From Psychroflexus longus (GTDB lineage Bacteria > Bacteroidota > Bacteroidia > Flavobacteriales > Flavobacteriaceae): 64,000 nucleotides of DNA. Below are positions 1 to 64,000 of this stretch, piece after piece (position 1 is the first letter of the stretch; each line of letters starts with the position of its first letter). A program made the position numbers and the translations under genes. Under the pieces are notes generated by a model. The model made no database searches, had not been told where the DNA came from, and saw only the letters and a program-made list of their open reading frames with translations. The stretch is from assembly GCF_020164595.1 (NCBI RefSeq), contig NZ_JAIQZE010000001.1, forward strand, positions 543,893 to 607,892. Reading direction: 5' to 3'.

Positions 1-947
1 AACCCTAAAAACCATTGATATTTACTCTTAAAATCAGCAAATTGTTTAGCTTCAAATTCTGTTTTTTCAATCTTTTGCAATTCGTCAAGTATCTCGTCTA
101 CTGCTTCAGAGGTACTAGTCCCGTCAATATAACTACCGTTTCCTATTTTTGCAATTTTTCGCAAAGTCTCCGTATCTTTTTTGGTGATCACCGTTTCACC
201 GGCATCATTTTTCAAATAAGATTGTATCCTTCCATTTTCTTTAATGGGAATTGGATCTCCGCGCTCAGTTCCTACTCCTATCGTATAAATTCTTATTCCT
301 TCTTCTGCGGCTTGCTCTGCCATACTTTCAGCGTTACCGTCATGATCTTCACCTTCAGACAATATCACCAGGACTTTATTGGTCTGGTCATCATCATTGT
401 AATATGACCTTGCCAAATCCAGGGCCTGAGAAATAGCAGTTCCCTGACTAGAAACCATCTCGGTGTTCATGCTTTGCAGGAATGTTTTTGTACTCGCATA
501 ATCTGTAGTAATGGGAACCTGAGGAAAAGCACTTCCCGCATAACCTACGAGTCCAACACGGTCTGAGGTCAAATTATTTATAATTTCAGTAATAATACGT
601 TTAGACTTTTCAAGTCTATTTGGAGCAATGTCTTCTGCCAGCATACTTTTGGAAACATCCAAGGCAAAGACAATATCAACACCTTCACGCTTTACTGTTT
701 CCAGCTTTGTACCGAGTTTTGGATTGACAAGTGCCATGACAAAACAGGCAAAGGCTAAAGTAAGCACAATGAATTTCAAGTTTGACTTAAAGCTGGACTG
801 CTCTGGTGCTAATTTCTTGAACAGCCTGATCTCGGCAAATCTCTTTTGCGTTTTCTTTTTCCAATACACATAACTTAGAAACATGAGCAGTAAGACTGGC
901 AAGACCAGAAAACCCCAAAAATAAATATGTTCTTCTATTATAAACAT
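1..947 (-). CDS. batB: BatB, von Willebrand factor A membrane protein (3' end outside window)
   Basis: Partial gene: 315 N-terminal residues are present and the frame is still open at the window edge. Two membrane segments are visible (about residues 8-28 and 58-75), followed by a VWA domain whose MIDAS metal site starts at DVSKS (97-101). BatB is an inner-membrane protein of the Bacteroidota Bat (aerotolerance) system; the VWA domain is thought to face the periplasm and bind partner proteins through a divalent metal. The ATG at 947 directly abuts the TAA of batA (948-950), so the two are translationally linked. The final visible residues resemble the start of the last membrane segment usual in this family, so only a little is probably missing. 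BatC/BatD would be expected next but lie outside. Confidence 0.88.
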   Translation of the reverse strand, partial: MFIIEEHIYFWGFLVLPVLLLMFLSYVYWKKKTQKRFAEIRLFKKLAPEQSSFKSNLKFIVLTLAFACFVMALVNPKLGTKLETVKREGVDIVFALDVSKSMLAEDIAPNRLEKSKRIITEIINNLTSDRVGLVGYAGSAFPQVPITTDYASTKTFLQSMNTEMVSSQGTAISQALDLARSYYNDDDQTNKVLVILSEGEDHDGNAESMAEQAAEEGIRIYTIGVGTERGDPIPIKENGRIQSYLKNDAGETVITKKDTETLRKIAKIGNGSYIDGTSTSEAVDEILDELQKIEKTEFEAKQFADFKSKYQWFLG

Positions 948-1949
948 TTATACAAAACTTCTAAAAAATGTGTGTTTCAATAAAAATTCCAGGAATAACA
1001 AAGCTCCAGCAATGATCAAGAAAAATCTGTACTTCTCATCATAATTATAGAACTTAAATTCTTCAATTTCTGTTTTTTCCAAGGCATCAATTTCTTCATA
1101 GATGGCTTGAAATTTTTCGTTGTCTGTCGCTCTAAAGTATTTTCCACCAGTGCTTTCTGCTATGGTTTTCATCAAGGCTTCGTCAATTTTCACCTCCACA
1201 TTTCTATATTCAAACTGTCCGTTAGGTTTTATTCCTACTGGAGATAAGGCCATTCCATTACTCCCAACGCCAATTGTGTAGGTTTTTATGTCATACTCTG
1301 TTGCCAGTTGTGTTGCGGTAATAGGATCTATAAAACCTGCGTTGTTTTCTCCATCTGTCAATAAGATGATGACCTTGCTTTCTGCTTTGCTGTCTTTCAG
1401 TTTATTTACAGAAGTAGCAAGCCCCATACCTATGGCTGTTCCGCCCTCAATGTTTTGTGTGTAATCAAGATCGTTTAACGCATTTATGATAATTGACTTG
1501 TCACTTGTAAGTGGAGTTTTGGTATAACTTTCTCCTGCATAGATGACGAGACCTATTCTATCATTTGGTCTGCCGTTTACAAAGTTGTTTGCTACTTTTT
1601 TCAAAGCTTCCAGACGGTTTGGTTCCAGGTCTCTGGCAAGCATACTTGCAGAAATATCCACAGCCATGATGATATCAATACCTTCTGTTTTTTTCACTTT
1701 GGTAGTTACATCAACTGTCCTTGGTCTCGCCATGGCGATGGTTAAAAAGACAAGAGCCAGCATCTTAAGAATAAACAATAGAGGGCGAAGCTGTGCTAAA
1801 GTACTTTTAGTAAATCCCTGTGTGCTGGAAATTTTGAGAGTAGCGGTTTGTTGCTGACGCTTTTTAAAATACCAGAACACTGCCAACGGAATAGACAGTA
1901 GTAACCAAAACCAGTTTGGATTTTCAAACGTGAAGTTTTCAAAAATCAT
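948..1949 (-). CDS. batA: BatA, von Willebrand factor A membrane protein
   Basis: 333 residues. N-terminal membrane segments lie at about 10-28 and 56-74, a VWA domain begins near 90 with the MIDAS motif DISAS at 98-102, and a C-terminal hydrophobic helix sits at about 310-328; this is the standard BatA layout and length. It resembles BatB downstream, and the pair probably form a hetero-complex in the inner membrane. The ATG at 1949 overlaps the upstream stop by 4 nt (ATGA, 1946-1949), which supports this start and tight co-translation. Bat proteins were first tied to oxygen tolerance in Bacteroides fragilis. Their biochemical role is still unsettled; the MoxR ATPase in the same operon suggests a chaperone-like or metal-insertion system. 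Confidence 0.92.
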   Translation of the reverse strand: MIFENFTFENPNWFWLLLSIPLAVFWYFKKRQQQTATLKISSTQGFTKSTLAQLRPLLFILKMLALVFLTIAMARPRTVDVTTKVKKTEGIDIIMAVDISASMLARDLEPNRLEALKKVANNFVNGRPNDRIGLVIYAGESYTKTPLTSDKSIIINALNDLDYTQNIEGGTAIGMGLATSVNKLKDSKAESKVIILLTDGENNAGFIDPITATQLATEYDIKTYTIGVGSNGMALSPVGIKPNGQFEYRNVEVKIDEALMKTIAESTGGKYFRATDNEKFQAIYEEIDALEKTEIEEFKFYNYDEKYRFFLIIAGALLFLEFLLKHTFFRSFV

Positions 1950-3586
1950 TGACCTAAGTTTTTAAATTCCACTGCATTTAGTATTCTATTGGAAATCTTC
2001 TCACCAAACTCATCATCCCGATCATAAAAAATAATGACTTGCTGAAAACCACCTCTTCCAAAATTCACGATCTTGTATTCCTTCTTGATGTCTTTCTTGG
2101 TGATAGGATTTTCGATAGAAAAACTTCCAAACACCTTTTTACCTTTTACTCCTCCCAAAGTTTCAAAATCTTCTGATTTTGTAATGATATTATAGGCACC
2201 ACGCTCTTCAAGATTGCTATAAATTCTATCTACAATCACATCTAAGTCGATGTCCTGAGAGTCTTTAAATCTTACTTTATTCAGTGTCACGTATAGGTTT
2301 TGATACAAGGTGCCAAAGCTGTAGGTTTCTTTGTTAGCGACATTCTCTAAAATTTCTTCGGGAAGATCCAACTCTCCTCTTACTAATACATCTGGAGTTG
2401 TCATGCTTATCGGCGGCACACCATAATCACTGGTCACCCAATCTCCTTCGAGCAATTCTTTAGACGGATTCCCAACAACTGTGTCCCTCAAGTACTCATA
2501 ACCTTTTGTAGCCACTACCGCAGACACGGTAACTATTATTAATATGAGTCCAAGTACAATGCCAACGATCCACTTCTGCTTTTTACGTTTTTTGGCCAAG
2601 GCTTTTTGGAAAGCTTCGTCTTTCTTTTTCTCCTCTTCCGTAATTTGAGGAATAGAACTTTGGACTTGTTTTAGAAATTTTTCTATTTGCTTTCTGTCTG
2701 ACTTTAAAGTAATAAGATCTGGTCTGCTATTGGCAAATTTAGCAAGATCAGCACGCTTCAATATCTTTTCGTACTCTAAAATCAGGTCCTCTTTGAGCGC
2801 TAGCTTTTTCTTTTCTTTTTTGAATTTTAATTCAGATATAAGTTCGTTGGTCGTGAATTCCAAAGCGCGTATCTCCAATTTTTCTTCTAAATACCGTCTC
2901 GTGATATAAGTGAGTTCAGATATGTACTCCTTAAAGTTTCTGTTTTCCAGGACTGATGATTTATCAAGCTCCTTTAGAGAGATCATTGCCTGTTCGTAAG
3001 GAGGAATTCTGCGTTTGGCCTCATCTCTTTTTTTCTTCAGTTTAAAAACTAAGAAGGCAATTCCTGCTAAAATCAAGAGCGTAATCAAAGTCCACCAGAA
3101 CCAGGATGGCAAAGCAAAAGGTTTGTCAACACCTATTGAAGGTTTGATGGGATACAGTTTTTGCTTCGTAGTATCCAATACGACATCGTTAACTCTCACC
3201 TTTAACGTATCCGTATAAAAGGCTTTTTCATTGATTTTGACCAACTGTGGAGGAACAGAATAAGTGCCAGAATCAAACTGAGTTAACTTATAAAGCTTAG
3301 TAAGAGTGAAGGTCTTGGCTTGAGGGTTTAGAGTATCAATTTTATAGTCTTCCACCATTTCCAAGGGCACAAAGGTTTGGTCTTTTGGAAATACGACCAG
3401 GTCCTCTTCATTGACCTCATCTACTTTGATAAGATAATCTATTTGTTCGCCAATCTGAATGGTATCCTTGTCGGTTTCGAAACTTACCTCCTGAGCATGG
3501 CTGATGCTACAAACCAAAAGCAACATCAAAATCATTACTGATTTTGATTTTAAACTATCGATTGTAAAAAGTCGTTTTCTACTCAT
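1946..3586 (-). CDS. BatD-like two-TM protein of the moxR-bat operon
   Basis: 546 residues. A signal peptide ends near residue 32 (SHAQ), followed by a beta-rich extracytoplasmic domain (33-155) resembling BatD-type Ig-like modules. TM1 is at 161-183, then a highly charged helical cytoplasmic region (185-335), TM2 at 338-360 and a second extracytoplasmic alpha/beta domain to the end. It lies between the DUF58 gene (6 nt spacing) and batA (4-nt overlap), so it works in the same complex. The first half fits the BatD/oxygen-tolerance family. I do not recognise the domain after TM2, which looks like an added module. Family assignment is moderate; operon membership is certain. Confidence 0.7.
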   Translation of the reverse strand: MSRKRLFTIDSLKSKSVMILMLLLVCSISHAQEVSFETDKDTIQIGEQIDYLIKVDEVNEEDLVVFPKDQTFVPLEMVEDYKIDTLNPQAKTFTLTKLYKLTQFDSGTYSVPPQLVKINEKAFYTDTLKVRVNDVVLDTTKQKLYPIKPSIGVDKPFALPSWFWWTLITLLILAGIAFLVFKLKKKRDEAKRRIPPYEQAMISLKELDKSSVLENRNFKEYISELTYITRRYLEEKLEIRALEFTTNELISELKFKKEKKKLALKEDLILEYEKILKRADLAKFANSRPDLITLKSDRKQIEKFLKQVQSSIPQITEEEKKKDEAFQKALAKKRKKQKWIVGIVLGLILIIVTVSAVVATKGYEYLRDTVVGNPSKELLEGDWVTSDYGVPPISMTTPDVLVRGELDLPEEILENVANKETYSFGTLYQNLYVTLNKVRFKDSQDIDLDVIVDRIYSNLEERGAYNIITKSEDFETLGGVKGKKVFGSFSIENPITKKDIKKEYKIVNFGRGGFQQVIIFYDRDDEFGEKISNRILNAVEFKNLGQ

Positions 3587-3592
3587 ATATAA

Positions 3593-4456
3593 TTATCTGG
3601 ATTTGAAATATCCAAGAAGTTTAATAACATAATTCTGATCCACACGGGTACTCAAAAATCCTAAACCACTCAACTTGAAAGCTCTCTGAAAATAATCTAC
3701 TCTATCCCTGTAATACTTTGTATATCCTTTTCTGGTTGATTTACTCGAGGTATTCACCCACATGGCTTTACCGGATTCTGCATCTTTCATTTGTACCATT
3801 CCGAGATTGGGTAATTCCTCCTCCCGCTCATCATAAATCCTAATGCCTGTGACATCATGCTTTTGTCCTAGTATTTTTAGAGTATGTTCATATTCATCTG
3901 TCAAGAAATCTGAGAGTACAAATACAATCGCCTTCTTCTTCATCATATCAATGAGGTATTTAAAGGCTTTGGAAAGATTGGTTGTTTTGTTTGAGGGCTC
4001 AAATTCTATGAGCTCTCGAATAATTCTCAACACGTGCATCCTCCCTTTTTTTGGTGGAATATACAGTTCTATTTGGTCTGAAAATAGCATAAGACCAATC
4101 TTATCGTTATTTTTGGTTGCAGAAAAAGCAAGCGTCGCAGCCATTTCTGTAATGATATCTTTTTTGAAAGTTTCCCGGGTTCCAAAGGCTGTCGATTCCG
4201 ATATATCTACAAGAAGCATCATCGTTAATTCCCGTTCTTCTTCGAATACCTTCACGAATGGCTCATTATACCTCGCAGTAACATTCCAATCTATAGATCT
4301 TACATCATCACCAAATTGGTAAGCACGCACTTCACTAAAGGTCATTCCCCGACCTTTGAATGTGGAATGGTATTCTCCACCAAACACGTGGTCACTCAAC
4401 CGACGTGTTTTGATTTCAATTTTTCTTACCTTTTTTAAAAGAGATTTGGTATCCAT
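3593..4456 (-). CDS. DUF58 family protein (VWA-like partner of MoxR)
   Basis: 287 residues, soluble, no signal peptide. The DUF58 core is clear: a Y-x-F-G-D-D-x-R-x-I-D-W-N signature at about 46-58, followed by a VWA-like fold with a MIDAS-type DISES at 84-88. DUF58 proteins are almost always encoded beside MoxR AAA+ ATPases and are thought to be adaptors or substrates-binding partners. It has no long N-terminal membrane segments, so this is the short cytosolic DUF58 form usual in Bacteroidota bat loci. It is followed 6 nt later by the BatD-like gene and preceded by moxR (97 nt). Confidence 0.88.
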   Translation of the reverse strand: MDTKSLLKKVRKIEIKTRRLSDHVFGGEYHSTFKGRGMTFSEVRAYQFGDDVRSIDWNVTARYNEPFVKVFEEERELTMMLLVDISESTAFGTRETFKKDIITEMAATLAFSATKNNDKIGLMLFSDQIELYIPPKKGRMHVLRIIRELIEFEPSNKTTNLSKAFKYLIDMMKKKAIVFVLSDFLTDEYEHTLKILGQKHDVTGIRIYDEREEELPNLGMVQMKDAESGKAMWVNTSSKSTRKGYTKYYRDRVDYFQRAFKLSGLGFLSTRVDQNYVIKLLGYFKSR

Positions 4457-4553
4457 GCAGTGTGATTACTTTTTGTTTGATTTAGAATTCAATCAAATAA
4501 GTATAATTTCTAGAATCTTATAATCGTGTTCTGAACACATTCAGAAGGAAATA

Positions 4554-5558
<1,005 letters not shown>

Positions 5559-5704
5559 ATTCTTGTTCTTATAGTGTTATAACCTATTCTTATATGTGCA
5601 CGCAAATTGAAAATTTAATCTATTTTCTGTTGTTAATTCTTGGTTAAAAATCAGCTATTTACGATAAGCTTATGATTAACCGGATAATGGAAAGATTTCT
5701 ATAA

Positions 5705-6913
5705 TTACATTTTGTAAATCCATTGCTCTGGATTTAGCTTATTGGTGTTTTTAAATAGCTGGAAAATAAGAGTTGTTTTACCTGATGAGGAATTGATTCC
5801 CACTTCACCGATTTCTTCGCCCCTGTTTATTTTATCTCCAGACTTCACAAAAACTTTTTGCAAATTGTTATAAACGGATAAGTAATCTCCATGACGTATC
5901 ATCACAACCACGTTCGCCCCTGGAATTTTACTGACCTGGCTAACTTCTCCGTCAAAAATAGCACGGGCTTTACCGTTCTTTTCAGTATCTATTCTCACGC
6001 CGTTACTCATCACCTTAATGGTTTTCACAATAGGATGCGGACGCTCACCAAAACGCATAGAAACAACTCCAGACTTGACAGGCCATGGAAGTTTACCTTT
6101 GTTTTGAGCAAAATCTTTGGCCAAAGCTTGTGCTTCAGGGGATAACTTAAAAGTTGCTTTGGAGTCTGAGCCCACTTTTTTATTTTCTTTGGCAATGGCC
6201 TCTCGAATTAACCGATCGATTTCCCGATCTATCCTGCTTACTTCCTGTTGTTTTTGCTTAAGCTCCTGAGCGTATTTTTTCTTCTGTTTGTTGATGCTAA
6301 CAAGCAATTGCTCAAGATTATTTTTATCACTTACCAGACTGGATTTTGTTTTACGATTTTGTGCGAGTATTTTTTCCTGATCTCGGCGCTGTTCAAATAA
6401 AGTGGAATTTAATTCCTGGAGAGTTTTAGTTTGTTGCATTACCTCTTCACCCTGCTTTTTTCTGTACTGGGCAAATTGTTTCATGTATTGAATTCGCTTA
6501 TAAGCTTGCAAAAAAGATTCTGAAGAAAACAAAAACATGATTCTGCTTTTACTGGATTTACTTCTGTAAGACTTTTGGATCATCTTCTCATAGTCGGTCT
6601 TCAGCTGTTCCAGTTCATTTCTAAGTCTGTCTATTTTATTGGCATTGGTATTGATTTCTCTGGTCAGTAAATTGGCTTCCTGATTGTTTACCTGAATCAA
6701 TCGTTCGGTTGCTTTAATTCTTTTCTGAAGATCTTCATACTCACCCAATGCAGATTTCCCCTTAGATTCTGTGGTTTTGATGATACTATTTATCTCATCG
6801 ATTTCCTGCTGAATTTCCTGTCGCTTAGCTTCAAGCTCTTCTCTTGTTTGAGACATGCCCGTTAAGCTAAAGCTTAGCATTACAATTAAAAGTATGTACT
6901 GAAAGTTTTTCAT
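5705..6913 (-). CDS. EnvC-like murein hydrolase activator (catalytically degenerate LytM/M23 domain)
   Basis: 402 residues. Signal peptide (1-21), two long coiled-coil blocks (about 22-115 and 150-245), and a C-terminal LytM-type domain (275-400): the EnvC architecture. The metal and catalytic residues are lost. The HxGxD motif reads SNGVR (303-307), and both histidines of HxH are replaced (T381, I383). EnvC-type factors with such domains do not cut peptidoglycan but activate amidases at division or in envelope remodelling. The start codon overlaps the preceding stop by one base (TAATG at 6913), making it the last gene of the envelope operon. Confidence 0.87.
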   Translation of the reverse strand: MKNFQYILLIVMLSFSLTGMSQTREELEAKRQEIQQEIDEINSIIKTTESKGKSALGEYEDLQKRIKATERLIQVNNQEANLLTREINTNANKIDRLRNELEQLKTDYEKMIQKSYRSKSSKSRIMFLFSSESFLQAYKRIQYMKQFAQYRKKQGEEVMQQTKTLQELNSTLFEQRRDQEKILAQNRKTKSSLVSDKNNLEQLLVSINKQKKKYAQELKQKQQEVSRIDREIDRLIREAIAKENKKVGSDSKATFKLSPEAQALAKDFAQNKGKLPWPVKSGVVSMRFGERPHPIVKTIKVMSNGVRIDTEKNGKARAIFDGEVSQVSKIPGANVVVMIRHGDYLSVYNNLQKVFVKSGDKINRGEEIGEVGINSSSGKTTLIFQLFKNTNKLNPEQWIYKM

Positions 6914-7683
6914 TAAAGTTCTAAACGTTCGTAGTTACTGGGTATTGTAAAGGGAAAACTTAGCTCTTCACCAAAAATGACTGAGCGGTAATCGATATCT
7001 ATAAGGACCACTTCGTCGTCTTTTTTGGCCGTCATTAATAATTTGGAAGGGAACTTTTTTTGATCTACAGATTGAAATTTGAAGTAATCCACCTTCAGGC
7101 TTTCATTTTTGACGTTGACCAGAGACTGAGATTTCATTTCAAATTTCCCGCTATCGATGATTGCAGAGAAGGCTAAAATAGATTTAATATTCTGTAAGAA
7201 CACATAAGCATTATCATCAAAAAGCATTTGATTCCTTTTAAGTTCATACATTGGTCTTCCAATCAATAAGTTCTGGAGATTCTCAAAGTTGACTTCTACA
7301 CCAAGAAATTCTTTAGCCATCGAAAAGTCCCCATCAAAATAAGTTCTGTTTATTTTTTCGTAATACTGAAATCGGTCTGGAGTAATATAAACTTTGGCTA
7401 CCGGCAGCAATCCCATCACTTTGGCACTCATCCATATCGCCTTGTCTTTTTCTATCCTGTAAGTTATGCTGATGGATTGTGAGCTGCTTTCAGTTTCATA
7501 TCCCGCTTTTATTTTACCATTAACGGTTTTAAATTCAGCAAGATTGTTTTCAAAAGATCTTATGACAGCTCTGGCAGATTTTTCCTTCAAATCTTCTCCA
7601 GCTCCAGCTTTGGAAGATTTACAACCCGTCAAGGATATAAAGATGATTAAAATAAGACTTATACTTTTTAAACTTTTCTGCAT
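6913..7683 (-). CDS. DUF4292 family lipoprotein
   Basis: 256 residues from the ATG at 7683. A TTG one codon upstream would add a residue, but the ATG forms a TGATG junction with the preceding gene and is preferred. A lipobox SLTGC places the acylated cysteine at about residue 21. The mature part is beta-rich with scattered charged helices, resembling lipoprotein-carrier folds of the LolA/LolB type; this resemblance is an inference from family knowledge. DUF4292 proteins are widespread in Bacteroidota and often sit beside EnvC-like and TPR genes, as here. Function unknown; an outer-membrane lipid or lipoprotein handling role is plausible. Confidence 0.8.
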   Translation of the reverse strand: MQKSLKSISLILIIFISLTGCKSSKAGAGEDLKEKSARAVIRSFENNLAEFKTVNGKIKAGYETESSSQSISITYRIEKDKAIWMSAKVMGLLPVAKVYITPDRFQYYEKINRTYFDGDFSMAKEFLGVEVNFENLQNLLIGRPMYELKRNQMLFDDNAYVFLQNIKSILAFSAIIDSGKFEMKSQSLVNVKNESLKVDYFKFQSVDQKKFPSKLLMTAKKDDEVVLIDIDYRSVIFGEELSFPFTIPSNYERLEL

Positions 7684-9047
7684 CAATTGGAGATTGTTAT
7701 TAGTTTTTGCTTGTAAACATTTGCCTTTTCCTGATTTCCCAAAGCAAGATAGGATTCTTTCAATGCACTGTAAACTTTTTGCTTTAGTGCTTCATCGTCA
7801 AAAATATAATCCAAAGCAGTTTCCAAAAATTTAACGGCCTGATTATGATCTCCCAGCTGTCCCAAAGCAAAGCCTTTTATATAATACAACAAAGGCTGAG
7901 AAGGAAAACTTTCCAGAGCATTTTCACTTGTTTTCACTGCGTCTTGGTATTTATTCAATTCCAACTCAAGTTCAAGGATATTCTTAATCAACTTAAAATC
8001 ATTGGGCTTATTGCGCAAGGCTGACTTATAGTTCTCCAAGGCTTTGTCCTTGTCTCTGGATTTATAAAATTCTCCCAGCTCCGCTTTGCTGGAAGAATTT
8101 TTTTCTGAAGACAATGCAGAATCCAAAACACTCACAAAAGCGTCCTGAGCTTCTGGATTTTGCATAGCCAAAGCCTTAAACGTATTAATGACTTTCACCT
8201 TATCCTCTTCTTCAAGGGTGAGGCTTTCCACCACCTTTTTACTATAAATTTTAGCTTCAGAGATGTTTCTGTTGACAAGATAAGCCAAGGCCATTTCAAC
8301 GTAAAGCTGAGGATCATTAACTGAATACTGTTCCAATTCTTTACCGATTTCAATAGCTTTTTTAGGTAAATTGTTTAGTCTATAAAGCTCCATCAACAAA
8401 GTTGCTGCTCTTGTATCTTGTTTAGAATTCTGAAATCGTGTTTTGAAAAATTCAACACCTTCATCTAGCATTGAACCTTCTTTGTAAATAATCATTCTGA
8501 ATTCGTCCCGAAATTCAACAATGCCTTTCACCGCATCATAGTTGTCTAAAGCTTTTAAAGCTAACTTGTATTCTTTGCGAATTAAATGAAGATTGGCTAA
8601 TTCCTGATAATAGACTGGATCAGTCTTAGAAATAAATTCTGCTTCAGTAATAGCTCCATCATAGCGTTTCTGCATATTAAAGACATAAAACAGCTGTTTG
8701 TGAATATTCACATCGTTCTGATATTTGGGATCTTCCATGGTTTTCTTGAGAAAATCCTCAGCTTCTTTATAATCTTTTAGATCTATATAATTTTTGGCTA
8801 GCTCATAGAAAACTGCTGTATTTTCTGGTTGTAGTTCCAGGCATTTTTCCAGTTCTTCAATAGCTTTTTCTGGATTTTCTACTGCTCTTTGAGCGATCGC
8901 TTTAAAGAACACCTCCTGAAATTCGTCTGTGTTATTACCAAGCTCATCAATGTTGATGTCTTCGGTTAGGTTGTCTTTGTCCTGAGCATAACCAAACAGA
9001 CTTATCGCAAAACAACAAACAAAAAAAAGACGAATGCTTTGAGACAT
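7683..9047 (-). CDS. Secreted tetratricopeptide-repeat protein
   Basis: 454 residues with a signal peptide (1-22, ending YAQ). The rest is helical TPR repeats: an N-terminal set around 50-180 and a C-terminal set around 310-440 that includes the typical A-L-x-x-x-P spacing. TPR solenoids in the periplasm act as scaffolds. It is encoded 6 nt after the nucleotidyltransferase gene, and its TGA overlaps the DUF4292 ATG by one base. The conserved TPR-DUF4292-EnvC order suggests the three proteins cooperate in the envelope; which partners the TPR binds cannot be told from sequence. Confidence 0.8.
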   Translation of the reverse strand: MSQSIRLFFVCCFAISLFGYAQDKDNLTEDINIDELGNNTDEFQEVFFKAIAQRAVENPEKAIEELEKCLELQPENTAVFYELAKNYIDLKDYKEAEDFLKKTMEDPKYQNDVNIHKQLFYVFNMQKRYDGAITEAEFISKTDPVYYQELANLHLIRKEYKLALKALDNYDAVKGIVEFRDEFRMIIYKEGSMLDEGVEFFKTRFQNSKQDTRAATLLMELYRLNNLPKKAIEIGKELEQYSVNDPQLYVEMALAYLVNRNISEAKIYSKKVVESLTLEEEDKVKVINTFKALAMQNPEAQDAFVSVLDSALSSEKNSSSKAELGEFYKSRDKDKALENYKSALRNKPNDFKLIKNILELELELNKYQDAVKTSENALESFPSQPLLYYIKGFALGQLGDHNQAVKFLETALDYIFDDEALKQKVYSALKESYLALGNQEKANVYKQKLITISN

Positions 9048-9053
9048 ATTTTT

Positions 9054-10067
9054 TTATTCTAAAACGGAATAATCACCAATACTCAATGAGGTGAAGTTAC
9101 CGTTAAATTTAGCGAAATTCCCAATCATGGCTTTGTCTAATTTGGCATTGGTGATTTCAGCATTTTCTTGTATCAAGGAGTTTTTAATGGAGCAATTATC
9201 CACAACCGTGCCATCTCCAATAGAAACGTTGGGTCCGATTTTAGCATTTTTCAAAAACACATTTTCTCCAATAAAGCAAGGTTCTATAATTTCAGAATCT
9301 TCAATTTTGACAGTAGAAGAAATCAACTTCTCTTTATTGTCTTCATGAATGAATTTCAGCATTCTTGAATTTGTTTCAACGGTGACATGCTTGTTGCCAC
9401 AATCCATCCATTCATCCACTTTCCCTGGCTTAAAGATAGCGCCATTGGCTCTCATTTTTTTGATCCCATCATTGATTTGGTATTCACCACCATGCATGAT
9501 ATTTTCTTCGATGACTTTCTCTAGCTGAGTTTTCAGCACAGAAACATCTTTGAAGTAGTAAATCCCTATCACCGCCAAATCTGAAACAAATTCTTTAGGT
9601 TTCTCCACCAGTTCGGTAATGTGTCCTTTATCATTGAGATTCACCACACCAAAGGCTTCAGGATTATCTACCTGTTTCACCCACATCACGGCATCAGCAT
9701 CTTTATCCAATTTAAAGTCAGCTTTGAACAAAGTATCAGCATAAGCGATCACCGCCGGACCTTGCAAGGATCGTTTAGCGCACATTATGGCATGACCTGT
9801 ACCCAAAGGCTTATCCTGATAATAAATTGACGACTTGGCACCAAGTCCTTTCGCAATATCTTTCAGCTTTGCTTCAATTTCCGCCCCAAAATCTTCAGAA
9901 ATGATAAAAGCGATTTCGTCGATTTTTTCTTCCAATACGTTAGCAATGCCTTCAACAAGACGTTGAACTATAGGTTTTCCAGCAATTGGAATAAGTGGTT
10001 TAGGAATGGTGAGTGTATGTGGTCTAAGTCTTGAGCCTCTTCCGGCCATGGGAACTATTATCTTCAT
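9054..10067 (-). CDS. Sugar-phosphate nucleotidyltransferase with left-handed beta-helix tail
   Basis: 337 residues. The N-terminus carries the nucleotidyltransferase signature G-x-G-S-R-L-R-P-x-T followed by PKPLIPIAGKP (residues 9-32), which binds the NTP and sugar phosphate. The catalytic domain extends to about 240. The tail (about 250-335) has hexapeptide-like I-G-x-x-x-x-I repeats forming a left-handed beta-helix. Such enzymes activate sugar-1-phosphates (glucose, mannose or GlcNAc type) for polysaccharide or LPS synthesis. The substrate cannot be fixed from sequence. It is cotranscribed with a flippase gene upstream, fitting a cell-surface glycan role. Confidence 0.85.
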   Translation of the reverse strand: MKIIVPMAGRGSRLRPHTLTIPKPLIPIAGKPIVQRLVEGIANVLEEKIDEIAFIISEDFGAEIEAKLKDIAKGLGAKSSIYYQDKPLGTGHAIMCAKRSLQGPAVIAYADTLFKADFKLDKDADAVMWVKQVDNPEAFGVVNLNDKGHITELVEKPKEFVSDLAVIGIYYFKDVSVLKTQLEKVIEENIMHGGEYQINDGIKKMRANGAIFKPGKVDEWMDCGNKHVTVETNSRMLKFIHEDNKEKLISSTVKIEDSEIIEPCFIGENVFLKNAKIGPNVSIGDGTVVDNCSIKNSLIQENAEITNAKLDKAMIGNFAKFNGNFTSLSIGDYSVLE

Positions 10068-10146
10068 GTATATTAAATTTAGTAATCAATGATTTATTTT
10101 AATAGGTACTTTATGTGATGTCTTCTGTAAACTTTATTAAATTGTT

Positions 10147-10791
10147 TCAATAATTTCTTGCGCTTAAGTAGCCTTCAGCTCTTGCGTACTTGTAGTGTTC
10201 TGGAATATCCTCAGGAATATTTCCTTGTATCAGCCAATTGATATCCAAACCTGTGGAAATACACATTTTCATCAGCCGTGGATTATCTTCAATGAGCAAA
10301 CCTAAATCTTTCAAGTGGTCTTCAAACTCTATGAAATAATCCTGATCCAGTTTTTCAATGAGGATCAAAATTCTATAGACTCTGGCAACAAGCGCAACGC
10401 CAAGTTTTGAAAATTGACGAGAAGAACCAGTATTGATGATATTTTTGTTGTTATGTTTTAGCACTTCTTTCATGAGCAGGAGGTTCAAGCTGGCTTCACC
10501 GAACTTATCTTTGGTCACCTTCACATGTTCGGTAATTTCTCCACTCAGGTACCGAATGTCCATGTTCAAATATCCCAAAGAGTAAAATCTATCGCTAAAA
10601 TGTTTGACTTTTTCTTCAACTTTTTGCTCCATCTCTGCCCGTTGATCTTCAACTGTCGAAGGGCTAATAAGTTCGAATTCCAAACGTTTAGACAGAATTT
10701 TATCTTTTTTCAGCAAACGAAAAAGCAGCTTATCTTTCTCCTTATCGGGAAGACAGCTCAAAGCTTCTTTAAATTCCTTGCTGAAGGTCAT
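10147..10791 (-). CDS. Conserved hypothetical protein in the dut operon
   Basis: 214 residues, cytosolic, no signal peptide or membrane helix. The N-terminal third is rich in Lys/Glu/Leu and predicted helical, with a heptad-like stretch at about 50-70. I recognise no catalytic motif. It lies 10 nt after dut and 79 nt before the nucleotidyltransferase gene, so it belongs to the same transcript. I infer from context only that it is a Flavobacteria-type core protein of unknown function. The longer gap after it might hold a secondary promoter, but I see no clear TAnnTTTG box there. Confidence 0.72.
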   Translation of the reverse strand: MTFSKEFKEALSCLPDKEKDKLLFRLLKKDKILSKRLEFELISPSTVEDQRAEMEQKVEEKVKHFSDRFYSLGYLNMDIRYLSGEITEHVKVTKDKFGEASLNLLLMKEVLKHNNKNIINTGSSRQFSKLGVALVARVYRILILIEKLDQDYFIEFEDHLKDLGLLIEDNPRLMKMCISTGLDINWLIQGNIPEDIPEHYKYARAEGYLSARNY

Positions 10792-10801
10792 TTGGATTCA
10801 A

Positions 10802-11236
10802 TTAGTTGTTTCCCGTACTCCCAAATCCGCCTTCACCTCTATCGGTTTCAGAAAGCACTTCAACTTCCTGGAAATTGGCTTGCTCGTGTTTGGCAAACAC
10901 CAATTGCGCGATGCGGTCGCCTGGATTTATACTGAATTTGTCTTTAGACAAATTGATGAGGATGACTCCCACTTCGCCTCTGTAATCTGCGTCGATAGTG
11001 CCTGGAGAATTAAGAACCGTAATTCCTTTTTTGAGAGCCAGACCGCTTCTTGGTCTTACCTGAGCTTCTACTCCAGCCGGCAATTCCAGGAATAATCCTG
11101 TTTTGACCAAGCAACGCTCCAGACTTTCCAGATGGATGGCAACGTCAATATTGGCTTTAAGATCTACACCAGCAGAAAGTTTGGTTTCGTAAGTTGGAAG
11201 TTCAAATGCTGAACGGTTAATGATGTTTAATTTCAT
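10802..11236 (-). CDS. dut: dUTP diphosphatase (dUTPase)
   Basis: 144 residues, standard for homotrimeric dUTPase. All five motifs are present: SAGVDLKA (21-28), [11 protein letters not shown] (61-71), [10 protein letters not shown] (79-88, catalytic Asp83), GDRIAQLVF (106-114) and the Gly-rich [10 protein letters not shown] (133-142). It hydrolyses dUTP to dUMP and pyrophosphate, keeping uracil out of DNA and feeding dTMP synthesis. It is separated from the upstream flippase gene by 3 nt and from the downstream unknown gene by 10 nt. The link to envelope genes is a transcriptional one; no functional link is evident. Confidence 0.97.
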
Positions 11237-11239
11237 GAA

Positions 11240-12694
11240 TTAGTTACTTTTTATAAGCCTGAAAATCTCTTTCTTTTCAGAGATAAATACACTGAAACAG
11301 AAAATTAAAATAAGTGATACTCCTACAACATAATTTTCTCTGAAATAGTAAAACGAAATTAGAGAAAATAGAACGGATATAGATAAGTAAATTAGCATTT
11401 TACCATATTTATAGGGAATCGCGTAATGCTTTTGTCCAAGAAAAAAGGAGATCAACATCATGCTGCCGTAAGCAACAAGTGTTGCAATGGCCGAACCTAC
11501 ATAACCAATAGTCGGGATGAGCCAAATATTGATCCCTATAGTGAATATAGCTCCCAGTGAGGAAATGTAAGCGCCGTACTGGGTTTTATCAGTGACTTTG
11601 TACCACACGGAGAGATTGTGATAAATCCCTAAAAACAAGTTGGCAAGCAGGATAATCGGCACAATTTTCATCGCCTCCCAGTAGCTTTCATTTTGGATGA
11701 AAAGCACTTTGAAAAGATCTGCAAATACAATCACGACCAATAGAATAACAGTACCGATAATGACAAAGTATTTGGTAATCATGGCATAAGCCGTTTTTGG
11801 ATTTTTACTGGAGGCATGGCTAAAAAAGAACGGCTCAATCCCCAAGCGAAACGCGGTTGCAAATAACGTCATGAACATGCCTAATTTGTAACAGGCTGAG
11901 TAAATTCCAACTTGTTCTTTAGCGATGTTTTCTGGCAGCATACGTTCCAAAAACAAACGGTCGATGACTTCATTAATTGAAAAAGCAACTCCAGCTACCA
12001 AAACCGGCAGCGCGTACTTCATCATGGATTTCCAGAGTTTCCAATCAAATTGAAATTGAATTTTAGAATAAAATGGAATAAGTAACAAAAGCGTAATTGC
12101 ACTGGCTATAATCAAGGAAATGAAGATATAACTGACTTCAAAATTCGGGATGTAAATGGATTTAAAGAAATCACTTGATTCTGCTAGGTCTTTTAGATAT
12201 AACAAGAAAAAAACGTTTAACCCAAGATTGATTGCCACATTCAGAGTTTTTATAATAGCAAATTTTACAGGCTTACTGTTGGCGCGTAGCCATGAAAAAG
12301 GAATAATCGCCAGCGCGTCTAAAGCTAAAATCCAAATGATCAATTTAAGATTTTGTGTGCTTATCCTTGTAAAACTTTGGATTTCAGAAATGGATAAGTA
12401 AGCTAAAATGACAAACACTAAAGTGGTTGTTATAATGGACCAGGTCGATGTATAAACAACCTGAGATTTATCCTTTTCTTTATTATAAAACCTGAAAAAA
12501 GCAGTCTCCATTCCGTAAGCCAGAATGACATTAAAAATCACAAAATAGGAAAAGATAATCGAGTAATCTCCAAAGGAGGTATTCTCCAAAACTCCCGTGT
12601 AAAGCGGCACCAAGATCACTGAAAGCATTCTAGGGATCACCGTAGCCACTCCATAGATGAAGGTGTTCTGAAAAAGCTTTTTGTAGATACTCAC
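11240..12694 (-). CDS. Oligosaccharide flippase / polysaccharide biosynthesis membrane protein
   Basis: 484 residues, almost entirely hydrophobic helices (12-14 predicted), with an N-terminal Y-G-x-A-T-V-I-P-R-M-L signature typical of the Wzx/PST branch of the MOP flippase superfamily. These proteins move lipid-linked sugars across the inner membrane. The start is a GTG at 12694: the residues right after it match the usual N-terminus of the family, and no ATG fits better. It is the first gene of the operon that continues through dut to the EnvC-like gene. A TACATTTG box on the minus strand lies 18 nt before the start. Exact substrate unknown. Confidence 0.85.
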   Translation of the reverse strand: MSIYKKLFQNTFIYGVATVIPRMLSVILVPLYTGVLENTSFGDYSIIFSYFVIFNVILAYGMETAFFRFYNKEKDKSQVVYTSTWSIITTTLVFVILAYLSISEIQSFTRISTQNLKLIIWILALDALAIIPFSWLRANSKPVKFAIIKTLNVAINLGLNVFFLLYLKDLAESSDFFKSIYIPNFEVSYIFISLIIASAITLLLLIPFYSKIQFQFDWKLWKSMMKYALPVLVAGVAFSINEVIDRLFLERMLPENIAKEQVGIYSACYKLGMFMTLFATAFRLGIEPFFFSHASSKNPKTAYAMITKYFVIIGTVILLVVIVFADLFKVLFIQNESYWEAMKIVPIILLANLFLGIYHNLSVWYKVTDKTQYGAYISSLGAIFTIGINIWLIPTIGYVGSAIATLVAYGSMMLISFFLGQKHYAIPYKYGKMLIYLSISVLFSLISFYYFRENYVVGVSLILIFCFSVFISEKKEIFRLIKSN

Positions 12695-12712
12695 TAGTTA
12701 ATTTTGATCTTT

Positions 12713-12720
12713 CAAATGTA
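12713..12720 (-). promoter_or_regulatory. Predicted -7 promoter box of the flippase-dut-EnvC operon
   Basis: Minus-strand TACATTTG matches the Bacteroidota housekeeping -7 consensus TAnnTTTG exactly and sits 18 nt before the GTG start. No TTG appears at the usual -33 distance, so this rests on one element and position. Confidence 0.45.
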
Positions 12721-12780
12721 GTAAAATATGAGGTTAAATAAAGTGACCGCTCGATCGCTTACTTTGAGCTGATATCGAGG

Positions 12781-12803
12781 GGTTTTTATAATTTATAAAA
12801 ACC
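12781..12803. repeat. 23-bp perfect palindrome between divergent genes
   Basis: Two 11-bp arms (12781-12791 and 12793-12803) are exact reverse complements around a single central T. It lies in the 255-nt spacer between the divergent flippase operon and the UvrA-like gene, 146 nt before the latter's ATG. A dyad of this size could be an operator for a dimeric regulator. It lacks the GC content and T-tract of a good terminator. Confidence 0.55.
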
Positions 12804-12949
12804 GACACTTATTCAAATACAGCAGTATTGATGTCTTTTGTTTCCTAAAAAAGTTAAGGTTATTCCAATGCATAGCCGGACTTAGTTAGACGCTTACGAT
12901 CTTTATATCTTTCAGTTTTTAAATTTCAAAACAGAAAGCATCTTACTGA

Positions 12950-15900
12950 ATGAAGATAAAAAACGCCCATCAAAATAACCTCAAGAATATAAATTTAGAG
13001 ATTCCAGAGAATCAACTTATTGTAGTCACTGGCTTGTCTGGATCTGGAAAATCTTCACTGGCGATGAATGTGATTGCCAATGAAGGCTATCGCTATTTCC
13101 TGGAAAGTTTGCCAGCTTATAACCAACAAAACGGGCAAGCGATCCCAACCGCTGAAGTAGATGACATTCAGGATTTGCCGCCGGTCATCAAAGTAGAACA
13201 ATCCAAACGCTTCCAATCCATCAACACTACTTTTGGAACGCTGTCTGAATTGACTTCAGTTTTCAGAATTCTGTTTGCCCGCTATTCTGCTGAAGAAACC
13301 ATGAGTAAGTCGTTCTTTTCCTTCAATCATCCGAAAGGCGCCTGTGAAGTTTGCCGTGGAATCGGAGAAGAAGAATACATCGATCTGGATAAAGTGATCG
13401 GTGACGAGAACAAAACGCTGAGAGAAGGCGCTATCACGACCACCTTACCTAACGGCTACATTGTGTATTCACAAATCACCGTGGAAGAATTGAATAAAGT
13501 TTGCAGAGCTCACGGTTTTCATGTGGATATTCCCTGGAAAGAACTTTCAGAAGAACAACAGGACGTAGTATTGAATGGGAGTGATCGTCTTAAAGTGTTT
13601 TATGGTAAACACGGCTTAGAATCTCGCCTGCGCTGGCAAGGCATCAAAGCCAAGCCTCGGGAAGAAGGCTATTACAAAGGCATGTTGCCGATTATGCAAA
13701 ACATCTTGAGAGTAGACCGAAACCCAAATATTTTGAAATTTGCGAGTTCCAGAGTTTGTCCAAGTTGTAATGGTGGTCGCATTAAAGCGGAGCATTTGAA
13801 GCATAAATGGAAAGGACAAAACTTTCAAGCCTGGCTGGATTTGTCTTTAGATGATTTATACCACCAATTGAATCAGTTGAAACTTTCATCTGGTGAACAA
13901 CAATTGGTAGACAAAATAATTATTCAGTTGTTGGACCTGATCCGATTGGGCATGGGTGACTATCGACTCAGTACGCCGAGCATGGACATTTCCTCTGGGG
14001 ATGGACAACGCATCAAACTTATTAATCAGGTAAATTCGAAGTTACAGGGCATTTTATATATTTTTGACGAACCTTCTATAGGTCTTTCGGCCGATTATCA
14101 GAATTACTTACTGCATATCTTGGATCGGTTGATCCAACGGGGAAACACGGTTATGGTGGTGGAACATGATTTAGATTTTATACAAGCCGCCGACTGGATC
14201 ATTGAATTAGGACCTGAAGCAGGAGTAAATGGTGGTGACGTCATTTTTAATGGTTCCAGAGAGAAATTCTTGAAGACTGAAGATCTAAACAGTCCAACTC
14301 TAGCTGCCCTGCAGTCAAATAAAATTCCAATAGCTGATGCTTCAGAAAAACCATCTAAAAAAGTAACGGCTGATGATTTTCAACCCCAGGCCAATGCGCT
14401 AACGGTCATCAGTCGGAAAACGCCAGAGTTAATTAAACGCATTTCTGATTTTTGCGAACACCAAAATTTCAATCTTCTCACGGTCACTGACCAGCCTATT
14501 GGCAAAACACCACGGAGTAATCCAGCAACTTATACAGGCTTGGCCGATAAAATTCGGGATCTACTGGGTAAAACAACCGAGGCAAAATCTTCAAATCTTA
14601 GCAAGAGTGCCTTTTCATTCAATAATAGAAAAGGGCGTTGCGAGACTTGCGAAGGCGCTGGAGTTATCACCCTTTCCATGAGTGTGATGGGAAACATCAA
14701 TCAGGTTTGTCCAACTTGTAATGGAAAGCGTTTTAAGCCAGAAGTACTAAATGTGAATTGGAATGGAAAGAATATTTCAGAAATCTATAATCTTAGTATT
14801 GAAGAGGCCTTTGACTTCTTTTCTGGTGAAAAAAAAATCACCGACATCCTGTCGTTGATGATTCAGCTGGGTTTAGATTACATCAAATTAGGTCAACCTT
14901 CCAATACATTATCTGGAGGAGAAGCCCAGAGGATTAAGCTCACCAAGCACTTTGCCAAGAGATCCAAACAAACACTTTTGGTCTTGGAAGAGCCCAGCAT
15001 TGGCTTACACCATCAGAATGTGATTCAATTACTTGAAGCACTCAATCAGCTGAAATATCAAACTGCAGGCATTCTTTGTTTTGAAAATCACCAGCTGTTT
15101 CAGAAGAAGTGTGATGTTTGGGTTGACAATGCTTTGAAGGTCAAATTTATTGAATTGAAATCTGAAAAACCTCAGCAGCGGGATTCAATTTCCATACGTG
15201 GAGCTCGAACGCATTCTCTAAAGGATTTAGCCCTGAATTTACCGAAGCATCAGCTTTCTGTGGTGACAGGCATTTCAGGCTCAGGGAAATCTTCATTGGT
15301 TATTGACACTTTACACGGTTTTGGCCTTCAGGAAATGACCAAACAGTTTTCGGCGTATCAGCAATCCAGAGTGGGTGTGAATTTTCAGTTTGACGTGAAT
15401 CATATTGAAGGACTAACTCCCAGCATTTGCATCACAAGAAAGCAAAAAAACTATTCTCAGCGATCGGATATTGCCAAGCAAACGGGAATTGACAAAATCC
15501 TGAGGTTTGCTTTTTCCAGAAAAGCTCAATACGAAGGTGAAGACTTATCGGCTAGTCATTTTTCCAAAAACCACGAATTAGGAAAATGCAGCGTTTGCCA
15601 GGGTATTGGAGAGGAATTGCTTCCAGACCTGAACAAGCTTGTGCTGGATAAAAATAAAAGCATTGTTGGTGGATTATTTGCTCACAATAAAGCCATCGGC
15701 TATTATGGCGATCCTGCCGGGCAACATATGGCGATTTTAAAAAGCGTGGGGAATGCATACGATTTTACACTACAAACCCCTTTTAAGGAGTTAACTGAAA
15801 AACAAAAAGAAGTTTTATTGTACGGAACTGGAGATCAAGTTTGGGAAGCCAACTGGGTTTATCAGACCAAAACACGCGAGGGAACACAAGCTTTGGAAAT

Positions 15901-17452
15901 GACATGGGATGGTCTTTTCAGTTACTTGAAAGAGGAATATTACAAGACTCGCAAAAATAAGAATATAAGTCAGTTGACGGCTTTATTTTCCTACAACCAA
16001 TGCAGCAATTGCGAGGGAAGCGGATTGAAACCTGAGCGTTTGAAATTTAAACTTGCTGGCGAGTCGATTCACGAAATTAAATCGATGAATTTTAAAAGTT
16101 TAGAAAAGTGGCTGTCCAAAAATGCAAAGACCACAAGTATAGATGGAAAACTACTTTCTAAAATTGAAACGTACATCACAAACACCATTACCAGGGCAAA
16201 AGAATTGCACATTGATCACCTGGAACTCAGCCGAAAATCGCCAACACTCTCAGGAGGTGAAAATCAGCGTATCGCTTTGATCAAACAACTGAACAGTCCG
16301 TTGAAAGGCATTACCTATTTGTTGGACGAACCTTCTGCTGGACTGTCGCAGGATAATATCCCCGACCTCATCCAAATTCTGAAAGAACTAATTCAAAAAG
16401 GAAATACGGTGATTGTGATCGAGCACGATAAATCCATCATTCAGGCTGCAGATCATGTTGTTGAGATCGGTCCTAAGGCTGGAAAATTGGGAGGTTATAT
16501 CACTTTTCAGGGCGATGCGAAAGGTTTCTTGGAACAACCGAATTGCCATCCTTTTTTGAATGCTGCGAGCAAAAAAGTGCAATTGAAACCTGGCAAAAGT
16601 CATATAGAGATTCAAAAGCTTGCCAAACATACTTTAGTAAAAGACAAGTTGAAAGTACCTATTGGTGGAATTACAGGTATCACTGGTAAATCTGGTGTGG
16701 GGAAAACCACTTTGGTCAAAGAAATATTGATTCCAAGTATAAAAATGGGTCAGCCAGTGAATTGCTCAAATATCGACTTTCCTGGAACTTATGCAGGAGC
16801 GCATTATTTTGAACCTAAAAAGCTTAGAACCCATGCCAGCACTTTATTGGTGTCTTATCTGGATATTCTGAAAGACATCAGTAAGGTTTTTGCCAGCGAA
16901 ACAAAATTAAATGCAAAAGATTTTTCTTACAAAACGAAAAAGAGCCAATGCCCAAATTGCAAGGGAAAAGGTTTTGTAGAAACCAGTTTGGATCTTACCG
17001 CTAATGCTATTGAAACTTGCGAAGTCTGTGAAGGTAAGCGTTACCGAAAAGAAATTTTAGACTTTAAAGTGAATTCCAAACACATTGCTGATATTCTAAA
17101 AATGACAATTTCAGAACTAAAAAAATGGTTTTCTGATTTTAAAATCTCTAAAAAGACCCTTGATTTCATCGAAAGTCTTGAAGACATTGGCTTGTCACAT
17201 TTAAGTTTAGAACAGACTGTGCAGTCACTTTCATCTGGAGAGAAACAACGCCTGTTACTTTTAAATTGGTTACAAGATGCCCCTAAAAATGAGCTGTTTA
17301 TTTTAGATGAACCTAGCACAGGTCTTCATTACGCAGATATTGATTTGCTCTATACTATTTTAGAAAGACTGAGTTTAGATAATGACATTTTGGTGATAGA
17401 ACACAATCCGTATCTGCTGGAAAAAATAGGTGTTGGTTTAGTTTTGGAGTAA
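12950..17452 (+). CDS. Tandem (double-length) UvrA-like ABC ATPase
   Basis: 1500 residues: two UvrA-type units fused head to tail, against about 940 for one UvrA. Unit 1 (1-735) has Walker A GLSGSGKSS (28-36), CxxC pairs at 132/135 and 270/273, a degenerate signature SSGDGQR (348-354) and Walker B ending DEP (373-375). Its second half keeps a CxxC-19-CxxC zinc module (564-590) and LSGGEAQR (654-661) but has no P-loop near 485. Unit 2 (740-1500) has P-loops at 774-783 and 1246-1255, zinc CxxC pairs at 880/883, 1018/1021, 1334/1337 and 1357/1360, signatures at 1100 and 1427, and Walker B DEP at 1126 and 1453. Both units pass from the first P-loop domain straight to the zinc domain, so the UvrB-binding domain is missing. 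Monocistronic. This resembles class III (drug-resistance type) UvrA more than repair UvrA; function unknown. Confidence 0.9.
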   Translation: MKIKNAHQNNLKNINLEIPENQLIVVTGLSGSGKSSLAMNVIANEGYRYFLESLPAYNQQNGQAIPTAEVDDIQDLPPVIKVEQSKRFQSINTTFGTLSELTSVFRILFARYSAEETMSKSFFSFNHPKGACEVCRGIGEEEYIDLDKVIGDENKTLREGAITTTLPNGYIVYSQITVEELNKVCRAHGFHVDIPWKELSEEQQDVVLNGSDRLKVFYGKHGLESRLRWQGIKAKPREEGYYKGMLPIMQNILRVDRNPNILKFASSRVCPSCNGGRIKAEHLKHKWKGQNFQAWLDLSLDDLYHQLNQLKLSSGEQQLVDKIIIQLLDLIRLGMGDYRLSTPSMDISSGDGQRIKLINQVNSKLQGILYIFDEPSIGLSADYQNYLLHILDRLIQRGNTVMVVEHDLDFIQAADWIIELGPEAGVNGGDVIFNGSREKFLKTEDLNSPTLAALQSNKIPIADASEKPSKKVTADDFQPQANALTVISRKTPELIKRISDFCEHQNFNLLTVTDQPIGKTPRSNPATYTGLADKIRDLLGKTTEAKSSNLSKSAFSFNNRKGRCETCEGAGVITLSMSVMGNINQVCPTCNGKRFKPEVLNVNWNGKNISEIYNLSIEEAFDFFSGEKKITDILSLMIQLGLDYIKLGQPSNTLSGGEAQRIKLTKHFAKRSKQTLLVLEEPSIGLHHQNVIQLLEALNQLKYQTAGILCFENHQLFQKKCDVWVDNALKVKFIELKSEKPQQRDSISIRGARTHSLKDLALNLPKHQLSVVTGISGSGKSSLVIDTLHGFGLQEMTKQFSAYQQSRVGVNFQFDVNHIEGLTPSICITRKQKNYSQRSDIAKQTGIDKILRFAFSRKAQYEGEDLSASHFSKNHELGKCSVCQGIGEELLPDLNKLVLDKNKSIVGGLFAHNKAIGYYGDPAGQHMAILKSVGNAYDFTLQTPFKELTEKQKEVLLYGTGDQVWEANWVYQTKTREGTQALEMTWDGLFSYLKEEYYKTRKNKNISQLTALFSYNQCSNCEGSGLKPERLKFKLAGESIHEIKSMNFKSLEKWLSKNAKTTSIDGKLLSKIETYITNTITRAKELHIDHLELSRKSPTLSGGENQRIALIKQLNSPLKGITYLLDEPSAGLSQDNIPDLIQILKELIQKGNTVIVIEHDKSIIQAADHVVEIGPKAGKLGGYITFQGDAKGFLEQPNCHPFLNAASKKVQLKPGKSHIEIQKLAKHTLVKDKLKVPIGGITGITGKSGVGKTTLVKEILIPSIKMGQPVNCSNIDFPGTYAGAHYFEPKKLRTHASTLLVSYLDILKDISKVFASETKLNAKDFSYKTKKSQCPNCKGKGFVETSLDLTANAIETCEVCEGKRYRKEILDFKVNSKHIADILKMTISELKKWFSDFKISKKTLDFIESLEDIGLSHLSLEQTVQSLSSGEKQRLLLLNWLQDAPKNELFILDEPSTGLHYADIDLLYTILERLSLDNDILVIEHNPYLLEKIGVGLVLE

Positions 17453-17495
17453 ACTTCGGATTTCTTATAAAAGTAAGTTTAGGGTGAACGGTATT

Positions 17496-17538
17496 AAAAA
17501 ACAGACCTTAAGATTCTTTCTCTTAAGGTCTGTTTTTT
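17496..17538. terminator. Bidirectional intrinsic terminator
   Basis: Perfect 18-bp inverted repeat (17496-17513 with 17521-17538) around a 7-nt loop, with A-run and T-run at its flanks so it works on both strands. It lies between the converging UvrA-like gene (plus) and DUF5689 gene (minus). Confidence 0.9.
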
Positions 17539-17679
17539 ATAATTGTTACAATTTTTTAGATGTACTAGATACCCAGATGTCACGCCAATTATATCTATTA
17601 GCGCTAAGCAATGTATTGTTGAGCTTTTAAGTTAACGGTAACTAATTCAGAATAAAACCTTTATAAAAAATCATACTGA

Positions 17680-19104
17680 TTATTCAACGTTAATAAAAAT
17701 ATCATCCAGCTCGTAGGTGCCGTCTTGACTTTGCTGTCCACTACCAATGTATTTGAAAGCGATGTGTCCATTGCCTTCAAAACAAGACATATCTACGAGC
17801 TTTGAACTTACCCAATCTCCAAAGAACTGACTGTTTGAAACAATTACAGCGTCTTCTATTACACCCCAGTCTGCCGTCGTAATTCCTTCTTCAGTTCCGT
17901 TCCAATTTGTGGAATACAGCACTTGCATCACGCTATCGTCTGAAAAACTGTTTGAAGTTTTGAACTCTAAAGTCACTTTAGAACTGTCAACTACTGGTAT
18001 TTCCGGAGAAATTAACCAAGAAATTGTACTTGCATCACCAGAGTTGAAAGAGCCAACTCTAACTGAAATTCCTAAAGATTGGTTTGTCCCATTATCTACA
18101 AATGCTTCCCAAGCTTCGGAACCAGCTTCAATATAATTGGTCCAACCAGGAATATTTACAGGAGAATTGATATTTTGATCTTCAAAATTGACGTTAATAA
18201 ATTCACTGTTGGCTGGCGTAGAGGCTAACCCACAAGAAAACACAATCGGATCGCAACGTTCGCCCGTCATATCAACATCTTCAGGTGAATTGATGTAAAA
18301 TGTAAAGAACTCACCGAAGAAATCTCTTGTCACAACCCCTTTGAGAGATCCAGATCCTGGAGGTAAGCTTAGGGTTTTAAAATCTGCAAAGGTGCTTGTA
18401 CTAAAAATAAGTTCATTGGAACTTGCGCAACTTTCCAAAATTCGTTCTCCGTCAAAACTATCACCGGTCTCTGATGCATAACTTGCTGAGCCGTTTTCTG
18501 AAAAGTAAATTTTTGAAAATTGAACGTCTGTAAGTTCCACATAGGTATTCACATCTGAAAATTCCAATTCCGAAAGTTGCCTTTGAACAGGAACAATATC
18601 AGCAACAAGGGTGTCTCTAATAATTGATTCGTCAACAAAAGCTTCTGGAATTCTTGCAATATCGGTACCATCTGCAATACCTAATCTTGGCTCATTGCCT
18701 TCTCTTTGTCCTACCGATAGGCCGTCTAGTTTTATATAAACTTTTCTTCCAAAATCAAATTTTGTGAATAGTGGATTGACATCTACTTGTATCGCCACGC
18801 CATAAGTTGGATTTTCTGGTTTATCCTGGACTATTAATTCTCTGAAGAAGTTCCCAGACTCATCATTGGAAATAACGTAAGCTTCTACTACATTATCTGT
18901 ATCATTAAATGTAAACGGACCGTTATCATTCTGCTCCAAAATACCTTCTAATACAGAAAGACTCACGATATTCCCTTCAATATCAGGAGGAGTCTGTTCA
19001 AATTGTGGCGCGTTAAAATCATCATCTTCAACACAGGAAGATGTTGATAATATCATTCCTAAACCAAGGAATAGAAAAAGTAAATTGTGATTAAAAATTT
19101 TCAT
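17680..19104 (-). CDS. DUF5689 lipoprotein with C-terminal jelly-roll (choice-of-anchor J type)
   Basis: 474 residues. A lipoprotein signal has Cys at about residue 24 (STSSC), followed by an acidic D-D-D stretch typical of surface-exposed Bacteroidota lipoproteins. Residues about 40-285 match the DUF5689 type, which I regard as OB-fold-like. Residues 295-474 look like the carbohydrate-binding-like jelly roll often called choice-of-anchor J. The gene follows the TonB receptor by 18 nt, and a secreted endonuclease-type lipoprotein is encoded divergently. It is probably the surface lipoprotein partner of the receptor. A nucleic-acid-related substrate is inferred from the neighbours. Confidence 0.78.
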   Translation of the reverse strand: MKIFNHNLLFLFLGLGMILSTSSCVEDDDFNAPQFEQTPPDIEGNIVSLSVLEGILEQNDNGPFTFNDTDNVVEAYVISNDESGNFFRELIVQDKPENPTYGVAIQVDVNPLFTKFDFGRKVYIKLDGLSVGQREGNEPRLGIADGTDIARIPEAFVDESIIRDTLVADIVPVQRQLSELEFSDVNTYVELTDVQFSKIYFSENGSASYASETGDSFDGERILESCASSNELIFSTSTFADFKTLSLPPGSGSLKGVVTRDFFGEFFTFYINSPEDVDMTGERCDPIVFSCGLASTPANSEFINVNFEDQNINSPVNIPGWTNYIEAGSEAWEAFVDNGTNQSLGISVRVGSFNSGDASTISWLISPEIPVVDSSKVTLEFKTSNSFSDDSVMQVLYSTNWNGTEEGITTADWGVIEDAVIVSNSQFFGDWVSSKLVDMSCFEGNGHIAFKYIGSGQQSQDGTYELDDIFINVE

Positions 19105-19122
19105 CTTAATAGTTTTATTTTT

Positions 19123-21996
19123 TTAAAATCTTATGTAAGCACTTAAATAATATGTAGTTCCAAACCCAAAGAAATAGCGGTTGCCAAACAATGGTCCATT
19201 TTCTCTATTCAGATCTTCACCTCGACTCCTGAAATTACTAGTTCTGGATTGTTCAAATCCACCAGTTTTATATTCCTTATCTAGTACGTTGTTGATCACT
19301 CCAAAAAATCCGATGAAATAATCTCCAACTCTCCAAGATTTTCCCCCAATTACATTGATAAGCATATAGTCATCAAAACGTTCCTGTTTCAGGATATCTC
19401 TGGCCATTGCTTCATCATAGTCGTTGTAAACAATACCATCTGTATCTAAAGAGAAATTATCTGATCTTAGTAAGCCACTTGGACTTATATAAGAATGTGA
19501 AAAGAAATTTGAGGTTAGTCCTACGTTCCAATATTCAGGATCTCTGTATTCAAAACCAAGTTGAAAAACACGTTCGGGTCCTCCTGGAACTCTTACGTTT
19601 TTCATGTCAGTTTTTCCATCTCCAAACTTTAACTTCATGTCAGGGAAATTTTGACTTGTTAAGTAAATATCCGGATTACTATCATAGATGTAATGACCAA
19701 AAGAGCCTGCAGCTTTTAACTTCAGTGTTGGTAAAACTTGAGCTTCAACGCCAAATTCAACTCCATAATGCAGTCTATCAATACCCGTCATCACTTCTTG
19801 TACAAAGGCATTATTTTGATTGTTTGCAGAGGGCAAACCTGTGAGTTCTTCAGAATAATAAAACCCTACATTAGTTTCATCTTGAAAGCCAGTATAAAAT
19901 CCTGTTACTCGACCACTTAGAATTGGCGATTTATAAATATAACTCAGATCTGCAGATTGAATTTTCACCTCTGTAATTCCATCTACAACATCTCCATTTT
20001 GTCTGGCATTGCTATAGGAATTTCTTATTGTTGGTGCATTTTGAAAGTAAGCTGCATTCATTGTAAAAACATGACGCCCAGACAATCTATAAGTTGCACC
20101 TGTTTTGAACGCATAAGTTGAGAAATCCAATTCCTCCCCGGGCCCAAAAGAACGATCTCCTGGGAAAAACCCATTTTCGTAAAACCCTGTACGCTGATAC
20201 TTTGTTTTACCAAAACTAAGTCCTGTATAAAAATCTATACTTCTATATTGAAATTGAGATTGTAAAAACCCATCAAAAACTTCAGCATCAACTTTATAAT
20301 TATATTTATAGCGATCACCTTCCTGGACAGTTCGATTTGGATTTCTGCGATCTGCTTGAGCCAACTCCGAACCTAAACCTGTAAGTAGAGCAGTCTCTTC
20401 AGCAAAGAAATCAACATCCAAATAACGCTCTCCACCAAGAAGATCTTCCATTTGGGCGAAATTCTCGCTTTCTAACTTTCTGTAGTTAAGCCTACCATTT
20501 ATGGTGATATTGTCTTTTAATTTATAGTCCAAGATGGTGTTTGCCATGAACATGTTATCCTCCACTCTGTCAGATTGCAGAGCATAGGTTGAGTTTCCTC
20601 CTCTATTTTGATTTAAGTTGTTAGCAAAGTAAAGGTCGTTCCATTGAAACTGTCCATCTTGTTGAAACTTTCTTTGAGCTAAAAAGGCGTTTTGATAATC
20701 TATTGGCGTTGGATTGGATTCTCTCAGATAATAACTAGGTAAATTTTGATAATAAATCGGAGAAGGATTTCTTGCACCTCCCAAAAAAGCTTGTTCTCCT
20801 GTATTAGGGTCTATTAAGAGTCGTGTTCCTCCATTGTCTATTCTTGTTGTAGAAAAGAAACCAAATTGGTAACCAATATTTGTATTTAATGAAAGTTTAT
20901 CGCTAATGTCCCAGTAGTGATTTAACATAAACACGGGTTCCTCAGTTTTACGAATTCTCGAATTTCTTTGTACCCCATTCAAAAGGCCCCAGTTTGGGTT
21001 ATATTCTATCCCTTTTAGATCCACAGCTTCCTGAGTTACTGCAGTTCCCATGCCTCTTCGATTTGGAGCATAGAAACCTGTAAAATTTAAGCTATGCTTA
21101 TCGCTGATTCTTTTTTCAACAGACAGCGAAATCGAATTGGCATCGTATAACGTTCCTTCTCTAAAACCTTCTTCACCAAATCGTCTCGAAAGCAAAAGCG
21201 AGTAAGACCAGCCACCATCGAGCAAGCCAGAATTGTAACTCCCCATAACCCTACCTTCATAACTTCTGTTGGAACTTGCATAAGAAACTCTACCTCCTTT
21301 TCGCATTTTGGACGCTCTCATAATAATATTTGAGACTCCAGCTACATCACCAATGGTATAATCATTTGCAGTAGTACTCATAGAAAACACACGATTTCTC
21401 TGAACGTCATTTAAACCTCCCCAGTTGGCCCAATTGGGTCTACCCGAGAATTGCTTGTTCATTTCCAAACCGTTAATCAGTACTTTACCATTAGCATTAT
21501 CAAGACCTCTGGGGTTAAAAAATGCAGCACTAAAATCAAAAGCAGCTGCTCGTAAGTAGGTATCCTGAGAGGAAGCTAAAAGTCCAGAAATGTTAAACGA
21601 TGAAGCGTCATCTCCATCGAGTTCGTCTTCAGACAGGGAAATTGTTCCTATTTGCCTGTTTTCTTCGCTAAAATCTATTTCCAAAAAAAGATTACCCAGA
21701 TCAAGGATTTTCCCTTCTTCAATAATTATTGGATAACGTTTGGATTCGTAATTGTTTCTACTCACTCCTAAAATTTGTTCACCTAACGGTAAGTTTTGAT
21801 TAGCAAAAGAAAATCTACCTCTTGCATCTGTAAAAACTTCAATCCCGGAATCTTCAATTGTAATTTTAGTATCTGGCAATGGCTCTTCGGTATCTATGTC
21901 TGAAATCAAACCGATGACATTAGTTTGTTGAGCATGAACTCCATAACTACCGAGTATTAGCAAAAATGCGAAAGCTAATCGTTGACAACTTATCAT
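19123..21996 (-). CDS. TonB-dependent outer-membrane receptor
   Basis: 957 residues. Signal peptide (1-23, ending HAQ), a carboxypeptidase-regulatory-like beta-sandwich (about 25-110), a plug-like region (about 130-235) and a beta-barrel closing with an aromatic C-terminal residue (Phe), as needed for barrel insertion. Such receptors import large or scarce nutrients using the TonB-ExbBD energy system. It forms an operon with the DUF5689 lipoprotein and is divergent from the endonuclease-type gene, so nucleotides, phosphate or oligonucleotides are plausible cargo. It is not accompanied by a SusD-type gene. Confidence 0.85.
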   Translation of the reverse strand: MISCQRLAFAFLLILGSYGVHAQQTNVIGLISDIDTEEPLPDTKITIEDSGIEVFTDARGRFSFANQNLPLGEQILGVSRNNYESKRYPIIIEEGKILDLGNLFLEIDFSEENRQIGTISLSEDELDGDDASSFNISGLLASSQDTYLRAAAFDFSAAFFNPRGLDNANGKVLINGLEMNKQFSGRPNWANWGGLNDVQRNRVFSMSTTANDYTIGDVAGVSNIIMRASKMRKGGRVSYASSNRSYEGRVMGSYNSGLLDGGWSYSLLLSRRFGEEGFREGTLYDANSISLSVEKRISDKHSLNFTGFYAPNRRGMGTAVTQEAVDLKGIEYNPNWGLLNGVQRNSRIRKTEEPVFMLNHYWDISDKLSLNTNIGYQFGFFSTTRIDNGGTRLLIDPNTGEQAFLGGARNPSPIYYQNLPSYYLRESNPTPIDYQNAFLAQRKFQQDGQFQWNDLYFANNLNQNRGGNSTYALQSDRVEDNMFMANTILDYKLKDNITINGRLNYRKLESENFAQMEDLLGGERYLDVDFFAEETALLTGLGSELAQADRRNPNRTVQEGDRYKYNYKVDAEVFDGFLQSQFQYRSIDFYTGLSFGKTKYQRTGFYENGFFPGDRSFGPGEELDFSTYAFKTGATYRLSGRHVFTMNAAYFQNAPTIRNSYSNARQNGDVVDGITEVKIQSADLSYIYKSPILSGRVTGFYTGFQDETNVGFYYSEELTGLPSANNQNNAFVQEVMTGIDRLHYGVEFGVEAQVLPTLKLKAAGSFGHYIYDSNPDIYLTSQNFPDMKLKFGDGKTDMKNVRVPGGPERVFQLGFEYRDPEYWNVGLTSNFFSHSYISPSGLLRSDNFSLDTDGIVYNDYDEAMARDILKQERFDDYMLINVIGGKSWRVGDYFIGFFGVINNVLDKEYKTGGFEQSRTSNFRSRGEDLNRENGPLFGNRYFFGFGTTYYLSAYIRF

Positions 21997-22043
21997 ATCA
22001 CTCTGTATTATCTTAATGTTAACATAAAACTGTTAATGCATTA

Positions 22044-22051
22044 CAAATATA
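22044..22051 (-). promoter_or_regulatory. Predicted -7 box, TonB receptor/DUF5689 operon
   Basis: Minus-strand TATATTTG, an exact TAnnTTTG match, 47 nt before the ATG at 21996. No TTG at the -33 position. Confidence 0.45.
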
Positions 22052-22071
22052 TTTTAAATCTAGATTAATGG

Positions 22072-22079
22072 TATTTTTG
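22072..22079 (+). promoter_or_regulatory. Predicted -7 box, endonuclease-type lipoprotein gene
   Basis: Plus-strand TATTTTTG, exact TAnnTTTG match, 41 nt before the ATG at 22121. Together with the minus-strand box at 22044-22051 it would form a divergent promoter pair 20 nt apart. Confidence 0.45.
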
Positions 22080-22120
22080 TAATTGAAAAACATCAAACTT
22101 TACAGAAAATTAATATTAAA

Positions 22121-23242
22121 ATGAATTCATCCTTCAAAATTCAGTTGTACCTGATAGCCTTTTTGTTTTTATTGACAAGCTGTGGATCGGTTGAAAAGAA
22201 TACGACCAATTCCAAAGAGACAGATGAATTTCTGGTAAATACTATAGCTTTTTATAACCTGGAAAATTTGTTTGACACTGAAGACGATCCAGATAAGTTT
22301 GATGAAGCATCACCTATAATGGAAATTGCTGAAGGTGAACGAGAGGCTATTTACAAGGAGAAAGTTGCAAATATGGCCAAAGTAATTGCAGACATAGGTT
22401 CTGAAGTCACTGGAATGCCTCCTGCAGTAATTGGGGTTTGTGAAATTGAAAACTTTAAAGTCCTACAAGATGTTGTGAATGATAAAAAGCTATCTCCTTT
22501 TGATTATGGTATCATTCATTATAATTCACCTGATGCCAGAAGTATTGATGTGGCTTTACTATATCAAAAAAGAGTATTTCGTCCAATTCACTCAAAAGCT
22601 CATGAACTAGTTTTATACAATGATTCTGACAGAAATAAAAGAAAGTATACTAGAGATCAACTTTATGTAAAAGGCAAATTGGATGGTGAGGAAATGCATT
22701 TTATAGTTAACCACTGGCCTTCCAGAAGCGGTGGTGAGAAGAAGAGCAGACCTGGTAGAGTAAGTGCTGCAAAGCTGACCAAGAAAATAAAAGACTCCAT
22801 ACAAATGCAAGAGCCTTATGCTAAAATCATGATCATGGGCGACTTCAACGATGGACCTTATAATGAAAGCATTAAAGAAGTTCTTGAAGCCAAAGAACAC
22901 GCTGAGGATGTTGGTCTTACCGGAGTTTACAATCCATTCGAGAAACTTCACAAAAGAGGAGTAGGGACCATAGCCTGGAGAGACACCTGGGATTTATTTG
23001 ATATGATCTTGGTGACCAAACCTCTTATTAATAAAAAAGATTACAATAGCTACACACTTTATCAAGCCAATATCTTTAATCCATACTATCTTCAAAATCC
23101 AAAAGGACGCTACAAAGGTTATCCTTACCGATCTTTTGCAGATGGTGGGTTTACGGGCGGCTACAGTGACCACTTCCCTGTTTATCTGTATCTTATCAAG
23201 AAAAAGGAAAGCTCTGGAGTTAATGTCGCTACTGATAAGTAA
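22121..23242 (+). CDS. Endonuclease/exonuclease/phosphatase-fold secreted lipoprotein
   Basis: 373 residues. Lipobox LLTSC puts the lipidated Cys at 21. The DNase I-like fold residues are all visible: FYNLENLFD (44-52), the metal-binding Glu in VCEIEN (106-111), NHWPSR (197-202, His198), GDFND (240-244) and the catalytic SDH (349-351). It is therefore probably an active hydrolase of phosphodiester or phosphomonoester bonds outside the cytoplasm. Divergent from the TonB receptor and DUF5689 genes, it most likely cleaves extracellular nucleic acids for uptake. The same fold also occurs in sphingomyelinases and inositol phosphatases, so the substrate is not proven. Confidence 0.87.
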   Translation: MNSSFKIQLYLIAFLFLLTSCGSVEKNTTNSKETDEFLVNTIAFYNLENLFDTEDDPDKFDEASPIMEIAEGEREAIYKEKVANMAKVIADIGSEVTGMPPAVIGVCEIENFKVLQDVVNDKKLSPFDYGIIHYNSPDARSIDVALLYQKRVFRPIHSKAHELVLYNDSDRNKRKYTRDQLYVKGKLDGEEMHFIVNHWPSRSGGEKKSRPGRVSAAKLTKKIKDSIQMQEPYAKIMIMGDFNDGPYNESIKEVLEAKEHAEDVGLTGVYNPFEKLHKRGVGTIAWRDTWDLFDMILVTKPLINKKDYNSYTLYQANIFNPYYLQNPKGRYKGYPYRSFADGGFTGGYSDHFPVYLYLIKKKESSGVNVATDK

Positions 23243-23305
23243 ATAAGTTTTTTTGATAAAATTTTCACACAAGTCCAGAATCAATCCATTACTTTTAAAC
23301 AAAAA

Positions 23306-23530
23306 ATGAAAAATTCAGGTATACCTTTATTGATTCTGACTACTTTAATTTTAATACTAGTTACTATATTCGCGGCTTTAGATTTGTCTTTTTCGTGGGT
23401 ATTTTACCTCACCGTTTTAGGGCAAGCTATTTTGGTTTTTGCGGTTTATAAGGTTCTGACCGACGATTATGAAACTGAAAAAACCTTTCATAACTGGTAT
23501 GAAGATCGGCCTAAGAATGAAGATGAATAA
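23306..23530 (+). CDS. Small two-helix membrane protein
   Basis: 74 residues with two hydrophobic helices (about 6-28 and 31-50) and an acidic cytosolic tail ending in E-D-E. I do not recognise a family. It lies 63 nt after the endonuclease-type gene in the same direction. Its TAA stop (23528-23530) is only 2 nt before the 5' end of tRNA-Arg, so mRNA and tRNA may share a transcript. The start follows an A-rich stretch, as is usual for translation initiation in this phylum. Confidence 0.65.
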   Translation: MKNSGIPLLILTTLILILVTIFAALDLSFSWVFYLTVLGQAILVFAVYKVLTDDYETEKTFHNWYEDRPKNEDE

Positions 23531-23532
23531 AA

Positions 23533-23604
23533 GGCTCCGTAGTTCAATGGATAGAACAAAAGTTTCCTAAACTTTAGATCTAAGTTCGATTCTTAGCGGA
23601 GCTA
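23533..23604 (+). tRNA. tRNA-Arg (anticodon CCT)
   Basis: A 72-nt cloverleaf can be folded by eye. The acceptor pairs GGCTCCG with CGGAGCT (one G-T pair) plus discriminator A. The D stem is GTTC/GAAC, the anticodon stem AAAGT/ACTTT with loop TTCCTAA (anticodon CCT, reading AGG), and the T stem CTAAG/CTTAG with loop TTCGATT. CCA is not encoded. Confidence 0.95.
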
Positions 23605-23625
23605 CTACTGGTTTAGGTGTTGAAC

Positions 23626-26259
23626 TTAAAACCTAAACTTCATATAACCTACAAAAAACCTGGGGACAGCTCTATACACCAAATCTCCTCTTTGAAAGTT
23701 CGTGATGGAACTAAAGGTATAATTCTTTGTATTGAATATATTCTGAGCATCGATTCCAAATACATAAGATTTTTGCTTCGGTCGATATTCTAAATTAAAG
23801 CTACTGGTTTGATAAACTTCAGAATTCACATCATAAATTTCATTCTTGAAATTCCCGAAAAGCCTATCGTAGAGTTTCAGAACAGTTTCTAGTTTAGCAT
23901 TGTAAATGTTGTTAGTATTAGAAGAATTTCCAATACCTCCAGAATTTGAATTTACACTTCCAGAAAATTTAAAGTTTAACATTCCATCCCAATACGTTGT
24001 CCCACGAAAATAGTAATTATCACCCTCATTAGTCACTTCAAATAATTCATCATTCAGAATAAACGGATTTTCAAAACTGGTTTTAGTATACCCCAGCTTC
24101 AATGTGGCATCTATAAGCTTCAGAAATGTCGTAAATCCAAGTCTTGCTGTGAGTAGACTTCCATCAGGTATAAATTGACGCTGTGATAAATTGAGTCTTT
24201 CACTTAGCAGATTATCGGCAGATAACTGTTGTTCATAATCTGAATAAGATACACCAGCCTCAATAAGAATTCGTTTTTTGGGTCTTGAAAAGATATAATT
24301 AAACGAATATTGGTTTCTAGTCATTTGCTCAAGCCTATTGACACCCAAAACTAAACTTCTATAATCTTGAACGATAAAATTCTGGTTAAGGTCGGTTAAA
24401 CTTGGAAGTTCATTAATTCGTTTGTAACGCAAAGAAAAACTGCCAACTTTTGTTTTTCTAAGACGTAGAGCAACATTAGGGTTAAAAAACAAGAAACTTC
24501 TGGAATCCACATGGGTTCTCATGTTCACATGAGATAATTCTACATCCGCTTCAGCTATCAATCGATCGGGAATAAAGTCATACTTGGTTTTAAAATTCAC
24601 AAAGGATTTGAATCTTGCTTCTGAATTTGATCCCGATAGGCTATCGATTTCAGAAGTACCGAAGTCATTTTCCAGGTCTAAAGCACCGTAATTAAACTCT
24701 CGATCTTGATTTAAAACCCCTAGTTTTACAGCAAAACTGAGTTCATTGAACTGAAAAATGGAACTTCCTTTAAGACCTTGATATACCGTATTGTCTTTTA
24801 TTTCGGTTTGAAGTTGACTTGAATTTTGTTCTTCAGAAATAGTATTTGGTGAAATATCAAACGTCTGCCGATCTTCATTATAACCCGTAAACCCGTAAAA
24901 GCTTAGCGCTCCGTTCTTGATTTTCTTAGTGAGATGAACATTGGTTGATAAGCTTAAGTTGCGCTCATCCAAGACCTGAGCAATGCTTTCATAAGCATTA
25001 AAAAGCAACTCATGATTCACATCAGAATTGGTCCCTGATATATCGGTTTGAAACGTGATGAAATGGTCTTCATCTATAGAATGTTTAATTTCAAAATCGT
25101 TCTTTAAATTTAAATTTCGGGTGTTAAATGCATTATCTTCCTGAAAATCAATATCACCGTCTGGCAGAAAATAAGAAATCCTATTCCTATAATCACTGTT
25201 GAGCTGATCTGTGTTGACAAACAGGGAGTTCCTAAGTTTACTGTCCCCCCAGATGCTTTTATTCGCTAAAAGGTTATTGGAAAGACTTTGGTTCTCGATA
25301 TAAAATTTGTCGTCGATTAATATAGAACTTGGTCTCAAGTTCAGAAACGAATCTTGATCTAAACTGAAGTTTTCATCAAAATCATTAAACCCCATTTGCT
25401 GATACACATAATTATCTAACTGTTCTCCAGCAGGCTTGCCTATGGAATTGAGGTTTCCTAAATCCAGAAACTTAATTTCAGGCCGGATGAGGCCAAGATT
25501 AAGATCCGCTTCATAGCGACTGTCATTTCCTAATCCAGCTTTTGCAGCTCCAAGCCAAATAGATTTGGCTTTGTCTTTTAGCTTTAAGTTGAGCACCACG
25601 GTTTCACTATCCAGGAATTGTTTCAACACTGGATTTTCGCTATAGTTGTTGATGACCTCCACTTTACTTAAGACATCGGCATCCAGATTTTTGGAAATCA
25701 CTTTGTAATTTCTGTCGGCAAGATCATCTCCTTCTATGAGTATTTTTTGAATATCCTTGCCTTGGGCTTTGATGTTGCCATCCTCATCTATTTCTATGCC
25801 CGGCAAATTTTTTAAAACATCTTCTACGGTTTGCTCGGTTTCGTCTGCAAAAGCAGATACCCGATAAGCGACCGTATCTCTATTGACTTTGATTTTTTCT
25901 TCAGTTTCCAGAACGACTGTATTGAGTTGCTCTACTTTAGGTGTGAGTTCAAAATCTTGGTTGATAGTAGACTTAGTATTGGAAATCATGATTTCCTGAG
26001 ATTCATAACCAAAACTACTCACTTTAATAGAAAGTGAATCTGCCTCTGAATCTACTGCTAGTTCATACCTCCCATTTTCTGTAGAATAAGTGTAGCCTAA
26101 AATGCTTTTGGAAGATGTACTTACAACGATACTAGACCCTTCAAGCGGTAAGTTAGTTTCCTTTTCTAGGATTTGACCTTTTATTTTAAACTCTTGAGCC
26201 TGAACTAAAAACGTAAAAAATAGGCATAAAAGAAGTAGGATGAAACGAAAGATTTTCAA
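23626..26259 (-). CDS. TonB-receptor-like outer-membrane beta-barrel protein
   Basis: 877 residues. Signal peptide (1-22), carboxypeptidase-regulatory-like domain (about 25-105), plug-like region with L-P-G-I-E-I-D at about 150-156 (about 130-225), then a beta-barrel ending in Phe. The start appears to be TTG at 26259: the reading frame has an in-frame TAA 15 nt upstream and no ATG before the signal peptide. It is followed upstream, 35 nt away, by a GLPGLI-family gene transcribed first, a common pairing in Bacteroidota. It has no SusD partner. The stop lies 22 nt from the end of the converging tRNA-Arg. Substrate unknown. Confidence 0.82.
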   Translation of the reverse strand: MKIFRFILLLLCLFFTFLVQAQEFKIKGQILEKETNLPLEGSSIVVSTSSKSILGYTYSTENGRYELAVDSEADSLSIKVSSFGYESQEIMISNTKSTINQDFELTPKVEQLNTVVLETEEKIKVNRDTVAYRVSAFADETEQTVEDVLKNLPGIEIDEDGNIKAQGKDIQKILIEGDDLADRNYKVISKNLDADVLSKVEVINNYSENPVLKQFLDSETVVLNLKLKDKAKSIWLGAAKAGLGNDSRYEADLNLGLIRPEIKFLDLGNLNSIGKPAGEQLDNYVYQQMGFNDFDENFSLDQDSFLNLRPSSILIDDKFYIENQSLSNNLLANKSIWGDSKLRNSLFVNTDQLNSDYRNRISYFLPDGDIDFQEDNAFNTRNLNLKNDFEIKHSIDEDHFITFQTDISGTNSDVNHELLFNAYESIAQVLDERNLSLSTNVHLTKKIKNGALSFYGFTGYNEDRQTFDISPNTISEEQNSSQLQTEIKDNTVYQGLKGSSIFQFNELSFAVKLGVLNQDREFNYGALDLENDFGTSEIDSLSGSNSEARFKSFVNFKTKYDFIPDRLIAEADVELSHVNMRTHVDSRSFLFFNPNVALRLRKTKVGSFSLRYKRINELPSLTDLNQNFIVQDYRSLVLGVNRLEQMTRNQYSFNYIFSRPKKRILIEAGVSYSDYEQQLSADNLLSERLNLSQRQFIPDGSLLTARLGFTTFLKLIDATLKLGYTKTSFENPFILNDELFEVTNEGDNYYFRGTTYWDGMLNFKFSGSVNSNSGGIGNSSNTNNIYNAKLETVLKLYDRLFGNFKNEIYDVNSEVYQTSSFNLEYRPKQKSYVFGIDAQNIFNTKNYTFSSITNFQRGDLVYRAVPRFFVGYMKFRF

Positions 26260-26294
26260 ATAATTTGATTTTGATTAAAACTATGCCGCTAATA

Positions 26295-27083
26295 TTATTC
26301 CTTAATTTCATAGACTTCTATATAACTATCTGTTTTCAATACGTTTGATTCTGAACCAGATACTCCCATGTTTTCTGCTATCATTCTGCCTCCCATTCTG
26401 GCATCAAGAAAGGCTTTGATTTGCCTCTCTTTGAGTTCTTCAAATGAAATCCAGGAAGAGTTTGGATTGTTTATAGGTTTCAGGAGGTAAGACTTTTCAG
26501 TTGGGTACTCTATGTTTTTAAAATACCAGTAGATTTCTTTATCAGTATCATAAGCTTCCAAGATTAAACCTGGTAAGCCTACTAACTTCCATGGGCCGTA
26601 GGGCAGAGGAATTTCTGATGTAAACCAAGCGGTATAATCTCGCCCTCTAAAATGAGCGGTTGCCTTTTGGACTTCATAGGTTCCAATTTTTTTTGTTTCA
26701 TCTGTGATGTCCCATGATATATCTATGGTCGTATCCTTGACATATCGAAATCCTAAATCACGAGAATTTAAAACCTTTTCTTTAGGGTTGTAATAATACT
26801 GAAAGCCTTCAGGATTGGTCACTACAGTAATATAATATCCATTCTCTGAACTATTAAAATATGAATTTTGCTCGCGAATATGTCCTCCTTCTAAGGAATC
26901 TTTTCTTGTTACATATAAAGAATTATCCTTATCAAACACTAGCATGGATTTATAATCAGGACCAACTGGACCACCCATCATCATACTCTGGACTTCCCCG
27001 TAGTTTACGATGCCTGTTTGGGCATTTATGTTATGACAGAACAACATTGCACTTGAAACTAAAAGTAGAATTAAAGCTTTCAT
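26295..27083 (-). CDS. GLPGLI family secreted protein
   Basis: 262 residues with a signal peptide (1-22, ending NAQ). The family's namesake GLPGLI motif is at 169-174, preceded by the typical Y-x-A-W-F-T and P-x-G-P-W-K segment (about 150-166). These periplasmic or outer-membrane-associated proteins are found only in Bacteroidota and are nearly always next to a TonB-dependent receptor-like gene, as here. The function is not established; metal or peptide handling has been suggested for some members, which I cannot confirm from this sequence. Confidence 0.9.
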   Translation of the reverse strand: MKALILLLVSSAMLFCHNINAQTGIVNYGEVQSMMMGGPVGPDYKSMLVFDKDNSLYVTRKDSLEGGHIREQNSYFNSSENGYYITVVTNPEGFQYYYNPKEKVLNSRDLGFRYVKDTTIDISWDITDETKKIGTYEVQKATAHFRGRDYTAWFTSEIPLPYGPWKLVGLPGLILEAYDTDKEIYWYFKNIEYPTEKSYLLKPINNPNSSWISFEELKERQIKAFLDARMGGRMIAENMGVSGSESNVLKTDSYIEVYEIKE

Positions 27084-27153
27084 AAAAATAGATCTTTGAT
27101 AAAGCTAATAATAAACTAAATACATAGTTTAATTATTTTAGAATTTAACACAA

Positions 27154-27603
27154 TCAATTCAAATTCCGCTTTTGGATAAAAAACGTCTTAAGTAATTTAG
27201 ACGCTTCTTCCTGAAGTATTCCAGACTCTACTTTGGTTTTGGGATGCAGTTTTGTGTTCATGGCTCGGTAACCTCGGACTTCATCTTCAGCAGCAAAGAC
27301 CAAACGCGATAACTGGCTCCAGTACAAGGCCCCGGCACACATCTGGCAGGGTTCCAAGGTGACGTACATCGTGCAGTCTCTTAAGTATTTTCCTCCGATA
27401 AAGTTAGCTGCGGAGGTGATGGCCTGCATTTCGGCATGTGCCGTGACATCTACTAGAAGTTCGGTGAGATTATGGCTTCTGGCGATGATTTGATTTTTAT
27501 GCGTGATGATGGCACCTACAGGAACTTCGCCTTTTTCCAAAGCCAAATGGGCTTCTTCCAGGGCTTTTTTCATAAAATACGTATCGTCAAAAGGAGTTAG
27601 CAT
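27154..27603 (-). CDS. tadA: tRNA-specific adenosine-34 deaminase
   Basis: 149 residues from the ATG at 27603. The zinc deaminase motifs are intact: HAE (His56, Glu58) and PCQMC (Cys86, Cys89). TadA converts adenosine 34 to inosine in tRNA-Arg(ACG), allowing one tRNA to read three Arg codons. The frame stays open for 24 more codons upstream to 27675, but that stretch is translated repeat DNA and does not resemble the family, so the shorter start is chosen. The start also falls 3 nt after a perfect minus-strand TATTTTTG promoter box, which would make the transcript nearly leaderless. Confidence 0.93.
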   Translation of the reverse strand: MLTPFDDTYFMKKALEEAHLALEKGEVPVGAIITHKNQIIARSHNLTELLVDVTAHAEMQAITSAANFIGGKYLRDCTMYVTLEPCQMCAGALYWSQLSRLVFAAEDEVRGYRAMNTKLHPKTKVESGILQEEASKLLKTFFIQKRNLN

Positions 27604-27606
27604 AGT

Positions 27607-27614
27607 CAAAAATA
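27607..27614 (-). promoter_or_regulatory. Predicted -7 box of tadA (start-proximal)
   Basis: Minus-strand TATTTTTG, exact TAnnTTTG, ending 3 nt before the chosen ATG at 27603. Transcription starting about 4 nt past the box would begin at or near that ATG. Confidence 0.4.
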
Positions 27615-27654
27615 GGATTTCTATGTCAGAACTATTCTGGTTTTCAAAAAATAA

Positions 27655-27712
27655 CCACAAAGTCACAGAGAACACAAAGAAAAATCCTACTACCTAACAC
27701 CTAATACCTAAA
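27655..27712. repeat. Two short tandem repeat blocks in the tadA-dxs spacer
   Basis: Three degenerate nonamers of the form CACAAAGNN lie at 27655-27681, and three heptamers of the form ACCTAAN at 27692-27712. Both are low-complexity and lie between divergent genes. They resemble dispersed intergenic repeats seen in many bacteria; no coding or CRISPR role is supported. Confidence 0.7.
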
Positions 27713-27729
27713 AACTCACAGACTATTGC

Positions 27730-27737
27730 TAACTTTG
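27730..27737 (+). promoter_or_regulatory. Predicted -7 box of dxs (start-proximal)
   Basis: TAACTTTG, exact TAnnTTTG match, ends 4 nt before the dxs ATG at 27742. If used, the transcript would begin at or beside the start codon. Confidence 0.4.
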
Positions 27738-27741
27738 TGTC

Positions 27742-29550
27742 ATGAGTACAGTTTTACTTTCCAATATCAATTCTCCTGAAGACTTACGCCGATTATCACC
27801 AGATCAACTGCATCAAGTTGCCAAAGATCTTAGAGAGTTTATCATCGACATAGTCTCTACCAAAGAAGGGCATTTGGGGGCCAGTTTGGGCGTTGTGGAA
27901 CTCACGATTGCTTTGCATTATTCTTTTGATACACCTAATGATCTTTTGGTATGGGATGTGGGACATCAGGCTTATGGACATAAAATTCTCACTGGTCGAC
28001 GCGAGGTGTTTGAAACCAACCGTAAGCTCAACGGCATTTCAGGCTTTCCCAAACGTGAGGAAAGCATCTACGATACTTTTGGAGTGGGTCACAGTTCCAC
28101 CTCCATTTCAGCTGCTTTGGGCATGGCCATTTCATCTCAGTTGAAAGGTGACTTCCATAAACAACACATCGCTGTGATTGGCGATGCGTCGATTGCTTCA
28201 GGAATGGCTTTTGAAGGGTTGAATCACGCTGGCGTCACCAACGCCAATCTTTTGGTGATCTTAAATGATAACGCCATCGGAATCGACCCTAGCGTTGGAG
28301 CCCTCAAAACGTATTTAACTAAAGCTAAAATCGGTCAAAAACCATCACAGGATAATATTATTGAAGCGCTAAACTTTCATTATGAAGGTCCCATTGACGG
28401 ACATGATTTACCTAAACTTTTAAAAGCTTTTGAAAATCTTAAAAACATAAAAGGTCCTAAGCTTCTTCACGTTATCACCAAAAAAGGCAAAGGTCTGAAA
28501 CAAGCTGAAGACGATCAGGTGAAGTACCACGCCCCTGGAAAATTTGACAAAACCACTGGTGAAGTTTTGCCCAAAAACAATGAACATTTACCCGCTAAAT
28601 TTCAGGATGTGTTTGGATTAACGTTATTAGAATTGGCTAAAAAGAACGATTCTATAGTCGGTATTACTCCAGCTATGCCCACAGGAAGTTCGCTCAAATA
28701 CATGATGGAAGCCTTTCCCGATCGGGCATTTGATGTCGGAATAGCCGAGCAGCATGCGGTCGCGCTTGCTGCCGGGATGGCTACTCAAGGGCATAAAGTT
28801 TTTTGTGCGATCTACTCTACCTTTTTACAGCGGGCTTACGATCAGGTGATACACGACGTGGCAATACAAAATTTACCTGTTGTTTTTTGTATTGATAGAG
28901 CCGGCTTAGTTGGCAATGATGGCGCTACTCATCACGGGGTGTTTGATTTGGCATATCTGCGCTGTATTCCCAATTTGATCATTGCAGCACCAGCTGATGC
29001 TATTGAACTACGCCAACTATTGTACACAGCTTCTTTAGGCCTGGATCATCCCATCGCGATTCGCTATCCGAGAGGACGTGGAGAAATTTTAGACTGGAAA
29101 GTCGATTTTAAACCTTTACAAGTTGGTAAAGGCCGTAAGCTTCAGGGGGGAAAAGATTTGGCTGTTTTAAGTTTAGGAAGTATAGCGAACAATGTTTCTA
29201 AAAGCATTGAAACCATCGGTAGCAAACCTGCCCGACTAAATCATGAAGGCGAGTTCAGCATAGCTCACTTCGATCTGCGGTTTTTAAAACCTCTGGATCA
29301 TGAGTTGCTGAAGGAAATTTTTAAAACCTTCGATCAGATTATCACTATTGAGGATGGAGTAGTGAAGGGCGGATTTGGTGATGCCATCTTGGAATATGCT
29401 CAAACCTGTAACTACAAAGGAAAAATCCATAAATTAGGAATCCCCGACCAGTTTATAGAGCATGGTGATACCAATGAGCTTCATGAACTTGCTGGCATTT
29501 CTACTAAAAAAATTAAAGAAAAAATTCTTTTTATTCTGAACCAATCTTAA
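27742..29550 (+). CDS. dxs: 1-deoxy-D-xylulose-5-phosphate synthase
   Basis: 602 residues, near the usual 590-630. The transketolase-type thiamine diphosphate motif runs from GDAS (147-150) to NDN (175-177), GHSSTS is at 116-121, and the catalytic Glu336 of the pyrimidine domain sits in GIAEQHAV. DXS condenses pyruvate with glyceraldehyde-3-phosphate in the first step of the MEP route to isoprenoids, supplying menaquinone and carotenoid precursors. It is divergent from tadA, and its TAA shares 4 bp with the stop of the converging phosphatase gene. No terminator fits between them. Confidence 0.97.
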   Translation: MSTVLLSNINSPEDLRRLSPDQLHQVAKDLREFIIDIVSTKEGHLGASLGVVELTIALHYSFDTPNDLLVWDVGHQAYGHKILTGRREVFETNRKLNGISGFPKREESIYDTFGVGHSSTSISAALGMAISSQLKGDFHKQHIAVIGDASIASGMAFEGLNHAGVTNANLLVILNDNAIGIDPSVGALKTYLTKAKIGQKPSQDNIIEALNFHYEGPIDGHDLPKLLKAFENLKNIKGPKLLHVITKKGKGLKQAEDDQVKYHAPGKFDKTTGEVLPKNNEHLPAKFQDVFGLTLLELAKKNDSIVGITPAMPTGSSLKYMMEAFPDRAFDVGIAEQHAVALAAGMATQGHKVFCAIYSTFLQRAYDQVIHDVAIQNLPVVFCIDRAGLVGNDGATHHGVFDLAYLRCIPNLIIAAPADAIELRQLLYTASLGLDHPIAIRYPRGRGEILDWKVDFKPLQVGKGRKLQGGKDLAVLSLGSIANNVSKSIETIGSKPARLNHEGEFSIAHFDLRFLKPLDHELLKEIFKTFDQIITIEDGVVKGGFGDAILEYAQTCNYKGKIHKLGIPDQFIEHGDTNELHELAGISTKKIKEKILFILNQS

Positions 29551-30275
29551 TTTCTTCCCTGCTCATCAGGATATAGCTCATGTACCGGATCGCTCTGCCA
29601 AAAGTCTTTGGTGTCTACATCCAAAGCAGTGACAGGACCTTTAAAAGCTGCTCCTGTGTCTATGTTCCACACATTGGCTAAATTGACAGGCTCAGTTCTA
29701 TTAATGCGTGTGGTCGGCGTGTGACCGATATAGATCTCTTTGAACAACTTTAGGCGATCGGGATAAAAACCATCATCGGGTTGTATAGAGGAATCCATGG
29801 CCAAAACCATTTCCCAAAGCGTTCTATCCCAATACACCGTATTGGAGTGAAATTCTGAAGCTGGACCGTGCATGTTGGCAAATCCCGCATGAACAAATAA
29901 TCGATTCTTTTCATCGACGTAATAGTTCGTGAGATTTTCTAAGAAAAGTCGGTGTAAATCTTTAAGAATGGAGTTTACATTTTGGTAGGCTTTCAATGTG
30001 CTTTCGCCACCATGTTCGAGCCACTTAGGATTAGATTTTGCGGTTCGGAACCAACCTAAAACCAAATCGTCGTGATTCCCTCTTATAAAAACACAATCCT
30101 GTTTTTCTTTCAACTGTATCAAATGCGAAAGTAAATCTGGCGTTTCACTCCAACCGTCAACATAGTCACCCAGAAATATCAATTTATCATCTTTGGTCAC
30201 ATCAGCCCGATTTAAAACCTGCTCTAAAGCTTTAAAACCTCCGTGTATATCTCCTATAACTATCGTTCTACTCAT
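29547..30275 (-). CDS. PPP-family metallophosphoesterase (Ser/Thr phosphatase or Ap4A hydrolase type)
   Basis: 242 residues. The three PPP signature motifs are complete: GDIHG (8-12), GDYVDG (36-41) and GNHD (66-69), which bind two metal ions. Cytosolic, with no signal peptide. The family covers small bacterial protein phosphatases and symmetric diadenosine-tetraphosphate hydrolases; the substrate is not resolved by sequence. It is separated from the upstream AlbA_2 gene by one base, so they are cotranscribed. The last 4 bp (TTAA) are shared with the stop of dxs on the other strand. Confidence 0.88.
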   Translation of the reverse strand: MSRTIVIGDIHGGFKALEQVLNRADVTKDDKLIFLGDYVDGWSETPDLLSHLIQLKEKQDCVFIRGNHDDLVLGWFRTAKSNPKWLEHGGESTLKAYQNVNSILKDLHRLFLENLTNYYVDEKNRLFVHAGFANMHGPASEFHSNTVYWDRTLWEMVLAMDSSIQPDDGFYPDRLKLFKEIYIGHTPTTRINRTEPVNLANVWNIDTGAAFKGPVTALDVDTKDFWQSDPVHELYPDEQGRN

Positions 30276-30276
30276 T

Positions 30277-31416
30277 CTAATTGTATTTTATTTTTCGTAA
30301 TATTCTCATGTTGTCTTTTAAACGATCATAAGCTTTTTTCTGAATACTTTTCAGCAAGGGTTTAGCCTCTTCAAGCTTTTCCAAAGACGAATCAAACCCG
30401 TTGAGATAAGCTATAAGATATATGGTTGACATATTGACTAGCTCACTCTTTTCTGCTGAATTTAATACTGACTTATTCATAAGTTTTTTCAGTAAACTAT
30501 CGTTATGGTTAAGAAAATGCCTCAATGTCTTTTGGTTGAATTGTGGGGGTTCAAATATCAATTCAGATTCAATATCGTAATGCATATTGTCCTTAAACTG
30601 AATGGAAACCTTTTCTAAGGGATAGTACTTAAACTTATCCTGAAGTCCTAATTGTACGTATTCTAAAATTTCAAATTTATCATCGTCGTATTGAATTTCA
30701 ACCTCGTCCAAATCTGAATAAAACAACTTGACCTGTTCATTGATCAACTGGATATTCACTCTGGAATAGAAGGTTTTCTCACCAACAGATTTTGGCTTTG
30801 CGGCCCAGCACAGCACGAAATATTCTTTGAAGACTTTATATTTAGGGTAAAAGTCTTTACTTTTTAAAATGAAATCGTGAAAGCCATCTAAAGTTAAATC
30901 AATATTATTCTGAGAATTTTGCTCTATGGCAGCAACGATTTCAGAATTGATGTCTTTGATTTCTATATCAAACACTTTAGGCTTACTGATGCTTCCTTCG
31001 CGCATAAAAACCGTTCCTCCCCAGTATTTCCAAATGTTCTTTCTCAAGGCACAAATACTATTGTCTTTCTTCGGCCGTATAGAAACCAGACCAACTACTT
31101 TATCGTCTGGTAAATGCGGAAACTGAATATTTTCATAAGAGACAATAGGCGGATTCTCCAGATAGGCATTGACTAGATTCTGAATCTTGCTATCATCAAA
31201 AAAATCGACTCCAACGATGCTATTGCTTTCGTCCTCAATACCAATGACAATATAGGAGTTGCTGATGGGGTTGGTGTTGGAAAGCGAGCAGATGTGCTTA
31301 AGGAATTTAGCCTTGCCTTCTCTGGTACCAATGTCAACTTTGAGTTTTTTATCGTAAAAACTATTCTCCCCGCTGTGGGCAAGTAAGTTTTTAATAAGAA
31401 GGCGCTTGTTAATCAT
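30277..31416 (-). CDS. AlbA_2 (Schlafen-type) domain protein
   Basis: 379 residues from ATG 31416; a longer reading to 31452 exists but adds only a hydrophobic stretch unlike the family start. Residues about 15-140 resemble the AlbA_2/Schlafen-type putative nucleic-acid-binding domain (I-V-I-G-I-E-D segment near 55-62, V-x-x-G-V-D-F-F). The C-terminal part (about 170-379) is unassigned and mostly helical near the end. It precedes the phosphatase gene by one base. AlbA_2 proteins are often regulators or defence-related, but nothing around it supports a defence island. Function unknown. Confidence 0.7.
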   Translation of the reverse strand: MINKRLLIKNLLAHSGENSFYDKKLKVDIGTREGKAKFLKHICSLSNTNPISNSYIVIGIEDESNSIVGVDFFDDSKIQNLVNAYLENPPIVSYENIQFPHLPDDKVVGLVSIRPKKDNSICALRKNIWKYWGGTVFMREGSISKPKVFDIEIKDINSEIVAAIEQNSQNNIDLTLDGFHDFILKSKDFYPKYKVFKEYFVLCWAAKPKSVGEKTFYSRVNIQLINEQVKLFYSDLDEVEIQYDDDKFEILEYVQLGLQDKFKYYPLEKVSIQFKDNMHYDIESELIFEPPQFNQKTLRHFLNHNDSLLKKLMNKSVLNSAEKSELVNMSTIYLIAYLNGFDSSLEKLEEAKPLLKSIQKKAYDRLKDNMRILRKIKYN

Positions 31417-31485
31417 AGACTTTGCTAAAATTACAAGAAAAATCCTAATCAAGCTTGTGACAAGTTTGAATTAATTCCAAAAAAA

Positions 31486-31510
31486 AACGAGACCCAAAAT
31501 GGGTCTCGTT
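31486..31510 (-). terminator. Intrinsic terminator of the Oar-like receptor gene
   Basis: 11-bp perfect stem (31486-31496 with 31500-31510) around a 3-nt loop. Read on the minus strand it is followed by an uninterrupted T-run, 27 nt after the receptor stop codon. Confidence 0.9.
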
Positions 31511-31536
31511 AAATTTATTAAGATGATAATGAAGTT

Positions 31537-34500
31537 TTAGTTGAAGAGATATCTTAAACCAACTTGCATTTGCCATCTTGAAGATAAGATTCCTGAATCA
31601 TCGAAGTTTTCAATATCAGCTTCTGATTGGAAATCATCAATATTGAAACTAAATACTGGATCTGGACCACCTTGCTCTACATCTAAGATTCCAATAGAAC
31701 CAGGAATAAATGGTCTTCTACCCCAGTCTTTATTGATCAAATTAGTGAAGTTAAAGATGTCAAAAGATAATTGAAACGTGTGCTTCTTGTTATTGAAATC
31801 TAAGCTGAAATCTTGAAGGAATTTCAAGTCAACAATATGACTCCATGGTCCTCTTTCACCATTACGCTCAGAATATAGACCTCTACGCTCTCTTAAATAT
31901 TCACTACTTTCAATATAACTGTTGAATGCTTCCCACTGCTCTTGTTGCTCAACTGGAGTTCCTGCAAATGTGATTTCGCTTGCATTTCTAGGAATATAAA
32001 TTAAAGCATTATCTCGTGAGTCATCATTTAAGATATTCGCATTTCTACTGTTGTATAAGTAAGTGAATGGACGCCCTTCTTCTCCTGCATAGAATAAAGA
32101 AACTGTACTTTTCACGTTGTCGTTCCATTCGTGCTCATAAGAAAAATTACCTGTAATTCTAGAGCCTACAGAAAAGCCTGTACGCTGAATACCTGGGTTT
32201 GCATTTTTACCATTAACAGTTTCAAGGTTTCTCCACTGGGAAGAGTTTTGGGACGATGTGCCAGGGAAAATTTCATAAGCATCACCATACGTATAGGCTA
32301 ATTGCCCAGCAAAACCGTTAGCAAATGGTTTAGTCAATTTAAACGTTGCATTGTAGGAATAACCTTCACTGGTGTTAGATGCCAAGAAAATACTTGAATA
32401 GGTATCATCTATTAAATCTCTTCTGTTGTAGTATGGTCTTCCATCAGCTCCGTTTAATGATCCAACTGGACCTCTAATATTTACATTTTCATAAAATACA
32501 GCATTTAAGACATCATTGTATAAGAATTCTCCAGAAGCAATTAAGCCCCATACTGGTAATTTTTGATCTACTGCAATATTATATTTTGCAACCTGAGGTA
32601 ATTTAATGTCTGGAGCAAATAAGTCGATTTGTCCACCTACAGCACCAGTACCTGGTTCAGCTCCTGGTTGAACTGGCTGATCAAATGGGTCTGGATTAAA
32701 AAACACATCTCCATCTATAGCTCTTTCGTCAACAAATCCTGCTGTAATACCATTGTTATTATATTGACCACCAGGCCATACTAGAGGCACTCTGGAAGTA
32801 AATACACCTATACCACCTCTTAATTGAGTAGTTCTGTTTCCACCAACGTCCCAAGAAAACCCTAATCTTGGTGCAAAATGTATTTGTGTATCAATAGGTT
32901 TTCCAACTCTAGCACCTTGTAAGTCTTTACCGTTTGCTTCAAGGAGCTCAACAGTTCTGGTGTTAAAGTCATTATTTACTAACCCATCTTCAAAAAATGG
33001 TAAATCAATACGAAGACCTAAACTTACTTTAAGATCATCCGTTAGATCAACATCATCCTGAGCATAGAACCCTAAAGAAGAATAATTGAATTCAGCAGCA
33101 CCAAGGGAATTATCCCCAGTCCCACCTTGTAGAGAATAACCTCTATCATAAAATCTTGCTGGAGCTTCGTTACCATCAATATCATCTAGGTATGTATTGA
33201 AATCGGCAAGTGAACTAAACCTATATTGACCAAAATTCTGTCTAAAGAATACATTCTTAGAATCAATATATTCAAAGTTAGCTCCAAAAGTCAATTTGTG
33301 ACGACCTCTATAAAGTTCAAAATTATTGGTAATGTTCAACACTTTTTGTTCCAGTAAATTTGCTGTAGAGAAAGGTTCAGAACCAAAGTAAATATTTCCT
33401 GATCCATCAAATATTTGTACAGCTGGAAATGGATCTCCAGTTGGATCTCTATCGTCTAAAACATCGGTATAGCCAATAAGTAAATTATTAGACATGTCAG
33501 AACCATTTGTCGTACTCCACTCTAAAGTAGTCGAATTCGTTCTTGAAGGAAAAAATACACCTCTACCAGTGAAGTTAAGGTTTCTATCACTACTTTGTCT
33601 AGGATCTGTATTTTCAGCATTAACATAAGAATTCTTTACAGTTATAGTATTCTTATCGTTTACGTTCCAGTCGATACGTGCAATTAATTTATCACTGATA
33701 AGTTTCGTTGGGTTATTTTCAAAGACACCAGGATTATAACCATAGTTATCAATCAAGCCCTGCTTTAGGTTAGCAATATCTTGTCTTGAAGCATCTCCCT
33801 GGTAGCGATCAAAAACAAAAGGCTGTGGAGTTTCTTCATCCTGTCTTTCGTAATTGATAAAGTAAAATAATTTATCTTCAACTATAGCTCCACCTACCCT
33901 AGCTCCAAAAAGCTCAGCCGTAAAGTCAGTTAGTTTCTGTCTATTATCCTCAGTTAGTGCAGTTGGCGTTTTACCAGCTAAGTCTTGATTTCTTAAATAG
34001 TAATAAGCAGACCCTTCAGTATTGTTTGATCCAGAACGCGTAATCGCGTTAATAGACCCCCCAGCAAAACCAGATTGTCTCACGTCAAATGGAGAAAGGT
34101 TAACCTGAAATGATTCAATTGCATCAATAGAAATTGGACTTACTCCAGTCTGTCCACCATTGGTTCCTGAACCTGCAAGACCAAACGCATCATTGTTTAC
34201 AGCACCATCAATGTAGATTGCGTTGTAACGGTTGTTTTGTCCACCTAATGAAATACTTCCGTTTTCGCCCACCTGAGCTTCTGGAGTAGTTCTAATAAAG
34301 TCTCCTAAAGAACGTGTTGCAGAAGGTAAGTTTGCAACTTGTCTTTGCGATATGTTAGTGTTAGAACCTGTTTGTCCAGAATCAAAGATTCCATTTTTTG
34401 AAGCAGAAATAATCACTTCATCCAAAGCATTATTGGATTCATTCATCTGTCTGCTAATTCTTTCAGAATCTCCAAGTCTTAGAAAGACACCTTCTAATAG

Positions 34501-34761
34501 GATATCCTCGAAACCTACATAAGTAATGGTTATTTTGTAAGGACCACCAACACGCATGTTTGGTATTCTGTAAAAACCATCAAAATCAGTAACAACACCA
34601 TACTGGGTTCCAGTAGGCGTGTGCACAGCAAGAACATTCGCTCCCGGAAGAGGCTGATCATTGTTGTCTGTAATCTTACCATTAAGAGAGGAGGTAGTTA
34701 CCCCTTGTGCATAAATACCTACTCCCATAATCAAGAATAAGCCAAGTAACAATTTTTTCAT
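31537..34761 (-). CDS. Oar-like TonB-dependent outer-membrane receptor
   Basis: 1074 residues. Signal peptide (1-19), carboxypeptidase-regulatory-like domain (about 25-112), a plug (about 130-250) containing G-G-Q-N-N-R-Y-N-A-I-Y-I-D-G and A-G-G-S-I-N-A-I-T-R, and a large barrel. The overall pattern fits Oar-type receptors, named for a Myxococcus protein; in Flavobacteria they are abundant. It stands alone, with its own strong terminator and no SusD or lipoprotein gene, so the ligand is unknown. Oar-like proteins have been linked to protein or signal export as well as import. Confidence 0.87.
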   Translation of the reverse strand: MKKLLLGLFLIMGVGIYAQGVTTSSLNGKITDNNDQPLPGANVLAVHTPTGTQYGVVTDFDGFYRIPNMRVGGPYKITITYVGFEDILLEGVFLRLGDSERISRQMNESNNALDEVIISASKNGIFDSGQTGSNTNISQRQVANLPSATRSLGDFIRTTPEAQVGENGSISLGGQNNRYNAIYIDGAVNNDAFGLAGSGTNGGQTGVSPISIDAIESFQVNLSPFDVRQSGFAGGSINAITRSGSNNTEGSAYYYLRNQDLAGKTPTALTEDNRQKLTDFTAELFGARVGGAIVEDKLFYFINYERQDEETPQPFVFDRYQGDASRQDIANLKQGLIDNYGYNPGVFENNPTKLISDKLIARIDWNVNDKNTITVKNSYVNAENTDPRQSSDRNLNFTGRGVFFPSRTNSTTLEWSTTNGSDMSNNLLIGYTDVLDDRDPTGDPFPAVQIFDGSGNIYFGSEPFSTANLLEQKVLNITNNFELYRGRHKLTFGANFEYIDSKNVFFRQNFGQYRFSSLADFNTYLDDIDGNEAPARFYDRGYSLQGGTGDNSLGAAEFNYSSLGFYAQDDVDLTDDLKVSLGLRIDLPFFEDGLVNNDFNTRTVELLEANGKDLQGARVGKPIDTQIHFAPRLGFSWDVGGNRTTQLRGGIGVFTSRVPLVWPGGQYNNNGITAGFVDERAIDGDVFFNPDPFDQPVQPGAEPGTGAVGGQIDLFAPDIKLPQVAKYNIAVDQKLPVWGLIASGEFLYNDVLNAVFYENVNIRGPVGSLNGADGRPYYNRRDLIDDTYSSIFLASNTSEGYSYNATFKLTKPFANGFAGQLAYTYGDAYEIFPGTSSQNSSQWRNLETVNGKNANPGIQRTGFSVGSRITGNFSYEHEWNDNVKSTVSLFYAGEEGRPFTYLYNSRNANILNDDSRDNALIYIPRNASEITFAGTPVEQQEQWEAFNSYIESSEYLRERRGLYSERNGERGPWSHIVDLKFLQDFSLDFNNKKHTFQLSFDIFNFTNLINKDWGRRPFIPGSIGILDVEQGGPDPVFSFNIDDFQSEADIENFDDSGILSSRWQMQVGLRYLFN

Positions 34762-35016
34762 TTGAAATTTGTTTTTTGTTTATATTTCAGGTGCAAAGAA
34801 ACTTCAGATAGAAAGTTCTAATATTAAGCCAATGTTAAGAAACACTGTTAAAAAATTAAATTTCACTTCTTTATAGTCATTCTAAAAAAGAGTCCTAACT
34901 CAGCTCATAAGGTAGAATTCAAATGGGAAGAAGATTTATTTTATTAATAATGGAGGTGACTTTTGGTCAATAAAGGAATATGAAATAGTGAGAGGTTTCT
35001 AAAGATTTAAAAAACC

Positions 35017-36273
35017 TTAAAGAACCTCTTTATATTCAACCTGGTCAATTTTAGCTTTTAAGGGGGATATAAACTCAAAATAGGAAGGCTTGAGTTGTTC
35101 TTCCATAGGTTCGGCTTCTGGTAAATCTTGTTTATAGGGATCTACTTGTTGTCCATTCACCCAAAACCTATAGCAAACGTGAGGACCTGTTGCCAGACCA
35201 GTTTGACCAACATAACCTATAACTTCACCTTGCTTTACATACTGTCCCACTTTTGCAGCACGTCTGGACATATGCAAATATTGTGTAGAATATTTACTAG
35301 TATGTCTCACTTTAACGTAATTTCCATTTCCCCTTGTATAGCTGGATTCTGTCACCACACCGTCTGCTGTAGACCAAATGGGAGTTCCTGTTCCAGCTGC
35401 ATAATCTGTTCCTTTGTGGGCTTTCCAACGTTTTTGAACCGGATGAAAACGACGTCCTGTGTAACGAGAGGATATCCTGGTAAATTGCAGCGGCGCTTTC
35501 AGGAAAAATTTCCTAAGTGTTTTTGCATCTTCATCAAAATAGTCTGTGCGACCCGTCAAGGAATCCACAACAAACTCGAAAGCGTAGAATTCTCTTCCTC
35601 TGTGTTTTAATAGTGCTGCATCTATGCTTTCTAAACCAGCATAAATGGTGTCGTCTATATATTTTTCTTTGTAAATCAATTTAAACTGATCTCCTTCCTG
35701 AAGTTTAAAAAAGTCAACGCTCCATTGGTAGATATCAGCGAATCTGTTGGTGAGTAAATAGTCTAGTCCTGCTTCATCAATCGCCGCTGAAAGTGATGAG
35801 GATATGACTCCAGAAGTCGTTTTTTGCTTTATGGTCACAGGCTTTGACTCTGCAACTCCTTTTACGCTATCTATGCTGATAATTGCATAGTCAATCAATG
35901 ATTTTTGATACACAAAATGCTCTACTCTTTGAATAGAATCTTTGCTTTTTACGATGAGATAAGGCTTACCATAGTTGATTCTTCTAAAATTCATCACAGA
36001 ATCTGGAATACTTTGAGTAAGCTGATAAACTTTACCTGGAGTAACACCATAACGATCCATAATATTCCCAAAGGTATCCCCTTTTTCCACTGTGTCAAAA
36101 ACTACCTCGTAATCACTCAAGGAAAAGCCAAAAATTTTAGGCTCTGGAACAGGTTCAATTTCAATAGATTTAATCGCCTCTTCGGAAGAATTTTCTCTTA
36201 CATCTTCATTGCAAGAAAGTAAGATTAAGCCAACAAAAATGAGGAAAAGGCGAGTACTGTGAAAATTGAGCAT
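35017..36273 (-). CDS. M23 family metallopeptidase lipoprotein
   Basis: 418 residues from ATG 36273; a TTG-started reading to 36297 adds 8 residues without improving the signal. Lipobox LLSC (Cys21). A LysM/OapA-like segment lies at about 52-107. The LytM domain near the C-terminus has HKGTD (His286, Asp290), YLHMS (His334) and GPHVC (His365). The second His of the usual HxH is Cys367, which could still bind zinc. It probably cuts peptidoglycan cross-bridges in the periplasm. It sits between an atp operon terminator and a receptor gene, apparently as a single-gene unit. Confidence 0.87.
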   Translation of the reverse strand: MLNFHSTRLFLIFVGLILLSCNEDVRENSSEEAIKSIEIEPVPEPKIFGFSLSDYEVVFDTVEKGDTFGNIMDRYGVTPGKVYQLTQSIPDSVMNFRRINYGKPYLIVKSKDSIQRVEHFVYQKSLIDYAIISIDSVKGVAESKPVTIKQKTTSGVISSSLSAAIDEAGLDYLLTNRFADIYQWSVDFFKLQEGDQFKLIYKEKYIDDTIYAGLESIDAALLKHRGREFYAFEFVVDSLTGRTDYFDEDAKTLRKFFLKAPLQFTRISSRYTGRRFHPVQKRWKAHKGTDYAAGTGTPIWSTADGVVTESSYTRGNGNYVKVRHTSKYSTQYLHMSRRAAKVGQYVKQGEVIGYVGQTGLATGPHVCYRFWVNGQQVDPYKQDLPEAEPMEEQLKPSYFEFISPLKAKIDQVEYKEVL

Positions 36274-36357
36274 ATATGTTTTAATTGAAAACGTCAAAAA
36301 TACATTTTATTATAAGTAGGACAAAGCTTAGTGTAAAATAGGCTTGTATAAAAACTA

Positions 36358-36383
36358 AAAAAACCTCTAAGGAGAGGTTTTTT
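36358..36383 (-). terminator. Intrinsic terminator of the atp operon
   Basis: 11-bp perfect stem (36358-36368 with 36373-36383), 4-nt loop, T-run on both sides. It lies 23 nt after the atpG stop and shows that atpD/atpC do not follow in this transcript. Confidence 0.9.
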
Positions 36384-36405
36384 ATAAGTGTTCAAGAATT
36401 GATCA

Positions 36406-37275
36406 TTAGCTATCAGCCAATGCTTCAGCACCTGCAACAATTTCCAAAATCTCGTTGGTAATGGAAGCTTGTCTTGCTTTGTTGTAAGATAGTTTCAAAT
36501 CATCTCGAAGTTCTGTAGCATTATCTGTTGCTTTATGCATTGCTGTCATTCTGGCTCCATGCTCTGATGCAACAGAATCTCTTATGGCCTTAAACAATTG
36601 AATTTTTAATGATTTAGGAATTAAATCTTCAACGATTTCAATTTTGTTAGGCTCAAAAATATAATCAGAAGAAATGCTTTCGCCACTTTTTTTACTAGCA
36701 GGCTTTATTGGTAAAAACTGCTCTGTAGTAACAATTTGGGTTGCAGCATTTTTAAAGCTATTGTAAACTAGCTCTATTTTATCATACTTTTCGGACTGAA
36801 ACATTTCCATGAGATGCTCAGCTATCTCAGCGACATCATCATAAGATAAATCATCGTAAATATCGTTATGCGAAGATTTGATCTCACGCTTTTTCTTTAG
36901 TACGTCTTCGGCCTTTTTTCCAATACTTATAATGTCAACAGATTGATCAGAATAAGTTTCATCCATAAGAGTTCTTACCCGTTTTACAATATTGGTATTG
37001 AAAGCACCAGCTAAACCTCTGTTTGACGATATGGCAACCACCAAGACGTTATTCACTTCTCTATAGTTAGAATATGGACTGCTTGTATCATTATCCAGGG
37101 AAGCACTTAAACTTTGAAGAAGTTCATTCAGCTTTTCGGCATACGGTCGCATGTTCTCGATCGCGTTTTGGGCACGATTAAGTTTTGCAGCGGAAACCAT
37201 TTTCATGGCTTTCGTAATCTGCATGGTAGACGATACCGATGAAATTCTACTTCTTAACTCCTTTAAATTAGCCAT
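36406..37275 (-). CDS. atpG: ATP synthase F1 gamma subunit
   Basis: 289 residues. N- and C-terminal coiled-coil helices of the rotor shaft are clear: the N-terminus L-R-x-R-I-x-S-V-x-x-T-M-Q-I-T-K-A-M-K-M-V and the C-terminus with R-M-T-A-M-x-x-A-T-D-N-A. Gamma turns inside the alpha3-beta3 head, coupling proton flow to ATP synthesis. Last gene of the operon, 10 nt after atpA, followed by a strong terminator. The beta and epsilon genes are not here. Confidence 0.97.
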   Translation of the reverse strand: MANLKELRSRISSVSSTMQITKAMKMVSAAKLNRAQNAIENMRPYAEKLNELLQSLSASLDNDTSSPYSNYREVNNVLVVAISSNRGLAGAFNTNIVKRVRTLMDETYSDQSVDIISIGKKAEDVLKKKREIKSSHNDIYDDLSYDDVAEIAEHLMEMFQSEKYDKIELVYNSFKNAATQIVTTEQFLPIKPASKKSGESISSDYIFEPNKIEIVEDLIPKSLKIQLFKAIRDSVASEHGARMTAMHKATDNATELRDDLKLSYNKARQASITNEILEIVAGAEALADS

Positions 37276-37285
37276 AAATTAAAAC

Positions 37286-38866
37286 TTATGCTTTGTATTT
37301 TGCAGCTATTTCTTTGGCTGCACTCGTTAGTGTATCTGTAATTTCATCTGTTAATTTACCAGCCTTTAGTTGGTCCAGAACATCTCTATGTTTAGAATTG
37401 AGATAAGACAAATAGTCGCTTTCAAATTCTTTAATTTTTTCAACAGGAACTTCTTTCATCAAGTTTTTAGTTCCAGCATAAACGATAGCAACTTGTTCTT
37501 CAACAGGAAAAGGATTAGCTTCAGCCTGCTTTAAGATTTCAACATTTCGCTTACCTTTCTCTATTGTATTTCTGGTTGAAGCGTCCAAATCTGAACCAAA
37601 TTTAGCAAAAGCTTCAAGTTCTCTATATTGTGCCTGGTCAAGTTTTAATGTACCCGCAACTTTTTTCATAGATTTAATCTGTGCAGAACCACCAACACGA
37701 GATACAGAAATACCTACATCAATTGCTGGTCTTACACCAGAGTTAAATAAATCTGAGGTTAAGAAAATCTGACCATCTGTAATCGAAATCACGTTGGTAG
37801 GAATGTATGCAGATACATCACCTGCTTGTGTTTCAATAATTGGAAGTGCTGTAAGTGAACCACCTCCTTTTACTTTACCTTTCAAAGCTTCAGGTAAATC
37901 GTTCATCTGTTGAGCAATGTCATCATCGTTGATGATTTTTGCAGAACGCTCCAATAATCTGGAGTGAAGGTAAAATACATCACCAGGGTAAGCCTCACGA
38001 CCTGGAGGTCTTCTTAATAATAAAGACACCTCACGGTAAGCTACAGCTTGTTTTGACAAATCATCATAGATAATCAATGCTGGTCTTCCTGTATCTCTAA
38101 AATACTCTCCAATAGCAGCACCTGCCAATGGAGCATATACTTGCATCGCTGCTGGGTCTGATGCATTTGCAGCTACAATAGTTGTGTAAGCCAAAGCTCC
38201 TCTTTCCTCTAAAAGGTTAGCAATACCTGCAACTGTAGAAGCTTTTTGACCAATGGCTACATAAATACAATATACTGGCTCTCCTTTGTCGTAAAACTCT
38301 TTTTGATTAAGAATTGTATCGATACAAACAGAAGTTTTACCAGTCTGTCTATCACCAATGACCAATTCTCTTTGTCCTCTACCTACAGGGACCATGGCGT
38401 CAATTGACTTGATACCCGTTTGCATAGGCTCGGTGACGGGCTGTCTGTAGATAACTCCTGGTGCTTTTCTTTCGATTGGCATTAAAAAAGTTTCTCCTTC
38501 GATTTCTCCTTTACCATCGATAGTCTCACCTAAAGTATTTACGACTCTTCCTACGATACCTTCTCCTACTTGAATGGAAGAAATCTTTTTGGTTCTTTTT
38601 ACAGAATCCCCTTCATTGATATCATTGGATTTACCTAAAAGTACAACGCCTACTGCGTCCTCTTCTAAGTTAAGAACCATACCATTAAGCCCTCCTTCAA
38701 ATTCTACAAGTTCTCCAAGTTGAGCATTGGATAACCCATAAACGTTGGCGATACCATCACCAACTCTTAGAACTGTTCCTACTTCATCTAGAGAGGTTTC
38801 AGATTCGAAACCGGAAATTTGCTTTTTTAAGATTGCTGTAACTTCAGCAGAGTTTACTTCAGCCAT
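37286..38866 (-). CDS. atpA: ATP synthase F1 alpha subunit
   Basis: 526 residues. P-loop GDRQTGKT at 171-178, and the alpha-subunit signature [13 protein letters not shown] near 380. It forms the non-catalytic nucleotide sites of the F1 head. It is 41 nt downstream of atpH and 10 nt upstream of atpG, in the usual order of the operon. Confidence 0.98.
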
Positions 38867-38907
38867 AATTTATTTTGCATTAATTGGTAAATACATACCA
38901 CTTATTT

Positions 38908-39435
38908 TTATAATAATTGTCTTTTGAATCGCTTAAGACCGCCAGACACACTTGCATCAAATTGAAGATCTTTCAATCTGAGTATAAATCCACCAAGAAT
39001 AGATTCATCAACTCGGTTTGTAAGATTTGCAGTATATCCGGTAATTTCTTTAATTTTTTCTTGTACTTTTTCTTCTAAATCTTTAGTCATCTCAACAGCC
39101 GTCACTACAGTTGCAGACTGGATGTGATGAATAGAATTGTAAAGATTTATGTATTCTTGAGCAACATGGTTTAGTATTTCGATTCTATTATTGTCAGCAA
39201 GAGTTTTTATCAATTGTTTGACTAAAGACTCGGCATCTTCAAAAATCTCCAACAAAACAGACTGCTTTTTATCAACTTCTATTAGTGGACTTGAAAGCAT
39301 AAGTTTTAACTCTTTGTTTTCAGAAATAGTAGAATGTATGGATTTGAAGTTATCTAAAACTTTTTCATCCAATTTATTCTCTTGAGCCAATTCTATGATG
39401 GCTTTAGCGTAACGTCTTCCTGCTTTACTTCCCAT
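38908..39435 (-). CDS. atpH: ATP synthase F1 delta subunit (OSCP)
   Basis: 175 residues. The N-terminal helical domain begins G-x-R-Y-A-K-A-I-I-E-L-A, the standard OSCP start, and the C-terminus ends with the S-I-L-G-G-F-I-L-R segment (about 144-152). Delta ties the peripheral stalk (AtpF) to the top of F1. Located between atpF (8 nt) and atpA. Confidence 0.96.
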   Translation of the reverse strand: MGSKAGRRYAKAIIELAQENKLDEKVLDNFKSIHSTISENKELKLMLSSPLIEVDKKQSVLLEIFEDAESLVKQLIKTLADNNRIEILNHVAQEYINLYNSIHHIQSATVVTAVEMTKDLEEKVQEKIKEITGYTANLTNRVDESILGGFILRLKDLQFDASVSGGLKRFKRQLL

Positions 39436-39443
39436 GTGTCTAA

Positions 39444-39938
39444 TTAGTTGAGTTTGACATCGTCAAGCATTTTGTTGACTAGAGTCATTTGTTCATCCTT
39501 GTTGTCCAATTGCTTCTTCACAACAGTTTCTGCAATCTGAACAGACAACTCAGCAACTTGAGATTTGATTTCTGCTAAAGCTTGTTTCTTTTCACTCTCG
39601 ATGGTGATTTGAGCTTTATCCAGAATTCTTTCAGCTTTCTCATTTGCATCTTCTGTAGCTTCTTCGATAATAGTCTTCTTCATCTGCTGAGCTTCCTTCA
39701 ACATTTCATCGCGTTCTGCTCTGGCTTGTTGGAGCAATTTTTCATTGTCAGCTTTCAGGTTAGCCATCTCTTCTTTAGCTTTTTCAGCAGAAACTAGGGC
39801 ATCATTAATCGAAGCTTCTCTTTCGCCTACAGCCTTCATCACAGGCTTCCAAGCAAATTTAGTCAGCAAGAAAATCAAGATGATCATGACAACTACTTGC
39901 CAAACAAATAAACCGTATTCAGGAGTAATTAATTCCAT
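39444..39938 (-). CDS. atpF: ATP synthase F0 subunit b
   Basis: 164 residues from the ATG at 39938 (M-E-L-I-T-P-E-Y-G-L-F-V-W-Q is the usual Bacteroidota start; an open extension to 39977 runs into the hairpin). One N-terminal membrane helix (about 9-27) is followed by a long charged coiled coil, the peripheral stalk. It lies 75 nt after atpE; a strong hairpin occupies that gap. Confidence 0.96.
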   Translation of the reverse strand: MELITPEYGLFVWQVVVMIILIFLLTKFAWKPVMKAVGEREASINDALVSAEKAKEEMANLKADNEKLLQQARAERDEMLKEAQQMKKTIIEEATEDANEKAERILDKAQITIESEKKQALAEIKSQVAELSVQIAETVVKKQLDNKDEQMTLVNKMLDDVKLN

Positions 39939-39966
39939 ATATGATAAGTTTTTTTTTAAATAAAAT

Positions 39967-40005
39967 AAAACCCTCACCCAACCAACCGTTGGTTATGAGG
40001 GTTTT
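39967..40005 (-). promoter_or_regulatory. Terminator-like hairpin between atpE and atpF
   Basis: Outer stem of 10 bp (39967-39976 with 39996-40005) and an inner stem of 6 bp (39980-39985 with 39989-39994). On the minus strand the stem is followed by TTTTATTTTATTT-like sequence. It lies 9 nt after the atpE stop. It could partly terminate or stabilise the atpE message, raising c-subunit yield over atpFHAG. Confidence 0.7.
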
Positions 40006-40013
40006 CATCATTT

Positions 40014-40238
40014 TTAAGAGGTAAGAACCCCAAGTAAAGCAGCAACTACTCCAAAAAGAGCAACACCTTCTACAAGTGCAGCTGCGATAATCATAGCAGT
40101 CTGGATTTTTCCAGAAGCTTCTGGCTGGCGAGCGATAGCTTCCATAGCGGAGCCACCGATTTTACCAATACCAAGTGCTCCTCCCAAAACTGCTAATCCT
40201 GCTCCTAAAGCTGCAAGTCCTACATGTAATAATTCCAT
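40014..40238 (-). CDS. atpE: ATP synthase F0 subunit c
   Basis: 74 residues, two helices joined by the A-R-Q-P loop at about 37-40. The ion-binding carboxylate is Glu57 in the second helix (A-A-A-L-V-E-G-V). The residue pattern lacks an evident extra sodium ligand next to Glu, suggesting proton coupling, but this is not certain. Several copies form the rotor ring. It precedes the hairpin at 39967-40005. Confidence 0.97.
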   Translation of the reverse strand: MELLHVGLAALGAGLAVLGGALGIGKIGGSAMEAIARQPEASGKIQTAMIIAAALVEGVALFGVVAALLGVLTS

Positions 40239-40264
40239 AGTAAATAAATATTAAAAATTAAAGA

Positions 40265-41353
40265 TTAATGATGTTCATGTTCTTGAACTGCCATACCGAT
40301 AAATAGTGCTGACAGCATCGTAAATATAAAAGCTTGCAAAAATGCAACTAGTAATTCTAAAACTGTAATGAATAAGGCAAACGGTACTGAAATTGCTGCA
40401 ACTCCTGCAGTTTCCAGTATGAAAATCAATCCGATTAAACTTAAGATAATTATGTGTCCTGCGGTGATGTTTGCAAACAAACGAATCATCAAGGCAATAG
40501 GTTTTGTAAACACCCCTAAAACCTCAACAATTGCAAGTATTGGCTTTACTGGAGTCGGAATTCCTGGCATCCAGAAAATATGTTGCCAGTAATCTTTATT
40601 ACCGTTAAGTAAAATAAGAACCAGCGTAAATAAACCTAGTGCAATCGTAACGGATATGTTTCCTGTCACATTCGCAGCTCCAGGTAAAAGACCTAAAAGA
40701 TTTGATAGCCAAATGAAGAAAAATACCGTTAGGAGAAAAGGCATAAATTTCAGATATTTTTTCTCACCTATTTGTGGTATTGCGATCTCATCTCTTACAA
40801 ATATGACTAAAGTCTCTAATATATTTTTAAATCCTTTTGGCGCAGCTTTTGATTTTTTATAATGATTTGCAAGTCCCAAAAATATAAGAACAAGCAGCAC
40901 TGCAGTGATAAGCATGGACGCTACATTCTTTGTGATTGAAATATCAAAAGGGCGATTAGCATTCATAGCTGCATGAGTCTCTTCATCAAATTCTAAAGTC
41001 TCTTCTCCTTCATTCAGCACATAAATCTTCTCATGATAGTTAACGAATTTCTGACCATTGGACTCCACAACATGCTCACCTTCTACATCATGATGAAACT
41101 CGCTCGACATAAAACTAGTTAACCCCTCATCTGTCCATAAAATCACAGGCAGTGGTAGTGTAACAGATTCCTCTCCTTCTCCAAAAAAATGCCACCCGTG
41201 AGAATCACTAATATGGTGCATGATCATTTCGGTAGGGTTGAAACTATCATCAATTACTTCTTTCGTATCTAACTGGGCGAAAGATGAAAAGGAATTTAAA
41301 ATAAGCATGAGCATTAAAGCCACTGTAATCTTTGAAGATTTGTGTGTTGCCAT
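40265..41353 (-). CDS. atpB: ATP synthase F0 subunit a with signal peptide and His-rich extension
   Basis: 362 residues from ATG 41353; a TTG-started reading to 41392 is rejected. An N-terminal signal-like segment (about 10-27, ending S-F-A-Q) and a hydrophilic His/Glu/Asp-rich domain of roughly 110 residues precede the normal membrane part. The essential stator Arg lies in the motif M-I-R-L-F-A-N-I-T-A-G-H. Bacteroidota AtpB proteins commonly have this extension, whose role is unknown. It forms the proton half-channels. Precedes atpE by 26 nt. Confidence 0.95.
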   Translation of the reverse strand: MATHKSSKITVALMLMLILNSFSSFAQLDTKEVIDDSFNPTEMIMHHISDSHGWHFFGEGEESVTLPLPVILWTDEGLTSFMSSEFHHDVEGEHVVESNGQKFVNYHEKIYVLNEGEETLEFDEETHAAMNANRPFDISITKNVASMLITAVLLVLIFLGLANHYKKSKAAPKGFKNILETLVIFVRDEIAIPQIGEKKYLKFMPFLLTVFFFIWLSNLLGLLPGAANVTGNISVTIALGLFTLVLILLNGNKDYWQHIFWMPGIPTPVKPILAIVEVLGVFTKPIALMIRLFANITAGHIIILSLIGLIFILETAGVAAISVPFALFITVLELLVAFLQAFIFTMLSALFIGMAVQEHEHH

Positions 41354-41488
41354 AAATTGTTGACTTAATATCAATTCGAAAATTTCGTGCAAATGTAGGT
41401 TTTTACTTTTTAATTTTAAATGAAAGCTTCAAAAAAATATTTTTTCAATAAGTTATAATTCAATTTGCTTGCTTTAATTGAAAACTAT

Positions 41489-41878
41489 TTAATTTGACTC
41501 TTTTGGATTGATCAATTTAATGACTTGGATAGCTTCAAAAATTAAGTATATGAAGTAAGGAACAAAAAAATTGAGAATATTAGCAAAGGAAGGTTTGTCA
41601 TCTGAAAGAAAACCCGGGAGTAAAAACAAAATGGCAGCTAGCATTTTGAACAAACTAGTACCCATAAACGCAAAACCTGCATAATCTTTATAATTGGAGT
41701 GTATCCATTGAATGATTCCAGCTACAAAAAAAGCGGATATGATATGAAATACATATATTGAAGTAAAAGAATAATAGGTTACTATTGAAAAAAAGGAGTC
41801 GATGCTCCAATGTAATATAATTATAATAGCCGAAAATATAAGTATCGAAACGTAGGGATTCCTTAAGATGTTTTTCAT
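41489..41878 (-). CDS. DUF6168-like membrane protein of the atp operon
   Basis: 129 residues with four hydrophobic helices (about 10-28, 40-60, 68-88, 102-120). It lies between the AtpZ-like gene (7 nt) and atpB, the place where AtpI-type assembly factors are usually encoded. I recognise it as the Flavobacteria-type DUF6168 group only tentatively. It may help c-ring assembly, by position alone. Confidence 0.65.
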   Translation of the reverse strand: MKNILRNPYVSILIFSAIIIILHWSIDSFFSIVTYYSFTSIYVFHIISAFFVAGIIQWIHSNYKDYAGFAFMGTSLFKMLAAILFLLPGFLSDDKPSFANILNFFVPYFIYLIFEAIQVIKLINPKESN

Positions 41879-41885
41879 GTAATAG

Positions 41886-42098
41886 TTACTTGAATTTTTT
41901 GAGCGAGGTTATAACTTGAGCTAGAGCAACAAATATCCCAAAAAGCGATAATGAGATTGTGAAAAGTTTTGAAGAATCTGTATAGTTTTCATCCAACCAA
42001 ATTCCTAGAAAAACAAAACTGGTTATGATAATTCCCATTTGTAAACCTACCCCAGAAAAATACAACCAAGGATTAGGCTGATTGTTCTTTTTTGGCAT
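41886..42098 (-). CDS. AtpZ/AtpI family protein
   Basis: 70 residues with two transmembrane helices (about 14-34 and 43-62) and a G-V-G-L-Q-M-G-I motif in the first. AtpZ/AtpI proteins assist F0 assembly and magnesium supply in some bacteria. Its start overlaps the end of the bactofilin gene by 26 nt, in a different frame, suggesting coupled translation. Confidence 0.82.
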   Translation of the reverse strand: MPKKNNQPNPWLYFSGVGLQMGIIITSFVFLGIWLDENYTDSSKLFTISLSLFGIFVALAQVITSLKKFK

Positions 42099-42477
42099 TA
42101 CCAGATATAGATTTCATAGCCCCTTTCATGCTACAAGTTGCATTGAATACTGCTCCAGGTTCAATTGAAAGTTTGTCGGCAAAAACTTCTCCTTCTATTT
42201 TGGCAGTAGCTCTTAAGGTCAAAAGTTTACTCACCTTTAATTCTCCCTTGAATTCTCCTTCAAAGTCAGCATTTTCACACTCGATTTGACCTTCTATATA
42301 ACCGGTTTTACCAACTACAATTTTGCCAGGTGTTTTGATGTTTCCTATGACCTTTCCTTCTATACGAAAGCTACCTTGAGAGTCAATACCGCCCTTGAAG
42401 ACAGTACCTTGTGCAATCTTGTTTTGTTCTTTTGTTAAGTCTGAATTCATAGGATTATTTTTTTTTTCTGAAAACAT
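42073..42477 (-). CDS. Bactofilin (polymer-forming cytoskeletal protein)
   Basis: 134 residues. The core (about 28-118) is a run of short beta repeats with G-x-I-x-G and E-G-E-V patterns forming a right-handed beta-helix, flanked by polar tails, as in DUF583/bactofilins. These polymerise into filaments without nucleotide and help organise cell shape or envelope machines. It lies one base after sprE and overlaps the AtpZ gene, so it is co-translated with both. A role in placing the T9SS or the ATP synthase is possible but unproven. Confidence 0.92.
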   Translation of the reverse strand: MFSEKKNNPMNSDLTKEQNKIAQGTVFKGGIDSQGSFRIEGKVIGNIKTPGKIVVGKTGYIEGQIECENADFEGEFKGELKVSKLLTLRATAKIEGEVFADKLSIEPGAVFNATCSMKGAMKSISGNAKKEQSA

Positions 42478-42478
42478 G

Positions 42479-45016
42479 TTATTTGATTTTTGCTAAATAT
42501 TCGTCCAAGTTTTTATTGATCTGGGCAATCTTGTAATTTTTTTCTGATATTACAAAATAAGTCAAACTCTCATCAAAAACAGCATTTTTAATAAATTTTT
42601 TGGCTAGGCCTTCTGCTCCCAATTTACTACTAAGACCAGTTATGGTCAACAAAGTTTGATTTTGACTGTAAATGTTTTCACTTAAGCTTAAGTCAAGCCC
42701 TTCCTCCTCTTGAATTGAAGCTTGCAATTTAATTTTTAGTTCCTGTATATGAAACTCCTCCGCATTCTCCTTATTGAAGTCAAACACTAGTAGGTATTCT
42801 GCATTAGGGTCGGGTTTCAAATCAAACTCTGAAGAAAGAGGCTTTCGCTTCAATTCTTTATATTGTTTTTGGGCATATTTCCCTTCTTGTGATTGTGGGT
42901 AAGTCAGAGCCACGTAATTAAGCGCTTCAATATAAGAATCTACACCTTCAATCTTTGCAAGCACTCTCGCTTTAAGAAGTTCTAATTTTGGCAAGATTGA
43001 ATTTCCAACAAACACTTTAGTATACATATCAATCTCATCCAGGAGGTATTGATAATTCCCGGATTTATAGTTTTTATACATTTTATTGTAAATGTTTTGA
43101 GGATTGTCTGCATTACTTCTATAGTCCTCTGGATTTCTCAAAATGCTCGCATATCTGGAATCTGGATGGTTGCTTAGTATGTCATTTTTCCATTGAACAG
43201 CTAGATCTGTTTTTCCAATTTCTTCGTAAATTTTATATAGATAATATTTTGAAGGCAGGATGAGACGCTCCTCAGGATTGTGCTCTAGTAAAAAGTTCAG
43301 TTTTGAAATAGCAAGCTCGTATTTTTTAAACTTCTCTTTATAAATAATACCGAGTTGGTAATAAGCAAAATTTCTTTGATCAGAAATACTATCGATTACT
43401 TGTTCATCACTGGGGATTTCAGCGATATAAGTCTGAGGATCAAATTCTGGTCTTACCTTTTCCTCCACAATAACTTCTTCATCTTTTATGTCGGTACCTC
43501 TTGAGGGATTTCGCCTCCAATCATCCGTCAACTCTATATTTCCCCAAGTTTTTCTAAAAGACTCTTCTCCGCGTTGCTTCTGAGTGATGTCGTAAAAATA
43601 GAATTTGGTAGTACTGGACTGGCTTCTTCCTATTTGGCTTTTTTGTGCTCCAAACCTCGAATTTGCAAGTTTTGAGACTGTATTACTCGCAAAGATACTT
43701 TTCTCTTCTTCTTTCAGTTTTTCGATATACGCTGTAAAGAATTCTATCCGCTCTTCTTCAGTCGCTTCAACCAAATTCAATATACTATCCGTTGTTTTGG
43801 CAATTCTTTCAAACTTAATAACATCTTCCAGGTTGTCTCGCTTTCTTTTGATTTGCCGGTATTCCAGGGTTTGCTGAGCCAGGTTGCTTAGCGTACTATC
43901 GTAATATTTTCCAGAAGTTTCGTAAGAAGCTTTATCAAAGTAAATTTCCCCAAGATTGAAATAATTTCTGCTTTTTAAATACTTGTCCTTTGGCTTTTGC
44001 CCTAAAGATTTGTTGAATTTATCGATTGCCAAATCCACCGAGTCTTTTGCAAGTCTGAAGACCGCATTATCAAAATAAATAAAATCTAAAAAAGGCCTGT
44101 TTTCTCGATTTTCTGAAAGCTCCTGAAAAGCGAGTTCTGTTTCGTGCCACGACGCATTTTCAAAACCCTGAAGTCTAAGCTTCTCTAGTTCTGAATGAAT
44201 CATGTAGCGTCGAGGTGACTTTCTGTTCAAAGCAATAACTTCGTCAAAACTCGACCTCGCACTATCTTTTTCTCCTAACAGTGAAAATAATTGACCTTTT
44301 ATGTAAAGCAATCGCCCTCGCTTTTCATCATCTGGAGCTGCTTCAATAGCAATTCTTAGAGGAGCGATAGCAAGTCTTTCTTCGTTTTCGAAAATATAGG
44401 CTTGTGCCAGTGTCGTCGATGCCTCATAGCTTTCTAGAGGAGATAATTCTTCAGAATTCATGAGAGACACTAGATTCTCTATTGCCGTATCAAAATATTC
44501 AAGTCTTAGGTTAGTTTTTTCAACCCAAATCTTTGCTTCATTAATGGTTGAGCTTTTAGGATAGTGATTCAATATAAAGTTGAAAGCATCTTTAGAAGGG
44601 ACAAAACGTTGATCGTAATATCTTGCTTTTCCCAGGAGTAAAAAAGCCTCATCGATTTGTGGGTTGTATTCTTTGCCCCCCATAAACATAGAGTGTTTTT
44701 GGATGGACTTGGTGGCCTTTTCTTCGGCGATTTCAAAATTAGAATTTTCGCCTTCAGAAGTGTTTTTCTTCAAAGTCCTGGACTTTTGCTCCTTGATTGC
44801 CATCCTCTCGATTGGCAAAACAGTCCAGTAATCTTCGTTGTACAAAGCTTCTACTTCTTGTTTCCCTTTATCCAAAGCCAAATTACCATTGTAAACAATG
44901 TTATAATAGGTCGTCATGGCATGAAAATTCTTGTTCAGGAATTTATCTTTTTTTCTTGAACATGAAGACAGTAAAGCAATACAAATAAGGATTATAAAAG
45001 AAAGCTGTAAACGCAT
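42479..45016 (-). CDS. sprE: Type IX secretion / gliding lipoprotein SprE (PorW)
   Basis: 845 residues. Lipobox LLSSC with Cys19, followed by the family's R-K-K-D-K-F-L-N-x-N-F-H-A-M-T-T start and TPR-like helical repeats across the chain. SprE/PorW is a periplasmic lipoprotein needed for the type IX secretion system and gliding; it is thought to link the trans-envelope core to the outer parts. First gene of the run into bactofilin and atp genes. A minus-strand TATTTTTGC promoter box lies 52 nt upstream. Confidence 0.9.
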   Translation of the reverse strand: MRLQLSFIILICIALLSSCSRKKDKFLNKNFHAMTTYYNIVYNGNLALDKGKQEVEALYNEDYWTVLPIERMAIKEQKSRTLKKNTSEGENSNFEIAEEKATKSIQKHSMFMGGKEYNPQIDEAFLLLGKARYYDQRFVPSKDAFNFILNHYPKSSTINEAKIWVEKTNLRLEYFDTAIENLVSLMNSEELSPLESYEASTTLAQAYIFENEERLAIAPLRIAIEAAPDDEKRGRLLYIKGQLFSLLGEKDSARSSFDEVIALNRKSPRRYMIHSELEKLRLQGFENASWHETELAFQELSENRENRPFLDFIYFDNAVFRLAKDSVDLAIDKFNKSLGQKPKDKYLKSRNYFNLGEIYFDKASYETSGKYYDSTLSNLAQQTLEYRQIKRKRDNLEDVIKFERIAKTTDSILNLVEATEEERIEFFTAYIEKLKEEEKSIFASNTVSKLANSRFGAQKSQIGRSQSSTTKFYFYDITQKQRGEESFRKTWGNIELTDDWRRNPSRGTDIKDEEVIVEEKVRPEFDPQTYIAEIPSDEQVIDSISDQRNFAYYQLGIIYKEKFKKYELAISKLNFLLEHNPEERLILPSKYYLYKIYEEIGKTDLAVQWKNDILSNHPDSRYASILRNPEDYRSNADNPQNIYNKMYKNYKSGNYQYLLDEIDMYTKVFVGNSILPKLELLKARVLAKIEGVDSYIEALNYVALTYPQSQEGKYAQKQYKELKRKPLSSEFDLKPDPNAEYLLVFDFNKENAEEFHIQELKIKLQASIQEEEGLDLSLSENIYSQNQTLLTITGLSSKLGAEGLAKKFIKNAVFDESLTYFVISEKNYKIAQINKNLDEYLAKIK

Positions 45017-45068
45017 GAAAAATATTCTAAACTTAATAACTAGAAAAAATAGATAAAAGTATATTGGT

Positions 45069-45077
45069 GCAAAAATA
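45069..45077 (-). promoter_or_regulatory. Predicted -7 box of the sprE-bactofilin-atp operon
   Basis: Minus-strand TATTTTTGC, an exact match to TAnnTTTGC, 52 nt before the sprE ATG. No TTG found at -33. It is the only clear box upstream of sprE. Confidence 0.5.
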
Positions 45078-45118
45078 GCTCTTATTTATAAAAGGGTGTT
45101 TTAAAAGTTATCTATGGA

Positions 45119-45823
45119 TTACCTCTCAAAATATAGCTCTAATTCCTTCAGCGTTGCTTCGCTTGTGTAAATGTCTTTTACAACTTGGCCTTTGTCCAAA
45201 ACGACTACGCGCTCACAAACTTCTGTGACGTGCATTAAGTCATGACTAGACACCAAAACTGTGACGTTTTTTTGAGCAGACAAGTCCTTGATGATTTTCT
45301 TAAGACGAATCTGAGTTGTAGGGTCCAGATTGGCAAAAGGCTCGTCAAGAATAACAACCTCAGGATTGCCAATGAGCGCCGCTACGATTCCCGCTTTCTT
45401 TTGATTCCCTTTAGAAAGGTCTCTAAGATATTTCTTCTGATTCAGAATTTCTCCATGAAAAAAATCTGCAAACTCTGCCAAAAGTTCATCCACTTCAGCT
45501 TTAGAAGTGTTTCTCAAATCACCAATGAAGTAGAAATATTCTTCAGCAGTCAAATAGCCTATTAAAAAACTTTCATCTATAAAAGATGAAGTGTAAGGCT
45601 TCCAATCCTCATTTTCACTTACGATAATTCCTTTGTTTTCAATATGACCAGTAGTTGGCTGAATCAAATCCAAAAGTAAACTAAAAAAGGTAGTTTTACC
45701 TGCTCCGTTGTTTCCCACTAAGCCAAAACTTTGACCTTTTGGAATGTCCAGAGCTTCTATATCTAAAACTTTATCGGCTTTATAACTTTTGGATAAATTT
45801 TGGACTTTAATAATCGTTTCCAT
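45119..45823 (-). CDS. ABC transporter ATP-binding protein
   Basis: 234 residues. Walker A GNNGAGKT (37-44), a signature LSKGN (135-139, a variant of LSGGQ seen in DrrA/CcmA-type exporters), Walker B VVILDEP (155-161) and the D-loop NLD. It follows the DUF5687 permease gene by 9 nt, so the two form an export-type ABC transporter. Substrate unknown. Confidence 0.92.
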   Translation of the reverse strand: METIIKVQNLSKSYKADKVLDIEALDIPKGQSFGLVGNNGAGKTTFFSLLLDLIQPTTGHIENKGIIVSENEDWKPYTSSFIDESFLIGYLTAEEYFYFIGDLRNTSKAEVDELLAEFADFFHGEILNQKKYLRDLSKGNQKKAGIVAALIGNPEVVILDEPFANLDPTTQIRLKKIIKDLSAQKNVTVLVSSHDLMHVTEVCERVVVLDKGQVVKDIYTSEATLKELELYFER

Positions 45824-45832
45824 AGGATGTAG

Positions 45833-47308
45833 TTATTTTTTTTCTGAAAATGCTGAAATGGTTTTGTACTTATTTTTTTGATATAAGTTCTCGATAATTT
45901 TGAGAAAGTAAGATTTAAAAACTAAACCTAAAACCCCGCTTAAGGCCAATGCAATAATGCCTGCATTGAAATTGATAAACTTGTAGGGCAAGTAAAAAAT
46001 GATCATAGGACCTAAGATTTTAGGCAGACTGATGAGCAACTGCGTAGGGTTAAACCCCTGAGTGTTGCTAAAAGCTTTGGCTTTTTGGTTAAGTTCTATC
46101 GGAACTCTATTCAGAGCTCCACCATACAAAGTGATGAAGGAATTAAGTCCAATATTGAAAGAAGCTCCGGCCGCAATCATTGCGTAAATATCCCAGCCAA
46201 AATAAATGTAAGGCGTGCTTAATACAAAAGAAACGGCACAACCTATCACCATCAACAACCATTTGGATTCCAGGTATTTTTTATATGACACATTCTGGCT
46301 CATCATCAATTTGTAGTATTCACTATCCCAGGATGGTACTAGTTGGCCAAACGTGATAAGGAAACCACCTGAGACAAAAATGGCAGCAAAGGCTAGAAAA
46401 ACAGGCATATTCTTATAGGTATCTTGGGTAAAAAAGATAAGACCGTAAAAGAGAAATAAGAACGACATCAATAAGACCTGTTTGGGTCTCGCGTTCCTGG
46501 TAATCATTTTGACATCATTTTTCAAGAACGTTGCTAAAGTTCCAAAACGATTTAAAAATTCAAGATTATAATTTTTGAATTTCTCTTTTTTAGTCTGGAC
46601 TGCACCGTCCACATAAAAATTCTTTCTTAGCAACCTGTAATTCATTCTGAATAAGACAATCACCAAAGCTACAGGAAGTAGTGCAGTAAAACCGACCTCA
46701 TAAAATGAGTTGAAGAAAACTCCCGTATATGGGGTGATATCAAAAATGTTGAAATATTGTAATCCAATAAAAGAAGCTAGCAGTGCTATGACAACATAAA
46801 ATGCTGTGTTGTTTTTATTCAGAATGAAATTCAAAAAATTGATGGAAAAGCTTATGGCGAGTATACTTGCAAACCATAAGACAGCCATCAATGGATTATA
46901 GCCTTGAACCATCAAGACGATAGTCAAAGGAATAAAAAATAATAGCGGCAGAATATTGAAAAAAGAAAAAGAGGTCTTCAGCAGTAAGAACTGAATTACA
47001 GATTGGCGTTTTACGGGAAGTAACAACATGGGTTTGATATTCATCACTGGTAACTGTTGCATAAAATACCTAAGGGCCAGATCTCCCATTACCCAATAAA
47101 TCATATAATTATTGATAAGCATAAAAGGATCTTGATCGGGAATAGCTTTTTTAAAAATAAAAAAAACACCTATACCAGCCAGAATAGCTAACCCACCAAA
47201 ATAAAGTGCTCCTAAAATCATTAGGATTTTAATAGCTAGTCCTTTTTCAAAAAAAGATGAACGCCTAAATTGTTTCCACTCCAGGCTCAAGAATTGCTTA
47301 ATAGTCAT
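45833..47308 (-). CDS. DUF5687 family ABC-type permease
   Basis: 491 residues with about 11-12 hydrophobic helices and little soluble sequence. The Bacteroidota-specific DUF5687 family is always found with an ABC ATPase resembling the DrrA type, as here. It is the first gene of the two-gene unit. Substrate not deducible. Confidence 0.85.
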   Translation of the reverse strand: MTIKQFLSLEWKQFRRSSFFEKGLAIKILMILGALYFGGLAILAGIGVFFIFKKAIPDQDPFMLINNYMIYWVMGDLALRYFMQQLPVMNIKPMLLLPVKRQSVIQFLLLKTSFSFFNILPLLFFIPLTIVLMVQGYNPLMAVLWFASILAISFSINFLNFILNKNNTAFYVVIALLASFIGLQYFNIFDITPYTGVFFNSFYEVGFTALLPVALVIVLFRMNYRLLRKNFYVDGAVQTKKEKFKNYNLEFLNRFGTLATFLKNDVKMITRNARPKQVLLMSFLFLFYGLIFFTQDTYKNMPVFLAFAAIFVSGGFLITFGQLVPSWDSEYYKLMMSQNVSYKKYLESKWLLMVIGCAVSFVLSTPYIYFGWDIYAMIAAGASFNIGLNSFITLYGGALNRVPIELNQKAKAFSNTQGFNPTQLLISLPKILGPMIIFYLPYKFINFNAGIIALALSGVLGLVFKSYFLKIIENLYQKNKYKTISAFSEKK

Positions 47309-47432
47309 GTCACGAGATTTGATTGGTTAGTCTAAAGTCTATCTGTTTGTTACAAGACTTTGTTTCAAATTAAGCTCAAATTTTCATTTTTTTAAGAGAT
47401 AAATAAAGTTATTTTTATGAAAATTTTTAATA

Positions 47433-49043
47433 ATGAAACAAATTACAGCTATACTGTTATTGATTTTGGTCCAAAGCTTTGCTTTTTCACAAGAGGACTA
47501 TCCAGATTTAAAAGAGATTTCCAAAAGGCTTAAGGCTTTGGATAAAAGTTCCAATGTCGACTTGTCTACACTGACCAAAACTGAAGGTGGAAATGACATC
47601 CAGGTCCTTAAAATTGGAAAAGGAGATCTCAATAACAAACCTGCTATTGCCATACTTGGGGGTGCAGAAGGCTATCATGTATTGAGCGTTGAATTGGCTT
47701 TACAATTTGCAGAACGTATTTCTACTAATGAAGCAGCCCTGGAAAAGACTACTTTTTACGTCTTCCCAAATATGTCACCTGAAGCTTATGCACAATATCA
47801 TAACAAGCTGAAATACGAGCGCAGAGGAAATGCGTCCAGTCTTGACCATGACCGTGACGGCAGATTGAGCGAAGATCCTTACGAAGACCTCAATAAGGAT
47901 GGATTGATAACTCAAATAAGGATAGAAAGTCCCCTTGGGAGATATGTATCACACCCTGAGGACCCAAGGGTGATGATAGAAGTGGACACCACTTCTTCAA
48001 ATTCCAAACGCTATCAATTATTTTCTGAAGGGATCGATAATGATAAAGATGATAATTTCAACGAAGACCTAAATGAAGGTATTGCTTTCAATAAAAGTTT
48101 TACCTATAAATTTCCAGCTTTTGAACCACTTGCTGGAGATTTTGCGGTATCCCAAAAAGAAAGCAGAGCATTGCTGGATTACCTTTTTAAGCAGTGGAAT
48201 ATCTACGCCTTTGTCACTTTTGGCCCCGCCAATAATTTGTCATCACCACTTAAATATAATGTTTCGGAAGCCAAAAAAAGAATCGTAACCTCTCCTTTGG
48301 AAGGTGATGTAGCTATCAATAAAATGGTTTCAGAATTATATAATAAGGTTGTTTCTCAAAAACCATACATGCAGGACAATATGGGAACCGACGGCGACTT
48401 CTTTCAGTGGGCTTACTTTCACTTTGGAAGATTAAGCTATAGTACGCCAGGTTGGTGGGTTCCTGAAGCTAAAAAGGATTCTACAGCAACTTTAGATAAA
48501 AACATAAAAGACACCAGAGAATCAAATTTTCTAAAATGGGCTGAACAAGAAGGTCTTGAGAATGTTTTTGTAGATTGGGTAGAAATCAATCATCCCAATT
48601 TTGAAAACAAAACAGTTGAAGTTGGCGGCGTAAAACCCTTTATAATGAATAATCCAACGTTTTCAAAAGTGGATAGCATCGCGATAGAACACACCGATTT
48701 TATTCTACAACTGGCGCAACAACAACCAAATCTTGAGTTCCATAACTTGAAAGTGGAAAACTTAAAAGGAGGACTGAAAAGAATCACTGTTGACTTGCTG
48801 AATAATGCCAATTTACCCACTCATTCTGATCTTGGACAACGCTCCCGCTGGTTGCGAAAAATCAGAATTGATTTAAGCGCTTCCAAAAATAATATTCTGG
48901 CTGGAGACAAAATAGAACTCGTTACAAAGTTGGATGCTTTGGAAACCAAATCTTTATCCTGGATTGTGAAAGGAAACGGAAAATTAAATTTAAAAGCTGG
49001 TGCTCCACATACTGGCTTTGCTGAATTAAACATAAACTTATAA
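47433..49043 (+). CDS. M14-like protein, predicted pseudopeptidase
   Basis: 536 residues with a signal peptide (1-19). The fold follows the neighbouring M14 peptidase, but the active site is absent. Where the neighbour has H-S-N-E (108-111) this protein reads E-G-Y-H (79-82), so the HxxE ligand pair is inverted. The zinc His in S-Y-H-N is replaced (F-G-P at 263-265), and the catalytic Glu in T-N-E-L lies in a region reading S-T-P-G-W-W. Two Asp-rich calcium-site-like stretches are kept (138-148 and 202-212). It stands 3 nt before the active paralogue. Probably a non-catalytic partner or binding protein. Confidence 0.8.
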   Translation: MKQITAILLLILVQSFAFSQEDYPDLKEISKRLKALDKSSNVDLSTLTKTEGGNDIQVLKIGKGDLNNKPAIAILGGAEGYHVLSVELALQFAERISTNEAALEKTTFYVFPNMSPEAYAQYHNKLKYERRGNASSLDHDRDGRLSEDPYEDLNKDGLITQIRIESPLGRYVSHPEDPRVMIEVDTTSSNSKRYQLFSEGIDNDKDDNFNEDLNEGIAFNKSFTYKFPAFEPLAGDFAVSQKESRALLDYLFKQWNIYAFVTFGPANNLSSPLKYNVSEAKKRIVTSPLEGDVAINKMVSELYNKVVSQKPYMQDNMGTDGDFFQWAYFHFGRLSYSTPGWWVPEAKKDSTATLDKNIKDTRESNFLKWAEQEGLENVFVDWVEINHPNFENKTVEVGGVKPFIMNNPTFSKVDSIAIEHTDFILQLAQQQPNLEFHNLKVENLKGGLKRITVDLLNNANLPTHSDLGQRSRWLRKIRIDLSASKNNILAGDKIELVTKLDALETKSLSWIVKGNGKLNLKAGAPHTGFAELNINL

Positions 49044-49046
49044 GCC

Positions 49047-50780
49047 ATGAAAGCTATCAATTATACCTCACTGTTTTGTCTCGCTATTGTTTTGATGTTT
49101 GGCTCAGTTTCTCAAGCACAGGAAAAGTTCTTTAGAGCTATTGGTACTCCTCACGAACCCAAAGTAGAGGCTAGCTGGAATCGCTACAATACCTACGACG
49201 GCATTGTAGACCTGATGAAGAAAATCAATAAAGCTTACCCAAAACTCACTCGACTGGAAAGTATCGGAAAATCCTATGAAGACCGTGACATTTATATGTT
49301 AACTGTCTCAGATTTCAATACTGGAAATCCAGATGAAAAACCTGCGATGTACATCGACGGGAATATTCATTCCAATGAAATACAAGGGGCGGAGTTTTCG
49401 CTGTACACTGCCTGGTACCTCACAGAAATGTTTGATGATCTTGAGTTTATTACTGAATTATTGGAAGATAAAACCTTCTATATTGTCCCTACCATCAATC
49501 CCGATGCGAGAGATAATTATATGAAAGAGCCAAACACTCCACACTCTCCAAGGTCGGGAATGATTGTCCTAGATAATGATGGGGATGGAGAGAGCGGCGA
49601 AGATAGATTTGATGATCTTGATGGTAATAATCATATCACCTACATGATCAGAAAATCTCCAACAGGTCAATACATTAAAGACCCTCAAGATGATAGAAGA
49701 TTGATAAGAGTTGCTGATGAAGAACAAGGCGAATACGAAATGCTAGGTTACGAAGGCATCGATAACGACGGCGACGGCGAAGTTAACGAAGATGGTATTG
49801 GCTATTACGACCCCAACAGAGATTGGGGCTGGAAGTGGCAACCCGATTATGTGCAACGCGGCGCTTACAAATATCCTTTTAGTTTGCCAGAAAACAGAGC
49901 TGTGGCAGATTTTGTCATGAAACATCCCAATATTGCAGGAGCTCAAAGCTATCATAACTATGGTGGTATGATTTTACGTGGACCAGGCGCCGAAGAAGAT
50001 AAAGACACTTACAACAGAGAGGACGTTCGCATATACGATGCCATCGCTGAAAAAGGGGAAGAAATGATCCCTGGCTACAGATACCTCACCGTTTATAAAG
50101 ATTTATACTCTGTTTTTGGCGGTGAATTGGATTGGTTTTACGGTGGAAGAGGAATTTACACCTATACCAACGAACTGATGGTGTCTTATCTTTATTACCA
50201 TAAAAATGAGGGAAGAGGTAACCAAGAAGAAGAATTGAAAGTCGATAAATACTTGACTTTTGGTGACGCTTTTATAGATTGGAAAGAATACAAGCATCCA
50301 CAATATGGAACTATCGAAATCGGAGGATTCAAAAAGAACTTCGGTCGGGCTCACCCAGGATTCCTTTTGGAACAAGATGCCCATAGAAATATGGCTTTTA
50401 CTATTTATCATGGCTATCAAACTCCAAAACTGAGCATTATAGATGTCGAAGAAAAGTCTTTGGGCAGTGGTCTTAAAGAAATAACTGCAACCATTTACAA
50501 TGAACGATTAATGCCAACCCACAGCAGTCAGGATTTGAAGTTTAAGATTGAAAGACCCGACTTGGTTACTATTTCCAATGCTGATGTTGTTGCTGGAATG
50601 ATTGTAGAAGATGAAGATTTCAATAAAGTCAACGAACAAGTTCACCATCCAGAAACTCTTCGCGTACCCAACATTCCTGGAATGGAAACTGTAAAAGCAC
50701 GATGGATAGTTTCAGGTGCTGGAAATTATAATATTAACGTTGATTCTGCTAAAGGTGGTAAAGCTAGCTGGAGTAAATAA
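49047..50780 (+). CDS. Secreted M14 family zinc carboxypeptidase
   Basis: 577 residues with a signal peptide (1-24, ending SQAQ). Zinc ligands His108 and Glu111 (H-S-N-E), His303 (S-Y-H-N), the substrate-binding region N-P-D-A-R (151-155) and N-R-D (257-259), and catalytic Glu376 (T-N-E-L) are all present, so it should be active. Two Asp-rich loops (DNDGDG at 176-181 and 239-244) resemble calcium sites. It probably removes C-terminal residues from peptides outside the cytoplasm. It is cotranscribed with the degenerate paralogue upstream. Confidence 0.9.
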   Translation: MKAINYTSLFCLAIVLMFGSVSQAQEKFFRAIGTPHEPKVEASWNRYNTYDGIVDLMKKINKAYPKLTRLESIGKSYEDRDIYMLTVSDFNTGNPDEKPAMYIDGNIHSNEIQGAEFSLYTAWYLTEMFDDLEFITELLEDKTFYIVPTINPDARDNYMKEPNTPHSPRSGMIVLDNDGDGESGEDRFDDLDGNNHITYMIRKSPTGQYIKDPQDDRRLIRVADEEQGEYEMLGYEGIDNDGDGEVNEDGIGYYDPNRDWGWKWQPDYVQRGAYKYPFSLPENRAVADFVMKHPNIAGAQSYHNYGGMILRGPGAEEDKDTYNREDVRIYDAIAEKGEEMIPGYRYLTVYKDLYSVFGGELDWFYGGRGIYTYTNELMVSYLYYHKNEGRGNQEEELKVDKYLTFGDAFIDWKEYKHPQYGTIEIGGFKKNFGRAHPGFLLEQDAHRNMAFTIYHGYQTPKLSIIDVEEKSLGSGLKEITATIYNERLMPTHSSQDLKFKIERPDLVTISNADVVAGMIVEDEDFNKVNEQVHHPETLRVPNIPGMETVKARWIVSGAGNYNINVDSAKGGKASWSK

Positions 50781-50849
50781 TGCTAATCAAAACTTAAGTC
50801 AAAGAGTCAGTTCTGTCTGTTTTAGTACATTTAAATAAAAACTAGATTT

Positions 50850-51383
50850 ATGGCAATTCAAAGGCCCTTCAACCTCACTAAGTGGATTAAAGAAAATAGA
50901 GATTTACTGAAGCCACCCGTTGGCAATAAAAACCTGTATAAAAATGCGGGAGATTATATCGTCATGATTGTTGGCGGGCCCAACGCACGTAAAGATTACC
51001 ATTACAACGAAACTGAAGAGTTATTTTATCAGCTCGAAGGTGAAATTGAAGTTCATATCCAGGAAGATGGTGAGAAAAAAACCATATCCTTAGGGCCTGG
51101 AGATATGTATTTGCACCCCGCTAAAGTTCCACATTCACCGGTTAGAAAAGAAAATTCTATCGGTTTGGTAATAGAACGCAAACGAAGCCATTTAGATGTA
51201 AAAGACGGTTTACTTTGGTTTTGCGACAATTGTAACCATAAACTTCATGACGTCTATTTCCCATTGAATGATATTGAAAAAGATTTTCTAAGTCATTTCA
51301 AAACCTTTTATAAGAGCGAAGAATTAAGAACTTGTGATAAGTGTGGAGAAGTCATGCCTGTAGATGAACGCTTTACTGCTTAA
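50850..51383 (+). CDS. nbaC: 3-hydroxyanthranilate 3,4-dioxygenase
   Basis: 177 residues. Iron ligands His51, Glu57 and His95, and the second metal site Cys125/Cys128/Cys162/Cys165, match the bacterial enzyme at the same positions. It opens the ring of 3-hydroxyanthranilate in the kynurenine pathway; the product either cyclises to quinolinate for NAD or goes on to degradation. Followed by an ALDH7-type gene 54 nt later. No other kynurenine gene is in the window. Confidence 0.95.
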   Translation: MAIQRPFNLTKWIKENRDLLKPPVGNKNLYKNAGDYIVMIVGGPNARKDYHYNETEELFYQLEGEIEVHIQEDGEKKTISLGPGDMYLHPAKVPHSPVRKENSIGLVIERKRSHLDVKDGLLWFCDNCNHKLHDVYFPLNDIEKDFLSHFKTFYKSEELRTCDKCGEVMPVDERFTA

Positions 51384-51437
51384 TTTTATTACTAGTCTAA
51401 TTTTCATAAATTCGAAACAAATTAAAATTTTAATTAA

Positions 51438-52991
51438 ATGAGTGATATTTCTAAAGAATTCGGAATCGATGATGCTTTAAAACAACTCGATATCCAAAAA
51501 AATAATAAAGGAACTTCTGTAGGTGAAAGCTTTTTTGCCAGTGGAGAAATCATAGAATCTTATTCTCCAGTTGATGGAGCCTTGATTGGAAAAGTACAGG
51601 CAACTACAAAAGAAGATTATGAAAAAGTAGCTGAAACTGCTCACAAAAGTTTCAAAGAATGGAGAACCTGGCCCGCCCCGGCAAGAGGTGAAGTTGTTCG
51701 TCAATTTAACGATGAATTGCGTAGACTTAAGGCTCCGCTTGGGAAATTAGTTTCTTATGAAATGGGAAAATCCTACCAAGAAGGTTTAGGAGAAGTTCAG
51801 GAAATGATTGATATCTGTGATTTTGCCGTTGGACTATCCAGGCAATTACATGGCTTAACCATGCATTCTGAACGCCCTGGACACCGCATGTATGAGCAAT
51901 GGCATCCATTGGGAGTGGTAGGGATTATTTCAGCTTTCAATTTTCCTGTAGCCGTTTGGTCCTGGAATACAGCCTTAGCCTGGGTGTGTGGCGATGCCTG
52001 CATCTGGAAAGGTTCAGAAAAAACACCTTTGACTTCTGTAGCCTGCCAGAAAATAGCAGCTAGAGTTTTTGCAGAAAACAAGGTTCCTGAAGGTATTTCT
52101 TCTTTAATTACTGGTGATTATAAAGTTGGGGAATACATGACACAGGACAAACGATTACCGTTGATTTCTGCTACAGGCTCAATTAGAATGGGTAGAATTG
52201 TAGCTCAGGAAGTCGCTAAAAGACTTGGCAAATCTTTATTGGAACTTGGTGGAAACAATGCCATCATCGTGACTCCAGATGCCGATATCAAAAATACAGT
52301 GATCGGAGCTGTTTTTGGGGCAGTAGGAACTTGCGGACAGCGTTGTACCTCAACAAGGCGAATCATTATCCACGATTCTATTTACGATAAAGTTAAAAAT
52401 GCCATTGTGGACGCCTACAAACAAATCAAAATTGGAAATCCACTGGATGAAAACAATCATGTAGGACCGCTTATCGATAAAGATGCTGTTAAAAATTACC
52501 TGCATGCTCTGGAAGAAGTCAAAAAAGAAGGTGGAAATATTTTAGTAGAAGGCGGAGTTCTTGAAGGTGAAGGCTATGAAAGCGGTTGTTATGTAAAACC
52601 TGCTATAGCTGAAGCAGAAAATCACTTTGAAATTGTTCAACATGAAACTTTTGCACCTGTCCTTTATTTGATGAAATACTCTGGGGAAGTGAATAACGCT
52701 ATAGAACTTCAGAATGGAGTGGTGCAGGGATTATCTTCAGCAATCATGACCAACAACCTGAGAGAAGCTGAAATGTTTTTATCTGTTGAAGGTTCTGACT
52801 GCGGAATTGCGAATGTCAATATCGGAACCTCCGGAGCAGAAATTGGCGGTGCCTTTGGTGGTGAAAAAGACACTGGCGGAGGTAGAGAGTCTGGATCTGA
52901 TGCCTGGAAAGTTTACATGAGAAGACAAACCAATACTATCAATTACACCAAAGATCTTCCTCTTGCTCAAGGCATAAAATTTGACTTGTAA
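51438..52991 (+). CDS. ALDH7-family aldehyde dehydrogenase
   Basis: 517 residues. General base Glu269 (L-E-L-G-G) and catalytic Cys303 (G-Q-R-C-T-S-T) are in place, and the C-terminal G-G-E-K-D-T-G-G-G-R-E-S-G-S-D pattern is diagnostic of the antiquitin group, which oxidises alpha-aminoadipate semialdehyde (piperideine-6-carboxylate) in lysine breakdown. Cotranscription with the 3-hydroxyanthranilate dioxygenase raises the alternative that it acts on an aminomuconate-type semialdehyde. Followed by a strong terminator. Confidence 0.9.
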   Translation: MSDISKEFGIDDALKQLDIQKNNKGTSVGESFFASGEIIESYSPVDGALIGKVQATTKEDYEKVAETAHKSFKEWRTWPAPARGEVVRQFNDELRRLKAPLGKLVSYEMGKSYQEGLGEVQEMIDICDFAVGLSRQLHGLTMHSERPGHRMYEQWHPLGVVGIISAFNFPVAVWSWNTALAWVCGDACIWKGSEKTPLTSVACQKIAARVFAENKVPEGISSLITGDYKVGEYMTQDKRLPLISATGSIRMGRIVAQEVAKRLGKSLLELGGNNAIIVTPDADIKNTVIGAVFGAVGTCGQRCTSTRRIIIHDSIYDKVKNAIVDAYKQIKIGNPLDENNHVGPLIDKDAVKNYLHALEEVKKEGGNILVEGGVLEGEGYESGCYVKPAIAEAENHFEIVQHETFAPVLYLMKYSGEVNNAIELQNGVVQGLSSAIMTNNLREAEMFLSVEGSDCGIANVNIGTSGAEIGGAFGGEKDTGGGRESGSDAWKVYMRRQTNTINYTKDLPLAQGIKFDL

Positions 52992-53002
52992 AGATTTGAA
53001 TT

Positions 53003-53034
53003 AAAATCAGGCCAATTCCCATTGGCCTGATTTT
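53003..53034 (+). terminator. Intrinsic terminator after the ALDH7 gene
   Basis: 14-bp perfect stem (53003-53016 with 53021-53034), 4-nt loop, T-run after it; 11 nt past the stop codon. Confidence 0.93.
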
Positions 53035-53205
53035 TTGTTTAGCCTTAAATATATTTAGCTAAACAAAATAATTTACTGCTAGATATCTGTTAATTAAATG
53101 TTGCAGTGATTTTTGCGAGCAAGAAAAAAAACCGCTTAATTTGCAAACTTGCACACGTTTATTTTGACAGATATAAAGTCAGATAGGCAAAGAAATTTTT
53201 AATTC

Positions 53206-54201
53206 ATGAGTGATGTAAAAGCAGCTATCACTGCCGTAGGCGGATATGTTCCAGAGTATGTTCTCACCAATAATATATTGGAAAGCATGGTGGATACTAA
53301 TGACGAGTGGATCACTGCTAGAACTGGCATTAAGGAGAGACGCATTTTGAAGGAACCTCATCGAGGTTCTTCATATTTAGGGATAAAAGCCTGTGAAGAT
53401 CTATTCAAAAAAACGTCAACAAGACCAGAGGATTTAGATTTGGTGATTTTCGCAACTGCAACTCCAGACATGCCTGTTGCTTCATCCGCAGCTTACTTGG
53501 CTACAGAAATCGGGGCAGTCAACGCGTTTTCATTCGACTTGCAATCGGCCTGTTCTAGCTTTTTATACGGTATGTCTTTGGCATCTTCTTATATTGAATC
53601 AAAAAAATATAAGCATATACTGCTCGTTGGGGCAGATAAGATGTCATCAATAATAGATTATACAGATAGAAGCACCTGCATCATTTTTGGAGATGGTGGT
53701 GGTGCTGTTTTATTTTCACCAAATAGTGAAGGACTAGGCTTACAAGATGAGATTTTGAAAACTGATGGAACCGGACGTCAATTTTTGAAAATTGAAGCTG
53801 GAGGCTCACAGTTACCTGCTTCAGAGGAGACTGTAAAAAATAAACAGCATTTTGTGTTTCAAGATGGTAAAACTGTGTTTAAGTTTGCAGTATCTAATAT
53901 GGCAGACGTAAGCGAAAAAATAATGCAAAAGAATAGTCTCACGGGAGAAGATGTGAATTGGTTGGTTGCTCATCAAGCCAACAAAAGGATTATTGATGCG
54001 ACTTACAAACGTATGAATCTAGATTCAAAAAAAGTATTGATGAATATACAGCGTTACGGAAATACAACTTCCGCAACTTTACCATTATTATTAAGCGATT
54101 ACGAGAAACAATTAAAAAAGGGAGATAATGTTATATTTGCAGCATTTGGTGGTGGCTTCTCTTGGGGCTCCATCTATTTAAAGTGGGCATATAATTCTTG
54201 A
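53206..54201 (+). CDS. fabH: Beta-ketoacyl-ACP synthase III
   Basis: 331 residues. The catalytic triad is visible: Cys116 in S-A-C-S-S, His256 in A-H-Q-A-N and Asn286 in Y-G-N-T-T. FabH condenses an acyl-CoA primer with malonyl-ACP to start fatty acid synthesis; in this phylum it often uses branched primers. Located 19 nt before accB, in an acetyl-CoA carboxylase operon. The usual upstream rpmF is not present in the 171-nt gap before it. Confidence 0.96.
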   Translation: MSDVKAAITAVGGYVPEYVLTNNILESMVDTNDEWITARTGIKERRILKEPHRGSSYLGIKACEDLFKKTSTRPEDLDLVIFATATPDMPVASSAAYLATEIGAVNAFSFDLQSACSSFLYGMSLASSYIESKKYKHILLVGADKMSSIIDYTDRSTCIIFGDGGGAVLFSPNSEGLGLQDEILKTDGTGRQFLKIEAGGSQLPASEETVKNKQHFVFQDGKTVFKFAVSNMADVSEKIMQKNSLTGEDVNWLVAHQANKRIIDATYKRMNLDSKKVLMNIQRYGNTTSATLPLLLSDYEKQLKKGDNVIFAAFGGGFSWGSIYLKWAYNS

Positions 54202-54220
54202 ACCCGAAAAACTTAAAACT

Positions 54221-54715
54221 ATGGATTTAAAGGAAATTCAAAACTTAATTAAATTTGTTGCTAAATCTGGAGCAAGCGAAGTCAAGCTTGAAATGGATGA
54301 CGTTAAAATCACTATCAAAACTGGAAGTGAAGACGATGGCAGAACATATGTACAACAATTACCTATGAATATGCCTCAACAACAAATGCAACAAGCTCCT
54401 GTTCAAAATCAGCAACAGGCACAAGCTCCAGCAACTGAGGAAAGTTCTTCGCCAAAGGCAAATGATGATGATAAATACGTCACTATAAAATCGCCTATTA
54501 TTGGAACTTTCTACAGAAAACCTTCTCCAGATAAGCCAACATTCGTTGAAGTAGGTAGCGAGGTGAAAGAAGGTGATGTACTTTGCACAATTGAAGCAAT
54601 GAAGCTTTTCAATGAAATTGAAAGTGAAATTTCAGGAAAAATAGTAAAAGTATTAGTTGACGATTCATCTCCTGTTGAATTTGATCAGCCACTATTTTTG
54701 GTTGATCCTTCATAA
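54221..54715 (+). CDS. accB: Acetyl-CoA carboxylase biotin carboxyl carrier protein
   Basis: 164 residues. An N-terminal dimer-type segment, a flexible Gln/Ala/Pro-rich linker (about 45-75) and the C-terminal biotinyl domain with the modified Lys128 in E-A-M-K. It carries carboxyl groups between AccC and the transferase (AccA/AccD, not here). Cotranscribed with fabH and accC. Confidence 0.96.
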   Translation: MDLKEIQNLIKFVAKSGASEVKLEMDDVKITIKTGSEDDGRTYVQQLPMNMPQQQMQQAPVQNQQQAQAPATEESSSPKANDDDKYVTIKSPIIGTFYRKPSPDKPTFVEVGSEVKEGDVLCTIEAMKLFNEIESEISGKIVKVLVDDSSPVEFDQPLFLVDPS

Positions 54716-54761
54716 GGAAACTAATTGTTTTAGATTTTTTCTTTAACCAAAACAAACGTTC

Positions 54762-56120
54762 ATGTTTAAAAAAATTCTAATCGCCAACCGTGGAGAAATT
54801 GCCCTGCGAATCATTCGTACTTGCAAGGAAATGGGCATTAAGACGGTTGCCGTATATTCTACAGCAGATAAAGAAAGCTTACACGTAAGATTTGCGGATG
54901 AAGCAGTTTGCATAGGACCTCCACAAAGTAGTGAGTCTTACTTGAAGATTCCAAATATTATTTCAGCAGCAGAAATTACCAACGCGGATGCTATTCATCC
55001 AGGTTATGGTTTTTTATCTGAAAATGCCAACTTTTCAAAAATCTGCCAGGAACATGATATCAAATTCATTGGCGCTAGTCCGGAAATGATTGATAAAATG
55101 GGTGATAAGGCAAGCGCCAAAGCTACCATGAAGGCTGCTGGAGTTCCCTGTGTTCCAGGCTCTGAAGGTATACTGAAAGACTTTGAGGATTGCAAAAAGG
55201 TCGCTAAAGAAATAGGTTATCCCGTTATGCTAAAGGCAACAGCTGGAGGCGGAGGTAAAGGCATGCGTGCAGTAAAAACTGAAAAGCAACTTGAGCACGC
55301 CTGGGAATCTGCAAGACAGGAAGCTAAAGCTGGTTTTGGTAACGATGACATGTATATGGAGAAACTCATCGAAGAACCTCGCCATATCGAAATACAAATT
55401 GTTGGTGACCAAACAGGAAAAGCTTGTCACTTATCTGAACGTGATTGCTCGGTTCAAAGAAGACATCAAAAACTTACTGAAGAAGTTCCTTCACCGTTTA
55501 TGACCGATGAACTTCGAGAAAGAATGGGTAATGCAGCAGTAAAAGCTGCAGAATATATCAAGTACGAAGGAGCCGGAACTATAGAATTTCTAGTCGATAA
55601 ACACAGGGATTTCTATTTTATGGAAATGAATACGCGTATTCAGGTTGAGCATCCTATTACAGATATGGTTGTGGATCATGACTTGATAAGAGAACAAATT
55701 CTGGTTGCAGCAGGTGTTCCAATCTCTGGCAAGAACTATTATCCAAAATTACATTCTATTGAATGTCGTATTAATGCAGAAGATCCTTTTAATAACTTCA
55801 GACCTTCTCCTGGTAAAATAGAAACTTTACACCTACCAGGCGGTCACGGCATTCGAGTTGATACTCACGTTTACAGTGGATATACTATTCCTCCGAATTA
55901 TGATTCCATGATTGCTAAATTGATTGCTACTGCTCAGACGAGAGAAGAAGCCATCAACAAAATGAGAAGAGCATTAAGTGAATTTGTCATTGAAGGCATT
56001 AAAACTACAATCCCATTTCACATTCAACTTATGGAACATCCAGATTATGTGGAAGGTAATTACACTACAAAATTCATGGAAGATTTCGTCTTAAAAGAAG
56101 TTGACGAAGATGATGAGTAG
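54762..56120 (+). CDS. accC: Biotin carboxylase subunit of acetyl-CoA carboxylase
   Basis: 452 residues. Begins with the classic [15 protein letters not shown], an ATP-grasp domain with the Gly-rich G-G-G-G-K-G-M-R loop near 163-170, and [10 protein letters not shown] at about 288-297. It carboxylates biotin on AccB using ATP and bicarbonate. A bidirectional terminator follows directly. Confidence 0.97.
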
Positions 56121-56137
56121 ATAACTAAGAAAAATTT

Positions 56138-56162
56138 AAAGGCTACTATCGAAGTAGCCTTT
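56138..56162. terminator. Terminator between accC and hemF (convergent)
   Basis: 10-bp stem (56138-56147 with 56153-56162), 5-nt loop, T-run toward the plus side and a T-rich stretch on the minus side. It ends one base before the hemF stop codon, so it can serve both genes. Confidence 0.88.
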
Positions 56163-56163
56163 T

Positions 56164-57066
56164 TTATACCCAATTTTTTGGCTCGTGTAAAACCTCCAAA
56201 AGCTTCTCTTCGTCAGAATTTTTTTCAGGATGATAATTGTATTGCCATTGAACATGGGAGGGTAAACTCATCAATATACTTTCTATCCTACCGTTGGTTT
56301 TGAGTCCAAAAAGAGTCCCTTTATCATGAACAAGGTTGAATTCCACATAACGTCCCCGTCTAATCTCCTGCCAGTTTCTTTGTTCTTTAGAATAGTCTAA
56401 ACCTTTTCTCCTCTCAACGATGGGCACATAAGCTTCCAGAAAGCTATCTCCAACATTGGTCACAAAATCAAAAATATCTTCAAGACTCCTCATAGAAGTA
56501 GGCTTCAGATAATCAAAAAACAATCCTCCAACACCTCTGGCCTCTTCCCTATGTGAGTTCCAAAAATAACGATCGCAATTAGCCTTATAATCTGAATATA
56601 AATTCTCTCCAAAAGGATCACAGGCATTCTTTGAAACTTCGTGAAAATGTTTCACATCTTCTTCAAAGAGATAATAAGGCGTAAGGTCTTGTCCACCACC
56701 AAACCACTGGTCCACAACTTTCCCATTTCTATTGTACATTTCAAAATATCTGAAGTTTGCATGAACGGTAGGAACCATTGGGTTTTTTGGATGCAGCACC
56801 AAACTGATTCCACATGCAAAAAAATCACAATCTTGTACATTAAAGTAATTCTGCATGGCTTCAGGTAAATTACCATGAACTGCAGAAATATTGACTCCTC
56901 CTTTTTCAAAAACAGAACCATTTTGTATCACTCTAGTTCTGCCACCACCACCTTCTTTTCTCTCCCACAAATCCTCTTCAAAAGAAGCACTTCCATCTAC
57001 CTCCTCGAGTTTTGCTGTAATTGTATCTTGAAGTTGCTGTATATATGTATAAAATTTATCTTTCAT
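56164..57066 (-). CDS. hemF: Oxygen-dependent coproporphyrinogen III oxidase
   Basis: 300 residues. Conserved V-H-A-N-x-R-Y-F (about 101-108), W-F-G-G-G-x-D-L-T-P-Y-Y (about 121-132) and the C-terminal G-R-Y-V-E-F-N-L-V-x-D-x-G-T motif. HemF uses oxygen to make protoporphyrinogen IX from coproporphyrinogen III for heme. This aerobic form fits an oxygen-respiring organism. A minus-strand TATTTTTGC box lies 21 nt before the ATG. Confidence 0.97.
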   Translation of the reverse strand: MKDKFYTYIQQLQDTITAKLEEVDGSASFEEDLWERKEGGGGRTRVIQNGSVFEKGGVNISAVHGNLPEAMQNYFNVQDCDFFACGISLVLHPKNPMVPTVHANFRYFEMYNRNGKVVDQWFGGGQDLTPYYLFEEDVKHFHEVSKNACDPFGENLYSDYKANCDRYFWNSHREEARGVGGLFFDYLKPTSMRSLEDIFDFVTNVGDSFLEAYVPIVERRKGLDYSKEQRNWQEIRRGRYVEFNLVHDKGTLFGLKTNGRIESILMSLPSHVQWQYNYHPEKNSDEEKLLEVLHEPKNWV

Positions 57067-57087
57067 GATTTCACTTTTTGTATAAAT

Positions 57088-57096
57088 GCAAAAATA
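57088..57096 (-). promoter_or_regulatory. Predicted -7 box of hemF
   Basis: Minus-strand TATTTTTGC, exact TAnnTTTGC, 21 nt before the ATG; no TTG at -33. Confidence 0.5.
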
Positions 57097-57252
57097 AGGC
57101 TTTAATAAAGTTTCACTATTTAGTTTTGTTAAGAATAGGATAAACTAAAATATCTGATTGTGGATAGGCTAAACTACTTTGTAATTTAGAAGATTATTAA
57201 ATCTTACATCTGATTAATTTTTTTGAGAAATTACAGGAAATAAATAAACTAT

Positions 57253-58395
57253 ATGAAGTTCAATACAAAAACGATACATGGCGGTCAGGAGAACGTAGAT
57301 CCAGCATATAAGTCAGTAATGGCTCCTATCTATCAAACCACAACTTACCAGCAATCTACTCCAGGAAATCATAATGGCTTTGAATATTCTCGAAGTGGCA
57401 ACCCAACAAGAACTGCATTAGAAAAGTCCTTAGCTTCAATTGAAAACGGTGAATATGGGATAGCTTTTGGATCTGGTTTAGCTGCAATTGATGCGATCAT
57501 GAAAACATTAAAACCTGGGGATGAAGTGATTTCAACTAATGATATTTATGGCGGTACTTACAGGTTGTTCAATAAAATATATAAAGACTTTGGAATAAAA
57601 TTTCATTTTATTGGCATGCAAAGTTTAGAAAAAATTGAATCCTATATTAACGATAAGACCAAATTGATTTGGACTGAAACCCCAACCAATCCAATGATGA
57701 GTGTTATTGATATTGAAGCGGTTTCAATGATTTCCAAAAAATATGATATCCTATTAGCTGTTGATAACACTTTTGCTACGGCATATCTCCAACGACCACT
57801 TGATATGGGTGCTGATATTGTGATGCACAGTGGCACAAAATATCTTGGAGGCCATAGCGATGTAGTGCTAGGGTCTGTGGTAGTTAATGATGAAGAACTC
57901 GCAAAGCAATTACATTTCATACAAAATGCTAGTGGTGCAATACCAGGACCTATGGACTGTTTTTTGGTGCTGAGGGGTATTAAAACACTACACTTGAGAA
58001 TGCAGCGTCATTGTGAAAACGGGAAAGCTGTAGCTGAATATTTGAATAGTCATCCAAAAGTTGAGAACGTTTACTGGCCAGGTTTGGAAAGTCATCCTAA
58101 CCATGAAGTTGCAAAAAGACAAATGAAAGATTTTGGTGGTATGGTTTCTTTTACAACAAAAAATAATTCTTATAAAGATGCTATCAAGTTTGTTGAAAAT
58201 TTGAAAGTGTTTACTCTTGCTGAATCCTTGGGAGGAGTTGAGTCTTTAGCTGGGCATCCTGCAAGCATGACTCATGCAAGTATACCAAAGGAAGAAAGAG
58301 AAAAAACGGGTGTTGTAGATTCTTTAATTAGACTTAGCGTTGGTATTGAAGATGTAGAAGATTTAATTCAAGACTTAAAACAGGCTTTGAAATAA
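57253..58395 (+). CDS. Cys/Met metabolism PLP enzyme (cystathionine gamma-synthase or gamma-lyase type)
   Basis: 380 residues. PLP-binding Lys196 in S-G-T-K-Y-L-G-G-H-S-D, Y-S-R-S-G-N-P-T-R near 45-53, and the C-terminal S-L-G-G-V-E-S-L motif. The family includes cystathionine gamma-synthase, gamma-lyase and related enzymes; the exact reaction cannot be told by eye. Single-gene unit; no SAM-riboswitch-like leader is visible in the 150 nt upstream. Confidence 0.9.
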   Translation: MKFNTKTIHGGQENVDPAYKSVMAPIYQTTTYQQSTPGNHNGFEYSRSGNPTRTALEKSLASIENGEYGIAFGSGLAAIDAIMKTLKPGDEVISTNDIYGGTYRLFNKIYKDFGIKFHFIGMQSLEKIESYINDKTKLIWTETPTNPMMSVIDIEAVSMISKKYDILLAVDNTFATAYLQRPLDMGADIVMHSGTKYLGGHSDVVLGSVVVNDEELAKQLHFIQNASGAIPGPMDCFLVLRGIKTLHLRMQRHCENGKAVAEYLNSHPKVENVYWPGLESHPNHEVAKRQMKDFGGMVSFTTKNNSYKDAIKFVENLKVFTLAESLGGVESLAGHPASMTHASIPKEEREKTGVVDSLIRLSVGIEDVEDLIQDLKQALK

Positions 58396-58421
58396 TTATA
58401 AAAAATCATTAATATGTTATA

Positions 58422-59201
58422 CTATTCTAGAGTATAGACATATCCGAAAGTGAACCAAAACATCCAATCGTTATATTTGTTTTGTTCACCTATGGGACTT
58501 AATCCATCTATCAAATCTGAATAGTAATAGTGCCATCTGAGTTCAGCAATCAGATCAGAGTTTCGAGACACCCTGTATTTTACACCCCCTTGAAAATTTG
58601 CAGAAAAAGTAACATTTGATCCGTTGGTATAAGCTGGTTCTTCACCTGGACCAGCAAGAAACGTAGGAAATGTAGTTTCTGGCAAACCAAGACCATCTTC
58701 AAGGGTAGTTCCCGCTATAGGAGAGTAATAAACAAGATTCAAACCTACACCTGCGTAAGGAGTAAATGTATTTGGGTTCCTTTCGTAGTCCCGAATTCTC
58801 ATTAAGTAATATTCTAATCCAGAACCGATTTCCAAAACATTTGCTTCACCAAACATAGATCGCAATTGCAAACCAGCTTGATCGTTCCTATCTGCTATTG
58901 CACCGTAATGGTTTAAACTAGTAGAATGATAAATTAAACTGGTTCTTACCTTAAAATGTTGTCTGGGATATTGTGAAATAAAATCAGTGTAAGCAAAGTT
59001 TAAATAGTGATTCAGTCCAAATCCAAAACCTATATTATTATTTATGGCTTCCGGATCACCTCTTAAACCATAATCCCCTCTAAAAGAGACAGGGCCTGCC
59101 ATAACTCCGACTTCATGATAGATTTGTGCAACAGCTTCAGATTGTGCTCCTAACGTTAAGAAAAACAATAATAATATGATAGGATGATGCCTAAATTTCA
59201 T
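58422..59201 (-). CDS. THC0290_0291-type outer-membrane beta-barrel protein
   Basis: 259 residues with a signal peptide (1-25, ending AVAQ) and alternating beta-strand pattern throughout, ending in a barrel-like F-G-Y-V-Y-T. I recognise it as the Flavobacteria group known by the tag THC0290_0291, of unknown function. It converges on the PLP enzyme gene 26 nt away. A minus-strand TATATTTG box lies 19 nt before the start. Confidence 0.78.
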   Translation of the reverse strand: MKFRHHPIILLLFFLTLGAQSEAVAQIYHEVGVMAGPVSFRGDYGLRGDPEAINNNIGFGFGLNHYLNFAYTDFISQYPRQHFKVRTSLIYHSTSLNHYGAIADRNDQAGLQLRSMFGEANVLEIGSGLEYYLMRIRDYERNPNTFTPYAGVGLNLVYYSPIAGTTLEDGLGLPETTFPTFLAGPGEEPAYTNGSNVTFSANFQGGVKYRVSRNSDLIAELRWHYYYSDLIDGLSPIGEQNKYNDWMFWFTFGYVYTLE

Positions 59202-59220
59202 GAGTCAAGGTTAATTGAAA

Positions 59221-59228
59221 CAAATATA
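59221..59228 (-). promoter_or_regulatory. Predicted -7 box of the outer-membrane barrel gene
   Basis: Minus-strand TATATTTG, exact TAnnTTTG, 19 nt before the ATG at 59201. Confidence 0.45.
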
Positions 59229-59336
59229 GAAAAACAAAAAAATAAAACAGTATTTATTTCAAAATATGACCTTGTAAGGGGTTAGAACTCAAACAAATAT
59301 TAATCAATTTTTAAGTTATCTCTAAAATCGAAATTA

Positions 59337-59345
59337 TATCTTTGC
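59337..59345 (+). promoter_or_regulatory. Predicted -7 box of gdhA
   Basis: TATCTTTGC, exact TAnnTTTGC, 40 nt before the ATG at 59386. A TTTTTAAG stretch lies about 23 nt upstream, not a clear -33 TTG. Confidence 0.5.
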
Positions 59346-59385
59346 GGAAATAATAAAAAATCAACCAATAAATACGAATAACCAA

Positions 59386-60729
59386 ATGAATAAAGAGTTA
59401 AAAGATTTCTTAGACAGAGTTTCGGATAGAAACCCAAATGAACCTGAATTTTTACAGGCCGTTCATGAAGTAGCTGAAGCCATCATTCCATTTATGGAGG
59501 AAAACCCTAAGTATAAAAACCATAAATTATTGGAACGCATGGTAGAACCAGATCGTGTAGTAAGCTTCAGAGTAACTTGGGTTGATGATAATGGTGAAAT
59601 ACAGGTCAATAGAGGTTTCAGGATTCAAATGAACTCAGCTATTGGACCTTATAAAGGTGGTTTAAGGTTCCATCCATCTGTTAACTTAAGTATTCTAAAA
59701 TTCTTAGCTTTTGAGCAAGTGTTCAAAAATAGTCTTACAACTCTTCCTATGGGAGGTGGTAAGGGTGGTTCAGATTTCGACCCTAAAGGAAAATCTGACA
59801 ATGAAGTTATGAATTTCTGTCAAAGTTTTATGACAGAGCTTTACAGACATATTGGAAATGATACCGACGTACCAGCCGGAGATATTGGTGTTGGTGGACG
59901 TGAGATTGGCTATATGTTTGGTCAATACAAAAGAATACAAAATGAATTTACTGGAATCCTCACAGGAAAGGGCCGCTCTTATGGTGGATCTTTAATCCGT
60001 CCTGAAGCTACAGGTTACGGTAATGTTTATTTCACCAAAAGTATGTTGGAAACTCAGGGGCAAACTCTTGAGGGAAAAACTATCTTAATATCTGGCTCTG
60101 GAAATGTTGCTCAATATGCCGCAGAAAAAGCAATTGAACTTGGAGCTAAAGTATTGACAATGTCAGATTCTGGGGGTTATATTTTAGATAAAGAAGGAAT
60201 TGATAATGAAAAGTTGAATTTCATTATGGATTTAAAGAACAATAAAAGAGGTAGAATTAAAGAGTATCTTGATCAATATCCAGGAGCTAAGTATGAAGAA
60301 GGAAAAACACCTTGGAATGAAAAAGGTGATATCGCTATGCCATGCGCTACACAAAATGAACTTCTAAAAGAAGACGCTCAGGCACTTGTCGATAACGGAT
60401 GTATTTTAGTTGGTGAAGGTGCTAACATGCCATGTACTCCAGAAGCCATTGAAATTTTCCATAAAAACAAGGTCCTGTTCTCCCCTGGAAAAGCTTCTAA
60501 TGCTGGTGGTGTAGCAACTTCTGGTCTTGAAATGTCACAGAACTCTATGAGATATAACTGGACAGCAGAAGAGGTAGATACAAAACTAAAACAAATCATG
60601 AATGATATTCATGAAGCCTGTGTCACTTATGGAAAAGATGAAAGCGGTTATGTAGACTACGTAAAAGGTGCGAATATTGCAGGATTTGTAAAGGTAGCTG
60701 ATGCTATGATTGCTCAAGGTGCAGTGTAA
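59386..60729 (+). CDS. gdhA: NADP-type glutamate dehydrogenase
   Basis: 447 residues, the usual length of the hexameric small form. The active site P-M-G-G-G-K-G-G-S-D-F-D-P-K-G-K-S (121-137, Lys126) and the catalytic Asp166 in P-A-G-D-I-G-V are present, and a Rossmann domain starts near 235 (S-G-S-G-N-V-A). It makes glutamate from 2-oxoglutarate and ammonia. Coenzyme type is inferred from overall family resemblance. Followed by an intrinsic terminator. Confidence 0.96.
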   Translation: MNKELKDFLDRVSDRNPNEPEFLQAVHEVAEAIIPFMEENPKYKNHKLLERMVEPDRVVSFRVTWVDDNGEIQVNRGFRIQMNSAIGPYKGGLRFHPSVNLSILKFLAFEQVFKNSLTTLPMGGGKGGSDFDPKGKSDNEVMNFCQSFMTELYRHIGNDTDVPAGDIGVGGREIGYMFGQYKRIQNEFTGILTGKGRSYGGSLIRPEATGYGNVYFTKSMLETQGQTLEGKTILISGSGNVAQYAAEKAIELGAKVLTMSDSGGYILDKEGIDNEKLNFIMDLKNNKRGRIKEYLDQYPGAKYEEGKTPWNEKGDIAMPCATQNELLKEDAQALVDNGCILVGEGANMPCTPEAIEIFHKNKVLFSPGKASNAGGVATSGLEMSQNSMRYNWTAEEVDTKLKQIMNDIHEACVTYGKDESGYVDYVKGANIAGFVKVADAMIAQGAV

Positions 60730-60752
60730 ATTTCTCACACTATAATTTTATT

Positions 60753-60784
60753 AAAAGCCAGTCCTAGAAATTTGACTGGCTTTT
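60753..60784 (+). terminator. Intrinsic terminator of gdhA
   Basis: 11-bp stem (60753-60763 with 60774-60784), 10-nt loop, then T-run; 23 nt after the stop codon. Confidence 0.9.
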
Positions 60785-60851
60785 TTCATTATGTCATAAT
60801 ATTTACAATAAAATCATCTTTAAATTAGTTCTTTGTAAAGAGAACAACCCT

Positions 60852-63152
60852 ATGAAGAATTTTTGGTTTTTAATAGCGCTTTTCCCCTGCTTTCTGTTTG
60901 GACAAGATTTCTCCGAGCGTTGGAAAAGTTATTTTTCCTATTACAATATCACAGATCTACACGAAAGTAATAACAGGATTTATGCAGCTGCTGAAAATTC
61001 ATATTTTGTCTATGATATCCCTACTCAGTCCATTGAAAAAATAACATCCATTCAGGGATTATCTGGAGAGCAAATCTCAAAAATTTACCACTCAGAAATC
61101 TCCGGACTAACTTGTGTTGGGTTTGAGAACGGTCTCATTCAGATTGTAATGGATAACAATTTGAATGTGTTCACCGTTGTCGATATTCGAGATAAAATTT
61201 CAATTTCTCCAAACAGGAAACGAATTAATCATTTTTACGAATTTGAGGATCGCTTATTTATTTCAACCGATTTTGGTATTGCTGAATATGATTTAGAAAA
61301 TTTAGAATTTAAAGACTCTTTTTTTATTGGTAATAATGGAAATCAAATTCAGATCAATCAAATCACAGTTTCAGATGGGAGGATTTTTGCTGCAACTACA
61401 ACTGAAGGAATCAAAACAGCGAGTTTGAATGATCGAGAGCTGGTTGATTATCAAAACTGGCAAACTGAATATGATGGCAACTGGAAAGGGGTTTTATCTT
61501 TTGCCAATCAAATATTTGGTTTACGAAACAACAATACAATATATAGTTTAGAGAATGGAACTATTTCAAATTTCAAATCAGTTGGATCTAATGTGAAGGA
61601 TTTTAAAGTTAGTGGAGGGCAAATGATGGTCTCTGCAGACAATCAGGTTCTAGCTTATAATTCAGAATTGAATCTGGTCGCTTTTTTTAATCAGCTTCAG
61701 GATCAGAAATTTGATATCAATACAGCTATATTTGGTAATGGTCAGTATTTTCTGGGTCATACTACTTTAGGGCTATTAAATTTTAATTCCGGTGACTTTG
61801 AAACCTATTCTGAAATAAGTCCTGAAGGCCCTTTTTTTAATAGGATATTTAGTTTAACAGCAACGCCGACAGATCTTTGGATAGCCTTTGGTGAGTATGA
61901 TCAATTTTATAACCCTTTTCGACTCGGGGGTATAAACCAGAGAGGATTGAGCCGTTTAACCTCAGAAGGCTGGGTAAAGATTGAGGTAGAAGACCTCAAC
62001 AATGCAGGTGTTCTTTCTCACATCTCGGTAGATCCACAAAATCCTGAACGTGTCTTTGTGAGTAGTTTTTTTGATGGACTTTTAGAACTTGAAAACAATA
62101 TGCTTGTAAAACAATATGATTCATCTAATAGCACCATTGAAGGAGTTCCCAGCATTATAAATGACAACAGAATAGGAGCCAGTGCGTTTGATAACCAGGG
62201 CAATTTATACTTTTCAAATTCACTTACAGAGAATCAAATAAAAAAACTTGATTCTAGTGGTGATTTTTTTACTCCCGATACTTCAGAAGGTTTGAGCAAC
62301 CCGACCGAAGTTCATTCAGCTAAATTGGTTATAGATAGAAATAACAATGTATTTTTAGCAACTCTTAGAGAAGGCGTGATTGCTTACAATAGTTCAACAA
62401 ATTCTGCGAGAGCTATAAATAGCAATGTACAAGGCGTAGATTATCCGGATACATTTAATGCCAATCCCAACATTACCGCCTTAGCTTTAGATGAAAATTC
62501 CAGATTATGGATCGGAACCGATGAAGGATTAAGAGTCATGCCCAACCCTACATCTATTTTCGAAGAAAATTCTCGTGTTACCGTTTCTCCTATCATCATA
62601 GAGGATGTGGACGGCTTACCACAGGAATTGCTTTTTGAACAGTTCATAACAGACATTGCTGTAGATGGGGCCAATAACAAATGGGTTTCTACGGCAGACT
62701 CTGGAGTTTTTCAAGTTTCTCCAAGCGGAAGAGAGATCCTTAATATTTTTAATACGACTAATTCTCCATTACCAACAAACAGTGTAAGAACTGTCTCCAT
62801 TAATTCTACAACTGGTGAAGTTTTTCTAGGAACAACAAGTGGATTACTCTCCTATTCTAGCCGAATAACGGCAGAAAATAATGATCTGGAAAATCTAAGA
62901 GCTTATCCAAACCCAGTAAGACCAGGATATAATGGACTCGTCACTATTGATGGGCTTACAAACAATGCCAATGTAAAAATTACGGATATCACTGGAAATC
63001 TTGTTTTTGAGGAGTTTTCTTCTGGAGGAACTCTCCTGTGGGACACTCGGGCCTTTGGGAGGCATAAAGTCGCTTCCGGTGTTTATTTAATCGTTGTCAC
63101 TGGAGAGGATCAGATAGAAACGACTATTGGTAAAATTATGATTATACGCTGA
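60852..63152 (+). CDS. porZ: Type IX secretion protein PorZ
   Basis: 766 residues. Signal peptide (1-18), two beta-propellers of the two-component-regulator type (about 20-660, with recurring L-W-I-G-T-D-E-G-L and V-F-L-G-T-T-S-G-L-like blades), and a T9SS C-terminal sorting domain (about 680-766) with A-Y-P-N-P near its start. PorZ sits on the cell surface in the attachment complex and helps deliver anionic LPS. The order porZ-recO is usual in Flavobacteria. Its TGA overlaps the recO ATG by one base. Confidence 0.9.
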   Translation: MKNFWFLIALFPCFLFGQDFSERWKSYFSYYNITDLHESNNRIYAAAENSYFVYDIPTQSIEKITSIQGLSGEQISKIYHSEISGLTCVGFENGLIQIVMDNNLNVFTVVDIRDKISISPNRKRINHFYEFEDRLFISTDFGIAEYDLENLEFKDSFFIGNNGNQIQINQITVSDGRIFAATTTEGIKTASLNDRELVDYQNWQTEYDGNWKGVLSFANQIFGLRNNNTIYSLENGTISNFKSVGSNVKDFKVSGGQMMVSADNQVLAYNSELNLVAFFNQLQDQKFDINTAIFGNGQYFLGHTTLGLLNFNSGDFETYSEISPEGPFFNRIFSLTATPTDLWIAFGEYDQFYNPFRLGGINQRGLSRLTSEGWVKIEVEDLNNAGVLSHISVDPQNPERVFVSSFFDGLLELENNMLVKQYDSSNSTIEGVPSIINDNRIGASAFDNQGNLYFSNSLTENQIKKLDSSGDFFTPDTSEGLSNPTEVHSAKLVIDRNNNVFLATLREGVIAYNSSTNSARAINSNVQGVDYPDTFNANPNITALALDENSRLWIGTDEGLRVMPNPTSIFEENSRVTVSPIIIEDVDGLPQELLFEQFITDIAVDGANNKWVSTADSGVFQVSPSGREILNIFNTTNSPLPTNSVRTVSINSTTGEVFLGTTSGLLSYSSRITAENNDLENLRAYPNPVRPGYNGLVTIDGLTNNANVKITDITGNLVFEEFSSGGTLLWDTRAFGRHKVASGVYLIVVTGEDQIETTIGKIMIIR

Positions 63153-63871
63153 TGCAGATCAAAACAAAAGCTATTGTAATTTCAAACCTAAAATATGGAG
63201 AGGCGGACGTTATCGCAAAATGCTTTACTCTTGAAAAAGGATTAGTCTCTTATATGCTGAAAGGCATCCGCAAGTCCAAAAGGGGAAGGTTGAGAATGTC
63301 CATGTTTCAACAACTATCACTTTTAGATATTGAAGCTTTTCACAAAGACAATAAAAATCTTCAATACCTGAAGGAAGTCAAAGTTTCTTACCCCTACCAA
63401 AGCCTTCAATCCAATATTTACAAGTCAACCATGGTGATGTTTTTGGCTGAAGTACTGAAAAGTTGCATTCAGGAAGAAGAAAAAAATGAAGCTTTATTTT
63501 ACTTCCTCCAGGACAGTTTTATTTCTCTGGACAAAGCTGAATCTATCAGTAATTTTCACCTTCAGTTCATTGTAAAACTTACTCAATTTCTTGGGTTTTA
63601 TCCAGACAATCAGAGTGTTGATTTTCCTTTTTTTGATATGCTAAATGGTGTGTTTCAGTTGAAAGAATACAACACTTATTCTTTTAATAATTCGAATTCA
63701 GAATTACTGAAAGAGTTTTTGAAAAATTCAGAATACAATTCTACCAATCCGATAAAACTTAATCAAGAACGAAGAAAAAGTTTCCTTGATTTTATGATGC
63801 TTTACTACGAATTACATCTTCAAGGTTTTAGAAAACCTAAATCACTTGAAGTTCTTCAGCAAATTTTTTAA
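63152..63871 (+). CDS. recO: DNA repair protein RecO
   Basis: 239 residues. N-terminal OB-fold (about 1-80) with T-K-A-I-V-I-S-N-x-K-Y-G-E-A-D at the start, then a helical C-terminal domain without the four zinc cysteines found in some RecO proteins. RecO helps load RecA on SSB-coated DNA. Translationally coupled to porZ through TGATG at 63150-63154. Confidence 0.95.
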   Translation: MQIKTKAIVISNLKYGEADVIAKCFTLEKGLVSYMLKGIRKSKRGRLRMSMFQQLSLLDIEAFHKDNKNLQYLKEVKVSYPYQSLQSNIYKSTMVMFLAEVLKSCIQEEEKNEALFYFLQDSFISLDKAESISNFHLQFIVKLTQFLGFYPDNQSVDFPFFDMLNGVFQLKEYNTYSFNNSNSELLKEFLKNSEYNSTNPIKLNQERRKSFLDFMMLYYELHLQGFRKPKSLEVLQQIF

Positions 63872-63907
63872 TGTCTAAGTTCAAGTTATAAGTGCAACAT
63901 GTAAGTT

Positions 63908-63939
63908 TAAAATACTGCGGGCTAGCCCGCAGTATTTTA
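63908..63939. terminator. 32-nt perfect palindrome, probable terminator after recO
   Basis: Two 16-nt arms are exact reverse complements around the centre at 63923/63924, GC-rich in the middle with A/T ends. It lies 37 nt past recO. The T-run is short, so it may be a bidirectional terminator or an insertion hot spot for the neighbouring element. Confidence 0.7.
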
Positions 63940-63964
63940 GGTTCAATAGTTATATTGATCTTGC

Positions 63965-64000
63965 ATGAAAAAATACAAACAACTGACCTTAGGTCAAAGA
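63965..64000 (+). mobile_element. Start of a probable IS30-type transposase gene (cut by window edge)
   Basis: Only 12 codons are visible from the ATG at 63965, reading M-K-K-Y-K-Q-L-T-L-G-Q-R. This matches the N-terminus of many IS30 transposases, just before the helix-turn-helix. Too short for certainty; the terminal repeat of the element is not identified. Confidence 0.5.

Follow-up and report, generated by a model that had tools for sequence, protein, structure and literature searches.

Second or class II UvrAs are the topic of several reports (available portions of PMC518961, PMC10413001 and PMC3025350). Among these proteins, Ecm16 has no UvrB-binding domain, gives drug resistance and requires its own insertion domain, according to the accessible text of PMC10192343. 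In UvrA, the proximal ATP site is composed of ATP-binding I and signature II, and the distal site of ATP-binding II and signature I (available parts of PMC10192343 and PMC6486640). The division of work between proximal and distal sites has been studied by point mutants of the symmetric dimer, as described in the accessible part of PMC6486640.

We analyzed a window of 64,000 nt of Psychroflexus longus (contig NZ_JAIQZE010000001.1, positions 543,893 to 607,892), which carries a gene encoding a tandem UvrA of class II type at window positions 12950..17452 on the + strand, the strand of all features of this gene given below. The single intact frame claimed by a sequence-only reading was confirmed: the ORF covers exactly 12950..17452 from ATG to stop and encodes 1500 aa with no internal stops. 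The comparison set (n=121) consisted of the window protein and 120 listed of 7820 matches, all full-length. HMMs made from each half of the window protein were used to score module order, and the order NBD-I, NBD-II, NBD-I, NBD-II was detected in 121/121 listed full-length sequences. Unit 1 (residues 1-740) occupies 12950..15169 and unit 2 (residues 745-1500), with both ATP sites predicted to be intact, occupies 15182..17449. The linker joining them (residues 723-744, 15116..15181) is weakly conserved (conservation 0.57), and the segment 723-748 displayed dN/dS values of 0.54, 0.05 (a saturated pair) and 0.35 in three pairs. Neither an assembly error nor a fortuitous fusion can explain the gene, because each of the 120 homologues listed is a tandem over its full length; the tandem frame is also open in 20 separately assembled genome loci, chosen for holding the tandem, in agreement with the earlier exclusion of an assembly error.

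The claim of two complete UvrA-type units was correct for the two units and their four zinc modules (16/16 cysteines kept in 121/121 listed sequences) but not for their completeness, as the UvrB-binding domain is missing from both. The spacing between Walker A and the first zinc pair is 96 residues in unit 1 and 98 in unit 2; it is 238 and 236 residues in the two other full-length UvrAs of the same genome, and the alignment of the window protein with 2r6f skips the UvrB-binding stretch. Judged from spacing and alignment, the UvrB-binding domain and zinc module 1 are absent from both units. In unit 1, zinc module 2 (C132, C135, C270, C273; 13343..13768; 4/4 cysteines in 121/121 listed) flanks a putatively DNA-reading insertion domain (residues 140-268, 13367..13753) that carries a GKHxLES motif, which was identified in 116/121 listed unit 1s and 0/121 unit 2s; a stricter form of the motif, judged too narrow and therefore loosened, matched 48/121. 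The dN/dS of this domain was 0.013 vs 0.064 for the whole gene. The insertion domain of unit 2 (residues 888-1016, 15611..15997) is more variable, with 19% invariant columns vs 44% in unit 1. In both units, zinc module 2 has its cysteine pairs 138 residues apart with the insertion domain between them, and PF17755 matches the window protein in two stretches. Zinc module 3 is located at 14639..14719 in unit 1 (C564, C567, C587, C590) and at 16949..17029 in unit 2 (C1334, C1337, C1357, C1360), each kept in 121/121 listed sequences.

Two signature sites per unit had also been described, but one of the four, ISSGDGQ at residue 347 of unit 1 (13988..14008), is degenerate in 121/121 listed sequences, and so is the partner P-loop. 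Since the distal site combines ATP-binding II with signature I, the lost motifs coincide in one composite site. The former Walker A II (residues 484-497, 14399..14440) reads VISRKTP without a glycine-rich loop, displays a five-column gap vs relatives and is a P-loop in 0/121 listed sequences. Walker B II shows an Asp to Glu change (EEP, 14975..14995; non-DEP in 118/121 listed), and H-loop II reads FENH (15077..15097), in which Asn replaces His and the next residue is His (histidine missing at the position in 120/121 listed). The unit 1 distal site therefore retains 0/4 elements in 117/121 listed sequences and 1/4 in 4/121; the proximal site retains 4/4 in 121/121, including Walker A I GLSGSGKSS (13031..13057) and signature II LSGGEAQ (14909..14929), each intact in 121/121 listed. 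The combination of distal 0/4 and proximal 4/4 was also present in 18/18 genome loci of the subfamily, which were selected for holding the tandem. In unit 2, the proximal site contains Walker A I GISGSGKSS (15269..15295) and signature II LSSGEKQ (17228..17248, LSSGE in 121/121 listed), the distal site contains signature I LSGGENQ (16247..16267, 120/121 listed) and Walker A II GKSGVGKTT (16685..16711, P-loop in 121/121 listed), and both H-loops have histidine in 121/121 listed sequences. The LSSGE of signature II is slightly off consensus. On these motifs, the unit 1 distal site is predicted to be dead, and the unit 1 proximal site and both unit 2 sites to be intact. The proposed asymmetric tandem in one chain was thus borne out, with one of four ATP sites degenerate. 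Both the absent UvrB-binding domain and the conserved loss of one composite ATP site were overlooked in the first reading.

The former P-loop segment is poorly conserved (0.60, zero invariant columns; only the linker is less conserved), as would be expected for a decaying duplicate whose dead distal site reflects loss of function instead of a mechanism. However, this explanation is very improbable, because the unit 1 proximal site, the 16 cysteines and the frame are preserved in 121/121 listed full-length sequences and the whole gene is under strong purifying selection (dN/dS 0.064). In the sister group, signature, Walker B and H-loop are lost while the glycine-rich P-loop is retained. Distal-site decay needs at least 4 changes on a unit tree of 67 rows and, as reconstructed, ran stepwise. 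The tree was rerun after trimming the starts of second units from 7 rows, which left the groups unchanged, with supports of 100 and 100 for the main splits, as before, and again 4 changes.

We favor, at a probability of roughly 55%, the reading that the two UvrB-free units form a lopsided built-in dimer that alone clamps DNA and clears drugs or distortions in an ATP-driven manner. Units 1 and 2 would pair like two UvrA protomers, so that the molecule would have three working ATP sites, not four. Unit 1, whose insertion domain is strongly conserved and whose distal site would not cycle ATP, would be a fixed reader or clamp, and unit 2, with both sites intact, would provide the opening and closing cycle. 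In the manner of Ecm16 and DrrC, an intercalator or other helix distortion would be recognised and ATP then hydrolysed to clear the ligand, with no involvement of UvrB or excision. More tentatively, a three-site UvrA might have arisen by fusion and subsequent repeated stepwise site shutdown, resulting in a fixed reader and a motor that strips DNA ligands without excision.

The expectation that both units fold as UvrA was supported by structure comparison for unit 1, and unit 2 aligns with UvrA2 by sequence. The structure model of unit 1 matches the UvrA fold, including that of Ecm16/UvrA2, and the best stretch of unit 2 against D. radiodurans UvrA2 (2vf7) is 3-726 by sequence. Judged by Z, Ecm16 is level with canonical UvrAs, and in the Foldseek E-value ranking it is 31st, below them; the modelled fold of unit 1 does not single out class II. 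Intramolecular pairing of the two units as a dimer is plausible, and the chain could dimerise further.

The same genome encodes two other full-length UvrAs and UvrB, indicating that ordinary repair is covered elsewhere. The tandem could instead be an auxiliary repair UvrA, a sensor passing lesions to UvrB/UvrC via canonical UvrA or another contact. This would be in accordance with the UvrB gene in the genome and with the TIGR00630 (uvra) match of the window protein, which exceeds the UvrA equivalog cut-off (1080.7 bits vs 729.8), and a Porphyromonas gingivalis strain mutated in one of its two UvrA paralogues was UV- and peroxide-sensitive (available part of PMC3747172). We regard such a role as unlikely, since the UvrB-binding domain and zinc module 1 are missing from both units, two other full-length UvrAs are already present, and the patchy presence of the tandem, in 12/397 family genomes, is unlike that of a repair core gene.

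The tandem gene is localized in a variable-cargo slot between a polysaccharide flippase-like gene on the left (11240..12694, - strand, Pfam PF01943) and a DUF5689 gene on the right (17680..19104, - strand, Pfam PF18942). The flippase-like border recurs in 4/5 tandem-bearing genomes of the genus. The slot is occupied in the sibling genome G063 by a Schlafen-type helicase gene accompanied by MazG-like and TPR genes and in the sibling G084 by a PD-Lambda-2_B-like gene, and in G654 the PADLOC candidate PDC-S41 lies directly downstream of the tandem gene (E 8.8e-290). Such cargo, together with the patchy distribution and a transfer-like tree, would suit a single-gene DNA surveillance system against phage or other mobile DNA in a defence slot. 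However, defence matches near the tandem were not commoner than in control regions of the respective genomes some 20 to 45 kb distant: at E 1e-25, a threshold chosen after the PDC-S41 neighbour was known, and with overlapping models counted apart, there were 3 family-member matches in 108 genes near 12 tandem loci (from a set of up to 17 contexts) vs 10 in 107 control genes. The tandem also matches mad3 of MADS (PADLOC) with 269 bits, but the other two UvrAs of the genome score higher (316.2 and 284), so this match is non-specific. A defence role is therefore considered improbable. Records matching the tandem included 937 from plasmids and 55 from phages, all below 60% identity. A search for an operon partner found none: among up to 17 contexts, no gene family was common to more than 2. 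A TetR/efflux pair is located near the tandem gene in one locus.

Over 700 aligned residues, the two units share 34% identity. In AU tests, which used the untrimmed 67-row set (7 rows with the start of a second unit), forcing unit 1s and unit 2s of the subfamily into one clade was rejected (p 2.7e-7), while a constraint grouping every unit 1 with every unit 2 was not (p 0.326); the units may thus descend from copies of a single UvrA or from two different ones. Recent duplication was thus ruled out by the identity and the rejected one-clade constraint, and the strong divergence claimed earlier was upheld. Single-unit homologues had been named as evidence against the architecture. The close homologues listed are tandems, but eight distant proteins of unit-1 type (P0155, P0161, P0164-P0167, P0169 and P0180) have single-unit length and a full NBD-II without the second P-loop, and none of them falls in the subfamily of this tandem. 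Some are named partial, and they may be true single units or split or cut tandems. P0166 (806 aa) is located on a 4.3-Mb contig and its end resembles a broken frame. The name of P0164 (825 aa) does not include "partial". Single-unit-length relatives of unit 1 may thus exist.

Other double UvrAs have been modelled. NF001885 is a curated NCBIfam model of fused UvrA with 1809 positions, which we take to be chlamydial and tandem; the window protein (P0001) scores 707.7 bits against it, below the cut-off of 3054. UvrB-competent tandems such as P0160 and P0170 keep PF17760, presumably the UvrB-binding domain. The architecture, described earlier as having no established function, is less unknown than it appeared, given this model and the double UvrAs that keep PF17760; a printed description of this tandem family was not recognised in the largely open-access literature searched. 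The window tandem might share an ancient double-UvrA lineage with NF001885-type UvrB-competent tandems and have lost the UvrB-binding domain from both units. With UvrB-competent tandem fragments used in place of NF001885 members, a constraint joining unit 2 across the two types was not rejected (AU p 0.307), but the corresponding constraint for unit 1 was mildly rejected (AU p 0.028) and the free tree keeps the two types apart, unit by unit. A shared lineage is possible but doubtful, and the two types are probably separate fusions.

The tandem family may indicate an unrecognised UvrB-independent tolerance of DNA-binding compounds in Bacteroidota. It is also a natural experiment, in which distal-site loss in one unit is kept in 121/121 listed sequences and surviving relatives show the loss order. 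Because the units lie in one chain, each of the four sites and the two insertion domains is separately alterable, which is impossible in a homodimer.

Compared with canonical class I UvrA (2r6f, 3pih, 9gxk), the tandem has no UvrB docking part, two units per chain and three instead of four intact ATP sites per unit pair. The UvrB-competent P0160 also has two UvrA units arranged head to tail within a single chain, but its unit 2 has a Walker A-zinc spacing of 236 residues, in contrast to 96 and 98 in the window tandem, and UvrB-competent tandems keep the UvrB-binding domain that the window tandem is missing. Class II UvrAs (Ecm16 7sh1, DrrC, D. radiodurans UvrA2 2vf7/2vf8) likewise have no UvrB-binding domain and zinc module 1, and both tandem units share with class II an insertion domain between the cysteine pairs of their zinc module 2. 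The tandem differs in its two units per chain and the dead distal ATP site of unit 1, and unlike in the Ecm16 and DrrC clusters, no drug-biosynthesis genes were recognised among its Pfam-named neighbours. Neither unit groups with the seven single-unit UvrAs without a UvrB-binding domain in the tree, which excludes Ecm16 and DrrC, so that kinship with class II would rest on shared features rather than on a clade.

One degenerate ATP site is also a feature of asymmetric ABC transporters, among them CFTR and TAP. Like them, the tandem has one composite site dead and the other kept in a single polypeptide; it differs in belonging to a DNA-binding family, in having no membrane domain and in keeping three of four sites intact.

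The tandem UvrA gene (12950..17452, + strand) is an intact open reading frame encoding 1500 residues. Pfam detected two UvrA DNA-binding (insertion) domains together with ABC modules, and the protein scored 1080.7 bits against the NCBIfam model TIGR00630 (uvra; cut-off 729.8). Using HMMs built from each half, the module order NBD-I, NBD-II, NBD-I, NBD-II was found in all 121 full-length sequences, namely the window protein and 120 proteins of 70-90% identity listed among 7820 hits. Unit 1 and unit 2 of the window protein shared 34% identity over 700 aligned positions. The same genome additionally encodes UvrB and two separate full-length UvrAs. One of these (L002, G000:C43:76111-78810) joined the unit 1s of UvrB-competent tandems in the tree (support 100), apart from the remaining canonical UvrAs.

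The proximal site of UvrA is formed by ATP-binding I and signature II, the distal site by ATP-binding II and signature I, as stated in extracts of two papers (PMC10192343; PMC6486640). All of the elements lost from unit 1 fall in the distal site. The glycine-rich stretch of its P-loop is shortened (a gap of five alignment columns), signature I reads ISSGD, the magnesium Asp of Walker B II is replaced by Glu, and the H-loop displays Asn at the expected His place with a His one place further on. Among the 121 sequences, 117 kept none of these four distal elements and four kept one, while all kept the four proximal elements. In unit 2, Walker A, Walker B and the H-loop of both sites were kept in 121/121, and signature I displayed one change in the set. 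The same pattern of dead distal and kept proximal site in unit 1 was present at all 18 genome loci of this subfamily.

The ATP sites were also compared across 110 units from five groups chosen by hand. Each of the 12 canonical UvrAs and of the 11 single-unit UvrAs lacking the UvrB-binding domain had an intact distal site. A further set of 30 more distant relatives included many fragments. Their unit 1s had 12 intact and 16 degenerate distal sites, the other two being incomplete; at the proximal site, 23 were intact and seven incomplete. Unit 2 of these relatives was intact at both sites in four and incomplete in seven. The sister group, including two complete proteins of 1594 and 1606 residues (loci L100 and L101), had lost the signature, Walker B and H-loop of the unit 1 distal site but retained the glycine-rich P-loop, with Ala after the lysine in two members. 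Unlike in the sister group, the glycine-rich P-loop is also gone from the window tandem's subfamily. The degenerate state required at least four changes on the tree, some affecting a single element (proteins P0149 and P0164). Decay of the distal site, as read from these sequences, is stepwise and repeated. The UvrB-competent tandems are a second double UvrA with a possibly drifting distal site: of their ten unit 2s with all elements, four (P0174, P0181, P0182 and P0188) have the same Asp-to-Glu replacement in the distal Walker B. Eight unit 1 relatives of single-unit length (P0155, P0161, P0164-P0167, P0169 and P0180) displayed a full NBD-II without the second P-loop, and may be true single units, split tandems or fragments.

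In a phylogenetic analysis of 67 units (IQ-TREE quick mode, SH-aLRT), all unit 1s of the wider family fell together on the same side of one branch, as did all unit 2s for a second branch (support 100 for both); the fusion thus predates the spread of the family. Recent duplication within the subfamily was rejected (AU p 2.7e-7). Unit 1 was closer to canonical UvrA than unit 2 in the free tree; holding all unit 1s and unit 2s together was not rejected (AU p 0.326), thus both self-copies and two different fused UvrAs are compatible origins. Joining the unit 1s of the UvrB-competent tandems with the window tandem's family was mildly rejected (AU p 0.028), and joining the unit 2s was not (AU p 0.307). 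A separate fusion from that of the UvrB-competent tandems is favoured, though not proven. Long branches lead to the subfamily (1.2 and 2.0 changes per site) and make its placement less secure. In a six-protein sample, a Marivirga protein (order Cytophagales) branched beside the window protein amid Flavobacteriales (SH-aLRT 91 and 94), which suggests transfer between orders. UvrA-like open frames of ~750-890 residues were observed in other Bacteroidota (loci L013, L025-L033 and L082-L087); the UvrB-binding domain was absent from the three tested (L013, L025 and L028). Single-unit rows formed two separate clades in the 67-unit tree.

For the window gene paired with its closest relative, dN/dS was 0.064 over the whole length; the short and therefore noisy segments gave 0.013 for insertion domain 1, 0.114 for the former P-loop and 0.54 for the linker. 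In other pairs dS was saturated. Invariant columns among the 121 sequences amounted to 44% in insertion domain 1 and 19% in insertion domain 2. Insertion domain 1 carries the motif GKHxLES in 116/121 unit 1s. The motif was absent from every unit 2 (0/121) and from all 26 rows that represent canonical UvrAs, UvrB-competent tandems and single-unit UvrAs in the 67-unit set.

With the window's own genome included, tandem UvrA was detected in five of 27 genomes of the genus and in 2/60 and 12/397 genomes of two family samples, the latter with long relatives in two more; the phylum sample yielded only the own genome (1/395). For the 12/397 and 1/395 counts two first-look candidates per genome were scored, so some tandems may be missed. 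The gene lies between a flippase-like gene (11240..12694, - strand) and a DUF5689 gene (17680..19104, - strand), and these flanks were found in four of the five tandem-bearing genus members. Among eight sibling flippase regions, the slot was without an ORF of at least 70 residues in four, carried other genes in three, of which G063 also lacked the right border, and had different flanks in one (genome G065). The cargo of this slot varies within the genus (window 11240-19104; sibling loci L062-L067 and L069): apart from tandem UvrA, it was a Schlafen-type helicase accompanied by genes of MazG-like and TPR type, an HTH/PD-Lambda-2_B-like gene together with a 173-aa ORF, or a single 399-aa ORF, and some slots were empty. 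No tandem remnant was found in the seven sibling slots searched (best E 3.7). At 40.0%, the GC content of the gene exceeds the 36.9% of the window and lies at the upper end of the window's 4.5-kb range.

No neighbour family was common to more than two contexts among 20 tandem loci (up to 17 contexts). Defence-like genes occupied the slot in two siblings. No defence enrichment was found near the tandem, with three family-member matches among 108 neighbours (12 loci) versus 10 among 107 control genes located 20 to 45 kb away in the same genomes. In one genome, a PADLOC candidate PDC-S41 (L099:12257-14221, + strand, E 8.8e-290) was located directly 3' of a distant tandem, on the same strand and 371 bases apart. 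In Salinimicrobium, a stretch near the tandem gene (L018:956-6538, - strand) contains a gene for a TetR regulator, one for outer-membrane efflux and, as judged by eye, genes resembling a periplasmic adaptor and parts of an ABC transporter.

Units 1 and 2 may close on each other like UvrA protomers, which would leave a single chain with three functional ATP sites. According to an extract of PMC6486640, proximal ATP binding in the UvrA studied there is required for distal-site hydrolysis and turnover, and a distal Walker A mutant still hydrolyses ATP at the proximal site, an activity raised more than tenfold by native DNA and left low by lesion DNA. Unit 1, with its dead distal site, might act as a steady reader and unit 2 would do the cycling. 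Ecm16 recognizes drug-bound DNA with its insertion domain required and ATP hydrolysis coupled, and protects cells without UvrB (extract of PMC10192343), and class IIa proteins are proposed removers of non-covalent DNA binders (extract of PMC9241694). Excision by the tandem UvrA appears unlikely because there is no UvrB docking. Based on this and on the Ecm16 and class IIa precedents, clearing of a ligand or DNA distortion is the favored role by analogy.

A double-length UvrA already exists as the curated model NF001885, which we take to be chlamydial. No description of a UvrB-free tandem UvrA with one conserved dead site was recognized in the open-licence papers searched.
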